Shown here one piece after another: positions 1 to 64,000 of a DNA stretch of 64,000 nucleotides. The notes under the pieces are model-generated. The model saw nothing but the letters and a program-made list of their open reading frames with translations, made no database searches and was not told where the DNA came from. A program made the position numbers and the translations under genes. The DNA is from Mesodorylaimus sp. YZB2_4. Taxonomy: Eukaryota; Nematoda; Enoplea; Dorylaimida; Dorylaimidae. The stretch lies in assembly GCA_030248295.1 (NCBI GenBank), contig JASANH010000821.1, forward strand, positions 124,001-188,000. The letters run 5' to 3'. Positions within the stretch are counted from its first letter, which is position 1. Every line of letters starts with the position of its first letter.

Positions 1-841
1 TTACTAGCCAAACATTGAAAACGCAAGCGACTGTGGCCCAAAAGGCTGACCAGATCTTGGCCGAAAGCTCGAATGTAAGTATGCTTCCTATGCGTATCAC
101 TGTGCAAGAACCAAACGGGACTACCATTACTTACATACCAGTAGTAAGCGACGAGGAGGTATGTATTGGATAGGATATAGCATAGGTCATTTCCTCCCTG
201 TTGTACTAGGCAATGAAATCGCTTTTACCGACCTCCTGTTGCAGCAGCCCACTAGACTCACCGGAGAGCCTCCGAGACCCGTGGCCAATGGCGTAGTCCA
301 TCCAATAGAGCGCCAGATTCCAGTAGTCCTAAGCCAGCCAGCGCCTGTGCAACAAGCCTACACAAGACCATTTTCTGGACAGCGAGAGATTCCAATCGTG
401 CTCGCACCAGCCGAGTATGTGAAAGAGCCTGTAACACGCGAGATTCCCATCGCTGTCCAGCCAACACAGCAGCAATTTCCTTCGCCTTGTTTGAAAAAAG
501 TCTCCAAATCAGCCGCTAGCGAAGAAGAGGAAGAGGAGGAGGGAGGCGAAGAAATAAGACAAAATATTTATCAAAAAACTTATGGTCACCGTTTCATACC
601 CGAAACTTCCACACTTAAAGAAGCCAGACCACCAACCATGGAAATTTCCAACTTCTCACGAATTCAACACCACACAAAGATTATAAAGAAAACAGAAGAG
701 AAGATTCATGTCATTCGCGATGACGAAGGATCCGCCGTCAAACGCGTCGAGAACGATGTCAAGGAAAGGAAACAAACAACATGCTCTGTCGAGATTCCCA
801 TGATAGGCAGTGAGAGGGTAGAGTACGAAGAGAATTTATAA
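1..841 (+). CDS. Proline-rich, acidic protein with repeated IPV/IPI motifs (3' part)
   Basis: The 5' end lies outside the window. An open frame from base 3 runs to 158, where GAG is followed by GTATGT. The best acceptor in phase is the pyrimidine-rich CTGTTGCAG ending at 244, so exons are 3-158 and 245-841 with an 86-bp phase-0 intron. The protein has short tandem motifs, RQIPVVL, REIPIVL and REIPIAV, about 30-40 residues apart, then a run of seven Glu, then a basic/charged tail rich in Lys, Glu and Arg. No globular domain is recognisable. IPV/IPI motifs with flanking Arg are what small-heat-shock-protein-binding segments of BAG3-type co-chaperones look like, but that is only a resemblance and no BAG domain is visible here. 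The phase match and exclusion of the stop at 171 support the splice model. Function unknown. Confidence 0.6.
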
Positions 842-1290
842 ACTGGGCACAGACGATTTTAGGGCTTTCAAAATGTCTGCTTGTGAAACTTGGTTTGCGA
901 AACAGTTTCTACGCCTTTCTAGAGATGTCCTAGTTTGGTCCGATGCGACGCTAATGATCAGAATATTATAGTAGCTTCTAGAAGCATTGGAATTACGGAA
1001 TTCAAATCTGGTATGCTGAACATTGAAGAAGAGTCTAGCTCTCCAATAAAAGGTCTGACCACAATGCCGTCCTCAAAGAAGCCGATTCCTTTCTGTGTCT
1101 TCCTTCAACATTTTTCTTAGGTTCAGGCCGCGTACCATAGTCTAGCAGTGTAACCAAGCCTGGCAGGCGAAGGAGGGAGGCTGCCGCCCGAAGGGGGGGG
1201 AAAAAAGGAGGAGGACCCCGGAAACCCCGGGGGCCGGGGGGGCCCCCCCCCCCGCGCGGGGGGGATAAAGAGGGTGCCGAGCAAATCATT
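842..1290. other. Non-coding stretch with an aberrant G/C homopolymer tract
   Basis: No coding feature is convincing between the TAA at 841 and about 1290. Bases 1187-1264 are almost only G and C in long runs: G(8), A(6), C(4), G(5-7), C(12), then a GCGCG core and G(7). Composition is unlike either flank, and an assembly or base-calling artefact is as likely as a genuine low-complexity tract. Confidence 0.5.
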
Positions 1291-2088
1291 TTATAGCCAT
1301 ATAGCCGCCAAGGTTAGTGTGGCTTGGACAGTAAAAACTTGCCGCGGTTTCGGAAAGGTACACCAAACATTGGCAAGCATGTACCCACACCCATCGGTCA
1401 CCACAACACTCATCCAAAGTACAACCAGACCAATCAGAACCTCAGTGCAGTCTGGCTACCAAGTGCACACAGGCTGTGCAAGTAGACACGCTCGAGTACA
1501 CAGCGCCTAAATTTTAGCAATCCAAAATCTACAAAAAATGTGATTTTGGTCGAGGTCTGCTCTCCAGTGCAGCTGCCAGAACCACACCACACAAAGAAGT
1601 TCATATCTGCTGACTTCGGTACGTAGCTTTATTTTTCTTTGGCTCGGTGGTCCAATGTTCCAGCTGTGACAGGTGGTTCATGGTAGTTTGGCAGGTCAAG
1701 TCTACAACTCCTCCGCTCAGCACCGCCGTTAAGGTTTGCAGCAACAAGCCGGAAGAACGCTTATGCCTCTGCTGATTGTCAGGGCTATGTCAAGTCCGAC
1801 GTATGGCAAGTCAGCGAGATCAGATACTGTAATTTGGATCTCCACACAAAAATCTATGCTACGAAGAGTTGCTATGAGTGCCCATATAAGGAGGGCCAAA
1901 TTTTAACTATTTTACAGGTCATAACGAAAGCAAGCACAAAGATAATATTATATTTCAAGTGCGAGTCACACTCGGGTCACAAGCATTCTTCAACTCACTG
2001 GTCAGAGCCACTGCGGTCAATATTGTTGTTCACTGAATCTTTGGGCAATAATCAACGGAAATTGTCGAATTGTCTAATATCCGAGTGA
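1290..2088 (+). other. Possible Cys-containing gene remains or exons, unidentified
   Basis: Several short frames on the + strand read like protein but do not join into one model. At about 1555-1620 a frame ends in ISADFG before GTACGT. From about 1700 a frame reads STTPPLSTAVKVCSNKPEE and, after a frame change near 1770, CQGYVKSDVWQVSEIRYCN and SCYECPYKEG up to a TTTTACAG at 1918. After that site a frame reads DNIIFQVRVTLGSQAF. Cysteine spacing and hydrophobic alternation suggest a small extracellular module. The interruptions mean either a multi-exon gene with very small introns or a decayed copy. No family was recognised. Confidence 0.25.
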
Positions 2089-3131
2089 TGTGGTTTCTAC
2101 CTACGACGAGCTGACACCACGTACTGTATACAGGAGCTGATGATGCTCCTCTAATTTTTACCCTAACTCTCTCGCCACATCAGCCGATGTTTTATATAAT
2201 TCTGAATTGCCTTCATTCACAACCGACTAACCATCACTTTTATTGACCCATTAGCCAATGCGAAATGACGCCTAGCCTTTTGCAACGCTGCGCTTTTCTA
2301 CAGACGTTGTTTCCTTGCAGTGTAAAGGGCTGGAGGCGGAAAATTTGAAATTCGTCACCTTGGATGTTATGCACTCCTTGCTTAGGGGTGATAATATTGA
2401 AAAGTTTTCCGCCAACTTTCCTGAAGTACTTATTCACAATAAACTCATTTGCTACTTCTGGAAAAAAGCCAAAGTTCCTGCTGAATAATTTTCATGATTG
2501 GCGCTAACATCCATAACTGTATTCACTGATTCCTCTTGATTGCACAACCGATCTGAATAAAGTTTTATCCGCACATCCATTGTGCCTCATACTTCACTGC
2601 AGAACACATTTGTTTTTTTTCTAAGTGTTTTTGGCTATGATGACAATTCTTCATATTCTTATGGCGATAATTCTGCAACTAACACAATTTTCTGCAGTGA
2701 AACTGAAATGACACTTGCAGCTTTCCACTTTCTTTCCAGCGCCGATTGAATCCGATTTATCAAGAATCAGGATGATTTTTTGTGATTATTTCTTGAAATA
2801 TTGCAGTTTTAACACAGGACTTTGGTTGGACCAGATCTCCTCATCTGCATTGCCTGCTAACTAGTTGCCGACTTTATGGCCTCCAGGTGCCTACGCCTGA
2901 TGGGCCAGGGGTTGAGAATGTGAGTCTACATAGTCTGAACAGTAGCACATTATAAGTTAGCAACAGCAAGAACCCAATTTTCTGCCTCACGGGATAATTT
3001 GATAAACAAAAAGTCATTGCATTTATTTCAAACTTTTTCAACCAAATCTGTCCACGCACGCCCACTCATGTGAATACGCAAACAGAACATGCCATCATTC
3101 ACGGTCAACTTTCCCAAACATCAAGTAGGGT
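2089..3131. other. Intergenic, nothing recognised
   Basis: AT-rich sequence with only short chance frames. I saw no domain, repeat pair, tRNA-like box or transposon end. Confidence 0.5.
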
Positions 3132-3886
3132 TTAACAAATGAGAAATAGTCTTATCAATCGCTTTTTGACTTGGATTAGCTCTGCCAGGGCACGTTGACC
3201 AATTATTTGCTGCACACGTAAAGCACTTTTTAGTCTTGCAGTAAACGCAGATACTGTATTAACTTGCGTAGACGCAGGACAAGAGTCACACTTGCCCCAG
3301 TTGCAATCGAACTTACACTTATCGTCATTAGGAAAAGTGTTTTTGAAAAACATCAAGCAAGCTATGGTTTCAGGGCTCAATTTTTGAAATTTCGAATGCA
3401 ACTTTTGAAGAGTAAATTCTAAGGCGCAACGCCTAATAACTTTTTCCAAGATAAAGTTAAGACGATGTTTTGACGACAGGATCAAAATGTCCAAAAGCTT
3501 TTCGTCGCCTTTACCGCATCTTTCTATTTTCGGTTTAAAAATACCTCTGCTCGACTCGGCAGGTCATCGATCTGATATTCATCAGCGAATGACAGCAGCA
3601 GATCCACATTTGAGTCGTCGATTTTTTTTATTCTTGGATGCGGAATCAAACAACGTAATAATTCTTCGATATCTTGCGCCTTTTTGTCAGGCAGCGAAAT
3701 CTCGTCTTTCGTCGACTCAGGAAACTTGCCGTACAGCATTGCTCGAAATACGGGACTGAAGGAAGCCAGCAGCTCACGCGAGACATAGAATTTTCGATTT
3801 TCGACTAATAATGCCAAACTTCGATATGAATCCGGTTCGTCGAATGGCCCAATTGAAACATCAACGTTATCGGGTTGATCGGACAT
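3132..3886 (-). CDS. BTB/BACK-type protein, broken by one frameshift
   Basis: The ATG is at 3886. Residues 1-115 form a BTB/POZ fold: a SYRSLALLVENRKFYVSREL opening, then SPVFRAMLYGKF, DKKAQDIEELLRCL, DDSNVDLLLSFADEYQIDDL and AEVFL. There is no MATH domain upstream. In the first frame a TAG follows FLNRK at 3524-3526. The next frame resumes at once with ERCGKGDEKLLDIL and continues as a BACK-like helical region with four Cys (CKFDCNWGKCDSC) to a stop at 3132. The two frames meet exactly where BTB proteins normally pass into the next helix, so a single-base deletion (or assembly indel) fits better than the only GT-AG interval available, 21 nt. Total about 250 residues. BTB proteins of this class usually dimerise and recruit Cullin-3. 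Whether this copy is functional depends on whether the indel is real. Confidence 0.75.
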
Positions 3887-6374
3887 AATGGCAAGGTAGC
3901 AAGGAAGAATAAGCTCGTAATTTTTCTAAAAAGTATTGAGCATCTCGCTAATAAAAGGCAAGAAAAAGAGACGAGGTAACTCCTGCTAGCTGTATTCATA
4001 TCTATATTTATAGTCGACTATGTATGTACTATATGTAAAACAGTTTTCTAATCATCCGATACAACTGATGAGTGCAAAGTGTTTAGAAATGAACTATTCA
4101 TCTCTGCCCCAGGCCCTGACTTGACACTGTTTTTCTGAACACATCGGAATATGACAGTAAAAAGATAACTTTGGCGATCACCTTGAGATTTTCTTTTAAA
4201 TAGCTCTTGAATTGTAGAGGAAAAAGTTCAATAAAGAAAGCTACTGATGAGAAAGAGATTATCACAAAGGAAGAAAAAAAGAAGGGACTACTGTAGTCCT
4301 AACAACCGTCCGCCGACACCGCCTGCAATCGCCAAATTTCATGTCAGCCAAATTGACTTGAATTTTCGTTCACAGCAGCTGCGCAAGAAATTGCGCAATC
4401 TTCTGCGCACATTTTACGCATATTATCTGCATGCTTACGTCAAAATGCGGCTAATTAAAATGTTTAATTGTAAAAGGAAATGGATCATTTCGCAGTCCAG
4501 AGCCTGAAATCGTTCAGATCTTTTCAAGACTGTTGAGTGAAAATGCCAAGTCGAAAATACCAAACTCGGATATACTGAGCCAGAGCAGATGCCAGACTAC
4601 TCAAGCCTATGTCCGCCGAATAGTATAGTATATTATGTTCGAGGAATATTGGGTGCAATATACTGAATATACGGCGCTATATTCAGTACCGTTATCTGGG
4701 GGACTGTTGCGGACGTATCCTCCCTGATGCGTTAGAGTCACTATCGGAAATCTTACAAAAAATCCATATCAACTGTAATCTAATGTATCAGTAAAATGCC
4801 AAGATGTTACAAAATCGAAGTACTACATAAAAAATCTCTAAGACTGCACCTAAAAAAAGGTTTTAGCCCTAGATGATGGTACTGAATGCTATTCTCTCAA
4901 CTTTGTCATAGTTTTCAAAAGTTACTAAGCAATAATTTTTAATTTTGTGGGCCGGAGCCCGTTTTTGCCTATAGCAACCAGCTGTCAAACCTTATAAGGG
5001 GCTGTGCGGCACACACAGCAGTCCCTCTGAGTGTCTCCACCAGGAGCACCTTAAAACAAGGCGCCATCGTGAGGTGCTTTGCTTTGTGTTTGGATGTCTC
5101 GTGGCCTGGTGCTTGGACTTTGCGCCTTGATTCATTTTTAAATCCAATTTTAACTATCGCCAATGATCAAAGCCAATGAATTGGGATCGAGTAAAGTCGA
5201 AAGCGACTCTAAAAGATGAATTGAAGCTCGCCATGAAATGTTTGGATGTTGTAAAAAAAGTTGTGAAAGTTGGTATTCTCGACTGTATCGAGTTTTGAAA
5301 ACGAATGGTGAAGATATTGGCAAGTAAAATAGGCCAAGCTGACTCAGAATTGAATGCTGAACGCAATGGTATAAGATTTACCGCGATAACTAGCCTAATA
5401 GGGTCCGTAGAAGAAAAAATGTTACAGGGTCATTCTTTATGGCGCACCCGATACAGGCTTTATTGAGCTGGGCGAGGGGGCCAGCTAATTACGGGGGCCT
5501 TGGGTGGAGGAAGAGTTTTGGAAGCGATACATTAAGCCAAGATACAGAGCCAAGAGGCGAGAAGGTTGAAACGAAGAGCCTTCGTCAGAGACAACGTTAA
5601 CTTTAAGCGAGAGCCTCTTGCAGTCATGCGTGCTCTAGCTTTAGGCAAAAAATTCCAGGTACCTACCAGGTACGGTACACCTAGCACAGCAAAAAAATCG
5701 CTCGAAGAAATGTCAATCATTACAGTTCCCGCGTAGAGCTCGCCAACGGACCAGGCCTGTCCGCCGCCCCTCATGGTTTGTTCGGGTCAGTGGAATAAAT
5801 TTTCTATGATTTTTGAATTAGTGCGCTAATTAGATGGTTAATTCTACTTTTACCAGAGGCCGTTGTCAGTATAACACGCGCCCCCCCACCTACGTTCTGC
5901 GTGGCGCCTCCTGAGTCAAGAATCCTTAGGGCGCGTAGGTGGTGCCGCGTAGGTGGTACTACTCTGCATAAAACTTTGACCTCCAGTGGTCTAAAACTGG
6001 TGAAACATTAACCCGAGAGGTTGACTACTTTCCACTTGTGCCAATCGATAGGCATATTGCAGGCTCCAGGTACATGTTACATCACTCATTGTCAGTAGTT
6101 GATATGTGCTTGAGGACATAAATTTTTACTACATTTTTAAATCTCGTGGTCTCCTCAGTCCAACAACAACGCCCATGTTTGAACATTTGTTTATTGTGTT
6201 TATGTACATACATTTATGCATCAATGCGCGAAGTGAGAAAGCGAGTTCACATCATTAAAGGAAGCTTCTCTGACCCTTAAAAAAGTAGAAGAAACTTCCA
6301 CAGTGGGGCATTAAATAAACTTACAATTTCACGATTTTTAAGCCCATAATATTGGTTTACAATGCCATTATTTA
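3887..6374. other. Intergenic, nothing firmly recognised
   Basis: A TATATTTATA run at about 4002-4011 (read on the minus strand) lies upstream of the BTB gene and could be its promoter, but this is weak. An 86-codon basic frame at 4247-4507 is Lys/Arg-rich and overlaps a TGCGCA-rich stretch; I do not trust it. Bases 5878-5960 hold a GC-rich inverted motif (CCCACCTACG against CGTAGGTGG). No other feature seen. Confidence 0.4.
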
Positions 6375-7259
6375 TCACCCTGGTGCTGCATCAGCATGCC
6401 GGAATAAGTTCATCACTTGTTGACGAACGTTTTTGTTAACGCTCAAATATATGATAGGATGAATCCCATTCGTCATGATTTTCCACAGGCAAACTCCCAG
6501 AAACCACCACTTGCTTTCAGCGAAAAATGGAATGATTGTAAAAGCCAGATCCAGTGTTATATAGGAAAAGCTTATAATAGCTGATTGCGCTGCTAATTTG
6601 ATGCTGGTACGCTGTGTTCTAATTGTCTCACTGATATTAGATGGTTGCTGAAAATGTAGGGCGGAACGCACCCTCCTGACCTTACAAAATATCATACTAT
6701 AGCAGACGACCAAGCATCCGGAAGTGAGGGTACTAAAAAACCTATCAAACCAAACAAATTTCGAGTCAAAATCTACGTAACTCCAGCTGTAGCATTCTGG
6801 ACAATAATGGAGGTAACAACAAGGAGCAAACTGTGCCAAGGAACTAATAAAGCCGAGTAAGAAACAGCAACCAATCGAAATCACGATCTTGGTCTGATCC
6901 TGAACATTTGCTGAGAAGGTAGAGCGGCAGATAGCCACGTATCGATTGATAGCGATGTTCAGTAGGAACCAAAGGCTGGTGAAATAACTCATGTTGCACA
7001 AAAAACCAGACACAAGTACATCGAAGGTTTCTCCGAGAAAATAACTTTGAAAAAATGTGCACGGGACTGAATAGAATAAAAATAGCGCAAGAGTTGTCAA
7101 GTCACTCAAGCCCATAAAAATGAAGAGTAAATAAAAAGCGTTTTTGGATTTTCGCCACCATTTGCACAAGCCTATCAGTGCGATAAAGTACGTGATGAAA
7201 AAGATCAGGGACGGAATAAATAAGAGAGCGCTGGCGACAAGGTCGTCACTTGAAACCAT
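6375..7259 (-). CDS. Srx-like serpentine chemoreceptor, copy 1
   Basis: Single exon, 294 residues, ATG at 7259. Seven hydrophobic segments can be placed at about 9-31, 41-63, 85-110, 123-145, 170-192, 222-245 and 252-275. TM3 ends in NRYVAIC (residues 105-107 are NRY in place of DRY). The second extracellular loop carries CCYLHYCPECYSWSY, the Cys plus Y-x-W-x pattern seen in nematode Srx receptors, and TM7 has HPIIYLSVN in the NPxxY position. Such proteins sit in the plasma membrane, often in sensory cilia, and couple to G proteins; the ligand is unknown. The paralogue at 54424-55431 shares long blocks (for example CNMSYFTSLWFL and FLGETFD). It ends about 40 residues earlier than the paralogue, so the cytoplasmic tail is short. 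Family assignment is by pattern, not by search. Confidence 0.85.
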   Translation of the reverse strand: MVSSDDLVASALLFIPSLIFFITYFIALIGLCKWWRKSKNAFYLLFIFMGLSDLTTLALFLFYSVPCTFFQSYFLGETFDVLVSGFLCNMSYFTSLWFLLNIAINRYVAICRSTFSANVQDQTKIVISIGCCFLLGFISSLAQFAPCCYLHYCPECYSWSYVDFDSKFVWFDRFFSTLTSGCLVVCYSMIFCKVRRVRSALHFQQPSNISETIRTQRTSIKLAAQSAIISFSYITLDLAFTIIPFFAESKWWFLGVCLWKIMTNGIHPIIYLSVNKNVRQQVMNLFRHADAAPG

Positions 7260-8224
7260 TTCTTTGATATTGGTATCGTGAAAGTTATAATCCTAGGAAA
7301 TTCTCGCCAAAATATTTAGCGAAGTTTCAAAACCTTGTTTCACCGCCATATTTTTCGTTACCGCATAACCTACAGCACAAAAAGCCAGTCAAATCTGTTC
7401 ATCCGTGTCGCTGATCTTCTACACGCTTCTTGAGCCTTTGGCTGGTACATGCACAGTCCTAAGTATATCTTTTGTAGTCGCCCAATGGCACACAAGCGGC
7501 GACGAACAGGATTTAACATTTTAATACCCCCATCCGGCTTTCGTGTTTGTTCGAAATAGATAATTTTTAATCACCCGTTTTCAAAGAAATAGGCATCAAG
7601 ATTGTTTAGTGCAGCAGACCAAAAACAGGAAAAGCTTAACGGAGTGCAAACATACTGGCATTTTTATCGATATTTGGGGATCAACATTTTGATTTTTATG
7701 CGCAGAGACCACATGCCGCATAAGAACACCAGATCGGATTGAGCTGGACTTGACATGTTTTGGATTTAGATAATCCAAAAACTGCAAAAGGAAAAATCCT
7801 GAAGCCAGGTAGAGGTCGACAGCAAGCTACATTGAAAAAAGCTTTTGTATGGATTTTGATATTTAGACTGATCCAAATGCTCGTTGTTGTGTCACAGAAG
7901 ATTGTCAACATGTCAACTCCGCTTAAGTACGTCAAACAGTCGCCTTCCCTGATCAACAAGGTGGGCTGTTTTCTCTTTTCCCTTTTATAATTATCTAAAC
8001 ACTGGAGCTGCTCAATCTGATGTTGGTCGATTCATGTAATTGGTGCCCCATTTATTTAGAAGCCTAAACGGAAGGGCATCAAAGTACAAACAGAGCAAAC
8101 TGTTGCTTGTGATGCCACGGAAGCTTGAATTAAATAATTACAGATGACACTTTTCTTTCGCTTTATATTTGCAATATTTTATTCGAATAGAAAGTAAGCA
8201 AAAAATTTAGCCCTTTTTCACCGC
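7260..8224. other. Intergenic, nothing recognised
   Basis: Contains the 5' flank of the Srx-like receptor. Short overlapping frames near 7600-7990 occur on both strands and show no domain. No promoter element is clear. Confidence 0.4.
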
Positions 8225-8497
8225 CAGAGGCCGTTTTTATGAACGCTCGCTGTAATTAGGGTGAGGTGGCTAGAGACTTCAGTGTGGCGTGACACGAAAT
8301 ACAGTGAAATGAAATGGATAAAACCCACTGAGCTCACATTAATTTCTCGTTTTCAAGTCACCTTTGATTTTTCTGAGCAGTGACATTAACTTAGTCACCC
8401 TAAAAGTTTCATGAATGACAGAGTTTTGTCACCTCACTGTAAAATGGTCACCTCACCATGAAGCTCGCAAGGAGACGCTTCGTGAATACGGCCTCTG
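8225..8497. mobile_element. MITE-like element with CAGAGGCCGT ends
   Basis: 273 bp bounded by CAGAGGCCGTTTTTATGAAC on the left and its imperfect complement on the right (the right end read backwards starts CAGAGGCCGTATTCACGAA). Inner parts also pair: GGGTGAGGTG near 8260 against CACCTCACCA near 8451. No coding capacity. CAG-type ends suggest a hAT-like non-autonomous element, but no target duplication is visible at the edges (ACCGC on the left, ATGTA on the right), so the insertion is old or the boundary is off by a few bases. Confidence 0.6.
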
Positions 8498-8828
8498 ATG
8501 TACTACTCTGGCTATCACATTACGTGTTGGTCCATTTATGCAATTGCTTTTCTTCTCAAAAGCCTTTGAGTGTGTGTCATTCTAAGCAGACGCTGAAGAT
8601 GTCCCGCAGAAAAGGATTACCTTGGCTAGGCTAAATCGCCACCCGGCTTATTTATGCTTGAGACTGATAACATGAAAATCCTGTCTTAAACAACTAGCCA
8701 TTCATTTTCTCCCCTCAGCTTTCCGTCGGCTGCTGCCACATAAATTATTTAAATTCTAATTTCCTTATTTGCTTATCAGTGTCATTGACCGCTTTTATCA
8801 CCCACCCCAATCAGCTTACACAAAAAGT

Positions 8829-8836
8829 ATAAATAA
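8829..8836 (+). promoter_or_regulatory. TATA box of the LRR gene
   Basis: TATAAATA lies about 41 bp before the ATG at 8877 and would place transcription start near 8860, leaving a very short leader. An acceptor-like TGTATTCTAG stands between them (ends about 8864), so a spliced leader could alternatively be joined there. Confidence 0.35.
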
Positions 8837-8876
8837 TGCTGCATACAGTGCCCTCTGTATTCTAGGTTCAGGCAGG

Positions 8877-10421
8877 ATGTGGAAAATCAACATGATGTTT
8901 GGCTTACTTGTACTTTTAGCCCTGTACCTGGGCTCATACGCTGACAACTGTCCGTTCGACAATGGCAACAATATCGATTGTACTGGCCAGTCATCTCCAG
9001 GCGCCTTCGAACGTGTCCAATGCAAGCCAGAAAATGGTCGTCTCAACCCTTTTACTTCGACCAGTCAACACACGATAACTGACGAATTGTCCATCCTCTC
9101 CGACTCATCCAACCTCACCATCCCAGCCAACTGCTTCTCTGCTTTCACCTCCATCAATCAATTGCACTTCCTAAATACTCAACTCTCTACCGTCGCCCCC
9201 TCACGCTGGACTTGGCAGCTTTCAATGTTGTACAAATCAACAGCCTGGCCTTTTCTTGGTTTAGATCTATGATTCCAGTCCTCATTGCAGTACGTAATCT
9301 GGGTAAGAGCGGCCTAAACAATCTTCTGATCAAGAATAGCAATTCCGCCAGTTTTGAGCGCCAATCAGTTCCAAGATTTCACCAGCTTGAAGAGCTTGAC
9401 AATTGATAATACGCAGATAAGATCGCTCGATGACGCTGCTTTCACTGGACTAGAGAATCTACAACAGCTATATCTAACCCGCACATACATTTATTCCTAT
9501 CCACAAAAAGCACTCTCCAAGTTGACTAAACTCACTTTATTGGATTTCAGCGGCAACGAAATGTCCTCTTTTGGCGATAGCGCCTTCGCCTCTTTTTCTA
9601 ACCTCAAAGAACTCCGTTTGGCCCGGAGTGACGTTCAAAATGCTGTCGATTCGGGGGCATTCGACAATATCCCTCAGACCATTGATACGCTGGATTTAAG
9701 CGGAAGCAACTTACGTCAAGTACCTCGATCTGTGTTGGCCAATACTCCGCAGCTCGCTCAAATAAACCTGGCCACCAACGAGATCTCGTCGTTAAGCACA
9801 GGTGATTTCCCGGATAATAATCAGCTACTCAGCGTAGATTTAAGCGGGAATCCAATAAGCTATATCAACGCTGGGGCATTGCAGTCATTGAAATCGGTTG
9901 AACGACTGCTCTTGAAACAAAGCACTTTAAAATCGATCGATTTATCAGAACAAACTCCTAATGCTGGGGCTCGATTTTCAACGCAGCATACGATTTGATG
10001 TACTCGTGTCCAATGTGGATCAGGTAAGCTCGGCATCAGTCATGAGTAGCAGTATCAAAATGTGCTCATGGGGCAGATTGTAGTTTTCTCCCAGTACCTG
10101 GCAGCTGGCGTTATGAAGTGCTCGCAGCAAATAATCATAAGCTTACCACTTCAGGTTCCACAAAGTCTCCAAAAAATCAGCTTATCTTACACCGGCCTCA
10201 ATGGCAAGATCGATGCTAACTTTGAGGAAATTGTGGCAAGATCGAATTTCAACCTACTCGATTTGACTCGCGACACTGGCATTACTTGCGACAGCAGCCT
10301 GCAATGGATGGCTAAATACGCCCTGTGTACTCCGCAGCGTGTCAATGTGAACGGCGCCAATTGCTCGAACACCCGCGGATTAGTGCGAGATTATCTGAAA
10401 CAAATACCAGTTTCTTGTTAG
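8877..10421 (+). CDS. Secreted leucine-rich-repeat protein with several frame breaks
   Basis: The frame is open further upstream, but the ATG at 8877 gives a good signal peptide (FGLLVLLALYLGSYA). A Cys-bearing N-cap follows (CPFDNGNNIDC, then VQC and NC). LRR segments then run at about 24-residue intervals, clearest from 9354 to 9960: SLTIDNTQIRSL, QQLYLTRTYIYSY, LTLLDFSGNEMSSF, DTLDLSGSNLRQV, QINLATNEISSL, LSVDLSGNPISYI. The final exon 10155-10421 starts after CACTTCAG, reads PQSLQKISLSYTGLNG and ends in a Cys-containing C-cap. A donor CAG/GTAAGC at 10023/10024 pairs with it in phase 0. Between 9200 and 9354, and again between 9930 and 9990, the LRR pattern moves from one frame to another without a convincing intron. 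The product would be an extracellular or cuticle-associated binding protein. The exons at 9180-9350 are unresolved. Confidence 0.7.
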
Positions 10422-11932
10422 ATGTCTTATCTGCCTCTGCATGGTAGTATGATGGTCATGGCAAATTCATCATCCATGATCTGCATTGATCACAGCAAAC
10501 TCGCAATCAGTTGATTCATTGTTTATTTGATCGACAAGGATGCGCACTCTAGTCTCTGAAACACGACATGTGAATACAGGGCAATTCAAGAACATCTTGC
10601 GTTCATACACTTGAAAAAAAAATCAGCAACGACATTACTAAATTTCGCACAGATAAATACTCGTAAGTGAACTGCAAGCACGCCGAGGACCATTGCAATT
10701 TGATTATCAACGTAATATGAGGATTTCGGTGGGACAGATCGTCTAATTTTGATGCGCATAGAAACATGCACCGCATATTCTAACCATGCATACGTACCAT
10801 ACCATACCATACTCGTAGGTACGCATATACTGTGCGTCCCTTTGAAACTATCAAAACAAGAAGTGACAGACAGTGACAGACGAGCCCCGTCCGCGTGTCT
10901 CGCTACTAATAGGCGTACAATGTGTATCAAGGCCGACTGAAGAGCCATCTACTGTATAGGTGGTGCGGCTAAGCACATACCTACTTGTAACTTGTGTCAA
11001 TTGGTAAGCTGCTGCAAAGTGATCTAGGCGTCTTCGTGATGTAAATATATGATTCTAAGGATGATGCGACTCCGTTTCGGGGTACGAAGTAGACCCCGGA
11101 TCAGGTCGGGTTGAACCACGGGTTAGGTCACCCGACCCAAAAGTCCATGGAACGAAATTTAGGGTCGGGTTGACCCGAATATGTCAGCGGCAGCTGAAGT
11201 TCCTTGAGATATAAATTTCGCAAAATTCCTCCCTACATATGGTGACTTTGGTGTAAAGGTGACTGTGTAAAAATACTTCGATAAAGACACCTTATTTTAC
11301 ACACCCGAGTTTCTAACTTTTGTTATTCCCTAGTAATCCTTACAAAACAGTATTCCTTCGTATTTCCGACAACAGTGGCCGAATAATTAAAAAACCTAAG
11401 TGTGTCTAAAAGCGACTGGGGTCTTTGCTTTAGTTTTAAGACTTTAAGACCAATAATAGACTAATTGCTTACAAAGTCATATTGTGCTGGGACCGCTCCT
11501 GTCACCTTTTGCTACTGATGGAGGAATGTATTATTTTATATATTCAACTTTTTATTTTAATCGAGACATTCAAAAAAGGTATGTATTAGTGTGGCCTTCA
11601 GCAAAAAGTGCTATTCAGTCGAGAGCACACATAAAAAAAGCATAGAAGGAGGCAGAAGAAAGGATACGATACGACCAGGCCTGAGCACTCGTTCAACGCG
11701 GTTCGCCTCCAGCCCCCTCTCCGAGCGCACCAGTTATCATCGTAAAGCGGATACACAATGGGCTACAGCCGAAGCGTTGACTGCTGACTGACTGACTGAC
11801 TGACTTTACTGTACCTACCAAAAAGACTTAGCAGTCCATCTCAAGTGGCACTGAGCACAGGTTAGAATGTAAACAAGTACAATTCCAAAGTTGAAAATAA
11901 TCAACTTCTCAAAAGTGTAAGCTTAAAACAAA
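10422..11932. other. Intergenic with short simple repeats
   Basis: No gene seen. (ATACC)n lies at about 10794-10811 and (CTGA)n at about 11781-11804. An imperfect inverted repeat surrounds 11105-11180 (GGTCGGGTTGA against ACCCGACC). Nothing else recognised. Confidence 0.5.
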
Positions 11933-12735
11933 TCATTTATATTTGTCAAACGAACTGGTTACAATATCGCATGGCATTGCGTCCCACATCCGCATCGTTA
12001 AGTATTCAAAACTCTGCTTAAATGATTCTGTACGTGGCCGTTCAAATTTCAAGTGATGAGGTTCGTGGAGACGAGCACTGCTACGACGATCTACCATGTC
12101 GGTATGATTAAAATCTGCGTTTGGGTAATACGCGTGGCCATTATAGTATCGATAAAACTGCAGTAGCTTCTGATGCCTACAATGATCGGATAGTAGTGGC
12201 AATTTTAACTCCAGTAAAGCTTCTTCGTATTCAATATTCCAGTTGTTCAATATGGACCGAGCAGCAAATTTTTGAGAACTTTCCAATGCCGTAATGGACT
12301 GTTTCGAGATCTGATCTCAAGAAACGCATCCATAGTCCAACTGGGGCCGAACACATTGAAGATAGACCACTCTAAGGACGCTGGATGCAAATTTCCCGAA
12401 TTTTCTTCTGAACGCACCAATCATTTGGCGAGCTTTGCTAGAAATTTGCTGACAGTGTTGATTAAATTGCATATCGCGGTCAAGTTAGCCACCCTAATAT
12501 TTTGCGCTATCCATAACCTGAATTTGATCGCCCATGACTGTGAGACATGGTTCTCATTGCAGACTACTGCGACCAAAATGAAAAATACTGGCTTGAGTCT
12601 TTGCGGTGTTAAACTCAAGTCCTAGATCACTTATACTGCAATAGATAGTGCACTTTACTGCTTCCCATGATCACATGCACCTGGGATGTTAGCTCAGATC
12701 GGTTCATGTTGGATCCCTTTGTATCACAAGCACCC
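11933..12735 (-). mobile_element. LINE (Jockey/CR1-like) reverse transcriptase remnant
   Basis: Reading the minus strand from about 12735 down, the conceptual product has the late part of a non-LTR reverse transcriptase: SWEAVKCTIYC, DLGLEFNTAKTQ, then ARQMIGAFRRKFGKF, LRVVYLQCVRPQLDYG, and ITALESSQKFAARSIL followed by LPLLSDHCRHQKLLQFYRYY. This block order is typical of the RT thumb and tail in Jockey/CR1 elements. At least five stops and one frame change show it is dead. The last 117 codons (12286-11933) remain open. The upstream active-site YADD region is missing. A second fragment of the same family is at 23436-23540. Confidence 0.85.
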
Positions 12736-13984
12736 GAGTGCAAGTCACATGAATCGTCAGTGGGTGTCAAAACAAAAGGTATCACAGTAACTCCACTGAC
12801 TACAGAGCAAACTAATCTCGTCTATCAATAAAAAAATTAACGAATGGTTTCAATTGGTTTTGAAAAGCTCCTGCTTGCCACGATTATATGACACAAAAAG
12901 TCTAAATTCTGATTGTACCCAAGAAGGCACTGAAGCATGAGTTTTCCTGCTGATTTTTGCGCTGATGAAGAAAAAATTTAGCCCAAAGAAGAAGCACATT
13001 AACTGCACCACAAGAACCAGGCCACCACAGCGAGAAAAAGGAACACGACGCTAATTTATTCTGAAAGAGCTCCCAAAATTCTGTCAGTCATCTACATTTA
13101 AAAAAGGAAATGCACGATCGTATCTGGAGATACCTCGCACCATTGACAGGTCTCGGAGTTCAGGATTTTCCTGATTAAAAAATCGACCCGTTGATGGAGG
13201 AATGTAAGGGCACTTAGTCATTTTTTGGATCAGTTTGTCGGACCAGCAGAAAAAACTAGCTACAGTATAGTTAGCAAGTTAGTTGGCTGTAGTGCCAATA
13301 CAGGAATATGGAGGGGGGATTTTTCGGGCATCGAATAGAGCGCAGCGGAAAGCGCAGTCGCGCATTGCTATACATACATGCCCATTTTAGAATGCAAGTT
13401 AAATTTTGATTCCACGATTTGTAAATGTACGTATGTATAGTCCAGAGGTTAGGTTTGGGCGCGAAATTGGTACCTGCACATCAGCCAGGACATACAGTAT
13501 AAGACAAAGTACAGCGTACGCTCAGATTTTTACTTTTATTCGTGGGTGACTTTTGCAGAAAACTTCTGGAGTGAATATTTGGGACAAACTGCTAGATCAT
13601 ACATAATCGAATGCGCCGTACTGTCTCTCAATTATTGCACCAGAAGCAAAAAAGTGAGCCCTTGCAACAAGAACTCATTTCTTTCTAACATTATTGGACT
13701 ATATTAGTATCTTCAGTTGGATTGATTTTGTTTTTTTGCACGTTTTTCATTCGAACAGCTTCTTACATACTGTATAGCACACACTGCTTGGAAAATTCTG
13801 ACGATAAGCTGTACTTTGTTGTTACAGTCTCAGAAATTTCATTATAGGGGTCTTGTGTTTCTCCCCGAACTTCAAGACTGTTTCGTGCTGTATGATCAAT
13901 ATCATAAAAAGTTTACGCTGGAATACAAAAAACTCTGACGCGAGTGACAGAGTGAGTACTCGCACTACTGCGGACCACAGGTTA
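12736..13984. other. Intergenic, includes GT14 3' flank
   Basis: No gene or repeat recognised between the LINE remnant and the glycosyltransferase. Bases 13837-13984 form the 3' untranslated flank of that gene and are duplicated at 19265-19410. Confidence 0.5.
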
Positions 13985-15412
13985 TCAGTGTGCACAATCA
14001 TCACAAGTCACACACACAAATTTCCCTGTGATTCCCTCGCTATTGCTCCCCTTCTTCCATATTTCATATTGAACTGCTGACAAATTTCCATAATAATCAC
14101 GGAACTCCAGGAAGTTTTCCACTTGACTCGCTCTTTTATAAGTCCTGGCATGTAATCTCTCATGCAGACACTCTACCACCCCTGTCGACACTTGCAAGTC
14201 GAAAGAGTGAGCAAATAATTCTAGTCTCTGATCCAAAATCGGCAAATCATGCACACCGAATATACATTTGCCCTTTTCCCATTGTCCATGGCATCGAAAA
14301 TTAGTGTACGTATTCCAAACTGTGAATCTGGTGATCCAAGATTTCAAGCCCTTTTTTCCTAGGCATTTGCCCGGGTACCCTCCGCTGGCTTTCAGGAAAT
14401 CATTGTGGTTTAAAGTTGACAGAAAAAGTTCACTGGGCATGTACGTCTTAGCCAACCAGTTTAATATTTTAATGCTAGCATCGTCGTTTAGTAGAAAATC
14501 GACAAAGCTGTGTGACAAGGCGCTGGCCACACTGCCCTTGTAAATTGTTAAATTTGGTAATGGTGGGGGCAGGTAGGGCACTGTGGTCTCCTCCATATCC
14601 ACTTGTTGACCCCACTCGTCGGTGACACCATCGTGCCTCTTCTGATATCGATAAGCCAATGGTTCGACCAACTCTACATCGTTTGCTCCTTCGTGCATTT
14701 TCAGGATCTCAACAATCTCACGATTCGTGCGCAAAGGGAAGTCGGTACCTTCGATGGTCAGAGCATATTTCCATTGGCGATCCCCAGCCCGTTTAGCCAT
14801 TTGACTCAACTTGAGTAAGCAAGCCCTCTGAGCGTATAGAATGCTCACACTTGTTGCGGCGATAGGCACTGATTGATCTGCCACAAAGACGTGATGTGGA
14901 TCAAAACATTTGGTCAGCCTGTTCATGAAATCGTGGACCATAAAATGTGCTTTGAAGTCAATATGAAAGCAATAATAATTTTGAGGTGCGTAAATGGCAT
15001 TGAATAACATTTCTATTAATTCCAAATGGCCGTCTACCAAAATAACATAGGCCAGCGGGAATTTAGCTTCTTCCTCACTCATTGGTAGGCGAGAATAAAA
15101 ATATCTTTGACGAACCTGCTGACATTCTTTGACTACCTCCCAAATTTTATACTGACTATTCGCTTTCCTCTCGCCGATTTCTTCGCCCACCTGACTCCTG
15201 TTCTTAGGGCGGTCATTGGACTTGAGCAAGGCGGGACAATCCAATCGATTTTTTTTCAGAAAGAAAGCCTCTTCTTTTCTTAATGGCCATTCAAAACTTA
15301 ATTTTTGGATTCCATCGTGGTACACGGAATTCAGCAACAAGCAAGTGCCAAAAAGAAGAATAAACAAAGCTAGTGTTCTTAAACGAGCTCGGCGCCAGAA
15401 TATGGCACCCAT
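13985..15412 (-). CDS. Core-2/I-branching beta-1,6-GlcNAc transferase family enzyme (GT14)
   Basis: A single intact exon of 475 residues with ATG at 15412. It is a type II Golgi protein: a short basic cytoplasmic start (RRARLR), one membrane anchor at about 12-28 (LALFILLFGTCLLLNSV), then a lumenal stem with several Cys. The catalytic region carries GT14 signatures: FPLAYVILVDGHLELIEMLF, AIYAPQNYYCFHIDFKA, VFVADQSVPIAATSVSILYA, KYALTIEGTDFPLRTN, and late Cys residues (CLGKKGLK, FRCHG, CIFGVHDL). Possible N-glycosylation sites are NRS, NLT and NLS. The family transfers GlcNAc (or xylose in some members) onto O-glycans or proteoglycan cores. It is expanded in nematodes (gly family), so orthology is not claimed. 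A decayed copy of its 3' end lies at 19265-19580 in the same orientation. Confidence 0.88.
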   Translation of the reverse strand: MGAIFWRRARLRTLALFILLFGTCLLLNSVYHDGIQKLSFEWPLRKEEAFFLKKNRLDCPALLKSNDRPKNRSQVGEEIGERKANSQYKIWEVVKECQQVRQRYFYSRLPMSEEEAKFPLAYVILVDGHLELIEMLFNAIYAPQNYYCFHIDFKAHFMVHDFMNRLTKCFDPHHVFVADQSVPIAATSVSILYAQRACLLKLSQMAKRAGDRQWKYALTIEGTDFPLRTNREIVEILKMHEGANDVELVEPLAYRYQKRHDGVTDEWGQQVDMEETTVPYLPPPLPNLTIYKGSVASALSHSFVDFLLNDDASIKILNWLAKTYMPSELFLSTLNHNDFLKASGGYPGKCLGKKGLKSWITRFTVWNTYTNFRCHGQWEKGKCIFGVHDLPILDQRLELFAHSFDLQVSTGVVECLHERLHARTYKRASQVENFLEFRDYYGNLSAVQYEIWKKGSNSEGITGKFVCVTCDDCAH

Positions 15413-16112
15413 ATTTGGATGCGCCGAATTATGTAGGCTTTTACAAGGATCGTTTGGTGACCAGATCAGTGGCTAGCACGATTCGAGTTATCGTCTAACC
15501 TTATCGTACAGTTTTATTACTCGAATCTGGAGCACTTTTGGACCAGAGTCAAGCTTTAATATATTTTGCATAGCAACAGTTACCACGGTGTCCAAGTGCT
15601 TTCTGGTCAATAAAGCATTGTATGTTACTGCGCCGGTCATGGTCCTTGTCTAGCTACCACATGGGAGGTAATGACAGCGGACGTGTTATACTAGTGATTG
15701 ATAAAGGGATATATCCCTTCTCATCACATCAGTCATATGAAATTTCCTCTAGATAAACAGGCTTATCGGAAAGCCCATCTTTGTCTGACATGACGAGACA
15801 ACATGGTTCTTATCACAGACAGGTTGCGTAGTTGGCCAGTGCCTCGTGTCTAGTAAAGATCATCGCACAACAGAGGATAGAATGAGGAGACACAATGCGT
15901 TGAATGGGCATGGGACAAGCGGGATAGCAAATCAAGTTGTCAAGATCAAAATTTGACTTATCATAAAATCAATGCTCTCTGATAAGATCGATTCCATTTA
16001 GCCGTATTCCTCCCAGTGAGTTAATCAATTTTTTCATTTTATTCCTCTAACCACATTACATTAGCTACATTTTTGTTTCAGCACTTACGTGACGTATACA
16101 TACATCGTTACA
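15413..16112. other. Intergenic, upstream of GT14
   Basis: No gene recognised. It holds the 5' flank of the minus-strand GT14 gene; no clear TATA box was found. Confidence 0.4.
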
Positions 16113-16256
16113 GGAAAACGATATCGTTAACGTTATCGTTAGTTAACGATATCTAAAAAAATATCGTCCTCGTTAATCGTTAACGGTTTCTAAAACGATA
16201 TCGTTAAAGCGTTAATCGCTTTAACGCCTTAACGCCTTAAAGCGTTAATATTGTTA
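16113..16256. repeat. Degenerate self-complementary tract, word ATCGTT/AACGAT
   Basis: About 140 bp dominated by ATCGTTAACGAT-type words in both orientations, ending in AAAGCGTTAATCGCTTTAA and CGCCTTAACGCC variants. Almost every segment can pair with another in the tract. A related tract lies at 18869-18985, 2.7 kb downstream, so these may be the two ends of one DNA transposon or two dispersed copies. Confidence 0.6.
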
Positions 16257-16649
16257 TTTTTTCACGGAAAAGATTCAATGCTGCCGCTTAGTAAGCTGAA
16301 AGTCTGACGGAAGTACTGTCGAGTTCCTCTGAACTCTGAGCACTAAAGAGAAACAGTGGAGAAGGAGCAGAATAACAGTGGACTGGCCGCCTCCAAGGAG
16401 GTATGTCAGCAGTCAACTGTATCCATTTAGGGGGAACCACCTCTGTTGGTGCCAGTGCCACTTGGTTGGCCACCGCCTTGTCCGGATGACGCCCCCCCTC
16501 TTCCCGCCCTGTAGCCGCACAAACTGGGTCCCGCTTCCCGGACCAAATCGCGGCCAGGATTCCCATTCATAGAATCTGGCTTGCTGGCGAATTTGCCCTA
16601 AGGTCTATCACCTTGCATTATTGTCCACCATTGCACCTCAGCAACAATG

Positions 16650-16760
16650 CGGCCGTGGTGGTGTAGGCGGTTTGGCATTCGTCTCTCCATATTGGTCAGT
16701 AGCCAGCGGCTAGGTTCGCCCCAGATTGAATCCCGTGATGGAGGTTGGTTTGCGAACCAT
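16650..16760 (+). repeat. tRNA-derived SINE-like sequence
   Basis: TGGTGTAGGCGG at 16659-16670 fits the polymerase III A-box consensus. GGTTCGCCCC at 16713 is a near B-box at tRNA-like spacing (about 50 bp), followed by GATTGAATCCCG. No cloverleaf is evident, so a SINE head or tRNA pseudogene is more likely than a functional tRNA. Confidence 0.3.
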
Positions 16761-16929
16761 AAAACTTCGCTGACCTTGCATGCCAGGCCGTGGGCAGAAA
16801 TACTCTGAGTGGAGGGCCTGAAAAAAAAACGAGTAGACAGTCTCAGCCGTCGATTACCGAGCGGGTTCAGCGCTCGCCCGCCATCGTCCGAGGAAGTCGG
16901 TTTCTGGCCCAGCATGCCCTCGCGTGGAG

Positions 16930-18330
16930 CACGGCTCCTTCATTTGTTCATTTCGGAATTTCATGACGTTTTGTCATAAGCAGCTAAACCTGCGGTCGAA
17001 ATCACTTTTACCGTGATCAATGGCTGCTAGACCCGCGTTCACAGTTTGAAAATTATCACGATTCTGAACGAATTTTTCATAATCACTTGAATATCATGGA
17101 GTCATGTTTATCATTTTGAGAGCTATTGCTTTTTTATTGCAGTCTCGAATTCTGTGAACGACTGTGGAAGTTTAACATTTTGAAGCAACATGCAACGAGA
17201 CCTTTACAAACATATGACACAATTAACATCATGTAGTTTCACAGCAGAAAAACATAATACGACATAAGATGACAAGTTTTTAGCGCCCTGACAAAACAGC
17301 ACAATATCAACAAGAATAGAGCGAAGGCGGATCCGGGAAAGTCCGGCCTGCTCGTATGTCATTGACTATTTCCTTTATTTTCTCGTCTAGTTTTCCACCA
17401 CTCTTAATATGCACAAACTATTCACACACACCATACTTCATCAGATTTGTTCTCGATAGGCAAACCGATCGTTTTCTTTTTCGTTTATTCAGCGCCGCTG
17501 TTTAGGCGGTAGAATATTCCTCCGTATTCTGTAAAAAATTGCGAGAACAAGCGTAAGAGCATCGAACTGATAAACAAATAGCTAGTGATGATGAAAAACT
17601 TTAAAAATTTTCCAATGGGAAGTTTGGATCGAATTTCTATCATAATTTTAGAATAATGTTGCATGTTTATTGTATCTGCGACATTGAATTGTTATATTTC
17701 CCTTCGAAGACATTCTAACGCAAAAACCCTCTGTGTAGCGCCCCGGAGACCTCTCTGCTTTGTATTGACACCATCCCGGAGGTCGTATGAGGATTGGGTG
17801 ATAAATGATTTAGCCGCCCGCAAAATTATTCACATTTAAAGTACCGCTGCTTCAAAAATTCCCTATCGGCAAAATAGACGCCTCACAGTCATAGAGTAAT
17901 GCTTACTTCCTAGAAAAAAGGCTGAAGAACAATTTTTGCTCGCCTGTTTTCACCAATCAGAACATATATTCGACGAAACGGTCCTTTGAATCAATCATCT
18001 TCGTCGAAGTCCATCATTCCAACGCGGGCGGCTAAATATCTCGAGCAAAACTCAAGAAAAATTGGTCGGATCTTTTTTATTCGATGGGTTTTCAGGTAAA
18101 GGGGCGCTGCACAGAGCGGTTTTTCATCTTTGCCCTTACTTATTGAATAAAATTATTTTAAAGCCATCAAATCACCAAATTTCCCCCTTTTTTTCGGCCG
18201 CGCACACCCAGCCGCGGCGAGAGGATTACTGTAGCCAAATTGTACACAGGGTATAGGCTTGAAGGAGCCGTGAGGTGCTTCCAGTGGAAATACAGTACCG
18301 TGCGCAGAGGGAAGCTGCGTGTGTTCTGGT
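16930..18330. other. Interval between the ATCGTT tracts, nothing recognised
   Basis: No transposase or other coding domain was found on either strand, so if the flanking tracts are transposon ends the element is non-autonomous. Confidence 0.4.
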
Positions 18331-18350
18331 TTCCGCACAGCCCTGCTTAC

Positions 18351-18437
18351 AAGGTGACCGGATTTAGGCAAAAACGAAAAATTGAAAAAAATTGCGCCAG
18401 CAACAGCGACACTAAGGAGAATTACTAGCAGATTCAT
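18351..18437 (-). CDS. Possible first exon encoding a signal peptide/anchor
   Basis: On the minus strand GCGCC-ATG at 18437 opens 29 codons reading NLLVILLSVAVAGAIFFNF, then LPKSGHL, directly followed by GTAAGC at 18350. The hydrophobic start and strong donor suggest the first exon of a secreted or type II protein. No next exon was identified downstream, and the frame also runs on unspliced to 18153. Weak. Confidence 0.25.
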
Positions 18438-18868
18438 GGCGCTCTAAGCTTCCTTTAACTTCTTTGGAGTATTAATTTATTGAGGATGTGATCTATTTAT
18501 GGTGTTTATAGGATACTTTCGTTAATTTTACAAGGACGTGCGCAAAATCGGACTTCTGCCCAAAGACTAGTCTCATCAAAATAATGTCGATTTACCCCTT
18601 TCAATTATCATCAATTTTTTTAACTTTCTGCCTGTCAATTCTTCAATCTTGCTCGACATCTTCGAAAACGCTGTTGACATTCTAGAATCTCCAGTAATGC
18701 AAGTGCTTTCTGACGCCGCGTCTGGTACAATTTTTTAGGTTGGGAAAAATGTAAGCGTTATCGGAGACTGATGCATCGTTCATTTACCTACAGTTGCATC
18801 CCGTGATCATGGTCAATACCACCTCTTAAAGCGCGTGAACTTGCAACTTTGCAACTAAGAACTAACGG

Positions 18869-18985
18869 TATAATTCACGATATCATATCGTTTTTTGGAC
18901 GAATATCGTTATCGTTATCGTTTCGTTAGCGACATTGAAAAGATGTCGTTAACGACATGGTATCGTTATCGTTAACGCTATATAC
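18869..18985. repeat. Second ATCGTT/AACGAT tract
   Basis: Repeated ATCGTTATCGTT words, GTCGTTAACGAC and a final TATCGTTATCGTTAACGCT. It shares its vocabulary, not an aligned sequence, with 16113-16256. Confidence 0.6.
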
Positions 18986-19264
18986 GCAACACTCATGCGC
19001 TTTGCCATAAGTGTTTTTTGGCGGTTTTGTGATGCTTGTTGCAAGAAATCAAGTACAGTATTCAGAGCTCGACGAAGGCCTGACAAATATTGATAAAAAT
19101 GACAGGATTGTAAAGTCTGTCGATTCTGCGAAGTAGGCGAAAAAAAAAAGTTTTTTTTTGAACCGTTCTCGAGTTATCCTGCGCAAGGTATCCGCAGTAG
19201 CTGATCAAAATATTTGGCACTTTATCAGCCAATGCACTGTCTATACACTTCATACAGTATGACA

Positions 19265-19580
19265 CTTTCATACTGGGGTCCTGTGTCTCTCCATAATCTT
19301 CAAGAAGTAGAACTAGATTGTTCTATGCTTTATGCAAAATAAAATAAAAGGTTTATTCTAAAATATATAAAACTCTGACATGAGATAACCATAGAGTTGG
19401 ACTTGCGTATCAGCCACAGGTCTAAGTGCGCACAAACGTCAAGCAACACACACGTTCTCCAGTGCTTCCCCCACTATTGCCGGTTACATCAAAATTTCTC
19501 ACTAAACTGCTAACAAGTTGCCATAATAATCATGGAACTGCACGGCGTGTTTCACTTGAACCATTGTTCTATAGGTCCTC
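19265..19580 (-). pseudogene. Decayed 3' copy of the GT14 gene
   Basis: The DNA aligns along its length with 13837-14140, the last coding codons and 3' flank of the GT14 gene: for example GGGGTCCTGTGTCTCTCC here against GGGGTCTTGTGTTTCTCC there, and CCATAATAATCATGGAACT against CCATAATAATCACGGAACT. Translated on the minus strand it reads RTYRTMVQVK, then QFHDYYGNLLAV followed by two stops, where the intact gene has EFRDYYGNLSAVQ. No more 5' coding sequence is found beyond about 19600. A partial gene duplication that is no longer functional. Confidence 0.85.
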
Positions 19581-19811
19581 CTAACTTATGACTTTACTTT
19601 CAATGAAGCAGTTACACTGCACTCGGGCATTAAAACACAATCACGGGGATACAAGTCACAAAGCTAACTTTGCCAATGACTTGTCATTATAGAGAATACT
19701 CTTAAAATTGTCCAGAGAACCATAAATGGATATGTACTTAAGTGATCCCCAGCATTCTTTCATGGTCACCATAAGGCAGCAGCCACAAACACGAAAAAGT
19801 TTGCCACATAG

Positions 19812-20253
19812 TCAGTACCCCTCCCAGCGCTTAGTCTCACTTTTCACCATAGTTAATCCACTTATTTTGCAACCCTCCCTCCCCTCAGTACACACAATGA
19901 CAACGTACTTTTCTCCGATTTCCAATGCAATCAGGTCCGACTCGTTCGCGTTCCACTCGACCATCCTTGCGTTTATGCACGTTTCGCTTCCAAAGCTGTC
20001 AAATCGATACGCCACGATTTCGTACGGAGATGTCCCATTAAAAATGCTTCCTTTCATGAAAAGTCTTCCTTGCAGCAATGCCTAATATACCGATTGCCCT
20101 TTCCTTCCATTCGTCATCAATGTGGTTTCATCTCGAATAATTTACAGCGTAGCGCTTGGGCACGAAAAGCGCGCAGAATCTTCTTCCAAAATCCAAATAT
20201 CTTTGGTATGCACCGTTTCGCTGTAGCCGCAGTCAACCAAGGTGTCAACGTAG
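19812..20253 (-). CDS. Unidentified protein, two candidate exons
   Basis: An exon-like frame at 20253-20146 begins after GAATTCACAG and reads VDTLVDCGYSETVHTKDIWI, continuing LEEDSARF, up to GTAAAT. A second frame from about 20081 to 19812 begins after TATATTAG and reads GTSPYEIVAYRFDSFGSETC, then EWNANESDLIALEIGEKYVV and ends shortly after CTEGREGC. The two do not join in phase with the simplest sites, so the boundary is unresolved. A further frame near 20830-20925 (minus) reads ADVDEFYVIKTNHFCVLKPE and could be an upstream exon. Alternating hydrophobic and acidic residues suggest beta-propeller-like strands, which is inference only. No family recognised. Confidence 0.35.
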
Positions 20254-20299
20254 CTGTGAATTCAGTAGTCGGCTTGCAAATTCGCGACCCCATTCCGCT

Positions 20300-23200
20300 T
20301 TCCGCCAGTTAGTAATGCGGATGACAGGTCACCAGCACCGACCGAATCACTGAACCAGCCGAACCGAACCGGCGTTCTTGGATCAAACCACCGAACTGAA
20401 CAAACGCAATTCGAATTTCTTCTATTATTGGTGAAAATGCGTTTTTTAGATTTCGTTTTAGCCATGAATTTCGCTGCCCTTTTTTCTAATTATCTGGTTC
20501 TTTCTTCAGTATAATCAAACTTTCAATTCCGAAAGTAACTAAAAAGGATTGCCTTACAAATACATATTTTCAAAATGTAGCTGATGATAAACTACATGCA
20601 GGATGTAAGATGTAGATAAGGGAGAAAACACAAAAATTCGGGTTGGTTCGGTTAGGGTTCAGTGAGATAAAATGTTCGGTAAGGCGTCATCTCAAAATAC
20701 CCCCTTCACATTTCAAGCATGAAGTCCGCGTCAAATTTGACCACGCTGGGCAGAATTTGACCGCTTCAAATTTGATGCAAAAAAAATTTGTGTTCCACCG
20801 TGTTCCATCGATGCTGGGCAGGCCATGACGCCATCGACGATACACAGCTAACTCGACGTCCTTCAGGCTTCAGCACGCAAAAATGATTGGTCTTGATCAC
20901 GTAAAACTCGTCCACATCCGCAGTCAGAGCTACCAATTAGTCGTTACGTGTGGTTTCATCATGGTTTGACCGTGAGCGCTCTGGACTTGAGCATAGGGCA
21001 CGGGTCATTCTAAAAGCCGCTTGCCGCCAAGGGCCGCTGGGTGCCGCTAGGCGCAGGCGCCGCTCGAGATTCTCAGGTACATTTGCTTCTTACCCGTTCA
21101 AAGGTATATGTCTGCAAATAGTGCAATATTTTAGTGTTGTTTTGACATTTCCAGCTGCTCGAACGCCGATCGGTCAATTTTCGACGCTGATCCTTCTTCT
21201 CTAAATCTTCTTTTTCTTCTGCTATAAAAAGTGTTTGGCCACATTCAGAACAGTAAATCTAAAAAGCTGAGTAGATTTAGGTAGCTACCTCAAATTACAG
21301 GTACCTATAGGGCCTAGGCTATTACTGCTACCCCAAAATTTCGACGAATAGAAAGTGTCTAACCTCTTGACAGGTCATATTGACCCATTCAATTACACTT
21401 ACGATTAGAATGCATAATTTCTTCTTCTCTATGTACATGTATACATACCAACGAGCAGAAAGGCGTGACGCGCTGCGCGTTTTTTAAATTGAATGTTCTC
21501 AGAGCAGACAGAGGGAGAGCAGCAGTAAAGATAGATGTACCTGCGAATCCTGCGGCCTGCGGCTTTCTTGCGGCTTTCCTGCGGCCTCCCTGCGAATGCC
21601 TTGTTTTGACTTGATAAACAAGCAAGGAGCACAAATTTGTAGATTTGCGTTCGGGAAAGGCTTACGTAGTTTTCTGTGGTGTAACGCATGGCTGGCGGGA
21701 ATTGTAAACGGAAAACTCGTCGTGCCTTTCGTAATCACAGTGTGCCCTCAGTTATTTGGGGCTCGATTCCGTAAGTAAAGTAGCTGCAAGAGCTGTGCCT
21801 TTCCCTCGCCTAAGCAACATGCCCATCCATCTCATGAAAGATGAGATGGCAAAACTCCTGAACTAGACATTGGCACTACCGAATTCCCGAAACTCACTCA
21901 CCTTCGGCCTTGGCTCACACTGGGTTTCAGTTCTAAGTGCTCGGTTGACGATTTTCAACGGCGATCCATTGGTCGGTCTCCGTCGTCTTCTTGATTCATG
22001 AGCGAAAGTACAATCATGACCACATGGAGTTCTTGAAAATAGTCGCAACGAAGTGTTGAACGGGATTGAAACGATCTGCGTTTACTGTCGTAACAGATCG
22101 AGAATTTCGAAACCTTGACTCAGTGTTTCCTCGTGCCTTTCACGCTCATTGCTGGTTCCACATCAGGCGTAATGTGAAGTTTTTCTTAAAGAAACACAAG
22201 GAGCCAGACGAGCCCACATTTATTAGACAATAACAGCAAGTTGTGGTAATGCTTACGAATTTGGGGTGCTTCTTGAGCATGCAATTTTCCGATTGGCTTT
22301 TCAGCGAAATTTTGCAATGCTGTATGACGAAAAAATTTTCTGATGGAAAACTTGCATGGGCGAGGCATATTCTTTCCAAAGTAAGGGGACGCGCAGGATG
22401 ATGTATAAGATGACTCCGTTGATACCAGGCTTTATTAGAGATGCCAGATATATTCTCATTGAATTCCAACAAGGGCTAAACAGCGGATTGATTTTAGCGG
22501 ATTTTGCAGCGCGATTCGGGTTTTTTGGCGGATTCTTGCGGATTGGTGTAAATCTGGATATTGCAGCCTACGTTACCACATTGATGGAAATGAAAAGTTC
22601 CTTTGCCATTCTTTTTTGTTGGTCAGCTGTTTTCAGATCGGCACGCCACTCGGCTAGGCCATTTTTCGGGCCCGCTTTAATCTTCCTGAGAATGAGTGGT
22701 TTACTTTAGGCAGGTTCTTTCTTCCCTACCCCCACAGTGGAAGGCTGCTCTGAAAGATTGTCCTTAGGTTCTGGCCGACCTACGGTTATCAAACGGTTTT
22801 TTCTGCTCCCCTCGACCTGGGTTCTTTAGCCACAAGAATATGTGTATGTTCTTATTCTTGCAATTAGGTCATAAACCTTATATTCTTTCCTGGTGGGACT
22901 GAGTGAGTTCTCAATTCCCCACGGCTCAGACAACTGGGAGGAGAGAGCTAGCGGTCCCAGACATCCTCCCCTATTTTCGTCTGCTACCTCCATAAAGGAC
23001 AAGCTTCCAATGGAGGCTGTTGCACAGACTGGCTACTGGTCGATACCTTTTTCTTCGAAAAATCTGTGCTACGGACATCTGTCAGTGGTGTGAGGAATCT
23101 ACAGACACAATTGAGCTTGTCACTGCCATTAAATATATTATTTTTGTGGGCACGTTTTTTCATCTATAACTGTAAGCGGAAAGATGATCCTCTCAGTTTT

Positions 23201-23435
23201 AATCGTTTCATTGGTACCATTCGGAGTTGGTATAATGTGCTGTTTTTGGTTACTTTTAGATCACGGGGTAAGGAGATTTTTAAGTGCTAGTGGAAGGACT
23301 TCACGCGACTGTTTATAGGCGACACCAGTGAAATTCGATAAAAGTTGATTCTCGCCTTTTTTGCCTGCCTGCCTTGTTTGATTTGCCATCCATTTTTCTT
23401 TTTCTGTGGTATGCCGCTAACAAACAATTCTTATT
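20300..23435. other. Intergenic, nothing firmly recognised
   Basis: Bases 21548-21595 are low complexity (GCGGCCTGCGGCTTTCTTGC-type words). A hairpin CATCTCATGAAAGATGAG lies at 21831-21848. Frames around 22146-22700 show ATCCGC-type short repeats and no domain. No LTR of the following gypsy element could be paired by eye with its downstream flank. Confidence 0.4.
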
Positions 23436-23540
23436 TGGGTACTTGTGATACAAGAGGATTCAACATGAACCAATCTGAGCTAATATCCCAGGTGCATGTG
23501 ATCATGGGAACGAGTGAAGTGGACTGTCTATTGCAGTCAA
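23436..23540 (+). mobile_element. Fragment of the same LINE family as 11933-12735
   Basis: About 105 bp match the complement of 12637-12735: shared words include CTTGTGATACAA, CAACATGAACC, ATCCCAGGTGCATGTGATCA and TCTATTGCAGT. The conceptual product has the same PRCM..SWE motif. It stops abruptly where gypsy gag-like sequence begins, suggesting the gypsy element or a rearrangement truncated it. Confidence 0.7.
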
Positions 23541-23611
23541 CGCTTCGGCTGTAGCCCCTGATGTATCCGCTCTATGATGATGATTAGTGTGCTGCGGCGG
23601 AACTTCTTAGT

Positions 23612-24970
23612 GTACTCGATTTCTCATCAGCGGTTCGCGAGGTGCCAGCTTCCTCTGCCTTTGGCCAAGGTGACGATGTTTCTCGACTTCTCGGCGATTT
23701 CGCTTCCGCCATGCCTTCATCCACCGCTACAGCTACGACCTCTACGCTGTCCACGGTGTCAGCGTCAACAGATGCAGTGCCGCGACCTTCCGGTTCGCGA
23801 CTAGGTAGCACACTTGCTAAGGATGAGCGTCGGCTTGCTCAATTGATCGCTACTACCGTTGCTTCATCTGTCACTGTTGCAATGGGTCCTCTCTTAGCCT
23901 CGCTCAATGCTCTAGTGTTGACTCACCGTCAGCAGCAGAATCCGCCACCTATGCGACCGATTCCCGTGCAGCAACCTGTGCTTCCTCCATCACAACTTCA
24001 CTCGCAACCAGTGCAGCAGGCTAATGCGCCAGCAGCGCCTAGTCTACAGCTGCCTGGCTTCAAGCTGCCTTCCTTCGATGGCAATGTTTACACTCAGGAT
24101 CCTTTCGAATGGCTCACTCGCTACCATGTCTACGCCCTGGCCTCTAGTTGGCCTCAGGAGCGCATCATTTCGTTGGCTAGCATCTACATGGTTGGGGAAG
24201 CCCGAGCCAAGTGGCTTGAGGTCGCTGCTATTTCTAATCGCACGTGGGATCAGGTTAAGCACGCTTGGCTGGAAAGTCTTCTGCAGGGCGAGCGTAGCAT
24301 CTTAAAGACGCAGTTGTCGGCGTTGAGGCAAGATCAACGAACGGTCACAGCGTATAGTCTCGACTTCCAACGTCTAGCTCGTTTGGCATACTAAACCGCT
24401 GCGTTCCCTGATCTCCAGGACGGCGAACATGGGCTCATTGAGAAATACATCTCTGGGCTCACTGTCCAGTTGCAAATGGAGGTTTGTCGTGCTGATACGC
24501 AGCTCTTGTCAGCTGCGCGCACCATTGCGGAGCGCGCCGAGGCCACACTTTCTGTTTGTGGTGGCTCGTCTGGACACGCAGTCAATCGTGTTGTGTCGCA
24601 CCAGGTAGGTGGCGATCGCTCTTCCCGTCCTCAGGACAGGTATTGTGCATACTGTCGTCGCAACAATCATTGGACCAGGGACTGTTGGGCTAGAGACAAT
24701 CGTTCTTGTTCACGTACCGATCGCATTCCACGGCACAGTCGTGATGAGCGTCAGGATCGGTCTAGCTCATTTCGTCCTTCGGCTCAGGCCTATGTGAGTG
24801 TCGCAGTCGGAATCAAACTCCTCGACCGCGCTCCCGTGTGCAACTTGCACAGAATACAGATGGTATGTCTCAGGAGGCCTGCTCTTCTACTCAGCAGCCC
24901 ACCACGCATCCAACTCAGCCAGCATCGACTTCAGCTTCGCATGCGTCATATGCTGTGCATGACATGGTGA
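23612..24970 (+). pseudogene. gypsy gag, interrupted by a stop
   Basis: The frame opens after a TAG near 23592 and has no obvious own ATG before 23642 (an alternative codon there). It has a Ser/Thr- and Pro/Gln-rich N-terminal part, then a Retrotrans_gag core (LPSFDGNVYTQDPFEWLTRY, MVGEARAKWLE, TVTAYSLDFQRLARLAY). A TAA at 24392 interrupts it; the same frame continues with AAFPDLQDGEHGLIEKYISG and a CX2CX4HX4C zinc knuckle (CAYCRRNNHWTRDC) at about 24646-24687. The frame ends at 24970. Gag forms the virus-like particle and the knuckle binds RNA. Confidence 0.85.
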
Positions 24971-25061
24971 ATACGCCTGTCGTGCTTGCTGGTGAGATGA
25001 CACCCTCGTTCTCGGACATATTCACGGCGGACCACATCCGCTCTAACCCGACTCTAGGGCG

Positions 25062-27464
25062 AAAATCGGGTCGCGCTTTGTGCGGGGCACTTTGAATGCT
25101 ATTCCCGCTGCCATGTTGCTCGACTATGGTGCCACACTCTCGCTCATCAGTTAGCCCATGTTTGACAAACTGGGGAAATCTGTGCAGTTACGACCCACGA
25201 CTGCACGATCCGTTACTGTCAGCAACACGCCCATGCGGTTGCTAGGCGAGTGCGAAGTCGAACTCAGTATTGGTACTATCATGCAAAAGCATGTTTTCGC
25301 AGTTGATCAGGACATGCAATTGCCTGTTCTCTTGGGTATGGATTTTTGTGAAGATCCAGCCGGCACTACAGATCTTCTCAAGTATCTGCTTGATGTGGCT
25401 CAGCAACATCGACAAGGAGGGCTAGTTGCTGTCACTCAGGATCTGGTGTGTAAAGTCATGCTGACTGAGTCGCTCACAATTCCACCACGTTGTCAGATCT
25501 TGGTGGATGCTTGTGTCGATGGTGCGCCGATGATGACTACTGGTCTCATCGAGCCCAATGCTGCGTTTCAAGATCGTTGTTCTCTTCTCGTTGCGCACTC
25601 GCTGGTCACACCCGATGCGCTTGGACACATTCCACTATTGCTTGCTAATGTGACCATTGAGGAAAAGGTCGTTCCTGCTCAAATGCATCTTGACACCTAT
25701 GCTCCTTACGTTGCGTCGCAGTCTCTCTATCTTGGTGTTCACCACGTGTTGGACCAAGGGCAGTCTCTGCAATCTGCGCTAGATTCATTGACGAAGTTGG
25801 ACTGGACCAAATCCGCAGCTTCGCCCGAGCAAAAGGAGCGTTTGCTTGCTGTGCTTCGTCAGCACAAAGACGTCTTTGCTCGTGATGAAAATGATCAGGG
25901 TTGTACTCCTCTTCTTGAGCATAAGATTGAGTTGTCTGGTAAAGCTCCTCCTCGAATCCCAGCGCGTCGCTTACCTGAAGTTGTAAAGGCTGAAGTGCAG
26001 CGCCAACTTGGCGTGATGCAGGCCAATAAATGGATAGTGCCTTCATGCAGCCCTGTTTCGGCGCCCATTGTCGTCGTCCCTAAAAAAGGTGCTCCTTTCG
26101 GCTTTGCTGCCGCCACTCGTATTTGCGTTGATTTCCGCGCTTTGAATGCAGTCACTAAGCCTGATCTTTTTCCGATGCCACGTATCGATGAGGCGCTCGA
26201 TGCCCTTGGTGGTTCAAAATGGTTCTCCAGTTTGGATTTGCAGAGTGGGTTTTGGCAAATTCCCTTGGCACCCGAGTCGCAAGAACTGACTGCTTTCTCC
26301 ACACTGGGTCAGCAATGGCAGTTTACTGTCATGCCCTTCGGATTGCGTAATGCAAGTGCAACTGCTCAACGGTTGCTGCAGATGATTCTCTCTGGTCTCC
26401 ATTGGACTCAGGCTCTCGTCTACATTGACGACATTCTGATCTACTCGAAAAGCTTTGATGAGCATCTAGTTCATGTGGCTAACGTGCTACAGCGGCTGCG
26501 CGCCGCCCAACTGAAACTCAAGCCGTCGAAATGTCATTTTGCGATGTCGGAGGTGTTGTTTGTAGGTCACATAGTGACCGCAGAAGGAGTTCGTGTGGAT
26601 CCTGCTAAAGTGGATGCTGTCGTGAGGTATCCGACCCCCACTACGCAGAAGGACTTGCATACATTTATCGGCATGGTCACTTTCCTCCATGGCTACGTTC
26701 ATCATATCGCGACTATCGCCGCTCCGCCATACGATCTGCTAAAACAAGATGCAGACTTCGTCTGGAGCAGTCTCCACGAGGATGCTTTTCTCGCCTTGAA
26801 GCATGCTTTGACTTCAGCTCCCGTGTTGAGATATCCTGACTTCAAACAACAGTTTATCCTCCAGACTGATGCCTCGACAGGTATTGGTGGTGTTTCGTAT
26901 CAAGCCTGCGGAGATCGTAAACATGTGATTGCCTATGCGTCACGAAAGCTGGCGAAAGCTGAACGAAACTATTCTGCCCTCGAGCTAGAGGCACTCGCCA
27001 TCGTTGAGCTCGTCAGGCATTTTCGCCCGTATCTGTATGGGGTGAAGTTTCTCCTTCGAACTGACCACCAGCCTCTGAAGTGGATTTTCACTCAGAAAGA
27101 GCCTACTGGTCGGTTAGCTCGTTGGGTTTATATTCTATCCGAATATTCGTTTGACATTGAGCATGTACCAGGTAAATTAAATACCATGGCTGATGCTTTA
27201 TCGCGCCATCCTGCTTGCCATGTATGCCAGCCGCATACCCTCGTTGGCCATGTGCAGCAGGATACCATGCTCTCACATGACTCGCTAAAAGCTGCTCAGC
27301 GCGCAGATCCTCTTTGGCAACCTTTCATTGCGTACATGGAGCTCGGTCGCAAGGCATTATCTGTGCCAGCTGCTGAAGCGCGCAAGTTTCGACTCATGTC
27401 TGATCATTACGAGTTGTCATCGTTTGCTCCTGCATCTTCCACGGGGCAAGTCGAAACGTCGTGA
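25062..27464 (+). pseudogene. gypsy pol: protease, reverse transcriptase, RNase H
   Basis: The protease core at 25083-25151 reads GTLNAIPAAMLLDYGATLSL; the usual D-S/T-G triad is D-Y-G, and a TAG at 25152 follows. The frame then stays open for 768 codons. RT signatures are ARRLPEVVKAEVQRQL, RICVDFRALNAVT, SLDLQSGFWQIPLA, FTVMPFGLRNASATAQR and the catalytic YIDDIL at about 26422. A TFIGMVTFLHGYVHHI connection follows, then RNase H (LQTDASTGIGGVSYQ, YSALELEALAIVELVRHFRP, RTDHQPLKWIF, ADALSRHP). The frame is lost at 27464 and continues one frame over into integrase. RT/RNase H residues look intact although the element as a whole is not. Confidence 0.92.
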
Positions 27465-28702
27465 GTGCTCGACTCAACTCGTCATTCCTGCCTCGTTTAC
27501 TCGACTGGTCTTCGATGCTTGTCATGCTGATGCATTGGCTGGTCATCTTGGTTTTTCCAAGACTTTCGCTCGGATTCGAAAACAGTATTATTGGCATCAG
27601 ATGCATCGTGAGATCTATGCATGGTCCAAGGGATGTTAATCCTGTGCTCGCAACAAGTCGTATGAAACTCCGCTCAAGGCGCCACTGAAGCCTTTGTGCG
27701 TTGAGAACCCCTTCGAAGTGATCGGCATTGATACAATGGGTCCCTTGCCACGATCCAAAGCGGTTAACGTGCATATTGTGATCGTCGCTGACTACTTGAC
27801 CAAGTATATCGAAGCCTTCGCTGTTCCCAACATTACGGCAGACACCATTGCCCAGTTGCTACGAATGCCGCGACATTCTTCGGATGTATGTTGACCAGAG
27901 TAAGCAGGATGATTGGGACGCCTTCATTCCGTTTGCTCGCTTCGCATACAATACCGCCGTCCACGATTCGACTGGCGAGACTCCTTTCTATTTGATGCAT
28001 GGTTTTTACGCGAATTAGACTCTGGATGTTGCTCTACGTGAGGAGGCGTACCGATTCGAAACACCTGCAGATTACAGGGAGTATGTTGTCTCCAACTTGG
28101 AGCGCGCGCGTGCTTTGGCTTTCGACAACATTGTACGTATCCAAGAGCAGCGTACTGCTCGGCAAGATCCCTTGAATGGTTCTGGTTTGCGTCTGGGAGA
28201 TCAAGTGATGTACAGACGCATGCACACACCTGTTGGAAAATCACCAAAGTTTTTGGGCGACCGTTTGGGTCCCTATCGCATAGTTGACGTCATATCTCCC
28301 CAGAATGTGGTCATTCGACCTGTAGCTGGGTTAGGCGAAGATGATAAGCGTGCCCATGTCTCGCAGTTGAAGTTCTTTCAGCCTGTAGTTTCGAAGGCAT
28401 TGACCCCTAGGCCAAAGTTGTTAAAAATTGGTGATGTGGTCTGGGCCAAGGTCAAGTACCAACCTTACTGGCCAGCCGCAATCGTTGACCCTTCGACCCT
28501 TTCGCTTCGAAAACCTTTAGCCTCGAACCAGTTACTGGTTCAGTTTTTTGAAAAATCTGGTCTGGATATTGTTGCTCGAGACAGTGTTTTCGATTTTTTG
28601 TCATATCGTCAAGAGTTCACCTCGAATGCTTGTGGGTTACAGCGTGCGCTTAAGAAAGTCTTTTATCTTGCGACGGTGAATAAACTATTGAATGGAAATT
28701 GA
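27440..28702 (+). pseudogene. gypsy integrase with internal deletion and C-terminal PWWP-like domain
   Basis: The zinc-binding N-terminus is recognisable (HADALAGHLGFSKTFARIRK, YYWHQM, then GC, a TAA at 27637-27639, SCARNK). The core has the first Asp in FEVIGIDTMGPLPRSK, followed by DYLTKYIEAFAVPNITADTI. Sequence then jumps at about 27864 from AQLL to LRMYVDQSKQDDWDAFIPFA (one frame over), which is normally downstream of the catalytic Glu; so the second Asp and the Glu are missing, apparently about 80 codons deleted. Another TAG is at 28016-28018. From 28097 a 201-codon frame gives the integrase tail (LRLGDQVMYRR, FLGDRLGPYRIVDVISPQNV) and then, from about 28421, LKIGDVVWAKVKYQPYWPAA, VQFFEKSGLDIVARD, which fits PWWP (G-D-x-V-W-A-K-V, P-Y-W-P, then V-x-F-F). 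PWWP domains bind DNA and methylated histone H3K36, so this could target integration. Confidence 0.85.
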
Positions 28703-28744
28703 ACGAGTTTTGTTGAAAACTCTGGTTTTCTGTAATTATTTCCA

Positions 28745-29620
28745 TTAATTGATAACTTTTCTGTTTTTATACTCTATTCGAACATATATCGAAAAACCGG
28801 GCATGAGTATGGGTAAATTTTTTGAAAAATTACGGGTACAAGTATGGGCACGATTTTCATACGTGTGCAGGACCCTGCGAAGAACAGCTTGGTAAACAAG
28901 GTAAAATGCTGAGCGGATATCAGAAAGTTTGTCCAGACTGCACTTCATTTGCACAATGTCGCCATAGGACCTTTACCGCAGGGCTGTAGGTTTGTGATTT
29001 GCCGAACTCCAATGCATGGCAGGCAAGCTCGCATGCGTCTAGTTACATATTCCATATTTTCCTGAAAAATTGTTCTGACAGAACGCGTTTTTTTTATTTA
29101 AAATAATAATTCAATCTCAAACTTACCGTTGAACTGCATCACATTTCAAATGTTTGCTTTGGCAGACATATCAAAAGCAGTTGCGAGAGGTCTAACTTGA
29201 GGTGTACGCATCACGCCGTTGATTGAAGCATGGAAACCAAGTTTATACAAAACTGATAATTCGGTCAATACGGGGCGCATTAGAGCATTTCAAACTAGTT
29301 TGCTTTCGCCTCGCCAAAGAGCCAAGGGAAGTGGACTGGTGAATTTTCGACGGATCTTTTTTGGCGACTCGATAACCTCTGCAAGAACAGGCCAGAAGGA
29401 ACTAAATTTTGATCTTGTGAACCTTGCACAATCTGCGCTTAGGAATAAGTTGCCAAACAATTTATTTCCATCAGGATTATTTGAGAGCTTCTCCGAATAC
29501 AGCTGGCCAGTAACAATATCAGATAATCGGTCATTCCGTTCGCGAATTCTCTTAGCACTCGCCAAATAATCTAACATGACGCCGCCTCAGTTTATCAGCT
29601 AAAACTAATTAATTAATTGT
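28745..29620 (-). mobile_element. CACTA/EnSpm-like (Tnp2) transposase remnant
   Basis: On the minus strand a frame from about 29577 reads NKLFGNLFLSADCARFTRSK, PLPLALWRGESKLV, a stop, then ALMRPVLTELSVLYKLGF, VRPLATAFDMSAKANI, a stop, NVMQFNG, followed by GTAAGT. This is the block order of animal Tnp2-type transposases, where a (P)-G-L-W.G.s-K stretch is followed by F..P(F/L)..E...L, a variable strand, a C-D-x-P-A-(K/R)-A motif and the x-K-Q-F-N-G-x-x-G-C loop. Below 29060 a possible next block reads KYGICN then LDKLSDIRSAFYLVY. Stops at NI-stop-N and elsewhere make it inactive. Terminal repeats were not found. Recognition is by pattern. Confidence 0.6.
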
Positions 29621-31550
29621 ACGACAGTGAAAAAATGATCCGAAAAAACCAAACTGTTTTCTGGAAAACTCATTTTCGCTCCTTGCATGAACGGCGCTTA
29701 TGCGAAATCCCTTAGCCCATCCTGGAAATTTTCGTAATCTGCATATCTGTTTGCAGTGGCCAATCTAAGAAAAATCTTTTTAGAGATTACGCTCGAAGAA
29801 AAGTGCACAAGCCATACGATAACTCTGGACGATTTGGAATGAAGTCTAATCATGCAACGCCACGCCGACGGAATTCAAGAAACGCACGTTTCCAACGGAT
29901 ATCACCAATGTACAAGCAAAGTGAAATTGAGGCTCGCCACAATCAATCTGAACGAAATCGAAAAGGCCACCTTTATCAGCTAGCGCGATGATTATGGAGA
30001 TCAGATTTGTGTTTTTTTCTTCTTTTTTCATCATTTCTTTGCTGCATTACGCAGGTGCGGCTATATTGTTTTCTTCTTAGCGTCTTGCAGTGAATAAGCT
30101 AATAAGAGTGTAAGATGTGAAAAAAAATACAGATTTTTAGTTTGTTCTTGGCAAGAACAAGTTAAGACTTTCTGTCGGCATAAAGGCCATCTGTTCCAAA
30201 TCTGACAAGATCTTTGCAACGAAATGGGAAAGCCTTAGCTAGAAAAATAGCAAAAGTCTTTAAACGGAAAACGAAATATGGGTTGCGGGACCATCTATGG
30301 TGGGGGCAGGATTCGAGGGACATATATCACAGAAACGAAGCACCGTACAAGGACACGAAAACAAAAATTTCGACAGCAACACGCTGTCATCAGCCAAAAA
30401 CAGAAAACCACTGCACATTCAAGGGAGCGCGTGGCTGGCTGATGCAGAGACAGATCACCCTCGAAGTAAAGGCTCCAAGGACCATCCTAAATTCTGGACC
30501 ACGCCAGTGTTGTCAGGGTCGAAGCTGACAGCTTGACATATGACCTGACCTTCAGAGATGTTTACGTTTTCAGAAGAAAAATTTTTCGAATCCATTTTGT
30601 TCAGCGTCAGAAGCCATGAAAAAAATACGAACGTCACTCATTCTCTATTTGCGAGCCGCAATCGCCTCACTCAGACTGTCTGTCAAGTTGATCGATGACC
30701 CTGTTTATTCGTTTTTACACAATCTCGTAGACTCGTTGTGTCAAGATATTTGAGTCCGAATGGCAGACAGTCACGGTGAACGAGCAAAGACAAGCCAGGG
30801 GTAGGGAAGTAGAAAATGCCAAAAAGCCAAGTAGTAGAAATCAGAAAAATTATGGCATTACATACAATCCGGTTTTATTCGAACTTCGCATCCGTAAACA
30901 CGACACTAACGAAAGCACCTTATGCACAGCACCTAATCATCTTTCTTCGCCATTGAGTACACGGTGTGAACACTTTCTCTGCCAGACCTAATCGTAAGTT
31001 GTCTGTCTAATCGCTATTTACACCCAAAAGCACATCAATACTTCAGTATTATCCAGTTTGGCAAAAATTACACACCAACGGGCACTTCCATCTCATATAT
31101 ATTAAATTCGTCCTACATTCTCCCGCCGACGCCCACGTGGCACACTTTTCATGGCTGTTCGTACAATCTAAAGATAGCACCAGATTTATGTGTTATATTA
31201 TTCTATCTTTGGTCGACTTCCTACCGTTTATGACAGTCACAACTCCGCTTCCACATTCTTGGGGGTTACATGATCCATAGCAATTCGACTTCATCCACTC
31301 TTGCGGGCATTCACGCACCTGCGCCCAAAATGGGCACAGCACATGGCGGTCGACGCACTTTGAGTTCACTGAAGCACAAGTTCTGCCGTGTTTTCTCAGA
31401 TAAGACGCATCGTCAGAGAAGGGGGATGCTTTCGGTCAAGGAAGGGAGCAGCCAATGTTCCAATGTTACAATGTTCCAGTTAGGGCCAAGGACAACGTGC
31501 CATATACTGTAGATGCACATAATTTAGTACAGTACAATAAAGCCCTTGTC
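29621..31550. other. Intergenic, nothing recognised
   Basis: Only short unsupported frames (around 29803, 30214 and 30455) with no domain. No repeat pair, promoter or RNA gene was recognised. Confidence 0.4.
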
Positions 31551-31831
31551 TTATGGGGAGGGGAGAGTCAGTCGAGCATTGAGGGTCCTGAATTTCTTGC
31601 TTGGGACGCTTGGTTGTTTCTTACCTGGCCTTACGTCAGCAAGGCGCCGCTCTGTCGCTGTTATTGTTTGCATGTCTAAAGGGGAAGCAGGCGGCACTTC
31701 CATAGTCGGCGGTGGCGGCGGTGGCGGCGGTGGCGGCGGTGGCGGCGGTGGCGGCGGTGGCGGCGGTGGCGGCGGTGGCGGCGGTGGCGGCGGTGACGGC
31801 GGCGGTGGCGGCGGTGGCGGCGGTGGCGGCG

Positions 31832-31862
<31 letters not shown>

Positions 31863-33115
31863 TGGTGGTGGAGGAGGTGGTGGAGGAGGAGGGGGCGGTG
31901 GTGGAGCTGGCGCTGCTGCAGCAGCTGCTGTACATGTTGAAGCTGAAAAAGCGCAGAGTGCGATTAGGACCAGACCAATGCGACGCAGCATTTAAACTCC
32001 ACATACCGCATAATCCAGATGCTGTGCATTTTCCCGGACATGAACCACATCGACTACCGAATGTGTAAGGATTGTGACCTCGAATATTGCCCCTGTATGG
32101 CGCATGCAAGCTATACCTCCGCATGTATCATGCTAATTATCGATAGCTTACGTGGGTCCATAATTGCAAACAACAATTTGTCCCTTCGTTATGCCGCCTC
32201 CACTAGCGATGGAAGTACAGTGAGCGGCAGCACAGCCAACAGCGCACGTATCAGCCCACACGACCTGGAACACAGTCAAAAACTGTCATATCTCATTAGC
32301 GAAAGTGAGAAGGAACCTGTTTGGCTCACTTGAGTGTAATGGCCACAATTGGTGAAACTACCCGTGCGGCACTGTATGCTTCCAAAATCCCACAATGGCT
32401 TCTCATTATAAAAGCTCAGAACAATGCTTGCCAAATCGTCCCGTAACACAGCCTCGTTACTCCACCAGATAGCTTCGCCCACCCGATCGTAGCCGTACTT
32501 GTCTCGACGGCTGTAATTCGGTGTGTGCTTAGCTGCGCAGTTACCAGCCCAACTTCTTGCCATGTAAGCCAGATTCGAATCCCACACCTGCGTTTCAAGT
32601 GGCACGGAATCACTTTGAACTCAAAAATGGAGTACCTACTTACCATTTCCTGCATATCTGAAGCTGGTTCTTTAGCTCTAAGTCGATTATGTTCATTGAC
32701 AATCATTGCCTGCTGACTGGGACTGAAGTCGTAGTAGCGCAGCACTACAACAAGTCGTTCAAGGTTATCTTCTTTCTTCAGCGTTTCAAATTAGGACTGT
32801 CTGCCGAATGAAACTTTTGTACGCACCTTGTCAAATTGCATCTTTCAATCTGACGTCAATCTGCATAAATTCAAACCAGGTGGTGTCCCCGCCAGTGTTA
32901 TTCCAACAGTGCCCCTTTCACTCCTATGTTGTGCCTGAGTCCTCTTGAGACCCACGCCAGTGGACTAAGGCCCCAAGGTCCATGAGGGCCTAAAGGATTT
33001 TGCCGGTCTACTGTATGTTGTGTCATCAAGAGCGCCGCGACTTACCATCCCCCTCAGCCCACTGTCCGTTCAGGGCGCACATAAGCATCGCAACGAGGAC
33101 CCGCACCACTTCCAT
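31551..33115 (-). CDS. Secreted CAP/SCP-family protein with a polyproline C-terminal tail
   Basis: Hand-built six-exon model: 33115-33046, 32744-32644, 32587-32330, 32264-32152, 32092-32007, 31942-31551 (1020 nt, 339 residues). All donors start GT(A/G)(A/T)G and all phases agree (1, 0, 0, 2, 1). Exon 1 is a signal peptide (MEVVRVLVAMLMCAL, GQWA). The CAP fold follows: IVNEHNRLRAKEPASDMQEM, VWDSNLAYMARSWAGNCAAK, VGEAIWWSN, SFYNEKPLWDF, NCGHYTQ joined by splicing to VVWADTCAVGCAAAHC, then IVVCNYGPTGN. A Cys-rich hinge (SRCGSCPGKCTASGLC) precedes a tail of Ala then about 70 Pro encoded by a GGC/GGT repeat, ending in a basic stretch. CAP proteins are extracellular; in nematodes they include secreted ASP/VAL proteins. 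The tail is unusual. It ends at a TAA at 31551-31553. RNA data could move the last exon. Confidence 0.82.
31705..31905. repeat. GGC/GGT microsatellite
   Basis: About 200 bp of GGCGGTGGC-type units, with one GAC interruption near 31796 and GGT/GGA variants at the right end. On the minus strand it encodes the polyproline tail of the CAP protein. It is also open as poly-Gly on the + strand, which I regard as a by-product. Confidence 0.9.
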
Positions 33116-33827
33116 ATTCCGCCTTCGCTTACCCGTCATCGACGCCTCCGTTTGGCAACGAAAGCAAAATAAAGCCAACAACTGACTTTAATAGACTCAC
33201 GATAAAAACCGGTACATTTTTGTCATTGACGCCCCGAATTTACTTTCATTGAGCAACGGGTGGTGCCTCGAAGGGTGCGCAACGGATACGAGTTGTCTTA
33301 TCTGTTCACCAGCAAACTGGTATTGTTCCGCACAATAATACGTAGTGATGGTGGGTAGTAATTTCAATCAACATCCGGAGGAGCAGCCCAATTGTGCGTA
33401 CTATATTCAATTTTCAACCTGTCACACGGGGTCACGAATATGACAGTGATCAAAAGTCTCATTTGCGTCGGTTCATTGATCGAGATTGTCACCCATCCCA
33501 GACACATAATATAGGAGTTTCTCTTGAGCCGTCACGCACATAGACACAATCTAGTCTTCCCTACACCCACAGTGTAGGAGGCCAATCCTTTTGCCAACAA
33601 TCCAATTTATTACACTCTGTTTATTCTTTCTCCAAGGACATGCATTTGGTGATCGACTAAAACAGGCATGCAAACGGTGGATTATAATAAAAATGAGCAC
33701 TTTGACATGAGTTTACACAGCTGATTGGAAGTCGGTGGAAGCGTTAGGCAAGCACAGAGTTAGCGGTTACAAGCCCACTACTATGTCGCCCTTCAGTGCT
33801 CGTACAATAGCTGTTTGACGGGCGCAA
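33116..33827. other. Shared 5' region between divergent CAP and EB genes
   Basis: 713 bp between two divergently transcribed secreted-protein genes. No other gene is seen. A TATATTA-type motif is not obvious near either start. The two genes could share regulation, but that is only inferred from position. Confidence 0.35.
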
Positions 33828-36800
33828 ATGGTTTCTAGGCTTATTATTTTTGGCATTTTCAGTTTTCTTGTATCCCTTTCCTGTGCGTCAGTTCGTGTCC
33901 CTAGCACTGATAAAACCAGAGTGCCATTTATTGCTTGGGAACATTACTTGCAAGAATGTGGAGCTGAGGTCCCCCATCAGTGCTCCGGATGTGAGTAAAC
34001 ACCGTTTTAATCGTTATCAAGCGATTTTGCCATGTGATATTTTCAGCAAAGAAAGCATTGGGGCAATCTTGCATGTTCGACAGTGATTGCGTGCCACCAG
34101 CAGTTTGCCAGAAGCTGAAATGTCAATGTATGAAGGGATATGTGGCTTACAAAGAAAGATGCGTGAGAGGTACGACATGCCCCGATTATGCCTGATGGGA
34201 CGATTCATTCGATCAATCTGTTTGACCTAATCTGTGAAATCACTGTGTTCTCAGTCAGTGACTGACTGATGATCATCTCACTCTTTAACGCCTAAAAATT
34301 CCTGGTGACGCGTGCTAGCTGTAAATTTTCCGCTTTCTAGCACCAACCCTGGATCAGCAGTGCATCGACGGTCGGTGCGCTCCTCCATTGATTTGTACAA
34401 GACGTGACATTTGCGAATGTCCTCGGACCATGGAAAGGCTCGAGAATGGGTGTGATGCCAGTAAGCAAAAACGAACTCCCATCACGTCGGGTGCGAAAAA
34501 GAGTTTGACTCTTAGGATGTCAGTGGGATCATATACTCGTCGATGGTGAATGTCTGCCAAGTATGTACCGACCAATTTAGTCTGTCAGAAACTTGAAAAT
34601 TTCAAACTTCAAAAAGTAGACAAAAAAGTGGCTGTTTCAGTTGTTCGTCTCGGTCAAGTGTGCAAAGCCAGTCTTCAGTGCAATACCGCCTACGCCTACT
34701 GCGGCGATGATGGCAAATGCCAATGTGTGCCTGGAACGAGGCAGGCGGGAGACAAATGTGAAGCCAGTAGGCCTGTCTTGATTTCAATGTTTCGTATTTT
34801 TTTCCAAATCAACAAGTTTGTTGTGACACGTTTGTTTAGATCCGCTTTGCCCTGATGGAACGACTCCCCTGAGGTCACGCTCGACGGACTACGTCAAATG
34901 TAATGGTCAAACATGTCCCGCAAATCAACTACCGTTTATACCCCCACGCCTAAAACTGGACTCGTGCCCTGACGGATACTACTGCATTTTTCCATCTTAT
35001 CAGGATGCTGATGGATTTTGTTGCAGAGAAAAACCCTATTGTCCCATGGGAGAGCCTCTAGTAGAAAAGAACTGCATTAATCCACGCAGCGAAGCCGAAC
35101 GATGCCCTCTCGAGACTCATCATTGCTATGCAGCCACCCGTGGAACCTACTGCTGCCCACTGCCATGCCCCTCGTTGGGACTCAGAGCCTCAGTGGTTGT
35201 AGAAAATGGTCAATGTTTTGAGCGGAGTGCACTGAGAGAACGGTGCAACGTGACTGCCCAGTGCCCTCGACCCGCTCAATGCATCAATGCCACGTGCGAG
35301 TGCCCCGAAGGGTTCAAGTATCAGGTGGGGCCTCTGGGAGAGAAATGTCAAAAGCAATGTCAGCCGGGTAAAGTGCTGGTTGGAGCCGAGTGTCTGGAGA
35401 TGGCACTGCCCGGAGCCAAGTGCACGAACAGCGCTCAATGCACGGCTGGTACAAAATGTGTGGCTGGAATATGCGACTGCCCGTGTGGAACAGTTTCTTA
35501 CAATGGGCTTTGTATTGATGGTAAGTCAGCCATGATGGCATCAGTGAAACTATCAAATATGATGCACATAGGGCATACCTCATGCTTTTGTATCCAGGCG
35601 AGATTGACTGTACCGCGATGTGAATGAAAAAGCAGAAAAATAATCGCCCATTTCCTTTTCCATTTTTATCCTCCATTTTAGTCCCAGAATGCCCAAATTT
35701 TGGCAATGGTGTCTACGATCCCATCAAGACCAAACAGGGCACATTGCTTGAGTGCTCACCAAATATCTTCAATCCGAACTCCCCTCCACCATGTCCAGCT
35801 AAAACATTTTGCCATCGCGCCTTGATCTATTCAGGCGGCATATGCTGCCCGCTTCCAGGTATCTCACCAAACTCGTTTTCCTGTTTCCAAATGACATCAT
35901 AATCATTTTCAGAGCCCATTTGTCAAAACGGTCGACCACCTCCTCGTGGTCGCGATAATGAGCCAATTATTTGTGATTTTGCTGGCAATTCGTCCTCGAC
36001 TGTCTTCTGTCCACGAACGCTCTTCTGTTATGATTACACAAGTGTCATTTTGCCCCAACTTGCTCAGAATGCTGGTCGGCGGGGTGTTTGTTGCCCCATG
36101 GATCCGAGACTCTCCACCAGATACGATTACTATAATCCTCAACAACAGCAACAGTGGTCACAGCCATCTTTGCTTCAGTCCTCCGATACAGTAGGTAGGT
36201 ACCTATGACTTGCCGCATCAAGTCATCTCATCAAAAGCTTAGAAACTGGAACCAGTCTATAAGAACAGGCGTATTCTGCGAATCCTTGTTTGTATCCTCT
36301 CATAACCCCAGTCAGATCACTTTACAGTCATATAACTCACTGAGGTACCTACATTTCTGGTAGTGAAACTGCTCCTGACGCGCTATTGCTAACGCGACTT
36401 TTACAAATATCCACGGGTACGTACTCGTCTTCAACCGATCGCCTTGGTCATCATCCCGGTGATCATGGGTGCTTGCAGTGTTAAACCCACATCGATGTGC
36501 CGACTACAGTGATACGGGTGTTGATAAAGATAGGCAAGTCTGAGACGTAGTGGGCGCATGTCAGAAGATATGTGCATTTTACTCACCCACTTTTTGATTT
36601 TTTCCGTAATTTCGTCCTTCCTTTTAAATTTTCATTATCTCCAGGAAAGTGCCTATTACGGACTACATGACAGGATGGATACCGGGTCGGAGCACTCTGT
36701 AATAATTGTATAGCTTGAGCTAATAAGCAAGGAATTGCAGTGTATTTTGGTGTACATTGTTGCATTATCGATCTTACACATTGGTACTCACACTCAGACT

Positions 36801-37230
36801 GTGCATTGAAGTACGAATACACTGAGCCAACCAGACCCTTTACCTCAAAGTCTCACAATAAGCCGACATCTCAACCATCTGCCTTCACTCCGCTCCTATC
36901 CCTCAAATAGTCTGCGGATGAATCATATTCAAACAGCAAACGAGAATCAGTGCGTATAACATGCGCGCGCAGTATTCAAATAAATTAGGTATATCACATA
37001 CAGTAGATGTTCCGCAATGACTCACTAGTCCACTCCAGCAACTGTGGTTTTCAGGTGCATGCCCAAATGGCCACAGGACTCACACGGATGCGAATGGTCA
37101 GCTCATCAGATGTCCATACTACTCCTATCGTGGTCAATGCGGCATCAACGGCTCATGCTTTCTCCATCCTTCGCCAAGCGCCCGCCTCCTGAACAACGAG
37201 GGAGTCTGTTGTACATGGAAACGTCAATAA
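33828..37230 (+). CDS. Secreted multi-module EB-domain (Cys-rich) protein
   Basis: Hand-built nine-exon model: 33828-33990, 34047-34169, 34341-34460, 34516-34560, 34641-34766, 34840-35520, 35682-35858, 35913-36194, 37055-37230; 1893 nt, 630 residues. All eight introns are phase 1. Exon 1 is a signal peptide (VSRLIIFGIFSFLVSLSCAS). Repeated EB-like modules follow, of the form G-x-x-C-x(5)-C-x(4-6)-C-x(4-6)-C-x-C-x(6-8)-C: LGQSCMFDSDCVPPAVCQKL with CQCMKGYV, then CIDGRCAPPLIC, VCKASLQCNTAYAYC, LRERCNVTAQCPRPAQC with CECPEGF, and GAKCTNSAQCTAGTKC. Between them are 'lustrin-like' Cys segments ending in CC (GFCCREKP, TYCCPLPCP, GICCPLP, GVCCPM, GVCCTWKRQ). EB modules are typical of nematode extracellular proteins. 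The 860-bp last intron is the least certain; without it the frame stops at 36206. Confidence 0.82.
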
Positions 37231-37924
37231 TATTGTAGTTTTATTTTTTGCTACAACGACTTGGCCGAGACACGACGTACGGAATGTGTGATTTTAAGAT
37301 AATGCGGCGAAATTGACTGGATAGCTGACTGATACACTACTGTAGATCGTAGATAATTTATAAAATTCTATAAACTGCTTACAAAAATTCTTGGATTGGT
37401 TTAATTATAACTTCATGGTTTTCAGAAAATGTTTAGGCTTTGCGATCAAAACTGAACTCCGTGAATACAAACGTAGTTTTTACTGCTGAATGAAGTTGTC
37501 TGCGACAAAGTTTACCTGAGTCCGCAGGTTCTGCGTCTTATAATTGGAGGTGCCGCCCATCGGCCCAATATGGAGTCCGTTTCGGCAGGGGCCGCGCAGG
37601 GGGGAAAGTGTTGGTATTCCTCCCCATAACTGGAGAGGGTATCACACATCGAACCAAAGCCAGCCATCATGCGTGACCTCAAGCAGTTTAGATACATTTA
37701 AACAATGCACAGTTACGCATGAAATTTCAAGACATTCCAGCATTGATCGTATTTTATCAAAGCCTCAAGTTCACGTTATTGTATCTCATTTCTTTTTCCT
37801 TTTATCGGCCAGAAAAGACAAAAGTTTGACATTGAGCACGAATGCTCGGAAGTGTGTCAGGCTCGATACGACAGCAAAGGCCTCTAATTCCCAAGTGGCA
37901 TAGGATTTTTCTGCTTGTTTTCAG
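37231..37924. other. Intergenic, with a possible minus-strand exon
   Basis: A minus-strand frame at 37697-37516 reads CDTLSSYGEEYQHFPPCAAP, then ETDSILGRWAAPP and meets a CAG/GTAAAC donor at 37516/37515. It looks like the start of a small secreted domain, but no partner exon was found. Confidence low. Confidence 0.25.
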
Positions 37925-38224
37925 CGTTCTGCTGTAATAAGCTACGGGCTTATCTTTCCCATTCTCATCGAGAATGCAAACAGAATGGATTGGTGGGCAT
38001 GGAGCCTGGTAGGGGTAATCATGCCCATGATCGCTGCGAAGAAAGTCATGAACACTGTGAACAGCGTCGAAGAACGAGCATCAGGAGTCGATCGACCTAT
38101 CAAAGCCCAGGAGGAATCGACCTATCAAATTATTGTTGCACCGTTGTCAGCTGCTATGCAAATTCAACTGCCGCCAGTTTCATGTGGCACGTATAGTCCA
38201 GAGAACGCGACGGGAGGAACTTAG
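37925..38224 (+). CDS. Possible terminal exon of a membrane protein
   Basis: After a strong acceptor (TTGTTTTCAG ending 37924) a 100-codon frame reads SAVISYGLIFPILIENANRM, DWWAWSLVGVIMPMIAAKKV, then a soluble tail to a TAG at 38222. Two hydrophobic stretches could be membrane segments. A preceding exon may lie at about 37813-37890. No family recognised. Confidence 0.3.
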   Translation, partial: RSAVISYGLIFPILIENANRMDWWAWSLVGVIMPMIAAKKVMNTVNSVEERASGVDRPIKAQEESTYQIIVAPLSAAMQIQLPPVSCGTYSPENATGGT

Positions 38225-40320
38225 TGATGTACCTCCAAATCCTTGATCATCAGGAGACTTGATCAAGAATTTAAGCGAAGCATTGGTGGCCAACAGTTGC
38301 TGCGTGACAGCGGGCGACAGCTGCATTAGAAATCCTGATTGGATAGGAGTCTCGGCCAGATCGTATCCGATCCGAAAAATCACCATCCAATAAAATTTGG
38401 ATCAGATCTGAACTATCCGATCCGAAATTCGAAGCCAATGGTGCTTCCAATAACCGCTAGGAATCAACTATTTATTGAAATTTTTCTCCACCCGCTAGTA
38501 ACTTGAAGAACTGCAAGAAAATAGATGGTGACTTGTGCGCGACTTGACCCAAATGCGAAGCTGTTATCAGCTTGTTAAGTACAGTAGATCGATGATGAGC
38601 AGTGCGACAAAGCCTTGAGTGAGAGGAGCACTGCTTGCGCCATGGCACCATGATAATAAATAAAAGTATTTAAAAAAAATTAAAGGTATTTCAGATGATC
38701 CGATTTAATCTGAAAAACTCCTTTTTTTAGAGGGACTGACGAAACGCTAACCTTTTATTCTGATTGCACAAATTAGAGGAGCTATTAATTTTACTTATAT
38801 TTTTAGGGCGGCGTTGTTTGACATCTTTATGCTCAACAGTTAATTGACGAGATGTGTGTTAGCACTTTTTATTTCCAATGAAACATCGGGGACCTCCAAG
38901 TCGAACTTGCCAGTAAATGATTGTAATTTACTCTTTGGAGCGACAGATTGCACCAACAAAATACTGGATCCATCTGGCAAACTGGTCAGCAGTGGGCAGC
39001 ACAAAATCAAGCAGTGTTCTTTAATTCCCACTGTAGCGGGACAATAGATCCGGCGAGACTGGTGTAAGCGGGGCGTTGACAAATTCGATGGCGTCCTGCA
39101 AAATCTTTTAATTTTAGAGAGAAAGATAATTGAATTTTTGACACCTACCGCCTTCAATACCATATCGTCTCACGAAAGCGTCAACTGGCTACATAGGCAA
39201 TTATTGCTTGTCCAACACGCTGATGTAGGCACTTTTATTTCTTTGAGACCAAGTAGGGCACTGACAAGAAATACATAACTCACTTTTGCTGAAACTGATA
39301 TGGTCATGAGGTGAGCAGAGTCGTGCAAAATTGGGACAAATGCAACACATACGTACAGCAACGAAAAACATAAGCAATGAAAAACAAAAATTGAAACATT
39401 GTCTGATCGTGTTCAAACTTTCATATCTCCTTTTCATTCAAAATTAATACCGCACTTCGTTTTCTGAAACATGGAATGTTGCAGTCTGGTCCAGCTGTAA
39501 CCAGCATCCCTGGCGGTTGGGAGTAATCGATACGCTCCCCTGGCTGGGACGTCAACCTCTTCGGTTGATGTTTCTAGGACAGGTATAGACGCGAAACTTG
39601 CCCTCATGAAACCGGAGGGTCTCGCTTACGATTAGAGACATCAGTCTCAACTAACTCCCGTCGCCTGATTGCGCTGGTCACACAGCTTCTGCGCCTCTGA
39701 CCGTTGGGTTTACACGGCGTAGCAGTAGCCATGGTGACACTAAATCGCGCCACCATCGTATAACAGAATAATTTTCTTATTGTGCAACGAGATAGGTACC
39801 TAGCTCGCAGGTGTCAATCAAAACTGGAATATTCGATGTTCACGCTGCATGAACGAGCGGGTGGAAGTTCTGGCTGCAGCACGAGTGAGAAATATACATG
39901 TACTGACGATGAATCAAGATGCCGCTCACTCATTGTCAGTTCGTGCAAGGTCAGCGGGCACGTGGCGGCACCTAGTGGACTAGCGTCTAGTTAGCATACC
40001 TAAAAAACGAGCGATAACTATACTCCATGCTTTTTGCATTCAGTTATTTCTCTGTGGAAGGATTTATCTTGCTGAATTGCGTGGATAACTTTATAGGGTT
40101 TATAGGATAACTGTCGTAACCGAAGCTTACATGTTTGAAATCGTTTGCAGCCTTCATATTACGATAAGGCACTCGGGCAAATGATTTTTGGATGATTCCT
40201 TGTTGTAGGAACCGAAATTGTGCGAATTATTTGGAACAAGTACCAATGATTGGGCAATTAAACTAATTACTAATTAGGCATTAAAATTAGCTACAGCAAC
40301 AATGATGGTGTGAGTGCACG
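38225..40320. other. Intergenic, weak exon-like frames only
   Basis: A minus-strand frame at 39109-38840 follows GATTTTGCAG and is open in two phases. One phase reads DAIEFVNAPLTPVSPDLLSR then stops; the other reads SLPDGSSILLVQSVAPKSKL. Neither is recognisable. Nothing else seen. Confidence 0.3.
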
Positions 40321-40324
40321 GAAA

Positions 40325-41345
40325 ACGGTTTACGGACAGTTCGCCCCCCAAGTTTTTCGCCCCCACAGTTTCGCCCCCGCCGTTTCGCCCCTGACCTATT
40401 CGCCCCCCCCCCCCCAGGGGGAGAGGTACCGTTTGTTTGGCAACACAGTATATAGTGCGGGACATAGCGCCTGTATGAGAGCGATGGTCTTTTCCGATGA
40501 ATCTTCTTTCGGAAGCGGTGCAGCGAAGTCAGCATGGGTTGCTCTAGCATTGCGTGCAACGTTTTGTAGACCAGATTTTGGACGGGCTTCTAACAAGGCG
40601 AGGCTGAGATCAGAAAGCCTCAGTGGCTGCCAGTTGCTAGCGAAGCCTCGAGGCTTGGCGATAGAGCCAGACAGAACGCTGGGCGGTCGTCCTTCCTGAG
40701 TCCTCCTTGGACTGACGATACTTGTCTTGCTTGGTTCGCTGGGTCTGCAGGGTCGAGCACATCGGATAGTCAGCATATCATCCATCGTCTCTGCCCTTTG
40801 TTGCCTTGGAAAGCTGAGACATGTATTCTGGGACGGTTCCTCAGTCATGGCCGCTCGCTCTTTCACGTTGTTCACCGCACGAATCGCTTCAGGGTTGGCA
40901 GCTAGCTCAAGATAGTCTAATGTAATTACAGCGTAGCGTATTAATTAGACTATCTTGACCACTTCTCGATCGATACTCGACGCTTACACTCGAGATCTAA
41001 GCAATGATCACTCACAATCAAATCCGTGATCGTCGACAGCGCGAAAGTGATTTTAGGCTAGTATATCCTCCCGCAGCAACCAGGAAAATGAGCGAAACCA
41101 TGGACGTGCAAAGATCGCGTGTGGACGGCGAGGATCGATTGAGAAGTCGTCAAAACAGTCACCAATCACACGCACATACAAAGGCGATTCGTCCTGCACT
41201 ATTGTTATACGCTGTCCTGTTTTATACTCCGGAAGCGAATCGGTCAGAGGCGAAACGGACTAGGGGAGAAACAGTGGGGGCGAAAAGGCGAGAACGAAAC
41301 GGGGGGGGGGGGGGGTGGCAAAGAGTCCGAATGCCAAGGAAAACA
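40325..41345. mobile_element. Non-autonomous TIR element built on GGGGCGAA repeats
   Basis: The left end (40338-40402) and the reverse complement of the right end (41231-41301) align over about 60 bp, including TTTTCGCCCCCACAGTTTC against TTTTCGCCCCCACTGTTTC and CTGACCTATTCGC against CTGACCGATTCGC. The outer flanks also pair loosely (TTTACGGACAGTTCGCC, ATTCGGACTCTTTGCC). Each TIR holds four or five TTCGCCCC words and a long C or G run (40400-40416; 41300-41315). The interior has a 159-codon minus frame (40875-40396) of unknown nature and a hairpin at 40907-40958. No transposase seen; boundaries are approximate. Confidence 0.7.
40907..40958. repeat. Perfect-arm hairpin inside the GGGGCGAA element
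   Basis: TCAAGATAGTCTAAT and ATTAGACTATCTTGA form 15-bp arms separated by about 20 bp that themselves contain a short palindrome around ACAGCGTAGCGT. It could fold as a cruciform; function unknown. Confidence 0.75.
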
Positions 41346-42344
41346 GCTGTCACAGATTGTAGATGCGCGCAATAGTCACAACTATTTATCATCCCACTAT
41401 CATTTCATCATTGTTGGAGACCCCACTGTCCTGTTTGACGATGATAATAGCGTCATTTTTCCGAGATATCTGCCTCCAATTTTGTGAAGTGGATTTGGCG
41501 TCAGCCTCCCCCTCCGCATCCACTTCCGTCCACTTTCCGCTGACCCCCACCCACCCCTCTAGGAGAGGTAATTCTTTATGAGTGGTCCCTCATGTTCATT
41601 TTATCTCCAGACCCCTGCAATAATCTCACTCCCGTAACTTGATCCGCATGCTTCATATCTGACTAATCGTAAGTCCTGCTTCAGGGTCCCAACCTCGAAC
41701 CCGCTACCGTCTGGTGTATGTGTGGTCACAGAAAGGGCTGAAAGCTGACGATGTGTGGGACAGCTATGATATCCTGCAAGCACAGACTGGCTTCCTTTCG
41801 GCTTTATTAATAGCACAGTCGAAGACATCAGGGCTGCTACTGAAAGGTAGCTCTTGTTGGACTATCTCAGAACTGCTTTCTTCAAAGCATCGCTCAGAGT
41901 TCGTCCTGCTTTTTTTCATTTTAAAGGTTTCTCAAGATTTTTCTTTCTCGAAGAAAGCGCATAGGTAAAAATCCGCTCTTTAAAATTGTTAGCAACTCAG
42001 CCATGCGCACAAGAGGATGACGGGAAATCAAGAGTAATCTCAGGCGTCGTTCGATCAAAATTCTTTAATAACTCTTAACCTAATGAGCCCGTATATGGAT
42101 CGTGATGGAAGCCAGACTGATAAGTTAGAGTAGACATGTTCTAAGGACAAGATCTGTATTTAATATATTTTATGATTCGAGGTCATGCCAGAAAGACACT
42201 TGGCATTTATTAAGTCCTGATGCGTATGCTCTGATATCGTTGTTTTTGGCGACAGAAAATTACTTTTTGACCTTTTCTGGACAGCACATTCAAATCAAAG
42301 ACAGCAGGTGCACCTACTAGCTGCATCATCAACATATAACAAAC
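41346..42344. promoter_or_regulatory. Upstream region of the GPCR, partly duplicated
   Basis: No gene seen. Bases 42100-42260 (for example TCGAGGTCATGC, 42178-42189) recur in decayed form at 46335-46520 upstream of a GPCR pseudogene, so this segment travelled with the receptor and probably contains its promoter. No TATA box is evident. Confidence 0.35.
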
Positions 42345-43421
42345 ATGAATTCTACTAGTGGCACCATCAATCTAACCACCGTCATCGATCCGAACTGCCC
42401 CTATCGAGAATGGTATTCAGCTACTGGGCTCAAACTGTTCCACATAAATTATTATGTATTCACCCCAGCTTATGTTGTGGTCGCGTTGTTCGGCCACGTG
42501 CTCTGCTTATTGGCGTTTTACGAACAGTCTAAGAAGGAAAAGGCCTACATTTATCAAATATTCTCTACAGTCAGCCAAACCATGCAAATAATTTTCATGG
42601 GTTGTTATACTGTATCATTTCACTGGTTCGGAAACCCGAATCAACCAGGACCCGCATGGTTCCGATCTTGCTATCCGTGCATGGTATTCGCTGCCTACGT
42701 GCCCATAGCCCTACTAAATATGTTTATCACCTCTAGTGAATTTTTCGCTCTGTTTATGAGCGCAGATCGATTGTACGCCATGTGGAAGCCATTTCAATAT
42801 AAATCGATAAAAGTGAAACGAAATCATTTGGTCGCTGCAGTCTCTTCTTTGTTTATCGGCGTATCCACAAGCATTTTTCAGTTTTTTCGTTTGAATGTTC
42901 GAGTCAGCAACGCGAATGGAGAAAATATCATTTTAATGTATGAAATAGCTCCCAACGTGGCGTTGACCAACAGTCTACTAGGAAATGTTTTGAATCAATT
43001 ACGCAATGTAGTTCGCGGCCTCGGGGTTCTGGCCTTGTCAGCTTGTAACATAGGCCTAATATGGTTCTATCGAAAGCGTAATAAAGAAACCTCTAAAGTC
43101 TTAGCTAGCTCTCAAGAGAATAGACGGGCAGAAATAGAAAAGACTCTGGTCATTTTGACCGTTGTCCAATCATTGTGCCTGGCGACGTCCATGGGTCTGT
43201 CTATCAGTTACTACACTGCTGTTTATATATCGCCAGCTTTCTTTGCGTGTATGAGTGCGTTATATATACCGATATTGGATATGATGGTAAATATGTCTGA
43301 TTTATGCGATTTTTTATGCGTTTTCCTAGTTAGTAAGGCGTTTAGGAAAATGATTTTTGGGGCAATGCCTTGTTGTAGGAAGCAAAATGCTGTTTCATCT
43401 GTCCCCGCTGGTTTGCAATGA
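42345..43421 (+). CDS. Rhodopsin-type peptide-receptor-like GPCR (orphan)
   Basis: A single exon of 358 residues; the start AACAAAC-ATG at 42345 is well placed. The extracellular N-terminus has N-glycosylation sites (NST, NLT) and a Cys. Seven hydrophobic segments lie at about 36-56, 70-92, 108-143, 163-183, 220-245, 268-292 and 300-335. TM3 ends SADRLYAMWKPFQY, that is DRL in place of DRY, followed by the W-K-P-F-Q-Y loop seen in FMRFamide-receptor-like GPCRs of invertebrates. The third inner loop is basic (YRKRNKETSK) and TM7 has no canonical NPxxY (DLCDFLCVFLVSKAFRK). The C-tail has CCRK, a possible palmitoylation site. Ligand unknown. A truncated dead copy follows at 46546. Confidence 0.8.
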   Translation: MNSTSGTINLTTVIDPNCPYREWYSATGLKLFHINYYVFTPAYVVVALFGHVLCLLAFYEQSKKEKAYIYQIFSTVSQTMQIIFMGCYTVSFHWFGNPNQPGPAWFRSCYPCMVFAAYVPIALLNMFITSSEFFALFMSADRLYAMWKPFQYKSIKVKRNHLVAAVSSLFIGVSTSIFQFFRLNVRVSNANGENIILMYEIAPNVALTNSLLGNVLNQLRNVVRGLGVLALSACNIGLIWFYRKRNKETSKVLASSQENRRAEIEKTLVILTVVQSLCLATSMGLSISYYTAVYISPAFFACMSALYIPILDMMVNMSDLCDFLCVFLVSKAFRKMIFGAMPCCRKQNAVSSVPAGLQ

Positions 43422-44408
43422 GTTGGTCTGTGAAAAAGTTGAGTTCTCATTTTAAGAGATTTGTGAAGTCGCAATTGGCATTTAAAAATTTTTTTGCTGT
43501 TTTATTCGGAAGTCGCAGTTTTTGTGCTATGCCCACCTGTGCCTATCACATGGGCCTACTGTACTGTCCCGTTTGTGGAAAAATGTGAAAAGATCGAACT
43601 GTTGCTTTACTGTGATTCCATGAGCTCGAACTTGCCATATAGAAAAACAAACATTAGACAAATGCTTATTATTATGGTTCTTATCAGAATGTTGTGCTCA
43701 TGCCTGAACTGACGCGAAAGTCTTTTAATTCGCATAATGGACGCTTGCTCGAACGAACGTTATGTACCCAACCAATATTTTCTTCATGCATAGGATACTG
43801 AATGTGCGCGTGCAATCCGTTGGGCACCGTTTCTGCGTCCCTGTTGGATCGAGTGAGATTCTTCGATTGATTAGCTGATCCCTACAACACAAGATAAGTA
43901 GGCTGAGTATTCCTGCTCTGTGTCATAGAACATTTAGCAGCGTCATTCCGACTGATGCTGATGATATCTTGATTTCGGTACTGTTGGATATTAGATGACT
44001 AGAACATGAGTACAATCGATTCCTGATTCCAGGAACTTGCATTTTCCTTATCAGAGCATATTCATGACTTACACCCATGAAAATAACATTATAACCTGCG
44101 TCCATCATGGCTCGAGCGGCTCCTCAAGTCGAACTATCTCCATTCTATGCAAAAAATTCTAAAGGTGTATCATCTGGTTAGAAACTCCCCTGTTCGTGAT
44201 GTCAACTCCGCAGAGGCTCTAGCGACTCAACGTGCGCAAAAATCGGTTTATTCGCATTGGCGGTAGCTGTGTGTACTTCGAATGGTTCGAGGGGCCTTTG
44301 CACGATACATATGATCGCTTGGATTGATGGACTCTGAAGACCGCGGCCTTGGCGTGAACCATCTGGCGCAGTGGCTGGCGCCCTTGACGCATTTCCGCTA
44401 CATGCAAA
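43422..44408. other. Intergenic, nothing recognised
   Basis: Downstream flank of the GPCR. No domain or repeat seen. Confidence 0.4.
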
Positions 44409-44410
44409 TA

Positions 44411-45606
44411 CTGTAAATCACTTTAATTTGGCGGATGGCCGCGACCGCAAAAATTTCCTTCCGCGAAATGTCATGTAGAAATCATGGATTTTCAGATAGA
44501 GCATAGGTTCAGTTTTACCTTGTTTCCACCTACTCATAAAATTAAGTTGGTCTTCAAACCACATCAGTTTCCTTAAACGTTTGAAACCACCTTATCAAAG
44601 AATGCGGATATGAGTCACATTATCAATATAGTGATGCACTGAACTGACCAGCATCTAGAACAGTACTAAAGAGAACAGTCTGTTCTCAACCTATGTGACC
44701 AGGAGCTATCCAAGTGGATTGGAACGGATCCTTGTGGATTTTGGTGGATCCACGATGGATTCTGACAGATTGGGGAATCTGGGATGCCTGCAGAACCCAT
44801 TGAGCATGACATGGTTTGATCTCTTACAACCTGAGATCCACTTTTGGCGGTTGCTCACAGTCTTTTATTTCTTCGGAATTTCTTCCAAGTACCAGTGAGT
44901 AAAATCATCTTTGAATGCTTAGGCATATCCATTCACAGCTCCTTCCACATCAAATTTTTTCGACCAATCCTGGTCTTGCAGAAGGAGTCAATTTTTGCCC
45001 TTTTCCCGCGGGCTACGGGGCTTCTTAGCTAACCTTATCTTGCCATCAACTAGGGTGCATCCGGGAGATGGCAAGAGCGCGCGTGCTCCCGCGATGTTGG
45101 TGGCTATCCCATGGGGTAACTACCCAGCCAATGCCCTATGGGGGGGTCTGGATTCGAAAGCCCCTCGCCCCATAAGACCTCTCCTCGGTCATGGACACCG
45201 AATGGATAAAGAGAAAGTCACCCAACAACAGGTGTGCAAGGCGCAGTGAGAACTTGACCAAGTTCTCAGATGGCTAGAGTTGAATCCAGGCTGATAGTCT
45301 CCAGCTCTGCCAAGCAAACTGTGATCACACGCCTTTCACCGCTACATCACCCAGGCGGCTCCTTACACGCATCTAATGGTTTGAAGCTCCTACGTGTAGG
45401 AAAGCAGGTATAACGGAGCTGATTGTGTTCTTTAAAAATATCGAGCATTCCCACACAGTCTGAAGTATCAGCGGGAGTTCATCATATGCATAACCAGTAC
45501 TGATGACTGACGGTCAGCCAGAAACCGCGAAAATTAGTATCCGCGAAATTTTTCAAAAGTCCGGAACCGCGAAAATTGGGTACCGCCAAATTAAAGTGAT
45601 TCACAG
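44411..45606. mobile_element. TA-flanked TIR element, about 1.2 kb
   Basis: The terminal inverted repeats are 24 bp with one mismatch: CTGTAAATCACTTTAATTTG then GCGG on the left, and the complement of CTGTGAATCACTTTAATTTG then GCGG on the right. Both ends are flanked by TA (44409-44410 and 45607-45608). TTTCGCGG words recur inside both ends. No transposase frame. TA target and the CTGT start suggest a Tc1/mariner-related non-autonomous element. Confidence 0.8.
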
Positions 45607-45608
45607 TA

Positions 45609-46334
45609 ATCTCAGCGGTACCTGCTGCTTGGAAGACTCTAATGAGGACATCTCGGGTTCCTCCGACAGCAGGAAGATCGCCCTTACAATGCGAAGTGAA
45701 GTACCAGTATATATCTAGTAGTATACCCGGTATAGTATAGTAAAACGTCACTGGTGTCGGGACATCTGAACACCCTCGTTACCGCGCACCTCGGTGAGAA
45801 ACGCACTGTGGGCATACAGGTTGGAAACGCTGCTACCATTTGTATACCCCAGCAAGACCAGGCTTTACTCAAAACAAAACAGCTGTTGGCATCAGAACTG
45901 CATCGCGAAAGGTAGCTTTCCTTTCCCTTCTTCAAAGAACTGCTTTCCTGAGAACTTTTCTTAGAATTCGTTCATACGTCTTCCTTCTTTAGGTTTCTCC
46001 CTTTTTTCCTTATCAAACAGAGTAGGTCTAACAATAAGAAGATCCGTTAATATTCTAATAGCAATGTGTTGCTGATTTGTTAGCCATATGCCAGCGCAAA
46101 AAAATTTCGAGAAAACACTGATCATAACATCACCTCGCTGCCACCCGCCGCCACGCCTTCAACACGTGACCTTGCATACCCCCGTGCTATACCACATGCG
46201 CGCCGGCGGTGCCAAAAACCCTGGTCTGTACTTCCCACAGCCCACACACGCAAAATATACGCACCCCACCCCTCGTCTATACTTTTTCTACTCTATTCCT
46301 AAGGTAAGCGCTACCGCGCTTGCGATAAGAGAAT
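45609..46334. other. Intergenic, weak similarity to GPCR upstream flank
   Basis: Bases 45840-46020 share scattered words with 41770-41960 (AAAGGTAGCT, CAGAACTGC/AGAACTGCTTTC, AGGTTTCTC), consistent with an old duplication of the GPCR 5' flank. No gene seen. Confidence 0.3.
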
Positions 46335-46785
46335 TATGATGAAAGCCAAGCTAATAAGTTCGTAGGCATGCCCTGGAGAAAATCGGTCAGGCGTGCTAGT
46401 ATTTATGATCCGAGGTCATGCAAAGAAGACGCACTCATTATTTGCTTGTCCTGCTGCGCAGCATCTGCTCGGACATCGTTTCCTTTTGAGGGCAGCATAT
46501 TACCTTTGACGCAGTGTCTCACTGCAGTCACCCTATTGACTGAACATGAATTCTTCCAATTACAGCACACCATCAACCATCGACCCAGCCTGCCCATATC
46601 GACAGTGGTATGCGTCCGCTGGTTTCAAGGTGTTCTACATCAACTGCTAACCTATGCACACCAGCTTATGTTGGGCTCGCGTTGTTCGGCCATGTTCTGT
46701 GCTTATTGGCCTTTCACGAGCAGTCTGAAAAAGAAAAAGCTAATTTTTTATCAAATCTTCCCGACATTCAGTCAAGCACGGTTCG
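46335..46785 (+). pseudogene. Truncated copy of the 42345 GPCR with its upstream flank
   Basis: From ATG at 46546 the DNA matches the start of the intact receptor gene: NSSNYSTPSTIDPACPYRQW here against TIDPNCPYREW-like sequence there, then CACCAGCTTATGTTGGGCTC and GCGTTGTTCGGCCATGTTCT in both. A TAA and a frame change occur after about 30 codons. Similarity ends near 46782, exactly where the GCGTAT tract begins, so the rest of the gene is missing. The 5' flank is duplicated too (GAGGTCATGC at 46412). Non-functional. Confidence 0.85.
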
Positions 46786-46794
46786 TAAAAATAC

Positions 46795-46915
46795 TCAATT
46801 TGAATGCGTATGCGTATGCGTATACGCAAAGTCTTTCGAATGCGTATTCGTATTGCGTAATACCCAAATTGCGTACTACACAAAGTATGCATACAAGTTT
46901 GCGTATTGCGTATTT
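46795..46915. repeat. Degenerate self-complementary tract, word GCGTAT/ATACGC
   Basis: About 120 bp of GCGTATGCGTATGCGTATAC followed by variants such as TTGCGTAATACCCAAATTGC. It has the same style as the ATCGTT tracts with a different word. A second copy is at 49520-49655. Confidence 0.65.
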
Positions 46916-47190
46916 TTTTATGGTCGGTTTCTAGCCCCGTACTGTAACTAATTATGCATCCGTCGCTAAAATTATCAGCGACCATAGCAGCTGCAAGGTC
47001 ATTTTGACATGGCAGTACATTTTGCTGCCGCTTATGGCCAGCTTTAAAAGTCCGACCGGAAAAATTCCTGTCAGCTTCGATCATGGATTCTTTCCGAGTA
47101 ATCTCAGCTCCCATACAATCAATGCCTTAATTGCCATGAATAGTTCCAACGCGGTACTTTTTGAAACACTTTTTCAGCACTGGCGGAACA

Positions 47191-48456
47191 TTCTCTGTGC
47201 GACAGAGTATCCACGCGGGCTGATGTGCGTAGGATACTCTGTCAACTTTCGCCACCCTCGTTGGACAGGATCCTGTCCTGTGTGCTGTAGGATAGGCCGA
47301 GGGTGTGCTCCAGGGTGCTCTCCGAGGGTTATGCTCTCCACGGCGGAGCAAACCCTGGCGAGGGTTATGCTCTGCATGGAAAGAGCAGACCCTGGAGCGA
47401 ACCTTGGCGAGAAACTTTGTTTTATTGGAATTTTTTGCGTGAAATGTAGCTAGAAGTACCTGAAATGAATTATTGCTATTGTGAATTCGAATTTTACTTC
47501 ATTTTTTTCTTTATTTTTAGGGGAAGGTTCCGTTTGGGGGAACATCATGAAAAATTTCGCCTGTATGTAATCGCATCAAACTTCGGAACATTTTTTATTC
47601 TCGAAGCGAAGAAAGACAGGTGAGATAGTTTATGAATTCACAAAAGCGTGGTTTTTTTCGTCATTCTGAGAACTGTTTGCATCCTTTAAGGATTTAGGGG
47701 AATTTTTCAGTAGGCCTATCGGAGAAAAGAAAATAATGTAGGAAGGAAGTGATAATCAGTGAAGATTAACCGCCCGTTTATGTAAAATTCGAGGACTCAC
47801 GTAGTCACTTTCTTGCTCTGGGGAAAACAATGATGTGCATTAGTAGTTTCAATTTTACTGATACAGTCGCTAACTCTTCTAGGTTGTTTATTCATTATGC
47901 TCTTTTATAGATCGGTGCTTTACAATACGACGAATTACGGAAAGGCGGAATTAGGTCTGCAGTAAGCTTGTCGATTGGAATATTGTAAGACAAAGGTGAG
48001 TGTTTTTTATATTAAAAAATGTTCTCGAGACTAAGAGATGACAATTTTTGTTTTAGAACCCGCTTCTGTTGATCACATTGATGAATTGAACTAGTGTTTC
48101 TTTGTTTTATCTGTGTTCGCATTTTGTATTTTTGTCTCCATGATGAATATAACGAAAACGATGTGCCTGTTGGTCTGAATTTGAATTTGCGCATTTTTCG
48201 TTTTGTGATTTTTGCTTGCTTGAGTCTCACGAATGGCAAAAGAAGGCAAAAAATGGTAAAATACGAGCGACAATCTGAAACTACAGCGGTTACAGTAGCC
48301 ACTCAGCCGCGCACAGTTCGCGCATTCATATACATGTCTGCTAGGACGCGCGAGAGCGACCCTGGAGCAGACCCTCAAGGCCGCTCTCAGGGTGGCGAAA
48401 GTTGACAGAGTATCCTACGCACATCAGCCCGCGTGGATACTCTGTCGCACAGAGAA
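47191..48456. mobile_element. Young non-autonomous DNA transposon, 8-bp target duplication
   Basis: 68-bp perfect terminal inverted repeats at 47191-47258 and 48389-48456, starting TTCTCTGTGCGACAGAGTAT. The element is flanked by a perfect 8-bp direct repeat GCGGAACA (47183-47190 and 48457-48464). Each TIR contains a hairpin with arms GACAGAGTATCC and GGATACTCTGTC. Subterminal copies of CAGACCCTGGAGC-like words occur inside both ends. Total 1266 bp with no transposase frame. The 8-bp duplication fits hAT-type (or P-type) transposases. Perfect ends indicate recent insertion, hence an active partner elsewhere in the genome is likely. Confidence 0.9.
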
Positions 48457-48814
48457 GCGGAACATGCCATAGCCACGAGGGCACAAGGTGATATTTAGCT
48501 ACTGTATGTATGTATAACACAAAGAACCTAGCGCAGACTTTGGCTTTGAGGCTGCATGAACCGCGAATGACTGATAAGTTTCTTTGACATAACATTCTAG
48601 TCCAGCGTTTGGAGGCTTGCAGTGCAGCGGCCACACGCAAAGCATTCCACACACATTCCACACGCCTCACAAAGCATTCCTAAGACACAAGAAGAATGCT
48701 AAGACTTCCCAGATTTCCTGCACAAATTTCGGATAAGAACTCTTACATCAGATAAGAATTTTTTTGAATGACGGGGTTTTTAGAATCTCTTCTAAGAATG
48801 CTTGCCAAAATTCC

Positions 48815-49206
48815 TATTGGATTAAAACAACAAGTCTTTTTCCAGCATACCATATTATATACTGCTCTGTAGAAACGCAGTTCAGTGGCTGCCCGATTGT
48901 GTGAAGAAACAAACGCTTCCTATGGGCATTTTCCGAATACACTTTGGGAGGATCTTCATTGAGAAACCTCAGAACTCCTAACAAGTTAAGCACGGAGAAT
49001 AAACCTCGCGGATTTGAATACAAATTTTTTGACCCAGTCTTCTTGGTCTCCTACATAATGTACATGAGAAATCCTTACCGAAGGGGCTAAATAAATTAGC
49101 GCAGTCACAGGATCGCCACAAACTATCACAATCACTTCTTACCGTGGATCCTGGATAGGGACCACAGCATGCAAACTTGCACAAAAACCTTCTCTTTATG
49201 CTAGGG
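48815..49206 (-). CDS. Possible Cys-rich protein, last exons
   Basis: A minus-strand frame from about 49206 to 49076 reads FLCKFACCGPYPGSTVRSDC then DSLWRSCDCANLFSPFG and meets GTAAGG. After CATTATGTAG (acceptor) the next frame can read either DQEDWVKKFVFKSARFILRA with an early stop (in phase) or, out of phase, SNPRGLFSVLNLLGVLRFLN continuing 69 codons to 48814. The Cys pattern suggests an extracellular protein. No family recognised and the 5' exons are missing. Confidence 0.35.
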
Positions 49207-49519
49207 GCTATATGAGGCTTTTATGAGAGCTTTATGGCGACATGCAGAACAATCATAAAAGTCAAAACAAGAAGTTTATAGGAGATAGATGTGGTAGAAG
49301 GATCCTGTACAGTATGGTAGCCCTTCCATCTACGAGCAAGCCAGTTTAAACTTGAAATGAGGCATGACGCAAACACGCAGATGTCTTACAGACAATAACT
49401 CTGATCATGAGACAAGAAATATGGATTAATAAGAGGATGTGAGCACATTGTCTCTATCTATCGTCGCCATTGTTTCGAAAAATGCGCGGTTTTTTATGAT
49501 TAAGCTCAAGCTGCTTATA

Positions 49520-49655
49520 TCGGCGTACGCATTGTATGTATTGCGTACAAGCCAGTTTGCGTATGCGTACATGCGTACATCGGTTAGAATGCGTATGCGT
49601 ATGCGTTTGCGAATACGCATCCAAATTTCAATGCGTAATACGCAAACTTTGCGCA
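49520..49655. repeat. Second GCGTAT/ATACGC tract
   Basis: Words GCGTACGCA, GCGTATGCGTACATGCGTAC, GAATGCGTATGCGTATGCGT and a closing TGCGTAATACGCAAAC. It shares GAATGCGTATGCGTATGCGT with 46795-46915 in direct orientation. It abuts the duplicated receptor flank at 49715. Confidence 0.65.
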
Positions 49656-49714
49656 AACAAATAATGGGAGCAAATTTTCAAAGCCGCACGATAAGTTCAC
49701 ATACTTCAAGCTCA

Positions 49715-50165
49715 AAAAAATTTTTTACAACCAAGTAGCCGAGTATCACTGTAAGCATTGGTTGAGCCTTTCTGCAAAGGTCTTTTGTGGGTCTTGTTGT
49801 TAGCAGGTAGTCTTCTCGACGGAAATATATTTTTCCAGCGAGAGATGAAAGAAAAGAAGTCGGCGCAGATTTTATGTGCATCTGTCCTCCATGCTTAGGT
49901 TCGAGCCTTAAGCAGATTTACGATAGAGCATACGTGATTGTAATTATAGTCCTCCTGGGAATCCTGCTCTTGAGCCAAAGACAAGACGATCGCATCAGTC
50001 ATCTATATCCAATGCACGGACATATGGCATGTAGGGAATCGGAGTAGCCATGGAACTTTCTTGGCTGAGCAAGCAGCTACCATAAACCCTGTCAGCATGA
50101 CCTATTTCACCATTCCACCTACTGAAATCCATTAGTCGCGAGATGTTCAGGAAAGTTTCACTGGC
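49715..50165. repeat. Segmental duplicate of the Srx-like receptor upstream region (copy A)
   Basis: Aligns collinearly with 55465-55930: shared blocks include AGTCGGCGCAGATTT/AGTCGGTGCAGATTT, TATAGTCCTCCTGG, CGATCGCATCAGTCAT, TATCCAATGCACGGA and GGAGTAGCCATGGAACTTTC. In the other copy the receptor gene starts at 55431, immediately to the left. Here the receptor itself is absent and a GCGTAT tract stands in its place. Confidence 0.85.
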
Positions 50166-50329
50166 GCCTGTGCGCCCAGGCAAGAATCAAGGATCCTAGG
50201 CATAGAATATGAATACACAATAAAACGACTGCAGAAAATAAAAATCATGAAAACGTCATCTTAGGAACCTGGTTATGAAAAAAGAAAACTTGGGAAAAAC
50301 GAGATCTTCACTCAAATCATTCCGTAAAA

Positions 50330-50700
50330 AATTTTGAGAATACGTAAGCCGGGTGTCTGTTTAAAACATAACTTGATGCCCCTTCGCCTTTCTGGTGGCA
50401 TGGGGATGATTGATGTGTGTAAAAGTGTTGCGAAAATCGTGGAGCCAAAAGTAAAATTTGTAAAATTGTACTACCTGCAGGCGTTTGCTGCGATTATAAA
50501 GGCGACATATTCCAACTTCGCCCAGATGTACGCTTTATAGACAGTTTGGAGAGCTGGCGAGCGGACATGGCGGCCGAGTTTCCTAGTCGGCGCCCCAATC
50601 ATTGCAATGACATTGTGGGCAGTCGACGAAACGTGCTCGGAGAATCGCATACATGGCTTTCGGAGGCGTATAAATAGAGGGCCATCAGCCATGAGAAATT
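50330..50700 (-). mobile_element. LINE reverse transcriptase tail fragment
   Basis: On the minus strand the conceptual product reads FSEHVSSTAHNVIAMIGAPT, then ALQTVYKAYIWAKLEYVAF and, after a frame change, MPPERRRGIKLCFKQTPG. These are the late RT blocks of Jockey/CR1-like LINEs (H-(V/I)-x-x-x-x-x-K-A-x-x-x-(I/L)-G, then L-Y-x-A-x-V-x-P-x-L-E-Y). It is truncated at both ends and abuts the Tc1 remnant. It does not obviously align with the LINE at 11933. Confidence 0.7.
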
Positions 50701-50704
50701 CAGA

Positions 50705-51770
50705 GTTGTGTTTTGTTCCTATGCGAAATGGCCTTCAAAACCTTATCTCACCGTCGGACTGTCATTGGTGGTCGATCTGAGAAATCAAGGCGAGTCGTAT
50801 GGTCAAATCGCCAAGGAAACGGGCTTCAACCGATTTACAATTGTCAGCGTCGTCAAGAAGGCCAGAATAGCCAACACCGTCGAAGATCTGCCTGGGCGAG
50901 GGCGAAAGCGAAAGACCACCCCAAGAATCGATAGGATGATCATCAATACAGTCAAGGCCAATCGAAGATTATCAGTGCTGCAGGTGGCGAGGGATCTCGA
51001 ACGGGTCAATGGCGCCTCCAAAAACTGTCTGCCGCCGTCTTCATGAAGCCAAATTCTGATCCCAAATTAGCCGAAGAAAGCCATTTCTTTCCACCCGCCA
51101 CATGCAAACTCGCCTTCAATTCGCTCGAGAGCACATGGACAAGCAGCTAGAATTTTTTTGGAAGATTTTGTGGCCGAGCGAATCAAAGTTCAACCTCGTT
51201 TCATCCGATGGGCCGACAAAAGTGTGGAGGAAACCAGGTGAAGCTTACAGCCTGAGCTGCACTCGAGGGATCGTCAAATTTGGTGGTGGTAACGTGATGT
51301 TTCGGGGTGTATGGCGTACAATGGCAATGGGCGATTGGAATAAATCGATTACCGAATAAACCGAACACTACTGCCGCATCCTGGACAACAACCTCTTCCA
51401 GTCAGCCGATCAATTGTGTCTGCCAGGCAGCATCATCTCCCAACCAAGATGATGACCCCAAGCATACGGCGCGATTGGCCAATCAATGGTTCGACGAATA
51501 TGGCGTTCGGTTGCTCGATTGGCCAGCCTAAAGCCCAGACCTCAGTCCTATTGAACATCTGTGGCACCAGCTCGAACAAGAAACGGGCGATCGGCGGTTC
51601 AAGTCGATGGATGAGTCGAAAGCTGCATTGACCATTGCATGGACGCGGTTGAGCTTCCGAAAGATCAGAAATCACGTCGATTGGATGCCTAGACGATTGC
51701 AAGCCGTGATTATCGGACATAAGTCAGGCTGTTTGAACAAGTTTTGCGGCCGCCAAGGTTGATAAGTTAG
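50705..51770 (+). mobile_element. Tc1-like transposase pseudogene
   Basis: The N-terminal helix-turn-helix reads VVDLRNQGESYGQIAKETGF, NRFTIVSVVKK, then GRGRKRKTTPRIDRMIINTV. The catalytic part is in three frames: TRLQFAREHMDKQLEFFWKI then LWPSESKF (the usual W-S-D-E-S has Ser in place of the first catalytic Asp), GGGNVMFRGVW, then QDDDPKHTARLANQW with the second Asp and LLDWPA, a TAA, SPDLSPIEHLW with the Glu. So it has at least two frameshifts, one nonsense change and one catalytic substitution. Spacing fits DD34E. Terminal repeats could not be paired. Inactive. Confidence 0.88.
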
Positions 51771-52004
51771 AGTACCTGCCCATTGTTTTCACGGCTAAAC
51801 ACTATTGTTCTCTGCCTCTGCGTGTCCATAATCAATAAAGCGGAGCGGCCGTGATGTGATGCCTGCCCAAATCTTGTACCTACATAGTCTAACATGAGCG
51901 GTAGGCCAACAGTTCAAGCTGAATGCTAAATAAAACCTTGAGCTTGCAGGAGGCATGCAATTGTACTGTTAAATCTTTGCGGCTTGCTCAAAAAAGTCCA
52001 AAAA

Positions 52005-52090
52005 ATTTGCTCGAGAATCGAACCCAGAAATTGTATTGACTACATTTGTTTCTAAACCCGCCGCCTTTATCACCTGCACTACTGCGCTTT
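52005..52090 (-). repeat. tRNA-derived SINE-like sequence
   Basis: Read on the minus strand, AGCGCAGTAGTGCAGG near 52086 resembles an A box and GGTTCGATTCTCGAGC ending at 52008 is a good B box. A complete cloverleaf is not evident. A tRNA pseudogene or SINE head. Confidence 0.35.
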
Positions 52091-52439
52091 AATAGCTATT
52101 ATTCCCACATGCAGAAGCAAGGGGGTCTCTCAGAGATAATGGTGATCATCATGGCAATTTCCATCTGGTGAATAATCGATTGACGTTTAGCGACCCTTTC
52201 AGTGACCAGAATGACACTTCTGTCTGGCTACTGGAGCTTGACAGCAACCTGGCTCTTTCATTAGCGTTTATTATTATCTGATCCACCCCTACTTCTGATA
52301 ACCTGATGGATGACTAGTGGACGCGAAGCGCCCGAGAGGGTGTGAGGTCCGGAGGCGAAATTTTTAAAAAATTAGCTTCTCGCAGACACAATTTTTCACC
52401 ATTCTTGAACTAAATATGCGGGGAAAAACCTGCTTCAGG

Positions 52440-53050
52440 TAAAAAAATCACTTTCTTCAACCCCGCCCGGGCACAACAATGGCTTTGATTTAGATTCGTT
52501 GTCCATGTTTGCCCTTCAGTTGAAATTCCATGATTGAAAATTTGATTCGTTTCGGCTCATTGGCGCCGAATGTGTACAGCATGATATCTTCATACGACGT
52601 TGGTGTGATCGGGAGTCGTTTGATGAGTTCTTCAGTCTTCGTCTGTATGTTCGCTGGCTACTGCTATCGAGAAGAATTCGTCCCTTGACTGATCGGGAGT
52701 TGACCCAACGCTTGGATATCGCCCACGGGCGTCTGCAAAAGCATTGCTTGATTAGATGTGAACAGGCTGGTGTTCACATCAGAAGCGAGGGCCGTTGGCC
52801 TCAGTATTGACATGAAATTCATTTGATCACTTGTTGCATAGACTTGAATAATAACTGCTTTCTCAACAATGATAGCACTTTGTTATCGTCCAGCACTGAT
52901 CAGTTCGATGGCCTGGTTTGAGACATCGCCAGCAATTGTCCTTGAGTTTCCTCTTTCGTTCTTCAACTGTGGGCACTTGTTAACATTTATCGGCCCAGTG
53001 GTCGCCCTCGCTCTCCACGCAACCAACCTCAGATAGGGAATCTCTGTACC
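52440..53050 (-). mobile_element. BEL/Pao retrotransposon remnant (gag knuckles and protease)
   Basis: On the minus strand from about 53030: VPTVEERKRKLKDNCWRCLK, CLKPGHRTDQCW (CX2CX4HX4C knuckle), then KCYHC and SLC, the paired-knuckle layout of BEL/Pao Gag. Further down, after frame changes, SYEDIMLYTFGANEPKRIKF and SIMEFQLKGKHGQRI, then IKAIVVPG, match the strand after the aspartic protease site in the same class. RT is not found below 52440. Several stops. Old fragment. Confidence 0.7.
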
Positions 53051-54423
53051 GCAAAATAATTTTTGACTCTGCTAAACATTCGCATTTAATTCGTGTTTTT
53101 CATCGTGTTCCGTTCCATTTACTTCGCATCAAAACGAGGCAGTCCTTTTATATCCTATGTACGAGAATTTAGCTGATTATATAGTAAATAGAACTGATCC
53201 CTGTGGACTATTCTATTTACAGTGCATACATGTATATACTCCCCCGTTAGGCAGTCATTGTTCTTGATTCTTGCACAGCCTTCGATCCAATAATCCACGG
53301 AGCACCCTCTAGGTTGCATTAGAAGCAGGCTCTCTATGATGTTATGCGCCCACACTATCGTCCTGAGCTCAGCAGGACATGTACTCCAAATCGAGCCAAG
53401 CCCAGATGTATATGTGATTACTGGAAAGAGCATATGGCTCAGGCCATATCGACAGAGGTATATCGGACCAGGAACAATATGGTTGTTTCTTTTTTTCTAT
53501 CTTCACTTTACTGAGCGAAGAGCAATCAAACATTACCTTATCTGTGCAGCAACGTATATATATACCAACGCCTTTGATAATCGTACATGACAAAGCATGC
53601 GCTAGTCACGTAGGTACGTATTGTGGAACGTACAGAGAAATACTGCAGAAACTTCGACCCGATATGCCTGCTCCCTGATAGAGCTCTAGGAGAAATTGTT
53701 AGTTCGCTGTCATGAGGAGTCTTGTCTTCAAACAGCTGCCCGCCCCATGGAGAGAAAATCGAACAGGTGTCCTGCAAGTCCAGAGACAACTTTGATCCCT
53801 TGCCAAGTCAGACAATGCCAGACTGATAATGATATCTGTGCTGATAACTAATATAAGATTTCCTGCACCTTGTTTTGAGAAAATACACTACTTCTTATAT
53901 GCCTCTACTCTTCTACAAATTTTGCTACATGCTGTGTTCACGATTATTTGTCTTCACCCTGCAGCCCTAAAGGACGATACTTTGCGATAACAATACGACC
54001 TCGTATCTTTCCTGTCGACTGCTCACGGGGCTTCGAATATGCTCGAAGTCACTCGCAGATATGCCCTTATAATCTGGCACACATGGCTTCGAGGATTTTT
54101 TGAAGTTGAACAAAATCTTTTAAGAAGCCTAACTAAAATAACATCTTTGCACAGCTCTTGCTGTATCAACAGCAAGGTGCTGTAACAGGGCGTCTATACA
54201 CTCGTATCTCCGCTCTGAAGAAACGCTCACCTACAGCACACACCCGCTCACCAAAATCAAACAGGCAGAAACTAAACAAAAGTGAATAGTGTTTTTGATT
54301 TTTTCCGCGTCAAACGGAAAAGAAGCCTCAAGATTCCAATTTTAAGAAGAATCGTCGTATGGATAATTTTCCCCCACCATTCATTTATGCGTTTAGCAGA
54401 TTCAGATAAAATGCAAATGCGAT
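53051..54423. other. Intergenic, nothing recognised
   Basis: Short frames around 53155-53790 on both strands show no domain. Downstream flank of the second Srx-like receptor. No repeat pair seen. Confidence 0.4.
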
Positions 54424-55431
54424 TCAATGAGCTTGCGCGGACTGCACAGTAATCAGGTTATGGACAACTGATCTACGAGAAGCCATTGACGCCGCCATAG
54501 TTGGTGCCTTCGATGCAGCAGTCGCAACTCCCACATTCTTGAACCGGAATAAAATCTTGACTTGACGACGGATACTTTCATTTGCGCACAAATATATGAA
54601 TGGGTGGACACCGATTGCTCCGATATTCCACAGACTGATGACCAGGAACCACCATTTGTTATCTGTGATCAGAGGGATGATTGTGAATGCCAGATCTAGG
54701 GTTATGTAGAACGAGCTGATGATAGCCGATTGCACGGCCAACTTGAAATTAGTACGTTGATTTTTATTGGTTTCGCTGGCGTTGGCTGGTTGAAGCGCTG
54801 GCTGCGCGTGGACAGCAGAGTGCACTTTCTTGACCTTATGGAATATCAAAGTGTAGCACGTGACCAAACACACGAATGTCAGGGTGCTGAGTGCTCTATC
54901 GAACCAGATAAACCTCGAGTTGCCATCCAACTCCATGTCGTAGCTCCAGCTATAGTACTCTGGATAGTAGCGCATGGAGCAGCAGGGGGCAAACTGGGCT
55001 ACGGAACTGATAAAGCCGAATAAGAAACAGCAAGCAATCGATATAGTGATATTGCTTTGATCGTGAATCTTGATTGTGGATTTCGAGTGGCAGATGGTGA
55101 TGTATCGATTGAGAGCGATGGTCATGAGGAACCAGAGGCTGGTGAAATAACTCATGTTGCACAGAAAACCTCCAACCAGAGTATCGAAGGTTTCGCCAAG
55201 GAAATAGCTTTGCAAAAATGTGCATGGGGTTGAATAGAATGAGAATAGTGCCAGAGTGGACATGTCGCTGACACCCATAAATAATAGCAGCAGATAAAAT
55301 GCGTTTTTGGATTCCCGCCATAATTTGTACATGCCTATCAGAACTATAATATAAGCAGCCAGGGTTATCAGGGATGGAAAGAAGAGGAGCAGAGTGGCAA
55401 GCAGATCATCGTTTGAAACCATTTCGTTCAA
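54424..55431 (-). CDS. Srx-like serpentine chemoreceptor, copy 2
   Basis: Single exon, 335 residues from ATG at 55431; an internal ATG three codons on aligns with the start of copy 1 and could be used instead. Seven hydrophobic segments as in copy 1; TM3 ends ALNRYITICHS (NRY). The second loop has CCSMRYYPEYYSWSY. TM6-TM7 include FYITLDLAFTIIPLITDNKW and HPFIYLCANESIRRQVK. It differs from copy 1 by a longer Ala/Ser-rich C-terminal tail. Both copies lie on the minus strand about 48 kb apart. The 5' flank is duplicated at 49715-50165 without the gene. Function: plasma-membrane, probably chemosensory, G-protein coupled. Confidence 0.86.
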   Translation of the reverse strand: MNEMVSNDDLLATLLLFFPSLITLAAYIIVLIGMYKLWRESKNAFYLLLLFMGVSDMSTLALFSFYSTPCTFLQSYFLGETFDTLVGGFLCNMSYFTSLWFLMTIALNRYITICHSKSTIKIHDQSNITISIACCFLFGFISSVAQFAPCCSMRYYPEYYSWSYDMELDGNSRFIWFDRALSTLTFVCLVTCYTLIFHKVKKVHSAVHAQPALQPANASETNKNQRTNFKLAVQSAIISSFYITLDLAFTIIPLITDNKWWFLVISLWNIGAIGVHPFIYLCANESIRRQVKILFRFKNVGVATAASKAPTMAASMASRRSVVHNLITVQSAQAH

Positions 55432-55464
55432 TTTTCAAAGCACGATAATTTCAACTACTTGGTG

Positions 55465-55930
55465 CTTGAAAAATTTTTTACTGCCAAGTAACTGAGTAAC
55501 TTTTCAGGATGGTGTCGGACTTTGCTGGTTCAATCTTTCTGGAAATGTATTTTGCTCGGTCTTAGCAGGCAGTCTCGTTGGGATCTCCTTCGACGGAAAT
55601 ATGTTTTACCAGCGAGAGCTGTAAGAGGAGAAGTCGGTGCAGATTTGATGCTCATGTGCCCTGTAAAAGTGCAGTACAGCGAATCGAAGGCTTTGGATGG
55701 CAGTTTTAGAGCATACCTGATTGTACTTATAGTCCTCCTGGGGATCCTGCTTTTAAGCCAAAGAGGACGATCGCATCAGTCATTTGTATCCAATGCACGG
55801 ATATGTGGCATGTAGGGGATCGGAGTAGCCATGGAACTTTCTTGGCATTGACCAGGCAGCTTAGCATGAGCCCTGTCGTCATGACTTAAATCACTATTCC
55901 ACCTATCGAGCTCCATTAGTCACTGTTCAG
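55465..55930. repeat. Segmental duplicate upstream of receptor copy 2 (copy B)
   Basis: See 49715-50165 for the matching blocks. It lies within 40 bp of the receptor ATG, so it must contain the promoter and 5' untranslated region of that gene, read on the minus strand. Confidence 0.8.
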
Positions 55931-56404
55931 GAAACAAGGCCTGTCGTGCACGTAGGATGGATGCTTCCGATGTTATCTGTCACTAAGGACAGACGCAGCA
56001 ACCTAAGAAAAGACGATCATGTTTTCATTGCAATCTACCAAGCGAATGTGGCGTTTAGGTTCTGCCTGTGCGAGTGCAGAGCTCACCAAAGGCGCGGTGT
56101 GTGACATCAAAAAGAGATTACCGTGAGCCTACGATGCAGTGCAAAGTGATCAATAAATCACAATATAGTTTTCTGTACATTTCTGCATGCAATCTTTACT
56201 TTTTGCTTGGCATGCTGTCACGGTTTTTATGTTTTCATGAACATACCCACGAGGTGAGATTCAGCGAAAGGTACGAGTGTGAATAGAATCGTCGATTCAG
56301 CCGACTTGCAGAAGTGCTTGGCCTGTGGGGAAGGTGGCCAAACGGGCCGACGGTATTACACGTCCTTGATCATCAGATTTTATGGCAATTTCGAATTTGT
56401 TAGA

Positions 56405-56500
56405 GCATTGGGGGCTTGCTGAACTGGTTCAGCCGGCAAGATACAGAAAGATATTATACTGGGGGAGTCAAGCACGTTGCAGGTTCGATTAGGGAAGCAG
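56405..56500 (+). repeat. tRNA-derived SINE-like sequence
   Basis: TGGTTCAGCCGG at 56425-56436 matches the A-box consensus exactly and GGTTCGATTAG at 56482 is close to a B box, 46 bp apart. No full cloverleaf. Likely SINE head or tRNA pseudogene. Confidence 0.35.
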
Positions 56501-56814
56501 TGAAGAAGTCAAAGGTGCAAGGTAGCGAGAGGTGGAGGTTAGTTCCTATATCCACATAGGAACTAGCGGGATATAAGAACAGGTTATGCACTACTGTATG
56601 ATTTTATGCTGTGTGCGCGATTATTACCTTTGGCCCCTTTGGCCCGTTCCAACATTACGTAAAACGTTGAGATTTTAGAAGATTTTGGCGGTTAGGCATG
56701 GGCCACAATTCCATTAAAAAACAGTTTGGAGACTCATGATCAGCCAAGATGAGCTTACTTCATAATAAGACACTGCAAAAAAGTGCTTGAGAAAGTCAGA
56801 ATCATTAACCGGTC

Positions 56815-57065
56815 ACATAGGCGATGTATGATCACCCTATCAATATCCGATCGATCGTTCCTAAATCTTCACATCTGCTATTATGCTGCGTACTTGCTCA
56901 ATATCTAGTCATCAGATAAATATCCTAACACCTGCTAGATATCTGATCACCGCATCTACCCTATCACAGCGGATCAGATTCTGATCATCTCCTCAATATC
57001 ATCATTGGATGGATATCTAATCATTTTTTCGATATGTGATCACTGGACACAATCACTAGATCGAC
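56815..57065. repeat. Degenerate tandem tract, word GATATCTGATCA
   Basis: About 250 bp in which variants of AATATCTAGTCATCAGATAA, TAGATATCTGATCACC and GGATATCTAATCA recur at roughly 20-30 bp intervals. Many words are self-complementary. Divergence is high, so this is an old satellite-like array or transposon end. Confidence 0.5.
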
Positions 57066-59387
57066 ATTATGATTTACAGTGCGTTCCCCCGTTGCGGGAT
57101 AGATACAGTATCTCAACATTTTTTTACCCCTTCCCAACAATGCATTCTGCATCCTACTAACATCCCATCTGTGTACATCACAGCATCCCCCCCAAATACA
57201 ATACGCTGTTCACATGACATCCAACTATTGAACAAATGTAGTTGCACAGGCACGAGAAGGAAATATCCCTACATCACTGACCTCCAGCGAAACACCCCAA
57301 AACATCGTGTGTAGCAGTCACATTTAAACCGCAAAAACAAATCGTCGTCATCTTTAAAAGAGTATTCTGTACAAATTCGCCGAAGTCATAAAAATTTTCT
57401 CCTTCAATGCTTGCCTATTTTTAGTCCAGCTCACGATTAGACTTTCATCTCTACGAGTCTTACCCTTAGCGTATGCAATGGGCACAGCGGCATTTTTATC
57501 TCTTTTCTTGCATGCACTGTTGGAAAAAGATGGTCCAAAGAGACGTAGAATGGAAGGAAACTGAATGCCGTCCGACGGCTGCTGACGTCCTAGCTTCGTC
57601 GCCTGCCGCCTCTCCTTTTACGGCGTCTCCAATAGATGCTCGCTCGGCTTGGACGTGGGCGGACAAGGTCGTATTTCTTCTATGTCGGAGAGATCAATAA
57701 GTTTTTCTATAATACTCCGCTCTACTCGGCTAGCACCCAAAGACCGACCAGCTTCCCACGCAACCCGATTGCGGCTTTGTTGGGAGAATACGTAAATGTA
57801 TACCCCGCTGGCCCGCACTAGCTACCTTCCTCCGTCTTGCTACGCAACCGGCACGCAAAGGGTACCGTTTTTCAAGTACGGATATTCCAATTCCTGGATA
57901 TTGCATTATTCTCACGACAACACACGTCATCAATGTTGTAGATCCTTATCACTCTGGCAGTAAGTTTATCGGCTGTGCTTCAAGTCGTGTTCGCTTTTGT
58001 GTCATTATGACTGCAGCTCGGCACTTATTATCTGATTAATCCAAATCACTGATTATAACTTCGATTCTTTGAAATCTTTACCGACTTGATGCAATCTTTG
58101 TCCCTCAACCCATTTGCAACCTCCCATCATATTCCTCCCCCCCCCCCCCCCCCCGGCACCAACTAACCCATCACCTTACGAGTATTTCGCATCTTCCTCA
58201 GAAAGGCTTATTCGCATTTTGAGAATTTTTTACGTTTTGCATAGCAGGCTATCGCCGCCACCTTTTTCCATCACCTCCACATCAGATCAGTCGACCGTTC
58301 CGTCGGGTTTTCAAAAAATTAGAAAAAAATTATTGCTCAGGCTGGACGTAGACGCATGGAGCGTGTTCCTTGAAGCGTGTCGTATTAGGACGACGAGTGG
58401 AGTGCCTTGTAGAAGGCGAAGAATAGAAAATGTCGACGCGTTGGTGTGAATGGTGAAAATAGCTAATCGAATGCAGACAGCGCATATCTCGCACACGCCC
58501 TCGCCCTCCCATATGCCTATTATGGTCGGACCAGGATAACAAGCTGGCCCCGTTCGTACACGTTCGCGTAGACAAGGCCACGTCGACATCACCGCAGGTA
58601 AGCATGACGCTCTCGTTTATTGTGCGTATAACTTTTATTCACCCGTTGCTCCTTTTTAGCCCGATTCTATTCTGAGACAAGCACCTTTTAGGGCTTCGCT
58701 TTTGCCCCTTTTTTGCATTCAATCCGTTCATTTTTCTGAATGCTTGAATTTTGAGCCAGTTTTTCCTGTGCTTCAGGTTTGTTCGGTGAGGATGAGTAGG
58801 GCAGGAGGTCAAGTCCAATGCCCGTTCAACGAATGGATGATCGTCACAATGACGCAATCGAGTGCCATTTTTATGAAAATTATTTTCCTCATTTGCACTA
58901 TCCACCGGTCCCTTCATAGTCTATTCCTGGTCCAGTCGAGGGCAGTGCTTCCCAGACCAGCACCTGGCGACAGTGCCCGCTTCGGCAGACCCACCATTAC
59001 CTCGCCCCGTCCCGACCTGGAAGGGAGGAAATAATTATGGCGAGGGTGAGCATTAGCGACCGCTTTGCCCACGCCGACCAGCATAGAACCCTTTTGGCTA
59101 TATTGAATGCCAATTCGTTTTACCTGCCCCTCTCTCCTTCCCCTCGGTCTTGTCTGGGAAACTAGCTGCCGGCTGTCTCTGGCTAACCATTTCGGTCGAC
59201 CAGTTTTTATTCAAATCGTTTATATTATTGCTTGAACTAGGCGGGGCGGAGACTGGTATCCAGTAGCTGTGGATTTATTGCTCGGTTCTTGCCTAGCTAC
59301 ACAATCCATCCACATTTGGACTCCATAAACATAGTGCTTAGCATCCGTTCACCCCCCATTTTGCCCTAATCTGCTTTTTCTAATAGT
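57066..59387. other. No recognisable gene; C-run and exon-like ends
   Basis: Bases 58137-58154 are a run of about 17 C. An open frame ends at 58596 in a strong donor (ACCGCAG/GTAAGC), reading DNKLAPFVHVRVDKATSTSP before it, but no partner exon was found. Frames near 57473-57700 and 58702-59034 are unsupported. The + strand is pyrimidine-rich, as long introns often are. Confidence 0.35.
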
Positions 59388-59880
59388 CTACAGGTACGAG
59401 TATGCTTGGTCCGCCTGATGCAAATGCTGTATTTGCCTGTGCACATAAGACTCATCGTTTAGTTCTGCCCGCCAATACCCGCTATTTCCGTCGCCGCCCA
59501 CAAACCAGCCTGTGTTTACGCAGCTTTGCATACTTCCAAATATAGTGTGGGGATGTGACCTGGTTCGTACACACACTAGCTAGACAGTCCTTCTCCGTAC
59601 TGTAAGCCGAACATGGGGCTTTGTTGATTATCACCCCATTTTCTTGTAATTTGGACAGTCCTCTAGTCACTGTGCAGATTGGACACCTTTTTCGGCAGTG
59701 TCAGGGGTTTCCTGTCTGGCAAGACTATTGACCCATTATCGACGCAGTTGATAACCTGCTTTTGCCCTAGTAGCTGATTTTGAGATGGCCCATATTGTGT
59801 ACTCCTAGCTCCCTTTGTCCTGTTTGTACTTTCCTCCGTTCTGCAAGGCAATGGTTGAAGTAAATCGAGCTCTCTAGTAC
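59388..59880 (-). other. Three consecutive protein-like frames, possible broken Cys-rich gene
   Basis: On the minus strand from 59880: LLGQKQVINCVDNGSIVLPD, then one frame over CPICTVTRGLSKLQENGVII with CSAYSTEKDCLASVC, then another frame over CVNTGWFVGGDGNSGYWRAE. Each hands over to the next with little overlap and none has a convincing splice site, so this reads like one Cys-rich extracellular coding region broken twice, or three small exons. No family recognised; a VWC-like C-x-D-x-G start is only suggestive. Confidence 0.3.
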
Positions 59881-61982
59881 ATAGCCGCCTTACGTGTATG
59901 GTTAGCCTCTTATCATTTACAAGCTTGTCACACCTCCTTGGTCACTGACGTCAGCGCACTGCGGACGAACCTTTGCGTGCAAGGAGGAATGTGCAAAGTA
60001 GGAGGGGGAGGTATTCCTTATAGCATTCTCATATCTACGTTTCCTCGAGTGCTCATTTCCTGCCTTCCATGCGCGGCTGCTTTAGAAATGATTCTCACAT
60101 ACATGTCGTCGTCGTCTCCCTGCCGAGCGCTCGACCGTTGCTCATCCGTTTTGACGGCTCGCCGATGGGTGCAGAGAGCCTTGGATGCGAAAAACAGTAT
60201 TCGAGCTTATTGGAAAATGAAACGAAATGAAATAGTTGCCAATTATTCTCCTCGTCCACACGCTTTATCTCATTGCCTCACGCTGCTCCGGGTGCCAACT
60301 CGATCTCAAAATAGGAGCGACGAAACAGAATTTAAGGGCCAATGGGTAAGCTGCATGAAAAGTTTCGTAAATAAATGTTTAAAATTCTCATAGATTAGTA
60401 TATACTGATTATTTTGGGGGTTGCAATAAAGTTTTTGAACTTTTTTACCCCACTTGGAGTTTAGAACTGAGAGCAGATCAGGGGCCTGTTTAGGTGATGA
60501 GGCCATTAGATCACCTCGACGTCAGGTATGCCTCATGGACTTGCAAGAAGCCCACCTGTCTAAGAAATAGCCACTCTAAATATCTGCCCATGGTTATGCA
60601 GGGGTAAGAGGCCGCACCCAATCCAATGATTCTTCACCTTATCATTTTGCTTATCAATTTAAAGTTCAACTGCCCGACATTATTTCGCGCACATTACTCA
60701 TCTCCCACTCCCATTCGCGCACTCCATCTGTCACTCGATGGAGACTGAGTGATTCGAGTGCGACTGCGTCTTATTTCCCTCCATTCGTCTTGTACCTCGC
60801 CCATTTTGTGGGCATTGAGTGATGATATTTTTGGCCGCAAGTGACCAATCGTGTAAGAAATGGATGTGAAATCATGAACTTTGTCGGGCATTTTCTTCGA
60901 ATGACTGACCTCGGACGCATCCGTTTTGTCCGTGGGGAGTTCACTTCCGTCCACCCACCTACTGTACCTTCTGCGCAGCTATGCGGCCACACGTTGGCAG
61001 TCGCCTACTCTTATGTACGTTTACTTTTCACCAATGTATACATTGGGCGTGAACTTGCATTTTCATGTCCTCATTCAACATTGGAGCAGGGTGCGTTTCG
61101 AAATTCTCGCACCTACCTGTCCGGTGTGTGGTGTTACACGCTGTAGGTACTCGACGATTGTCACCTTTTCTACGTTACTAACCTTGCACCTCGATTGACA
61201 CTGTCGACACTCTTTTGGGGTCTCGGGCACCGAAACTGGCAGCCGTTTCTCGTTTTTCTTTTCCACTCACCTTTTCTCTCTTTCTACCTCCGCTCCCATG
61301 CCTGGCTGTCATATTTCGATTTTTCTACTCATTCCTATTCTTCTTTTCCCCCGCTGCGTCCGTCCTCAACCTGCGCGCCAGGGCATTGGACACGGTTGGA
61401 TGTAAATTAAACTCGCGTTACTCTATTCTCATATTTTTCCCTATTTTCTACGACGCCTTTTTCGGTTCGCAGACCAAATCATGACTGGCGTTCCCAGTCC
61501 AAGGTCAATGCGGTTGGTCGACCCTTGTCCAGACGTGGACAATTTACTCTTTATTGTGCCATGTTGTTGTTGATTCGTGCGCAAACCCAACACGCCTCCC
61601 TTCCCCTCCCCAACAATAGCATTACCAAATTGTGTATGTCCAAGTGGCTACCTGTCTGCCCGTGGTCGGTCGCAGTGGCCCGACTGACCTTCGCTGCCTT
61701 TTTCTGCACCTTCCTAAACCAGGTATCCTGCATCTGGTTCGCATAGTTTAAGGACTGTGCGGAGAATAGCCCCGGTTTTTTTATGCATGACTTTTCGCTT
61801 GTACTTTTCTGGATTCTGGATTTTATGTCTGTTTACCATCGTGCCTTGTGACTTCCATTTTCGTTCTGGTTTATTTGAAATGTAGGCATTTTCGTTTACT
61901 GTTTCAGGATTCCTAAATTGAATGTAATTGCTCTTTTGGCAGTGCTACTCAGCTGACTTGTGTCCTGGAAAGTAGACTGCGG
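59881..61982. other. No recognisable gene, pyrimidine-rich
   Basis: Scattered short frames on both strands, none with a domain. CT-rich stretches (for example 61240-61360) resemble intron sequence. No repeat pair seen. Confidence 0.35.
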
Positions 61983-62110
61983 ATCAGTGCTGTGGTCACT
62001 GATGGTATGATCAGATCAGTGACTGATTGTGATCACTGATCGCCATCTCTCAGAGCCATCACTCGCCACTGATGGGCCATCAAGGTGATCACTGGTTGCT
62101 GTGCATTACT
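61983..62110. repeat. Degenerate tract, word GATCACTGATC
   Basis: Variants of GTGATCACTGATCGCCATC, CACTGATGGTATGATCAGAT and CACTGATGGGCCATC recur over about 125 bp, largely self-complementary. It shares the GATCA vocabulary with 56815-57065. Confidence 0.5.
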
Positions 62111-62255
62111 ACTAACAGCAGTGGCCGGATGTTCTCAGCGGAACTGTGACCGCGGCTAATGAGAATATGCTCATCTGTCTAGACTGCAACCATGGCCACT
62201 GATTCAGTTTGAATACGGACAGCTTATCAGTGGCGGGATTCACCGTCCTTCTCAG

Positions 62256-62415
62256 CCTCGAGCTCGGGCTGTCTGATTTCCTGTCTGTACTTATTCTACC
62301 TCAATATTCTTCTTATCATTTTCTTGTTATTCGTGGTCACGTGGGTCTTCTCACCCATTTCGTGATCGATCTCGATAAAGACAGGCTAGCATGGCTGCAC
62401 GTTGACACGAATGAG
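62256..62415 (+). CDS. Candidate internal exon, unidentified
   Basis: A strong acceptor (CACCGTCCTTCTCAG) and donor (ATGAG/GTAAGA) bound 160 nt with one frame open throughout: LELGLSDFLSVLILPQYSSY, then VIDLDKDRLAWLHVDTNE. The last part resembles a YWTD-type propeller strand (D-x-x-x-x-R-L-x-W), which is inference. Neighbouring exons were not found. Confidence 0.3.
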
Positions 62416-64000
62416 GTAAGATACTGTACGGATTAGCACGATGGGTCGAATTTCTTGTCCAGATGAACTTGACTAGTGCGGGGTGTGACTAGCATTGTAT
62501 GGGTTGGATCCACTGATCGTGAGAGTTGAAACGTGTTTTACCAGGTGGGGAAGGGGGGTTGATACCGACACTTCAAGCCCAAGGCTCCGAAAGATAGTTG
62601 CCCATCATACTCCCAGATACTATTCTTCCTTCAAACGCACTTCGGTCAGGCTGGTTTTTATGACTAGTTGAGTTATCGAATTTGATTACTTTCTCGTGCC
62701 CAAGTGCGCGACTCCGAAAAGTGTCTCGTCACCTTTTGTCACTTTTCGCACTTATTCGCCCATGTTTCAAGCCAGCCATTTCCTCAAAGCAGTTGTGTGT
62801 GTAAGCCCAAAAATGGTGTCTGTTAGCCACGGGTCTATTCACCTTGTATTTACGGCCTCTTTGGACAGCTGTTCGCTCGGCCAGCCGTGTTTGCATTGAA
62901 CCGTTGTTTTGAAACCTGCTGGCTGAATGACCGGCAGTCACCAAACCAAGAGCAGTCATTATTGAACCTGTCGGATATGGTTACCCGTGCGGCTCATTGC
63001 CTCCCCCTGTGCACACCCTTCCACTAAATAAATTCCCGAAACTGCCTTTTCGTACACTCTTCGAGATATATTCCAGTCCAAACGACATTGTTCCTAATAC
63101 TTCCTTTTATAGTCACTTTTTATTTCAATTTTGCTATTTTTAAACCTCCTTCACGATCTTCAATTCAATAATACTTGGACAAACCCTCTCATTACCCTTA
63201 TTCGCTCACTATGCCCCCATTGCCATTTATGGCATTGCGTTCGCCATATTGGAGTGGAGTCAAGGCGGCTAATCTAGTTTTCATACTTTTCGCGCCACTC
63301 CTCTGCACCACATCGTCTGCTCTCCTGCCTTTCTGCACTCACCCAAAAGACAATGTTACGTTCGTCAGTCCGTCTGTTTCGGCGGATGTGATTCACCTTA
63401 TTTTCTGTCCGTAACCCCGACCAATGCCAGCGCGTTGTGGGATGGGGGGGGGGGCTGTTAACATGTGCTGACATGTTTGTTGGGGCACACAGCCATTCTT
63501 CATTCGACGCTTGTTTGTAAACTCTATCGCGCTACTCGTTGCGCTTTGGCGACCAAAGGCTTGCGCAAAAGATTTTGATTGATTTTTTGTCGGAAAGTGA
63601 ACTTTTCATGAATTGACCCGTTTCGAATAACATTTTTGACGTTTTTGACGAAATAGAGTTTGATACAAATTTTTTAGCTCAGGGTTGGATGTTAGGAAAT
63701 ATTGGTAGAAAAGAGAAACAGATTTTGAAAAAGTAGAGAGTTTATGTTTCTATGAATTTTCGAGGGACTAAATTCTAAACAGTAAAGGTTTGGTAGCTTC
63801 ATTTGAAAATGGTTTTTCAAAATGATCTTTTGACTTCATTATTTTTGCGAACCCCGAAAATTAGCGTCGTCGAAACGAGAACGAGGTAAGTTTTTGTGCC
63901 GGGGATTTTTGTAAACACTAAAATAAAATGCTAGAAATTTTAATGGGGAGAAAATAAAAGGAGGGTCACAGCCAAATGGGTCCTAAGAGAGGCCATATTG
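62416..64000. other. No recognisable gene
   Basis: A G run lies at 63443-63453. Short frames at 62696-62899 and 63175-63414 have no domain. The final 500 bp are AT-rich with nothing recognised. Confidence 0.4.

What the first reader, a model, noticed from the sequence alone, without database searches (positions are those of the whole stretch)
28421..28702. PWWP-like domain fused to the C-terminus of a Ty3/gypsy integrase
Seen: in the same open frame as the integrase tail (FLGDRLGPYRIVDVI) there follows GDVVWAKVKYQPYWPA and VQFFEKSGLDIVARD, matching the PWWP fold's beta-barrel start, its P-x-W-P motif and the following V-x-F-F strand. Known: chromoviruses carry a chromodomain at this place to target integration, and PWWP domains read H3K36 methylation and bind DNA; LEDGF uses one to tether lentiviral integrase. 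Inference: this lineage may have captured a host PWWP domain for direct targeting to transcribed chromatin. I know of no described gypsy clade with this fusion, but cannot search.
Basis: partly seen in the sequence, partly recalled or inferred. Interest (0 to 1): 0.88.

Follow-up and report, generated by a model that had tools for sequence, protein, structure and literature searches.

The report
Retrotransposon integrases with PWWP chromatin-reader tails
Many families of jumping elements in what is probably a roundworm genome carry, fused to the end of their DNA-inserting enzyme, a PWWP domain of the kind host proteins use to bind chromatin, and it likely steers where the elements insert.

Summary
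Frame 28019-28702 is a Ty3/gypsy integrase tail (GPY motif) followed by a PWWP domain (Pfam 2.7e-12) predicted to fold like DNMT3/HDGF/BRPF/LEDGF PWWPs. The window copy is dead: deletion in integrase, no LTR found, homology ending at 28654. It is one of many: of 146 PWWP places in this 145-Mb genome I held DNA for 81, and 75 have integrase just upstream. Ten frames from nine families hold zinc finger, rve and PWWP unbroken. Copies stay alike past the PWWP stop codon, then end sharply; four of seven copies examined have paired LTRs, 96.9-100% identical. PWWP dN/dS is 0.08 and 0.03 in the two unsaturated pairs. Five other gypsy integrases scanned lack PWWP. Two PWWP-bearing relatives turned up elsewhere. 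Nine text searches found no description. Likely function, untested: the integrase carries its own chromatin tether. H3K36-methyl reading is uncertain: by my alignment only families G and G2 keep all three cage aromatics; the window's family has Gln at one. One capture or several is unresolved.

The parts
23597..28654 (+). body of a truncated, broken Ty3/gypsy copy (family A)
   Evidence: blastn to the C434 copy: 23597-24798 (94.6%), 26698-27860 (95.8%), 27869-28654 (92.7%); the stretch between 24798 and 26698 was not compared; the family-A LTR from C434 finds no match in the window
23588..24394 (+). gag frame (Retrotrans_gag)
   Evidence: PF03732 3.3e-7
25155..27464 (+). pol frame with reverse transcriptase (about 26076-26576) and RNase H (about 26763-27146)
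   Evidence: PF00078 1.1e-32, PF17917 2.2e-36, PF17919 1.7e-32
27640..27894 (+). piece of the integrase core, followed by an internal deletion
   Evidence: 93% identical to L002 over residues 1-74; no Pfam match for the piece alone; about 178 bases of L002 are missing between 27860 and 27869
28019..28420 (+). integrase C-terminal part with the GPY motif
   Evidence: frame; weak Pfam matches below cut-off to Integrase_p58_C and SH3_Tf2-1; 93% identical to L002
28421..28654 (+). PWWP domain fused in frame to the integrase (Pfam match about 28430-28627)
28655..28702 (+). run-on of the open frame and its stop codon into non-element sequence
   Evidence: homology to L002, L003 and L006 stops at 28654

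Best explanation
A group of Ty3/gypsy LTR retrotransposons carries a PWWP domain as the last part of its integrase, and this domain likely tethers the integrase to nucleosomes and so biases where new copies insert. Shown: the domain is inside the element, in frame with zinc finger, catalytic core and GPY/F-type C-terminal part, in many families and in copies with near-identical LTRs, and it is kept by purifying selection in the pairs that could be measured. Inferred: the mature integrase keeps the PWWP; the PWWP binds nucleosomal DNA and a histone tail, as PWWP domains of LEDGF, HDGF and DNMT3 do; this does in one protein what LEDGF/p75 does for lentiviral integrase in two. H3K36 methylation is the likeliest mark for families G and G2, which keep the three cage aromatics; families A-F, H and J have changed the first cage position, and B and I also the second, so they likely lean on DNA or on another mark. 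The copy in the window is a dead fragment of this group.
For: PWWP at Pfam grade in frame and predicted fold. 146 PWWP places in the genome, all over the cut-off (best candidates only). Integrase within 1.6 kb upstream on the same strand for 75 of the 81 places held; leaving out loci fetched because of their integrase, 29 of 30 (L031-L060) and 16 of 20 (L068-L087). Zinc finger + rve + PWWP above cut-offs in one unbroken frame in 6 of 6 frames and 4 of 10. The distance from zinc finger to PWWP is 922-1071 bases in 48 of the 50 places that have both. Homology runs past the PWWP stop codon and ends sharply; paired LTRs in C419 (199 bp, 100%), C48 (191 bp, 96.9%), C434 (197 bp, 98.5%) and C50 (166 bp, 98.8%); 4-bp duplications AGTG at C419 and ACTG at C50. 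dN/dS of PWWP against integrase: 0.08 against 0.08 (L014/L009), 0.03 against 0.13 (L057/L060). Outside this genome: P0002, one 1158-aa protein with RT, RNase H, zinc finger, rve and PWWP, and P0001, integrase tail + PWWP. For the mechanism: LEDGF PWWP binds H3K36me3, and reader domains fused to the LEDGF integrase-binding domain redirect HIV integration (passages of PMC8149907).
Against: No binding, insertion-site or expression data. By my alignment the canonical three-aromatic cage (recalled positions) is kept only in G and G2; A has Gln, D Ile, E Val, F Leu, C and H His, B His/Leu, I Phe/Ala; G3 keeps the first two but has Leu at the third. 100 of 150 zinc-finger places have no PWWP place within 3 kb. 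No LTR pair was found for 3 of the 7 copies tried (C42, C13, C40), and no clean duplication at C434 (ATAT/GTAT) or C48. dN/dS is saturated or nearly so in 7 of 9 pairs. A single clade of all PWWP integrases tested is not rejected (p 0.349), but the set without family I is (p 0.039), and the RT tree shows two groups. Only 1 of the 120 listed hits and the same 1 of 120 has PWWP, so the fusion is rare elsewhere or poorly covered.
Confidence: 0.7

Rival explanations
1. The PWWP is part of integrase but serves something other than site choice: general DNA binding, nuclear retention or help in intasome assembly.
For: The first cage aromatic is changed in families A-F, H and J. The PWWP pieces carry a net charge of 0 to +9. 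Several PWWP structures that match the model are DNA complexes (HRP3, BRPF2, Shuguo with ssDNA).
Against: A sticky tail alone would not need a whole PWWP barrel kept at low dN/dS; Trp at the second cage position is kept in most families.
Confidence: 0.22
2. Several element lineages captured a PWWP independently, rather than one capture followed by loss or divergence.
For: The RT tree puts A, B and P0002 apart from E and G; the integrase tree needs two changes; the set without family I is rejected as one clade (p 0.039); A and B share one primer-binding sequence and D and E another.
Against: All 15 PWWP rows as one clade are not rejected (p 0.349); the comparison rows were picked by likeness to the window's RT or to the PWWP-bearing integrases; long branches are in play.
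Confidence: 0.45
3. The PWWP is a piece of a host gene next to the insertion, joined by chance read-through.
For: The window copy has no LTR between integrase and the end of the frame.
Against: The PWWP recurs after integrase in 75 of 81 held places, at a near-constant distance, inside LTR-bounded units.
Confidence: 0.01

Closest known systems
Chromoviruses (Ty3/gypsy elements with an integrase chromodomain)
   Same: A small chromatin-reader domain of the same Royal superfamily sits at the C-terminus of a Ty3/gypsy integrase, after the GPY/F part.
   Different: In the integrase tree the chromodomain-bearing rows do not group with the PWWP rows (domain labels).
CoDi-A Ty1/copia elements with an integrase chromodomain
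   Same: A separate lineage thought to have captured a reader at the integrase end on its own (passages of PMC2774666).
   Different: Ty1/copia, not Ty3/gypsy; chromodomain, not PWWP.
LEDGF/p75 tethering of lentiviral integrase
   Same: A PWWP domain linked to an integrase, predicted to bring it to chromatin.
   Different: In LEDGF the PWWP sits in a host protein that binds integrase through its own domain (passages of PMC8149907); here it is covalently part of integrase.
Host PWWP proteins DNMT3A/B, HDGF family, BRPF1-3, NSD2/3, MSH6
   Same: Sequence and predicted fold.
   Different: These are host chromatin proteins; which of them, if any, gave the domain was not determined.

Membership tests
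PWWP domain (PF00855) | score above Pfam's curated cut-off | tested here: met
   44.6 and 47.4 bits against 25.6
PWWP domain (PF00855) | PWWP barrel plus helices | tested here: met
PWWP domain (PF00855) | aromatic cage for methyl-lysine (positions recalled from LEDGF) | tested here: inconclusive
   window family Gln/Trp/Phe; G and G2 Phe/Trp/Phe; no binding test
Ty3/gypsy LTR retrotransposon | gene order gag, RT, RNase H, integrase | tested here: met
   window: gag, then RT-RNase H, then integrase pieces in that order
Ty3/gypsy LTR retrotransposon | paired LTRs with TG..CA ends and short target duplication | tested here: met
   sister copies: LTR pairs in 4 of 7 copies tried, exact 4-bp duplication in 2 of these 4; not in the window copy
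Ty3/gypsy LTR retrotransposon | zinc finger, rve core and GPY/F part of integrase | tested here: met
   PF17921 and PF00665 above cut-off in the six frames; GPY read by eye in the alignment
Chromovirus | chromodomain at the integrase C-terminus | tested here: not met
   no PF00385 in the window frame, in 10 frames or in 6; PWWP is found instead
Chromovirus | place in the chromovirus branch of the RT/integrase tree | tested here: inconclusive
   no named reference elements of known clades were in the trees
LEDGF-like two-protein tether | separate host protein with an integrase-binding domain | tested here: not met
   the PWWP is in the same frame as integrase

The most novel reading that the evidence does not exclude
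A whole radiation of Ty3/gypsy retrotransposons has done by natural gene fusion what lentiviruses do by borrowing LEDGF: each integrase carries its own PWWP that picks H3K36-methylated, transcribed chromatin, and families have since re-tuned the reading cage to pick different marks, so that families sharing one genome have divided it among themselves by chromatin state.
Probability: 0.35. Interest if true: 0.93.

Novelty: new variant of a known kind. Interest (0 to 1): 0.82.

Why it matters
A natural integrase-PWWP fusion, spread over many families in one genome and with changed cages, is a ready-made series for asking how a reader domain sets integration sites. The prediction can be tested on natural insertions alone: PWWP families against gypsy families without PWWP in the same genome, and families G/G2 (full cage) against A-F (changed cage). 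Engineered fusions of reader domains to the LEDGF integrase-binding domain already show that readers can redirect integration (passages of PMC8149907).

Tried and rejected
Chance or host read-through: rejected. Chromodomain instead of PWWP: no PF00385 match. An envelope gene behind pol: A and F copies have a further frame of about 300 aa there, without any Pfam match; by eye it does not look like an envelope, and this was not tested. SL1 RNA as a mark of nematodes: no match, but nothing rang in the controls either, so uninformative. TTR-52 family (nematode-specific, recalled): 26 matches, some clustered on C43, which supports a nematode. Viral-contig scan with P0001: no relative. Primer tRNA: the 15-base complement of the A/B primer site occurs 35 times in the genome, 0 in the reversed control, but no tRNA gene was checked; the D/E pattern with a tRNA-like extension gave 0. 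Clade test of A-F: not finished. RT and integrase trees leave one or several captures open. Rows dropped: the integrase trees used 70 of 183 eligible database rows and 23 chosen loci, then 64 rows without L084 (K), L006, L060 and L009; of the 100 zinc-finger places without PWWP I held 8 (L094-L101) and scanned 5. Family letters A-K are my own grouping by eye. PMC3978060 looked promising in a listing; its passages concern a DNA transposon inserted in a host PWWP gene.

Full report

The copy in the window. It is a broken fragment. A gag frame (23588-24394) and an RT-RNase H frame (25155-27464) precede it. Aligned with a sister copy on contig C434, the window matches at 23597-24798, 26698-27860 and 27869-28654, with about 178 bases of integrase missing between the last two blocks; the stretch 24798-26698 was not compared. 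The family's LTR was not found in the window. Homology to three sister copies stops at 28654, so the last codons of the frame are flanking sequence.

It is not alone. The window lies in a 145-Mb assembly of 1067 contigs. Searching it with the 227-aa tail gave 121 matches; searching with the Pfam PWWP model gave 146, all over the cut-off. Both searches scored at most 150 candidates, so these are lower bounds. For 81 of the 146 PWWP places I held the surrounding DNA, and 75 of them have an integrase match within 1.6 kb upstream on the same strand. The integrase profile used was built from ten of these families. Part of the loci had been fetched because of their integrase tail; leaving those out, the score is 29 of 30 for the 30 best PWWP places and 16 of 20 for 20 places I picked because they looked unlike the first families. 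The six without are a family-E fragment (L044), two family-I fragments (L080, L082), one place whose upstream part was not in the fetched stretch (C42, where one search lists an rve match 751 bases upstream), and two that look like host genes (L083, L085).

Unbroken fusions. Six frames from families A, B, D, E, F and G each hold the integrase zinc finger, rve core and PWWP above Pfam's cut-offs. Of ten frames, four do (one G copy, G3, H, I); the other six lack one or both integrase domains above cut-off in the stretch scanned. In an alignment of ten families the integrase core and GPY part align throughout, the linker before the PWWP varies from about 12 to over 100 residues, and W..K..P of the PWWP are invariant.

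Inside the element. Within each family copies stay alike past the PWWP stop codon and then end abruptly: about 674 bases after the PWWP start in family B, 905 in E, 1690 in D, 1702 in F. For seven copies I looked for LTR pairs. Four gave them: C419 (B) 199 bp, 100%; C48 (E) 191 bp, 96.9%; C434 (A) 197 bp, 98.5%; C50 (D) 166 bp, 98.8%. C42, C13 and C40 gave none in the stretches fetched. LTR ends are TGT..ACA in C419, C434 and C50. C419 has the duplication AGTG and C50 has ACTG; C434 shows ATAT/GTAT and C48 no clear one. A and B share the primer-binding sequence TGGCGAGCTTGGCAGG, D and E share TGGTGCGTCGGCCC.

Selection. Pairwise dN/dS (Nei-Gojobori, nine pairs) is 0.08 for the PWWP and 0.08 for integrase in the B pair L014/L009, and 0.03 against 0.13 in the G pair L057/L060. 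Two more PWWP values are finite but rest on synonymous distances above 2 (D/E 0.12, G/G2 0.18); the other five PWWP values are saturated. In the pairs that can be read the domain is kept as strictly as integrase itself. The linker is freer in several pairs (0.20 in the B pair, 1.01 in the G pair).

Controls in the same genome. Of the 150 best integrase zinc-finger places, 50 have a PWWP place within 3 kb downstream on the same strand, 48 of them at 922-1071 bases; 100 do not. Some of the 100 are decayed or cut copies of PWWP families, since their integrase tails appear (for example C432, C346, C17). I held eight of the 100 and scanned five: zinc finger or rve is found, PWWP is not, at E up to 0.1. 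Three of these have long low-complexity tails instead. So the domain belongs to some gypsy groups of this genome, not to all.

Elsewhere. A search of 5.8 billion proteins with the tail found one protein, P0001. With the window's RT frame the best hit is P0002, from a JGI contig of 3688 bases: one 1158-aa protein with RT, RNase H, zinc finger, rve and PWWP. It is the only one of the 120 listed hits with PWWP, and again the only one of 120 in the profile search, where 6 of 120 carry a chromodomain. The fusion exists outside this assembly but is rare in what these searches listed.

History. In the integrase tree (93 rows) the 19 PWWP rows need two changes of state. Holding 15 PWWP rows together is not rejected (p 0.349), but holding 14 of them without family I is (p 0.039); long branches are in play. 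In the RT tree A, B and P0002 form one group and E and G another. One capture or several is therefore open. No host donor was found.

How it likely works. PWWP domains bind nucleosomal DNA and methylated histone tails. LEDGF's PWWP binds H3K36me3 and its other end binds lentiviral integrase; reader domains fused to that other end redirect HIV integration (passages of PMC8149907). The simplest reading is that these integrases carry the tether themselves. The cage speaks for variation: aligned to LEDGF's Tyr18, Trp21 and Phe44 (positions recalled), G and G2 keep three aromatics; A has Gln/Trp/Phe, C His/Trp/Phe (Leu at the third in L026), D Ile/Trp/Phe, E Val/Trp/Phe, F Leu/Trp/Phe, H His/Trp/Phe, J Gln/Trp/Phe, B His/Leu/Phe, I Phe/Ala/Phe and G3 Tyr/Trp/Leu. 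H3K36-methyl reading is plausible for G and G2 and doubtful for the window's own family. None of this was measured.

Known or new. Nine full-text searches of open-licence PubMed Central papers listed no integrase-PWWP retrotransposon; I looked at passages of five papers. [quoted passage not shown] Subscription papers and preprints were not searched. I therefore rate this as a new variant of a known kind: a reader-tailed integrase with a reader not described there before.

Organism. Unnamed. EB and CAP domains in the window and 26 TTR-52 matches in the genome fit a nematode; this was not proved.

Noticed in passing
L002:2333-3226 (+) and L052:391-1305 (-): A further frame of about 300 aa lies between the PWWP stop codon and the 3' end in families A and F; it has no Pfam match and is partly open in sister copies.
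   Followed up: partly
L095, L096, L098: Gypsy integrases of the same genome without PWWP have long low-complexity tails, rich in Pro, Ser, Thr and acidic residues, after the C-terminal part.
   Followed up: partly
window 31653-31949: Array of 9-base repeats coding Gly/Ala/Pro-rich runs in several frames.
   Followed up: no
window 32279-32620 (-) and 34827-36205 (+): CAP-domain frame and EB/lustrin-type cysteine-rich frames next to the element.
   Followed up: no
own genome, e.g. C78:717-1013, C123:321035-321331, C435:61835-62131: rve matches in open frames of about 2900 aa; the C78 match lies within about 1 kb of a contig end. Their tails were not read.
   Followed up: no
C419 and C434 against C50 and C48: PWWP families use two different primer-binding sequences; the primer tRNAs were not identified.
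   Followed up: partly
L083 and L085: Two PWWP exons without integrase, possibly host genes; short stretches are 60-65% identical to the window PWWP.
   Followed up: partly
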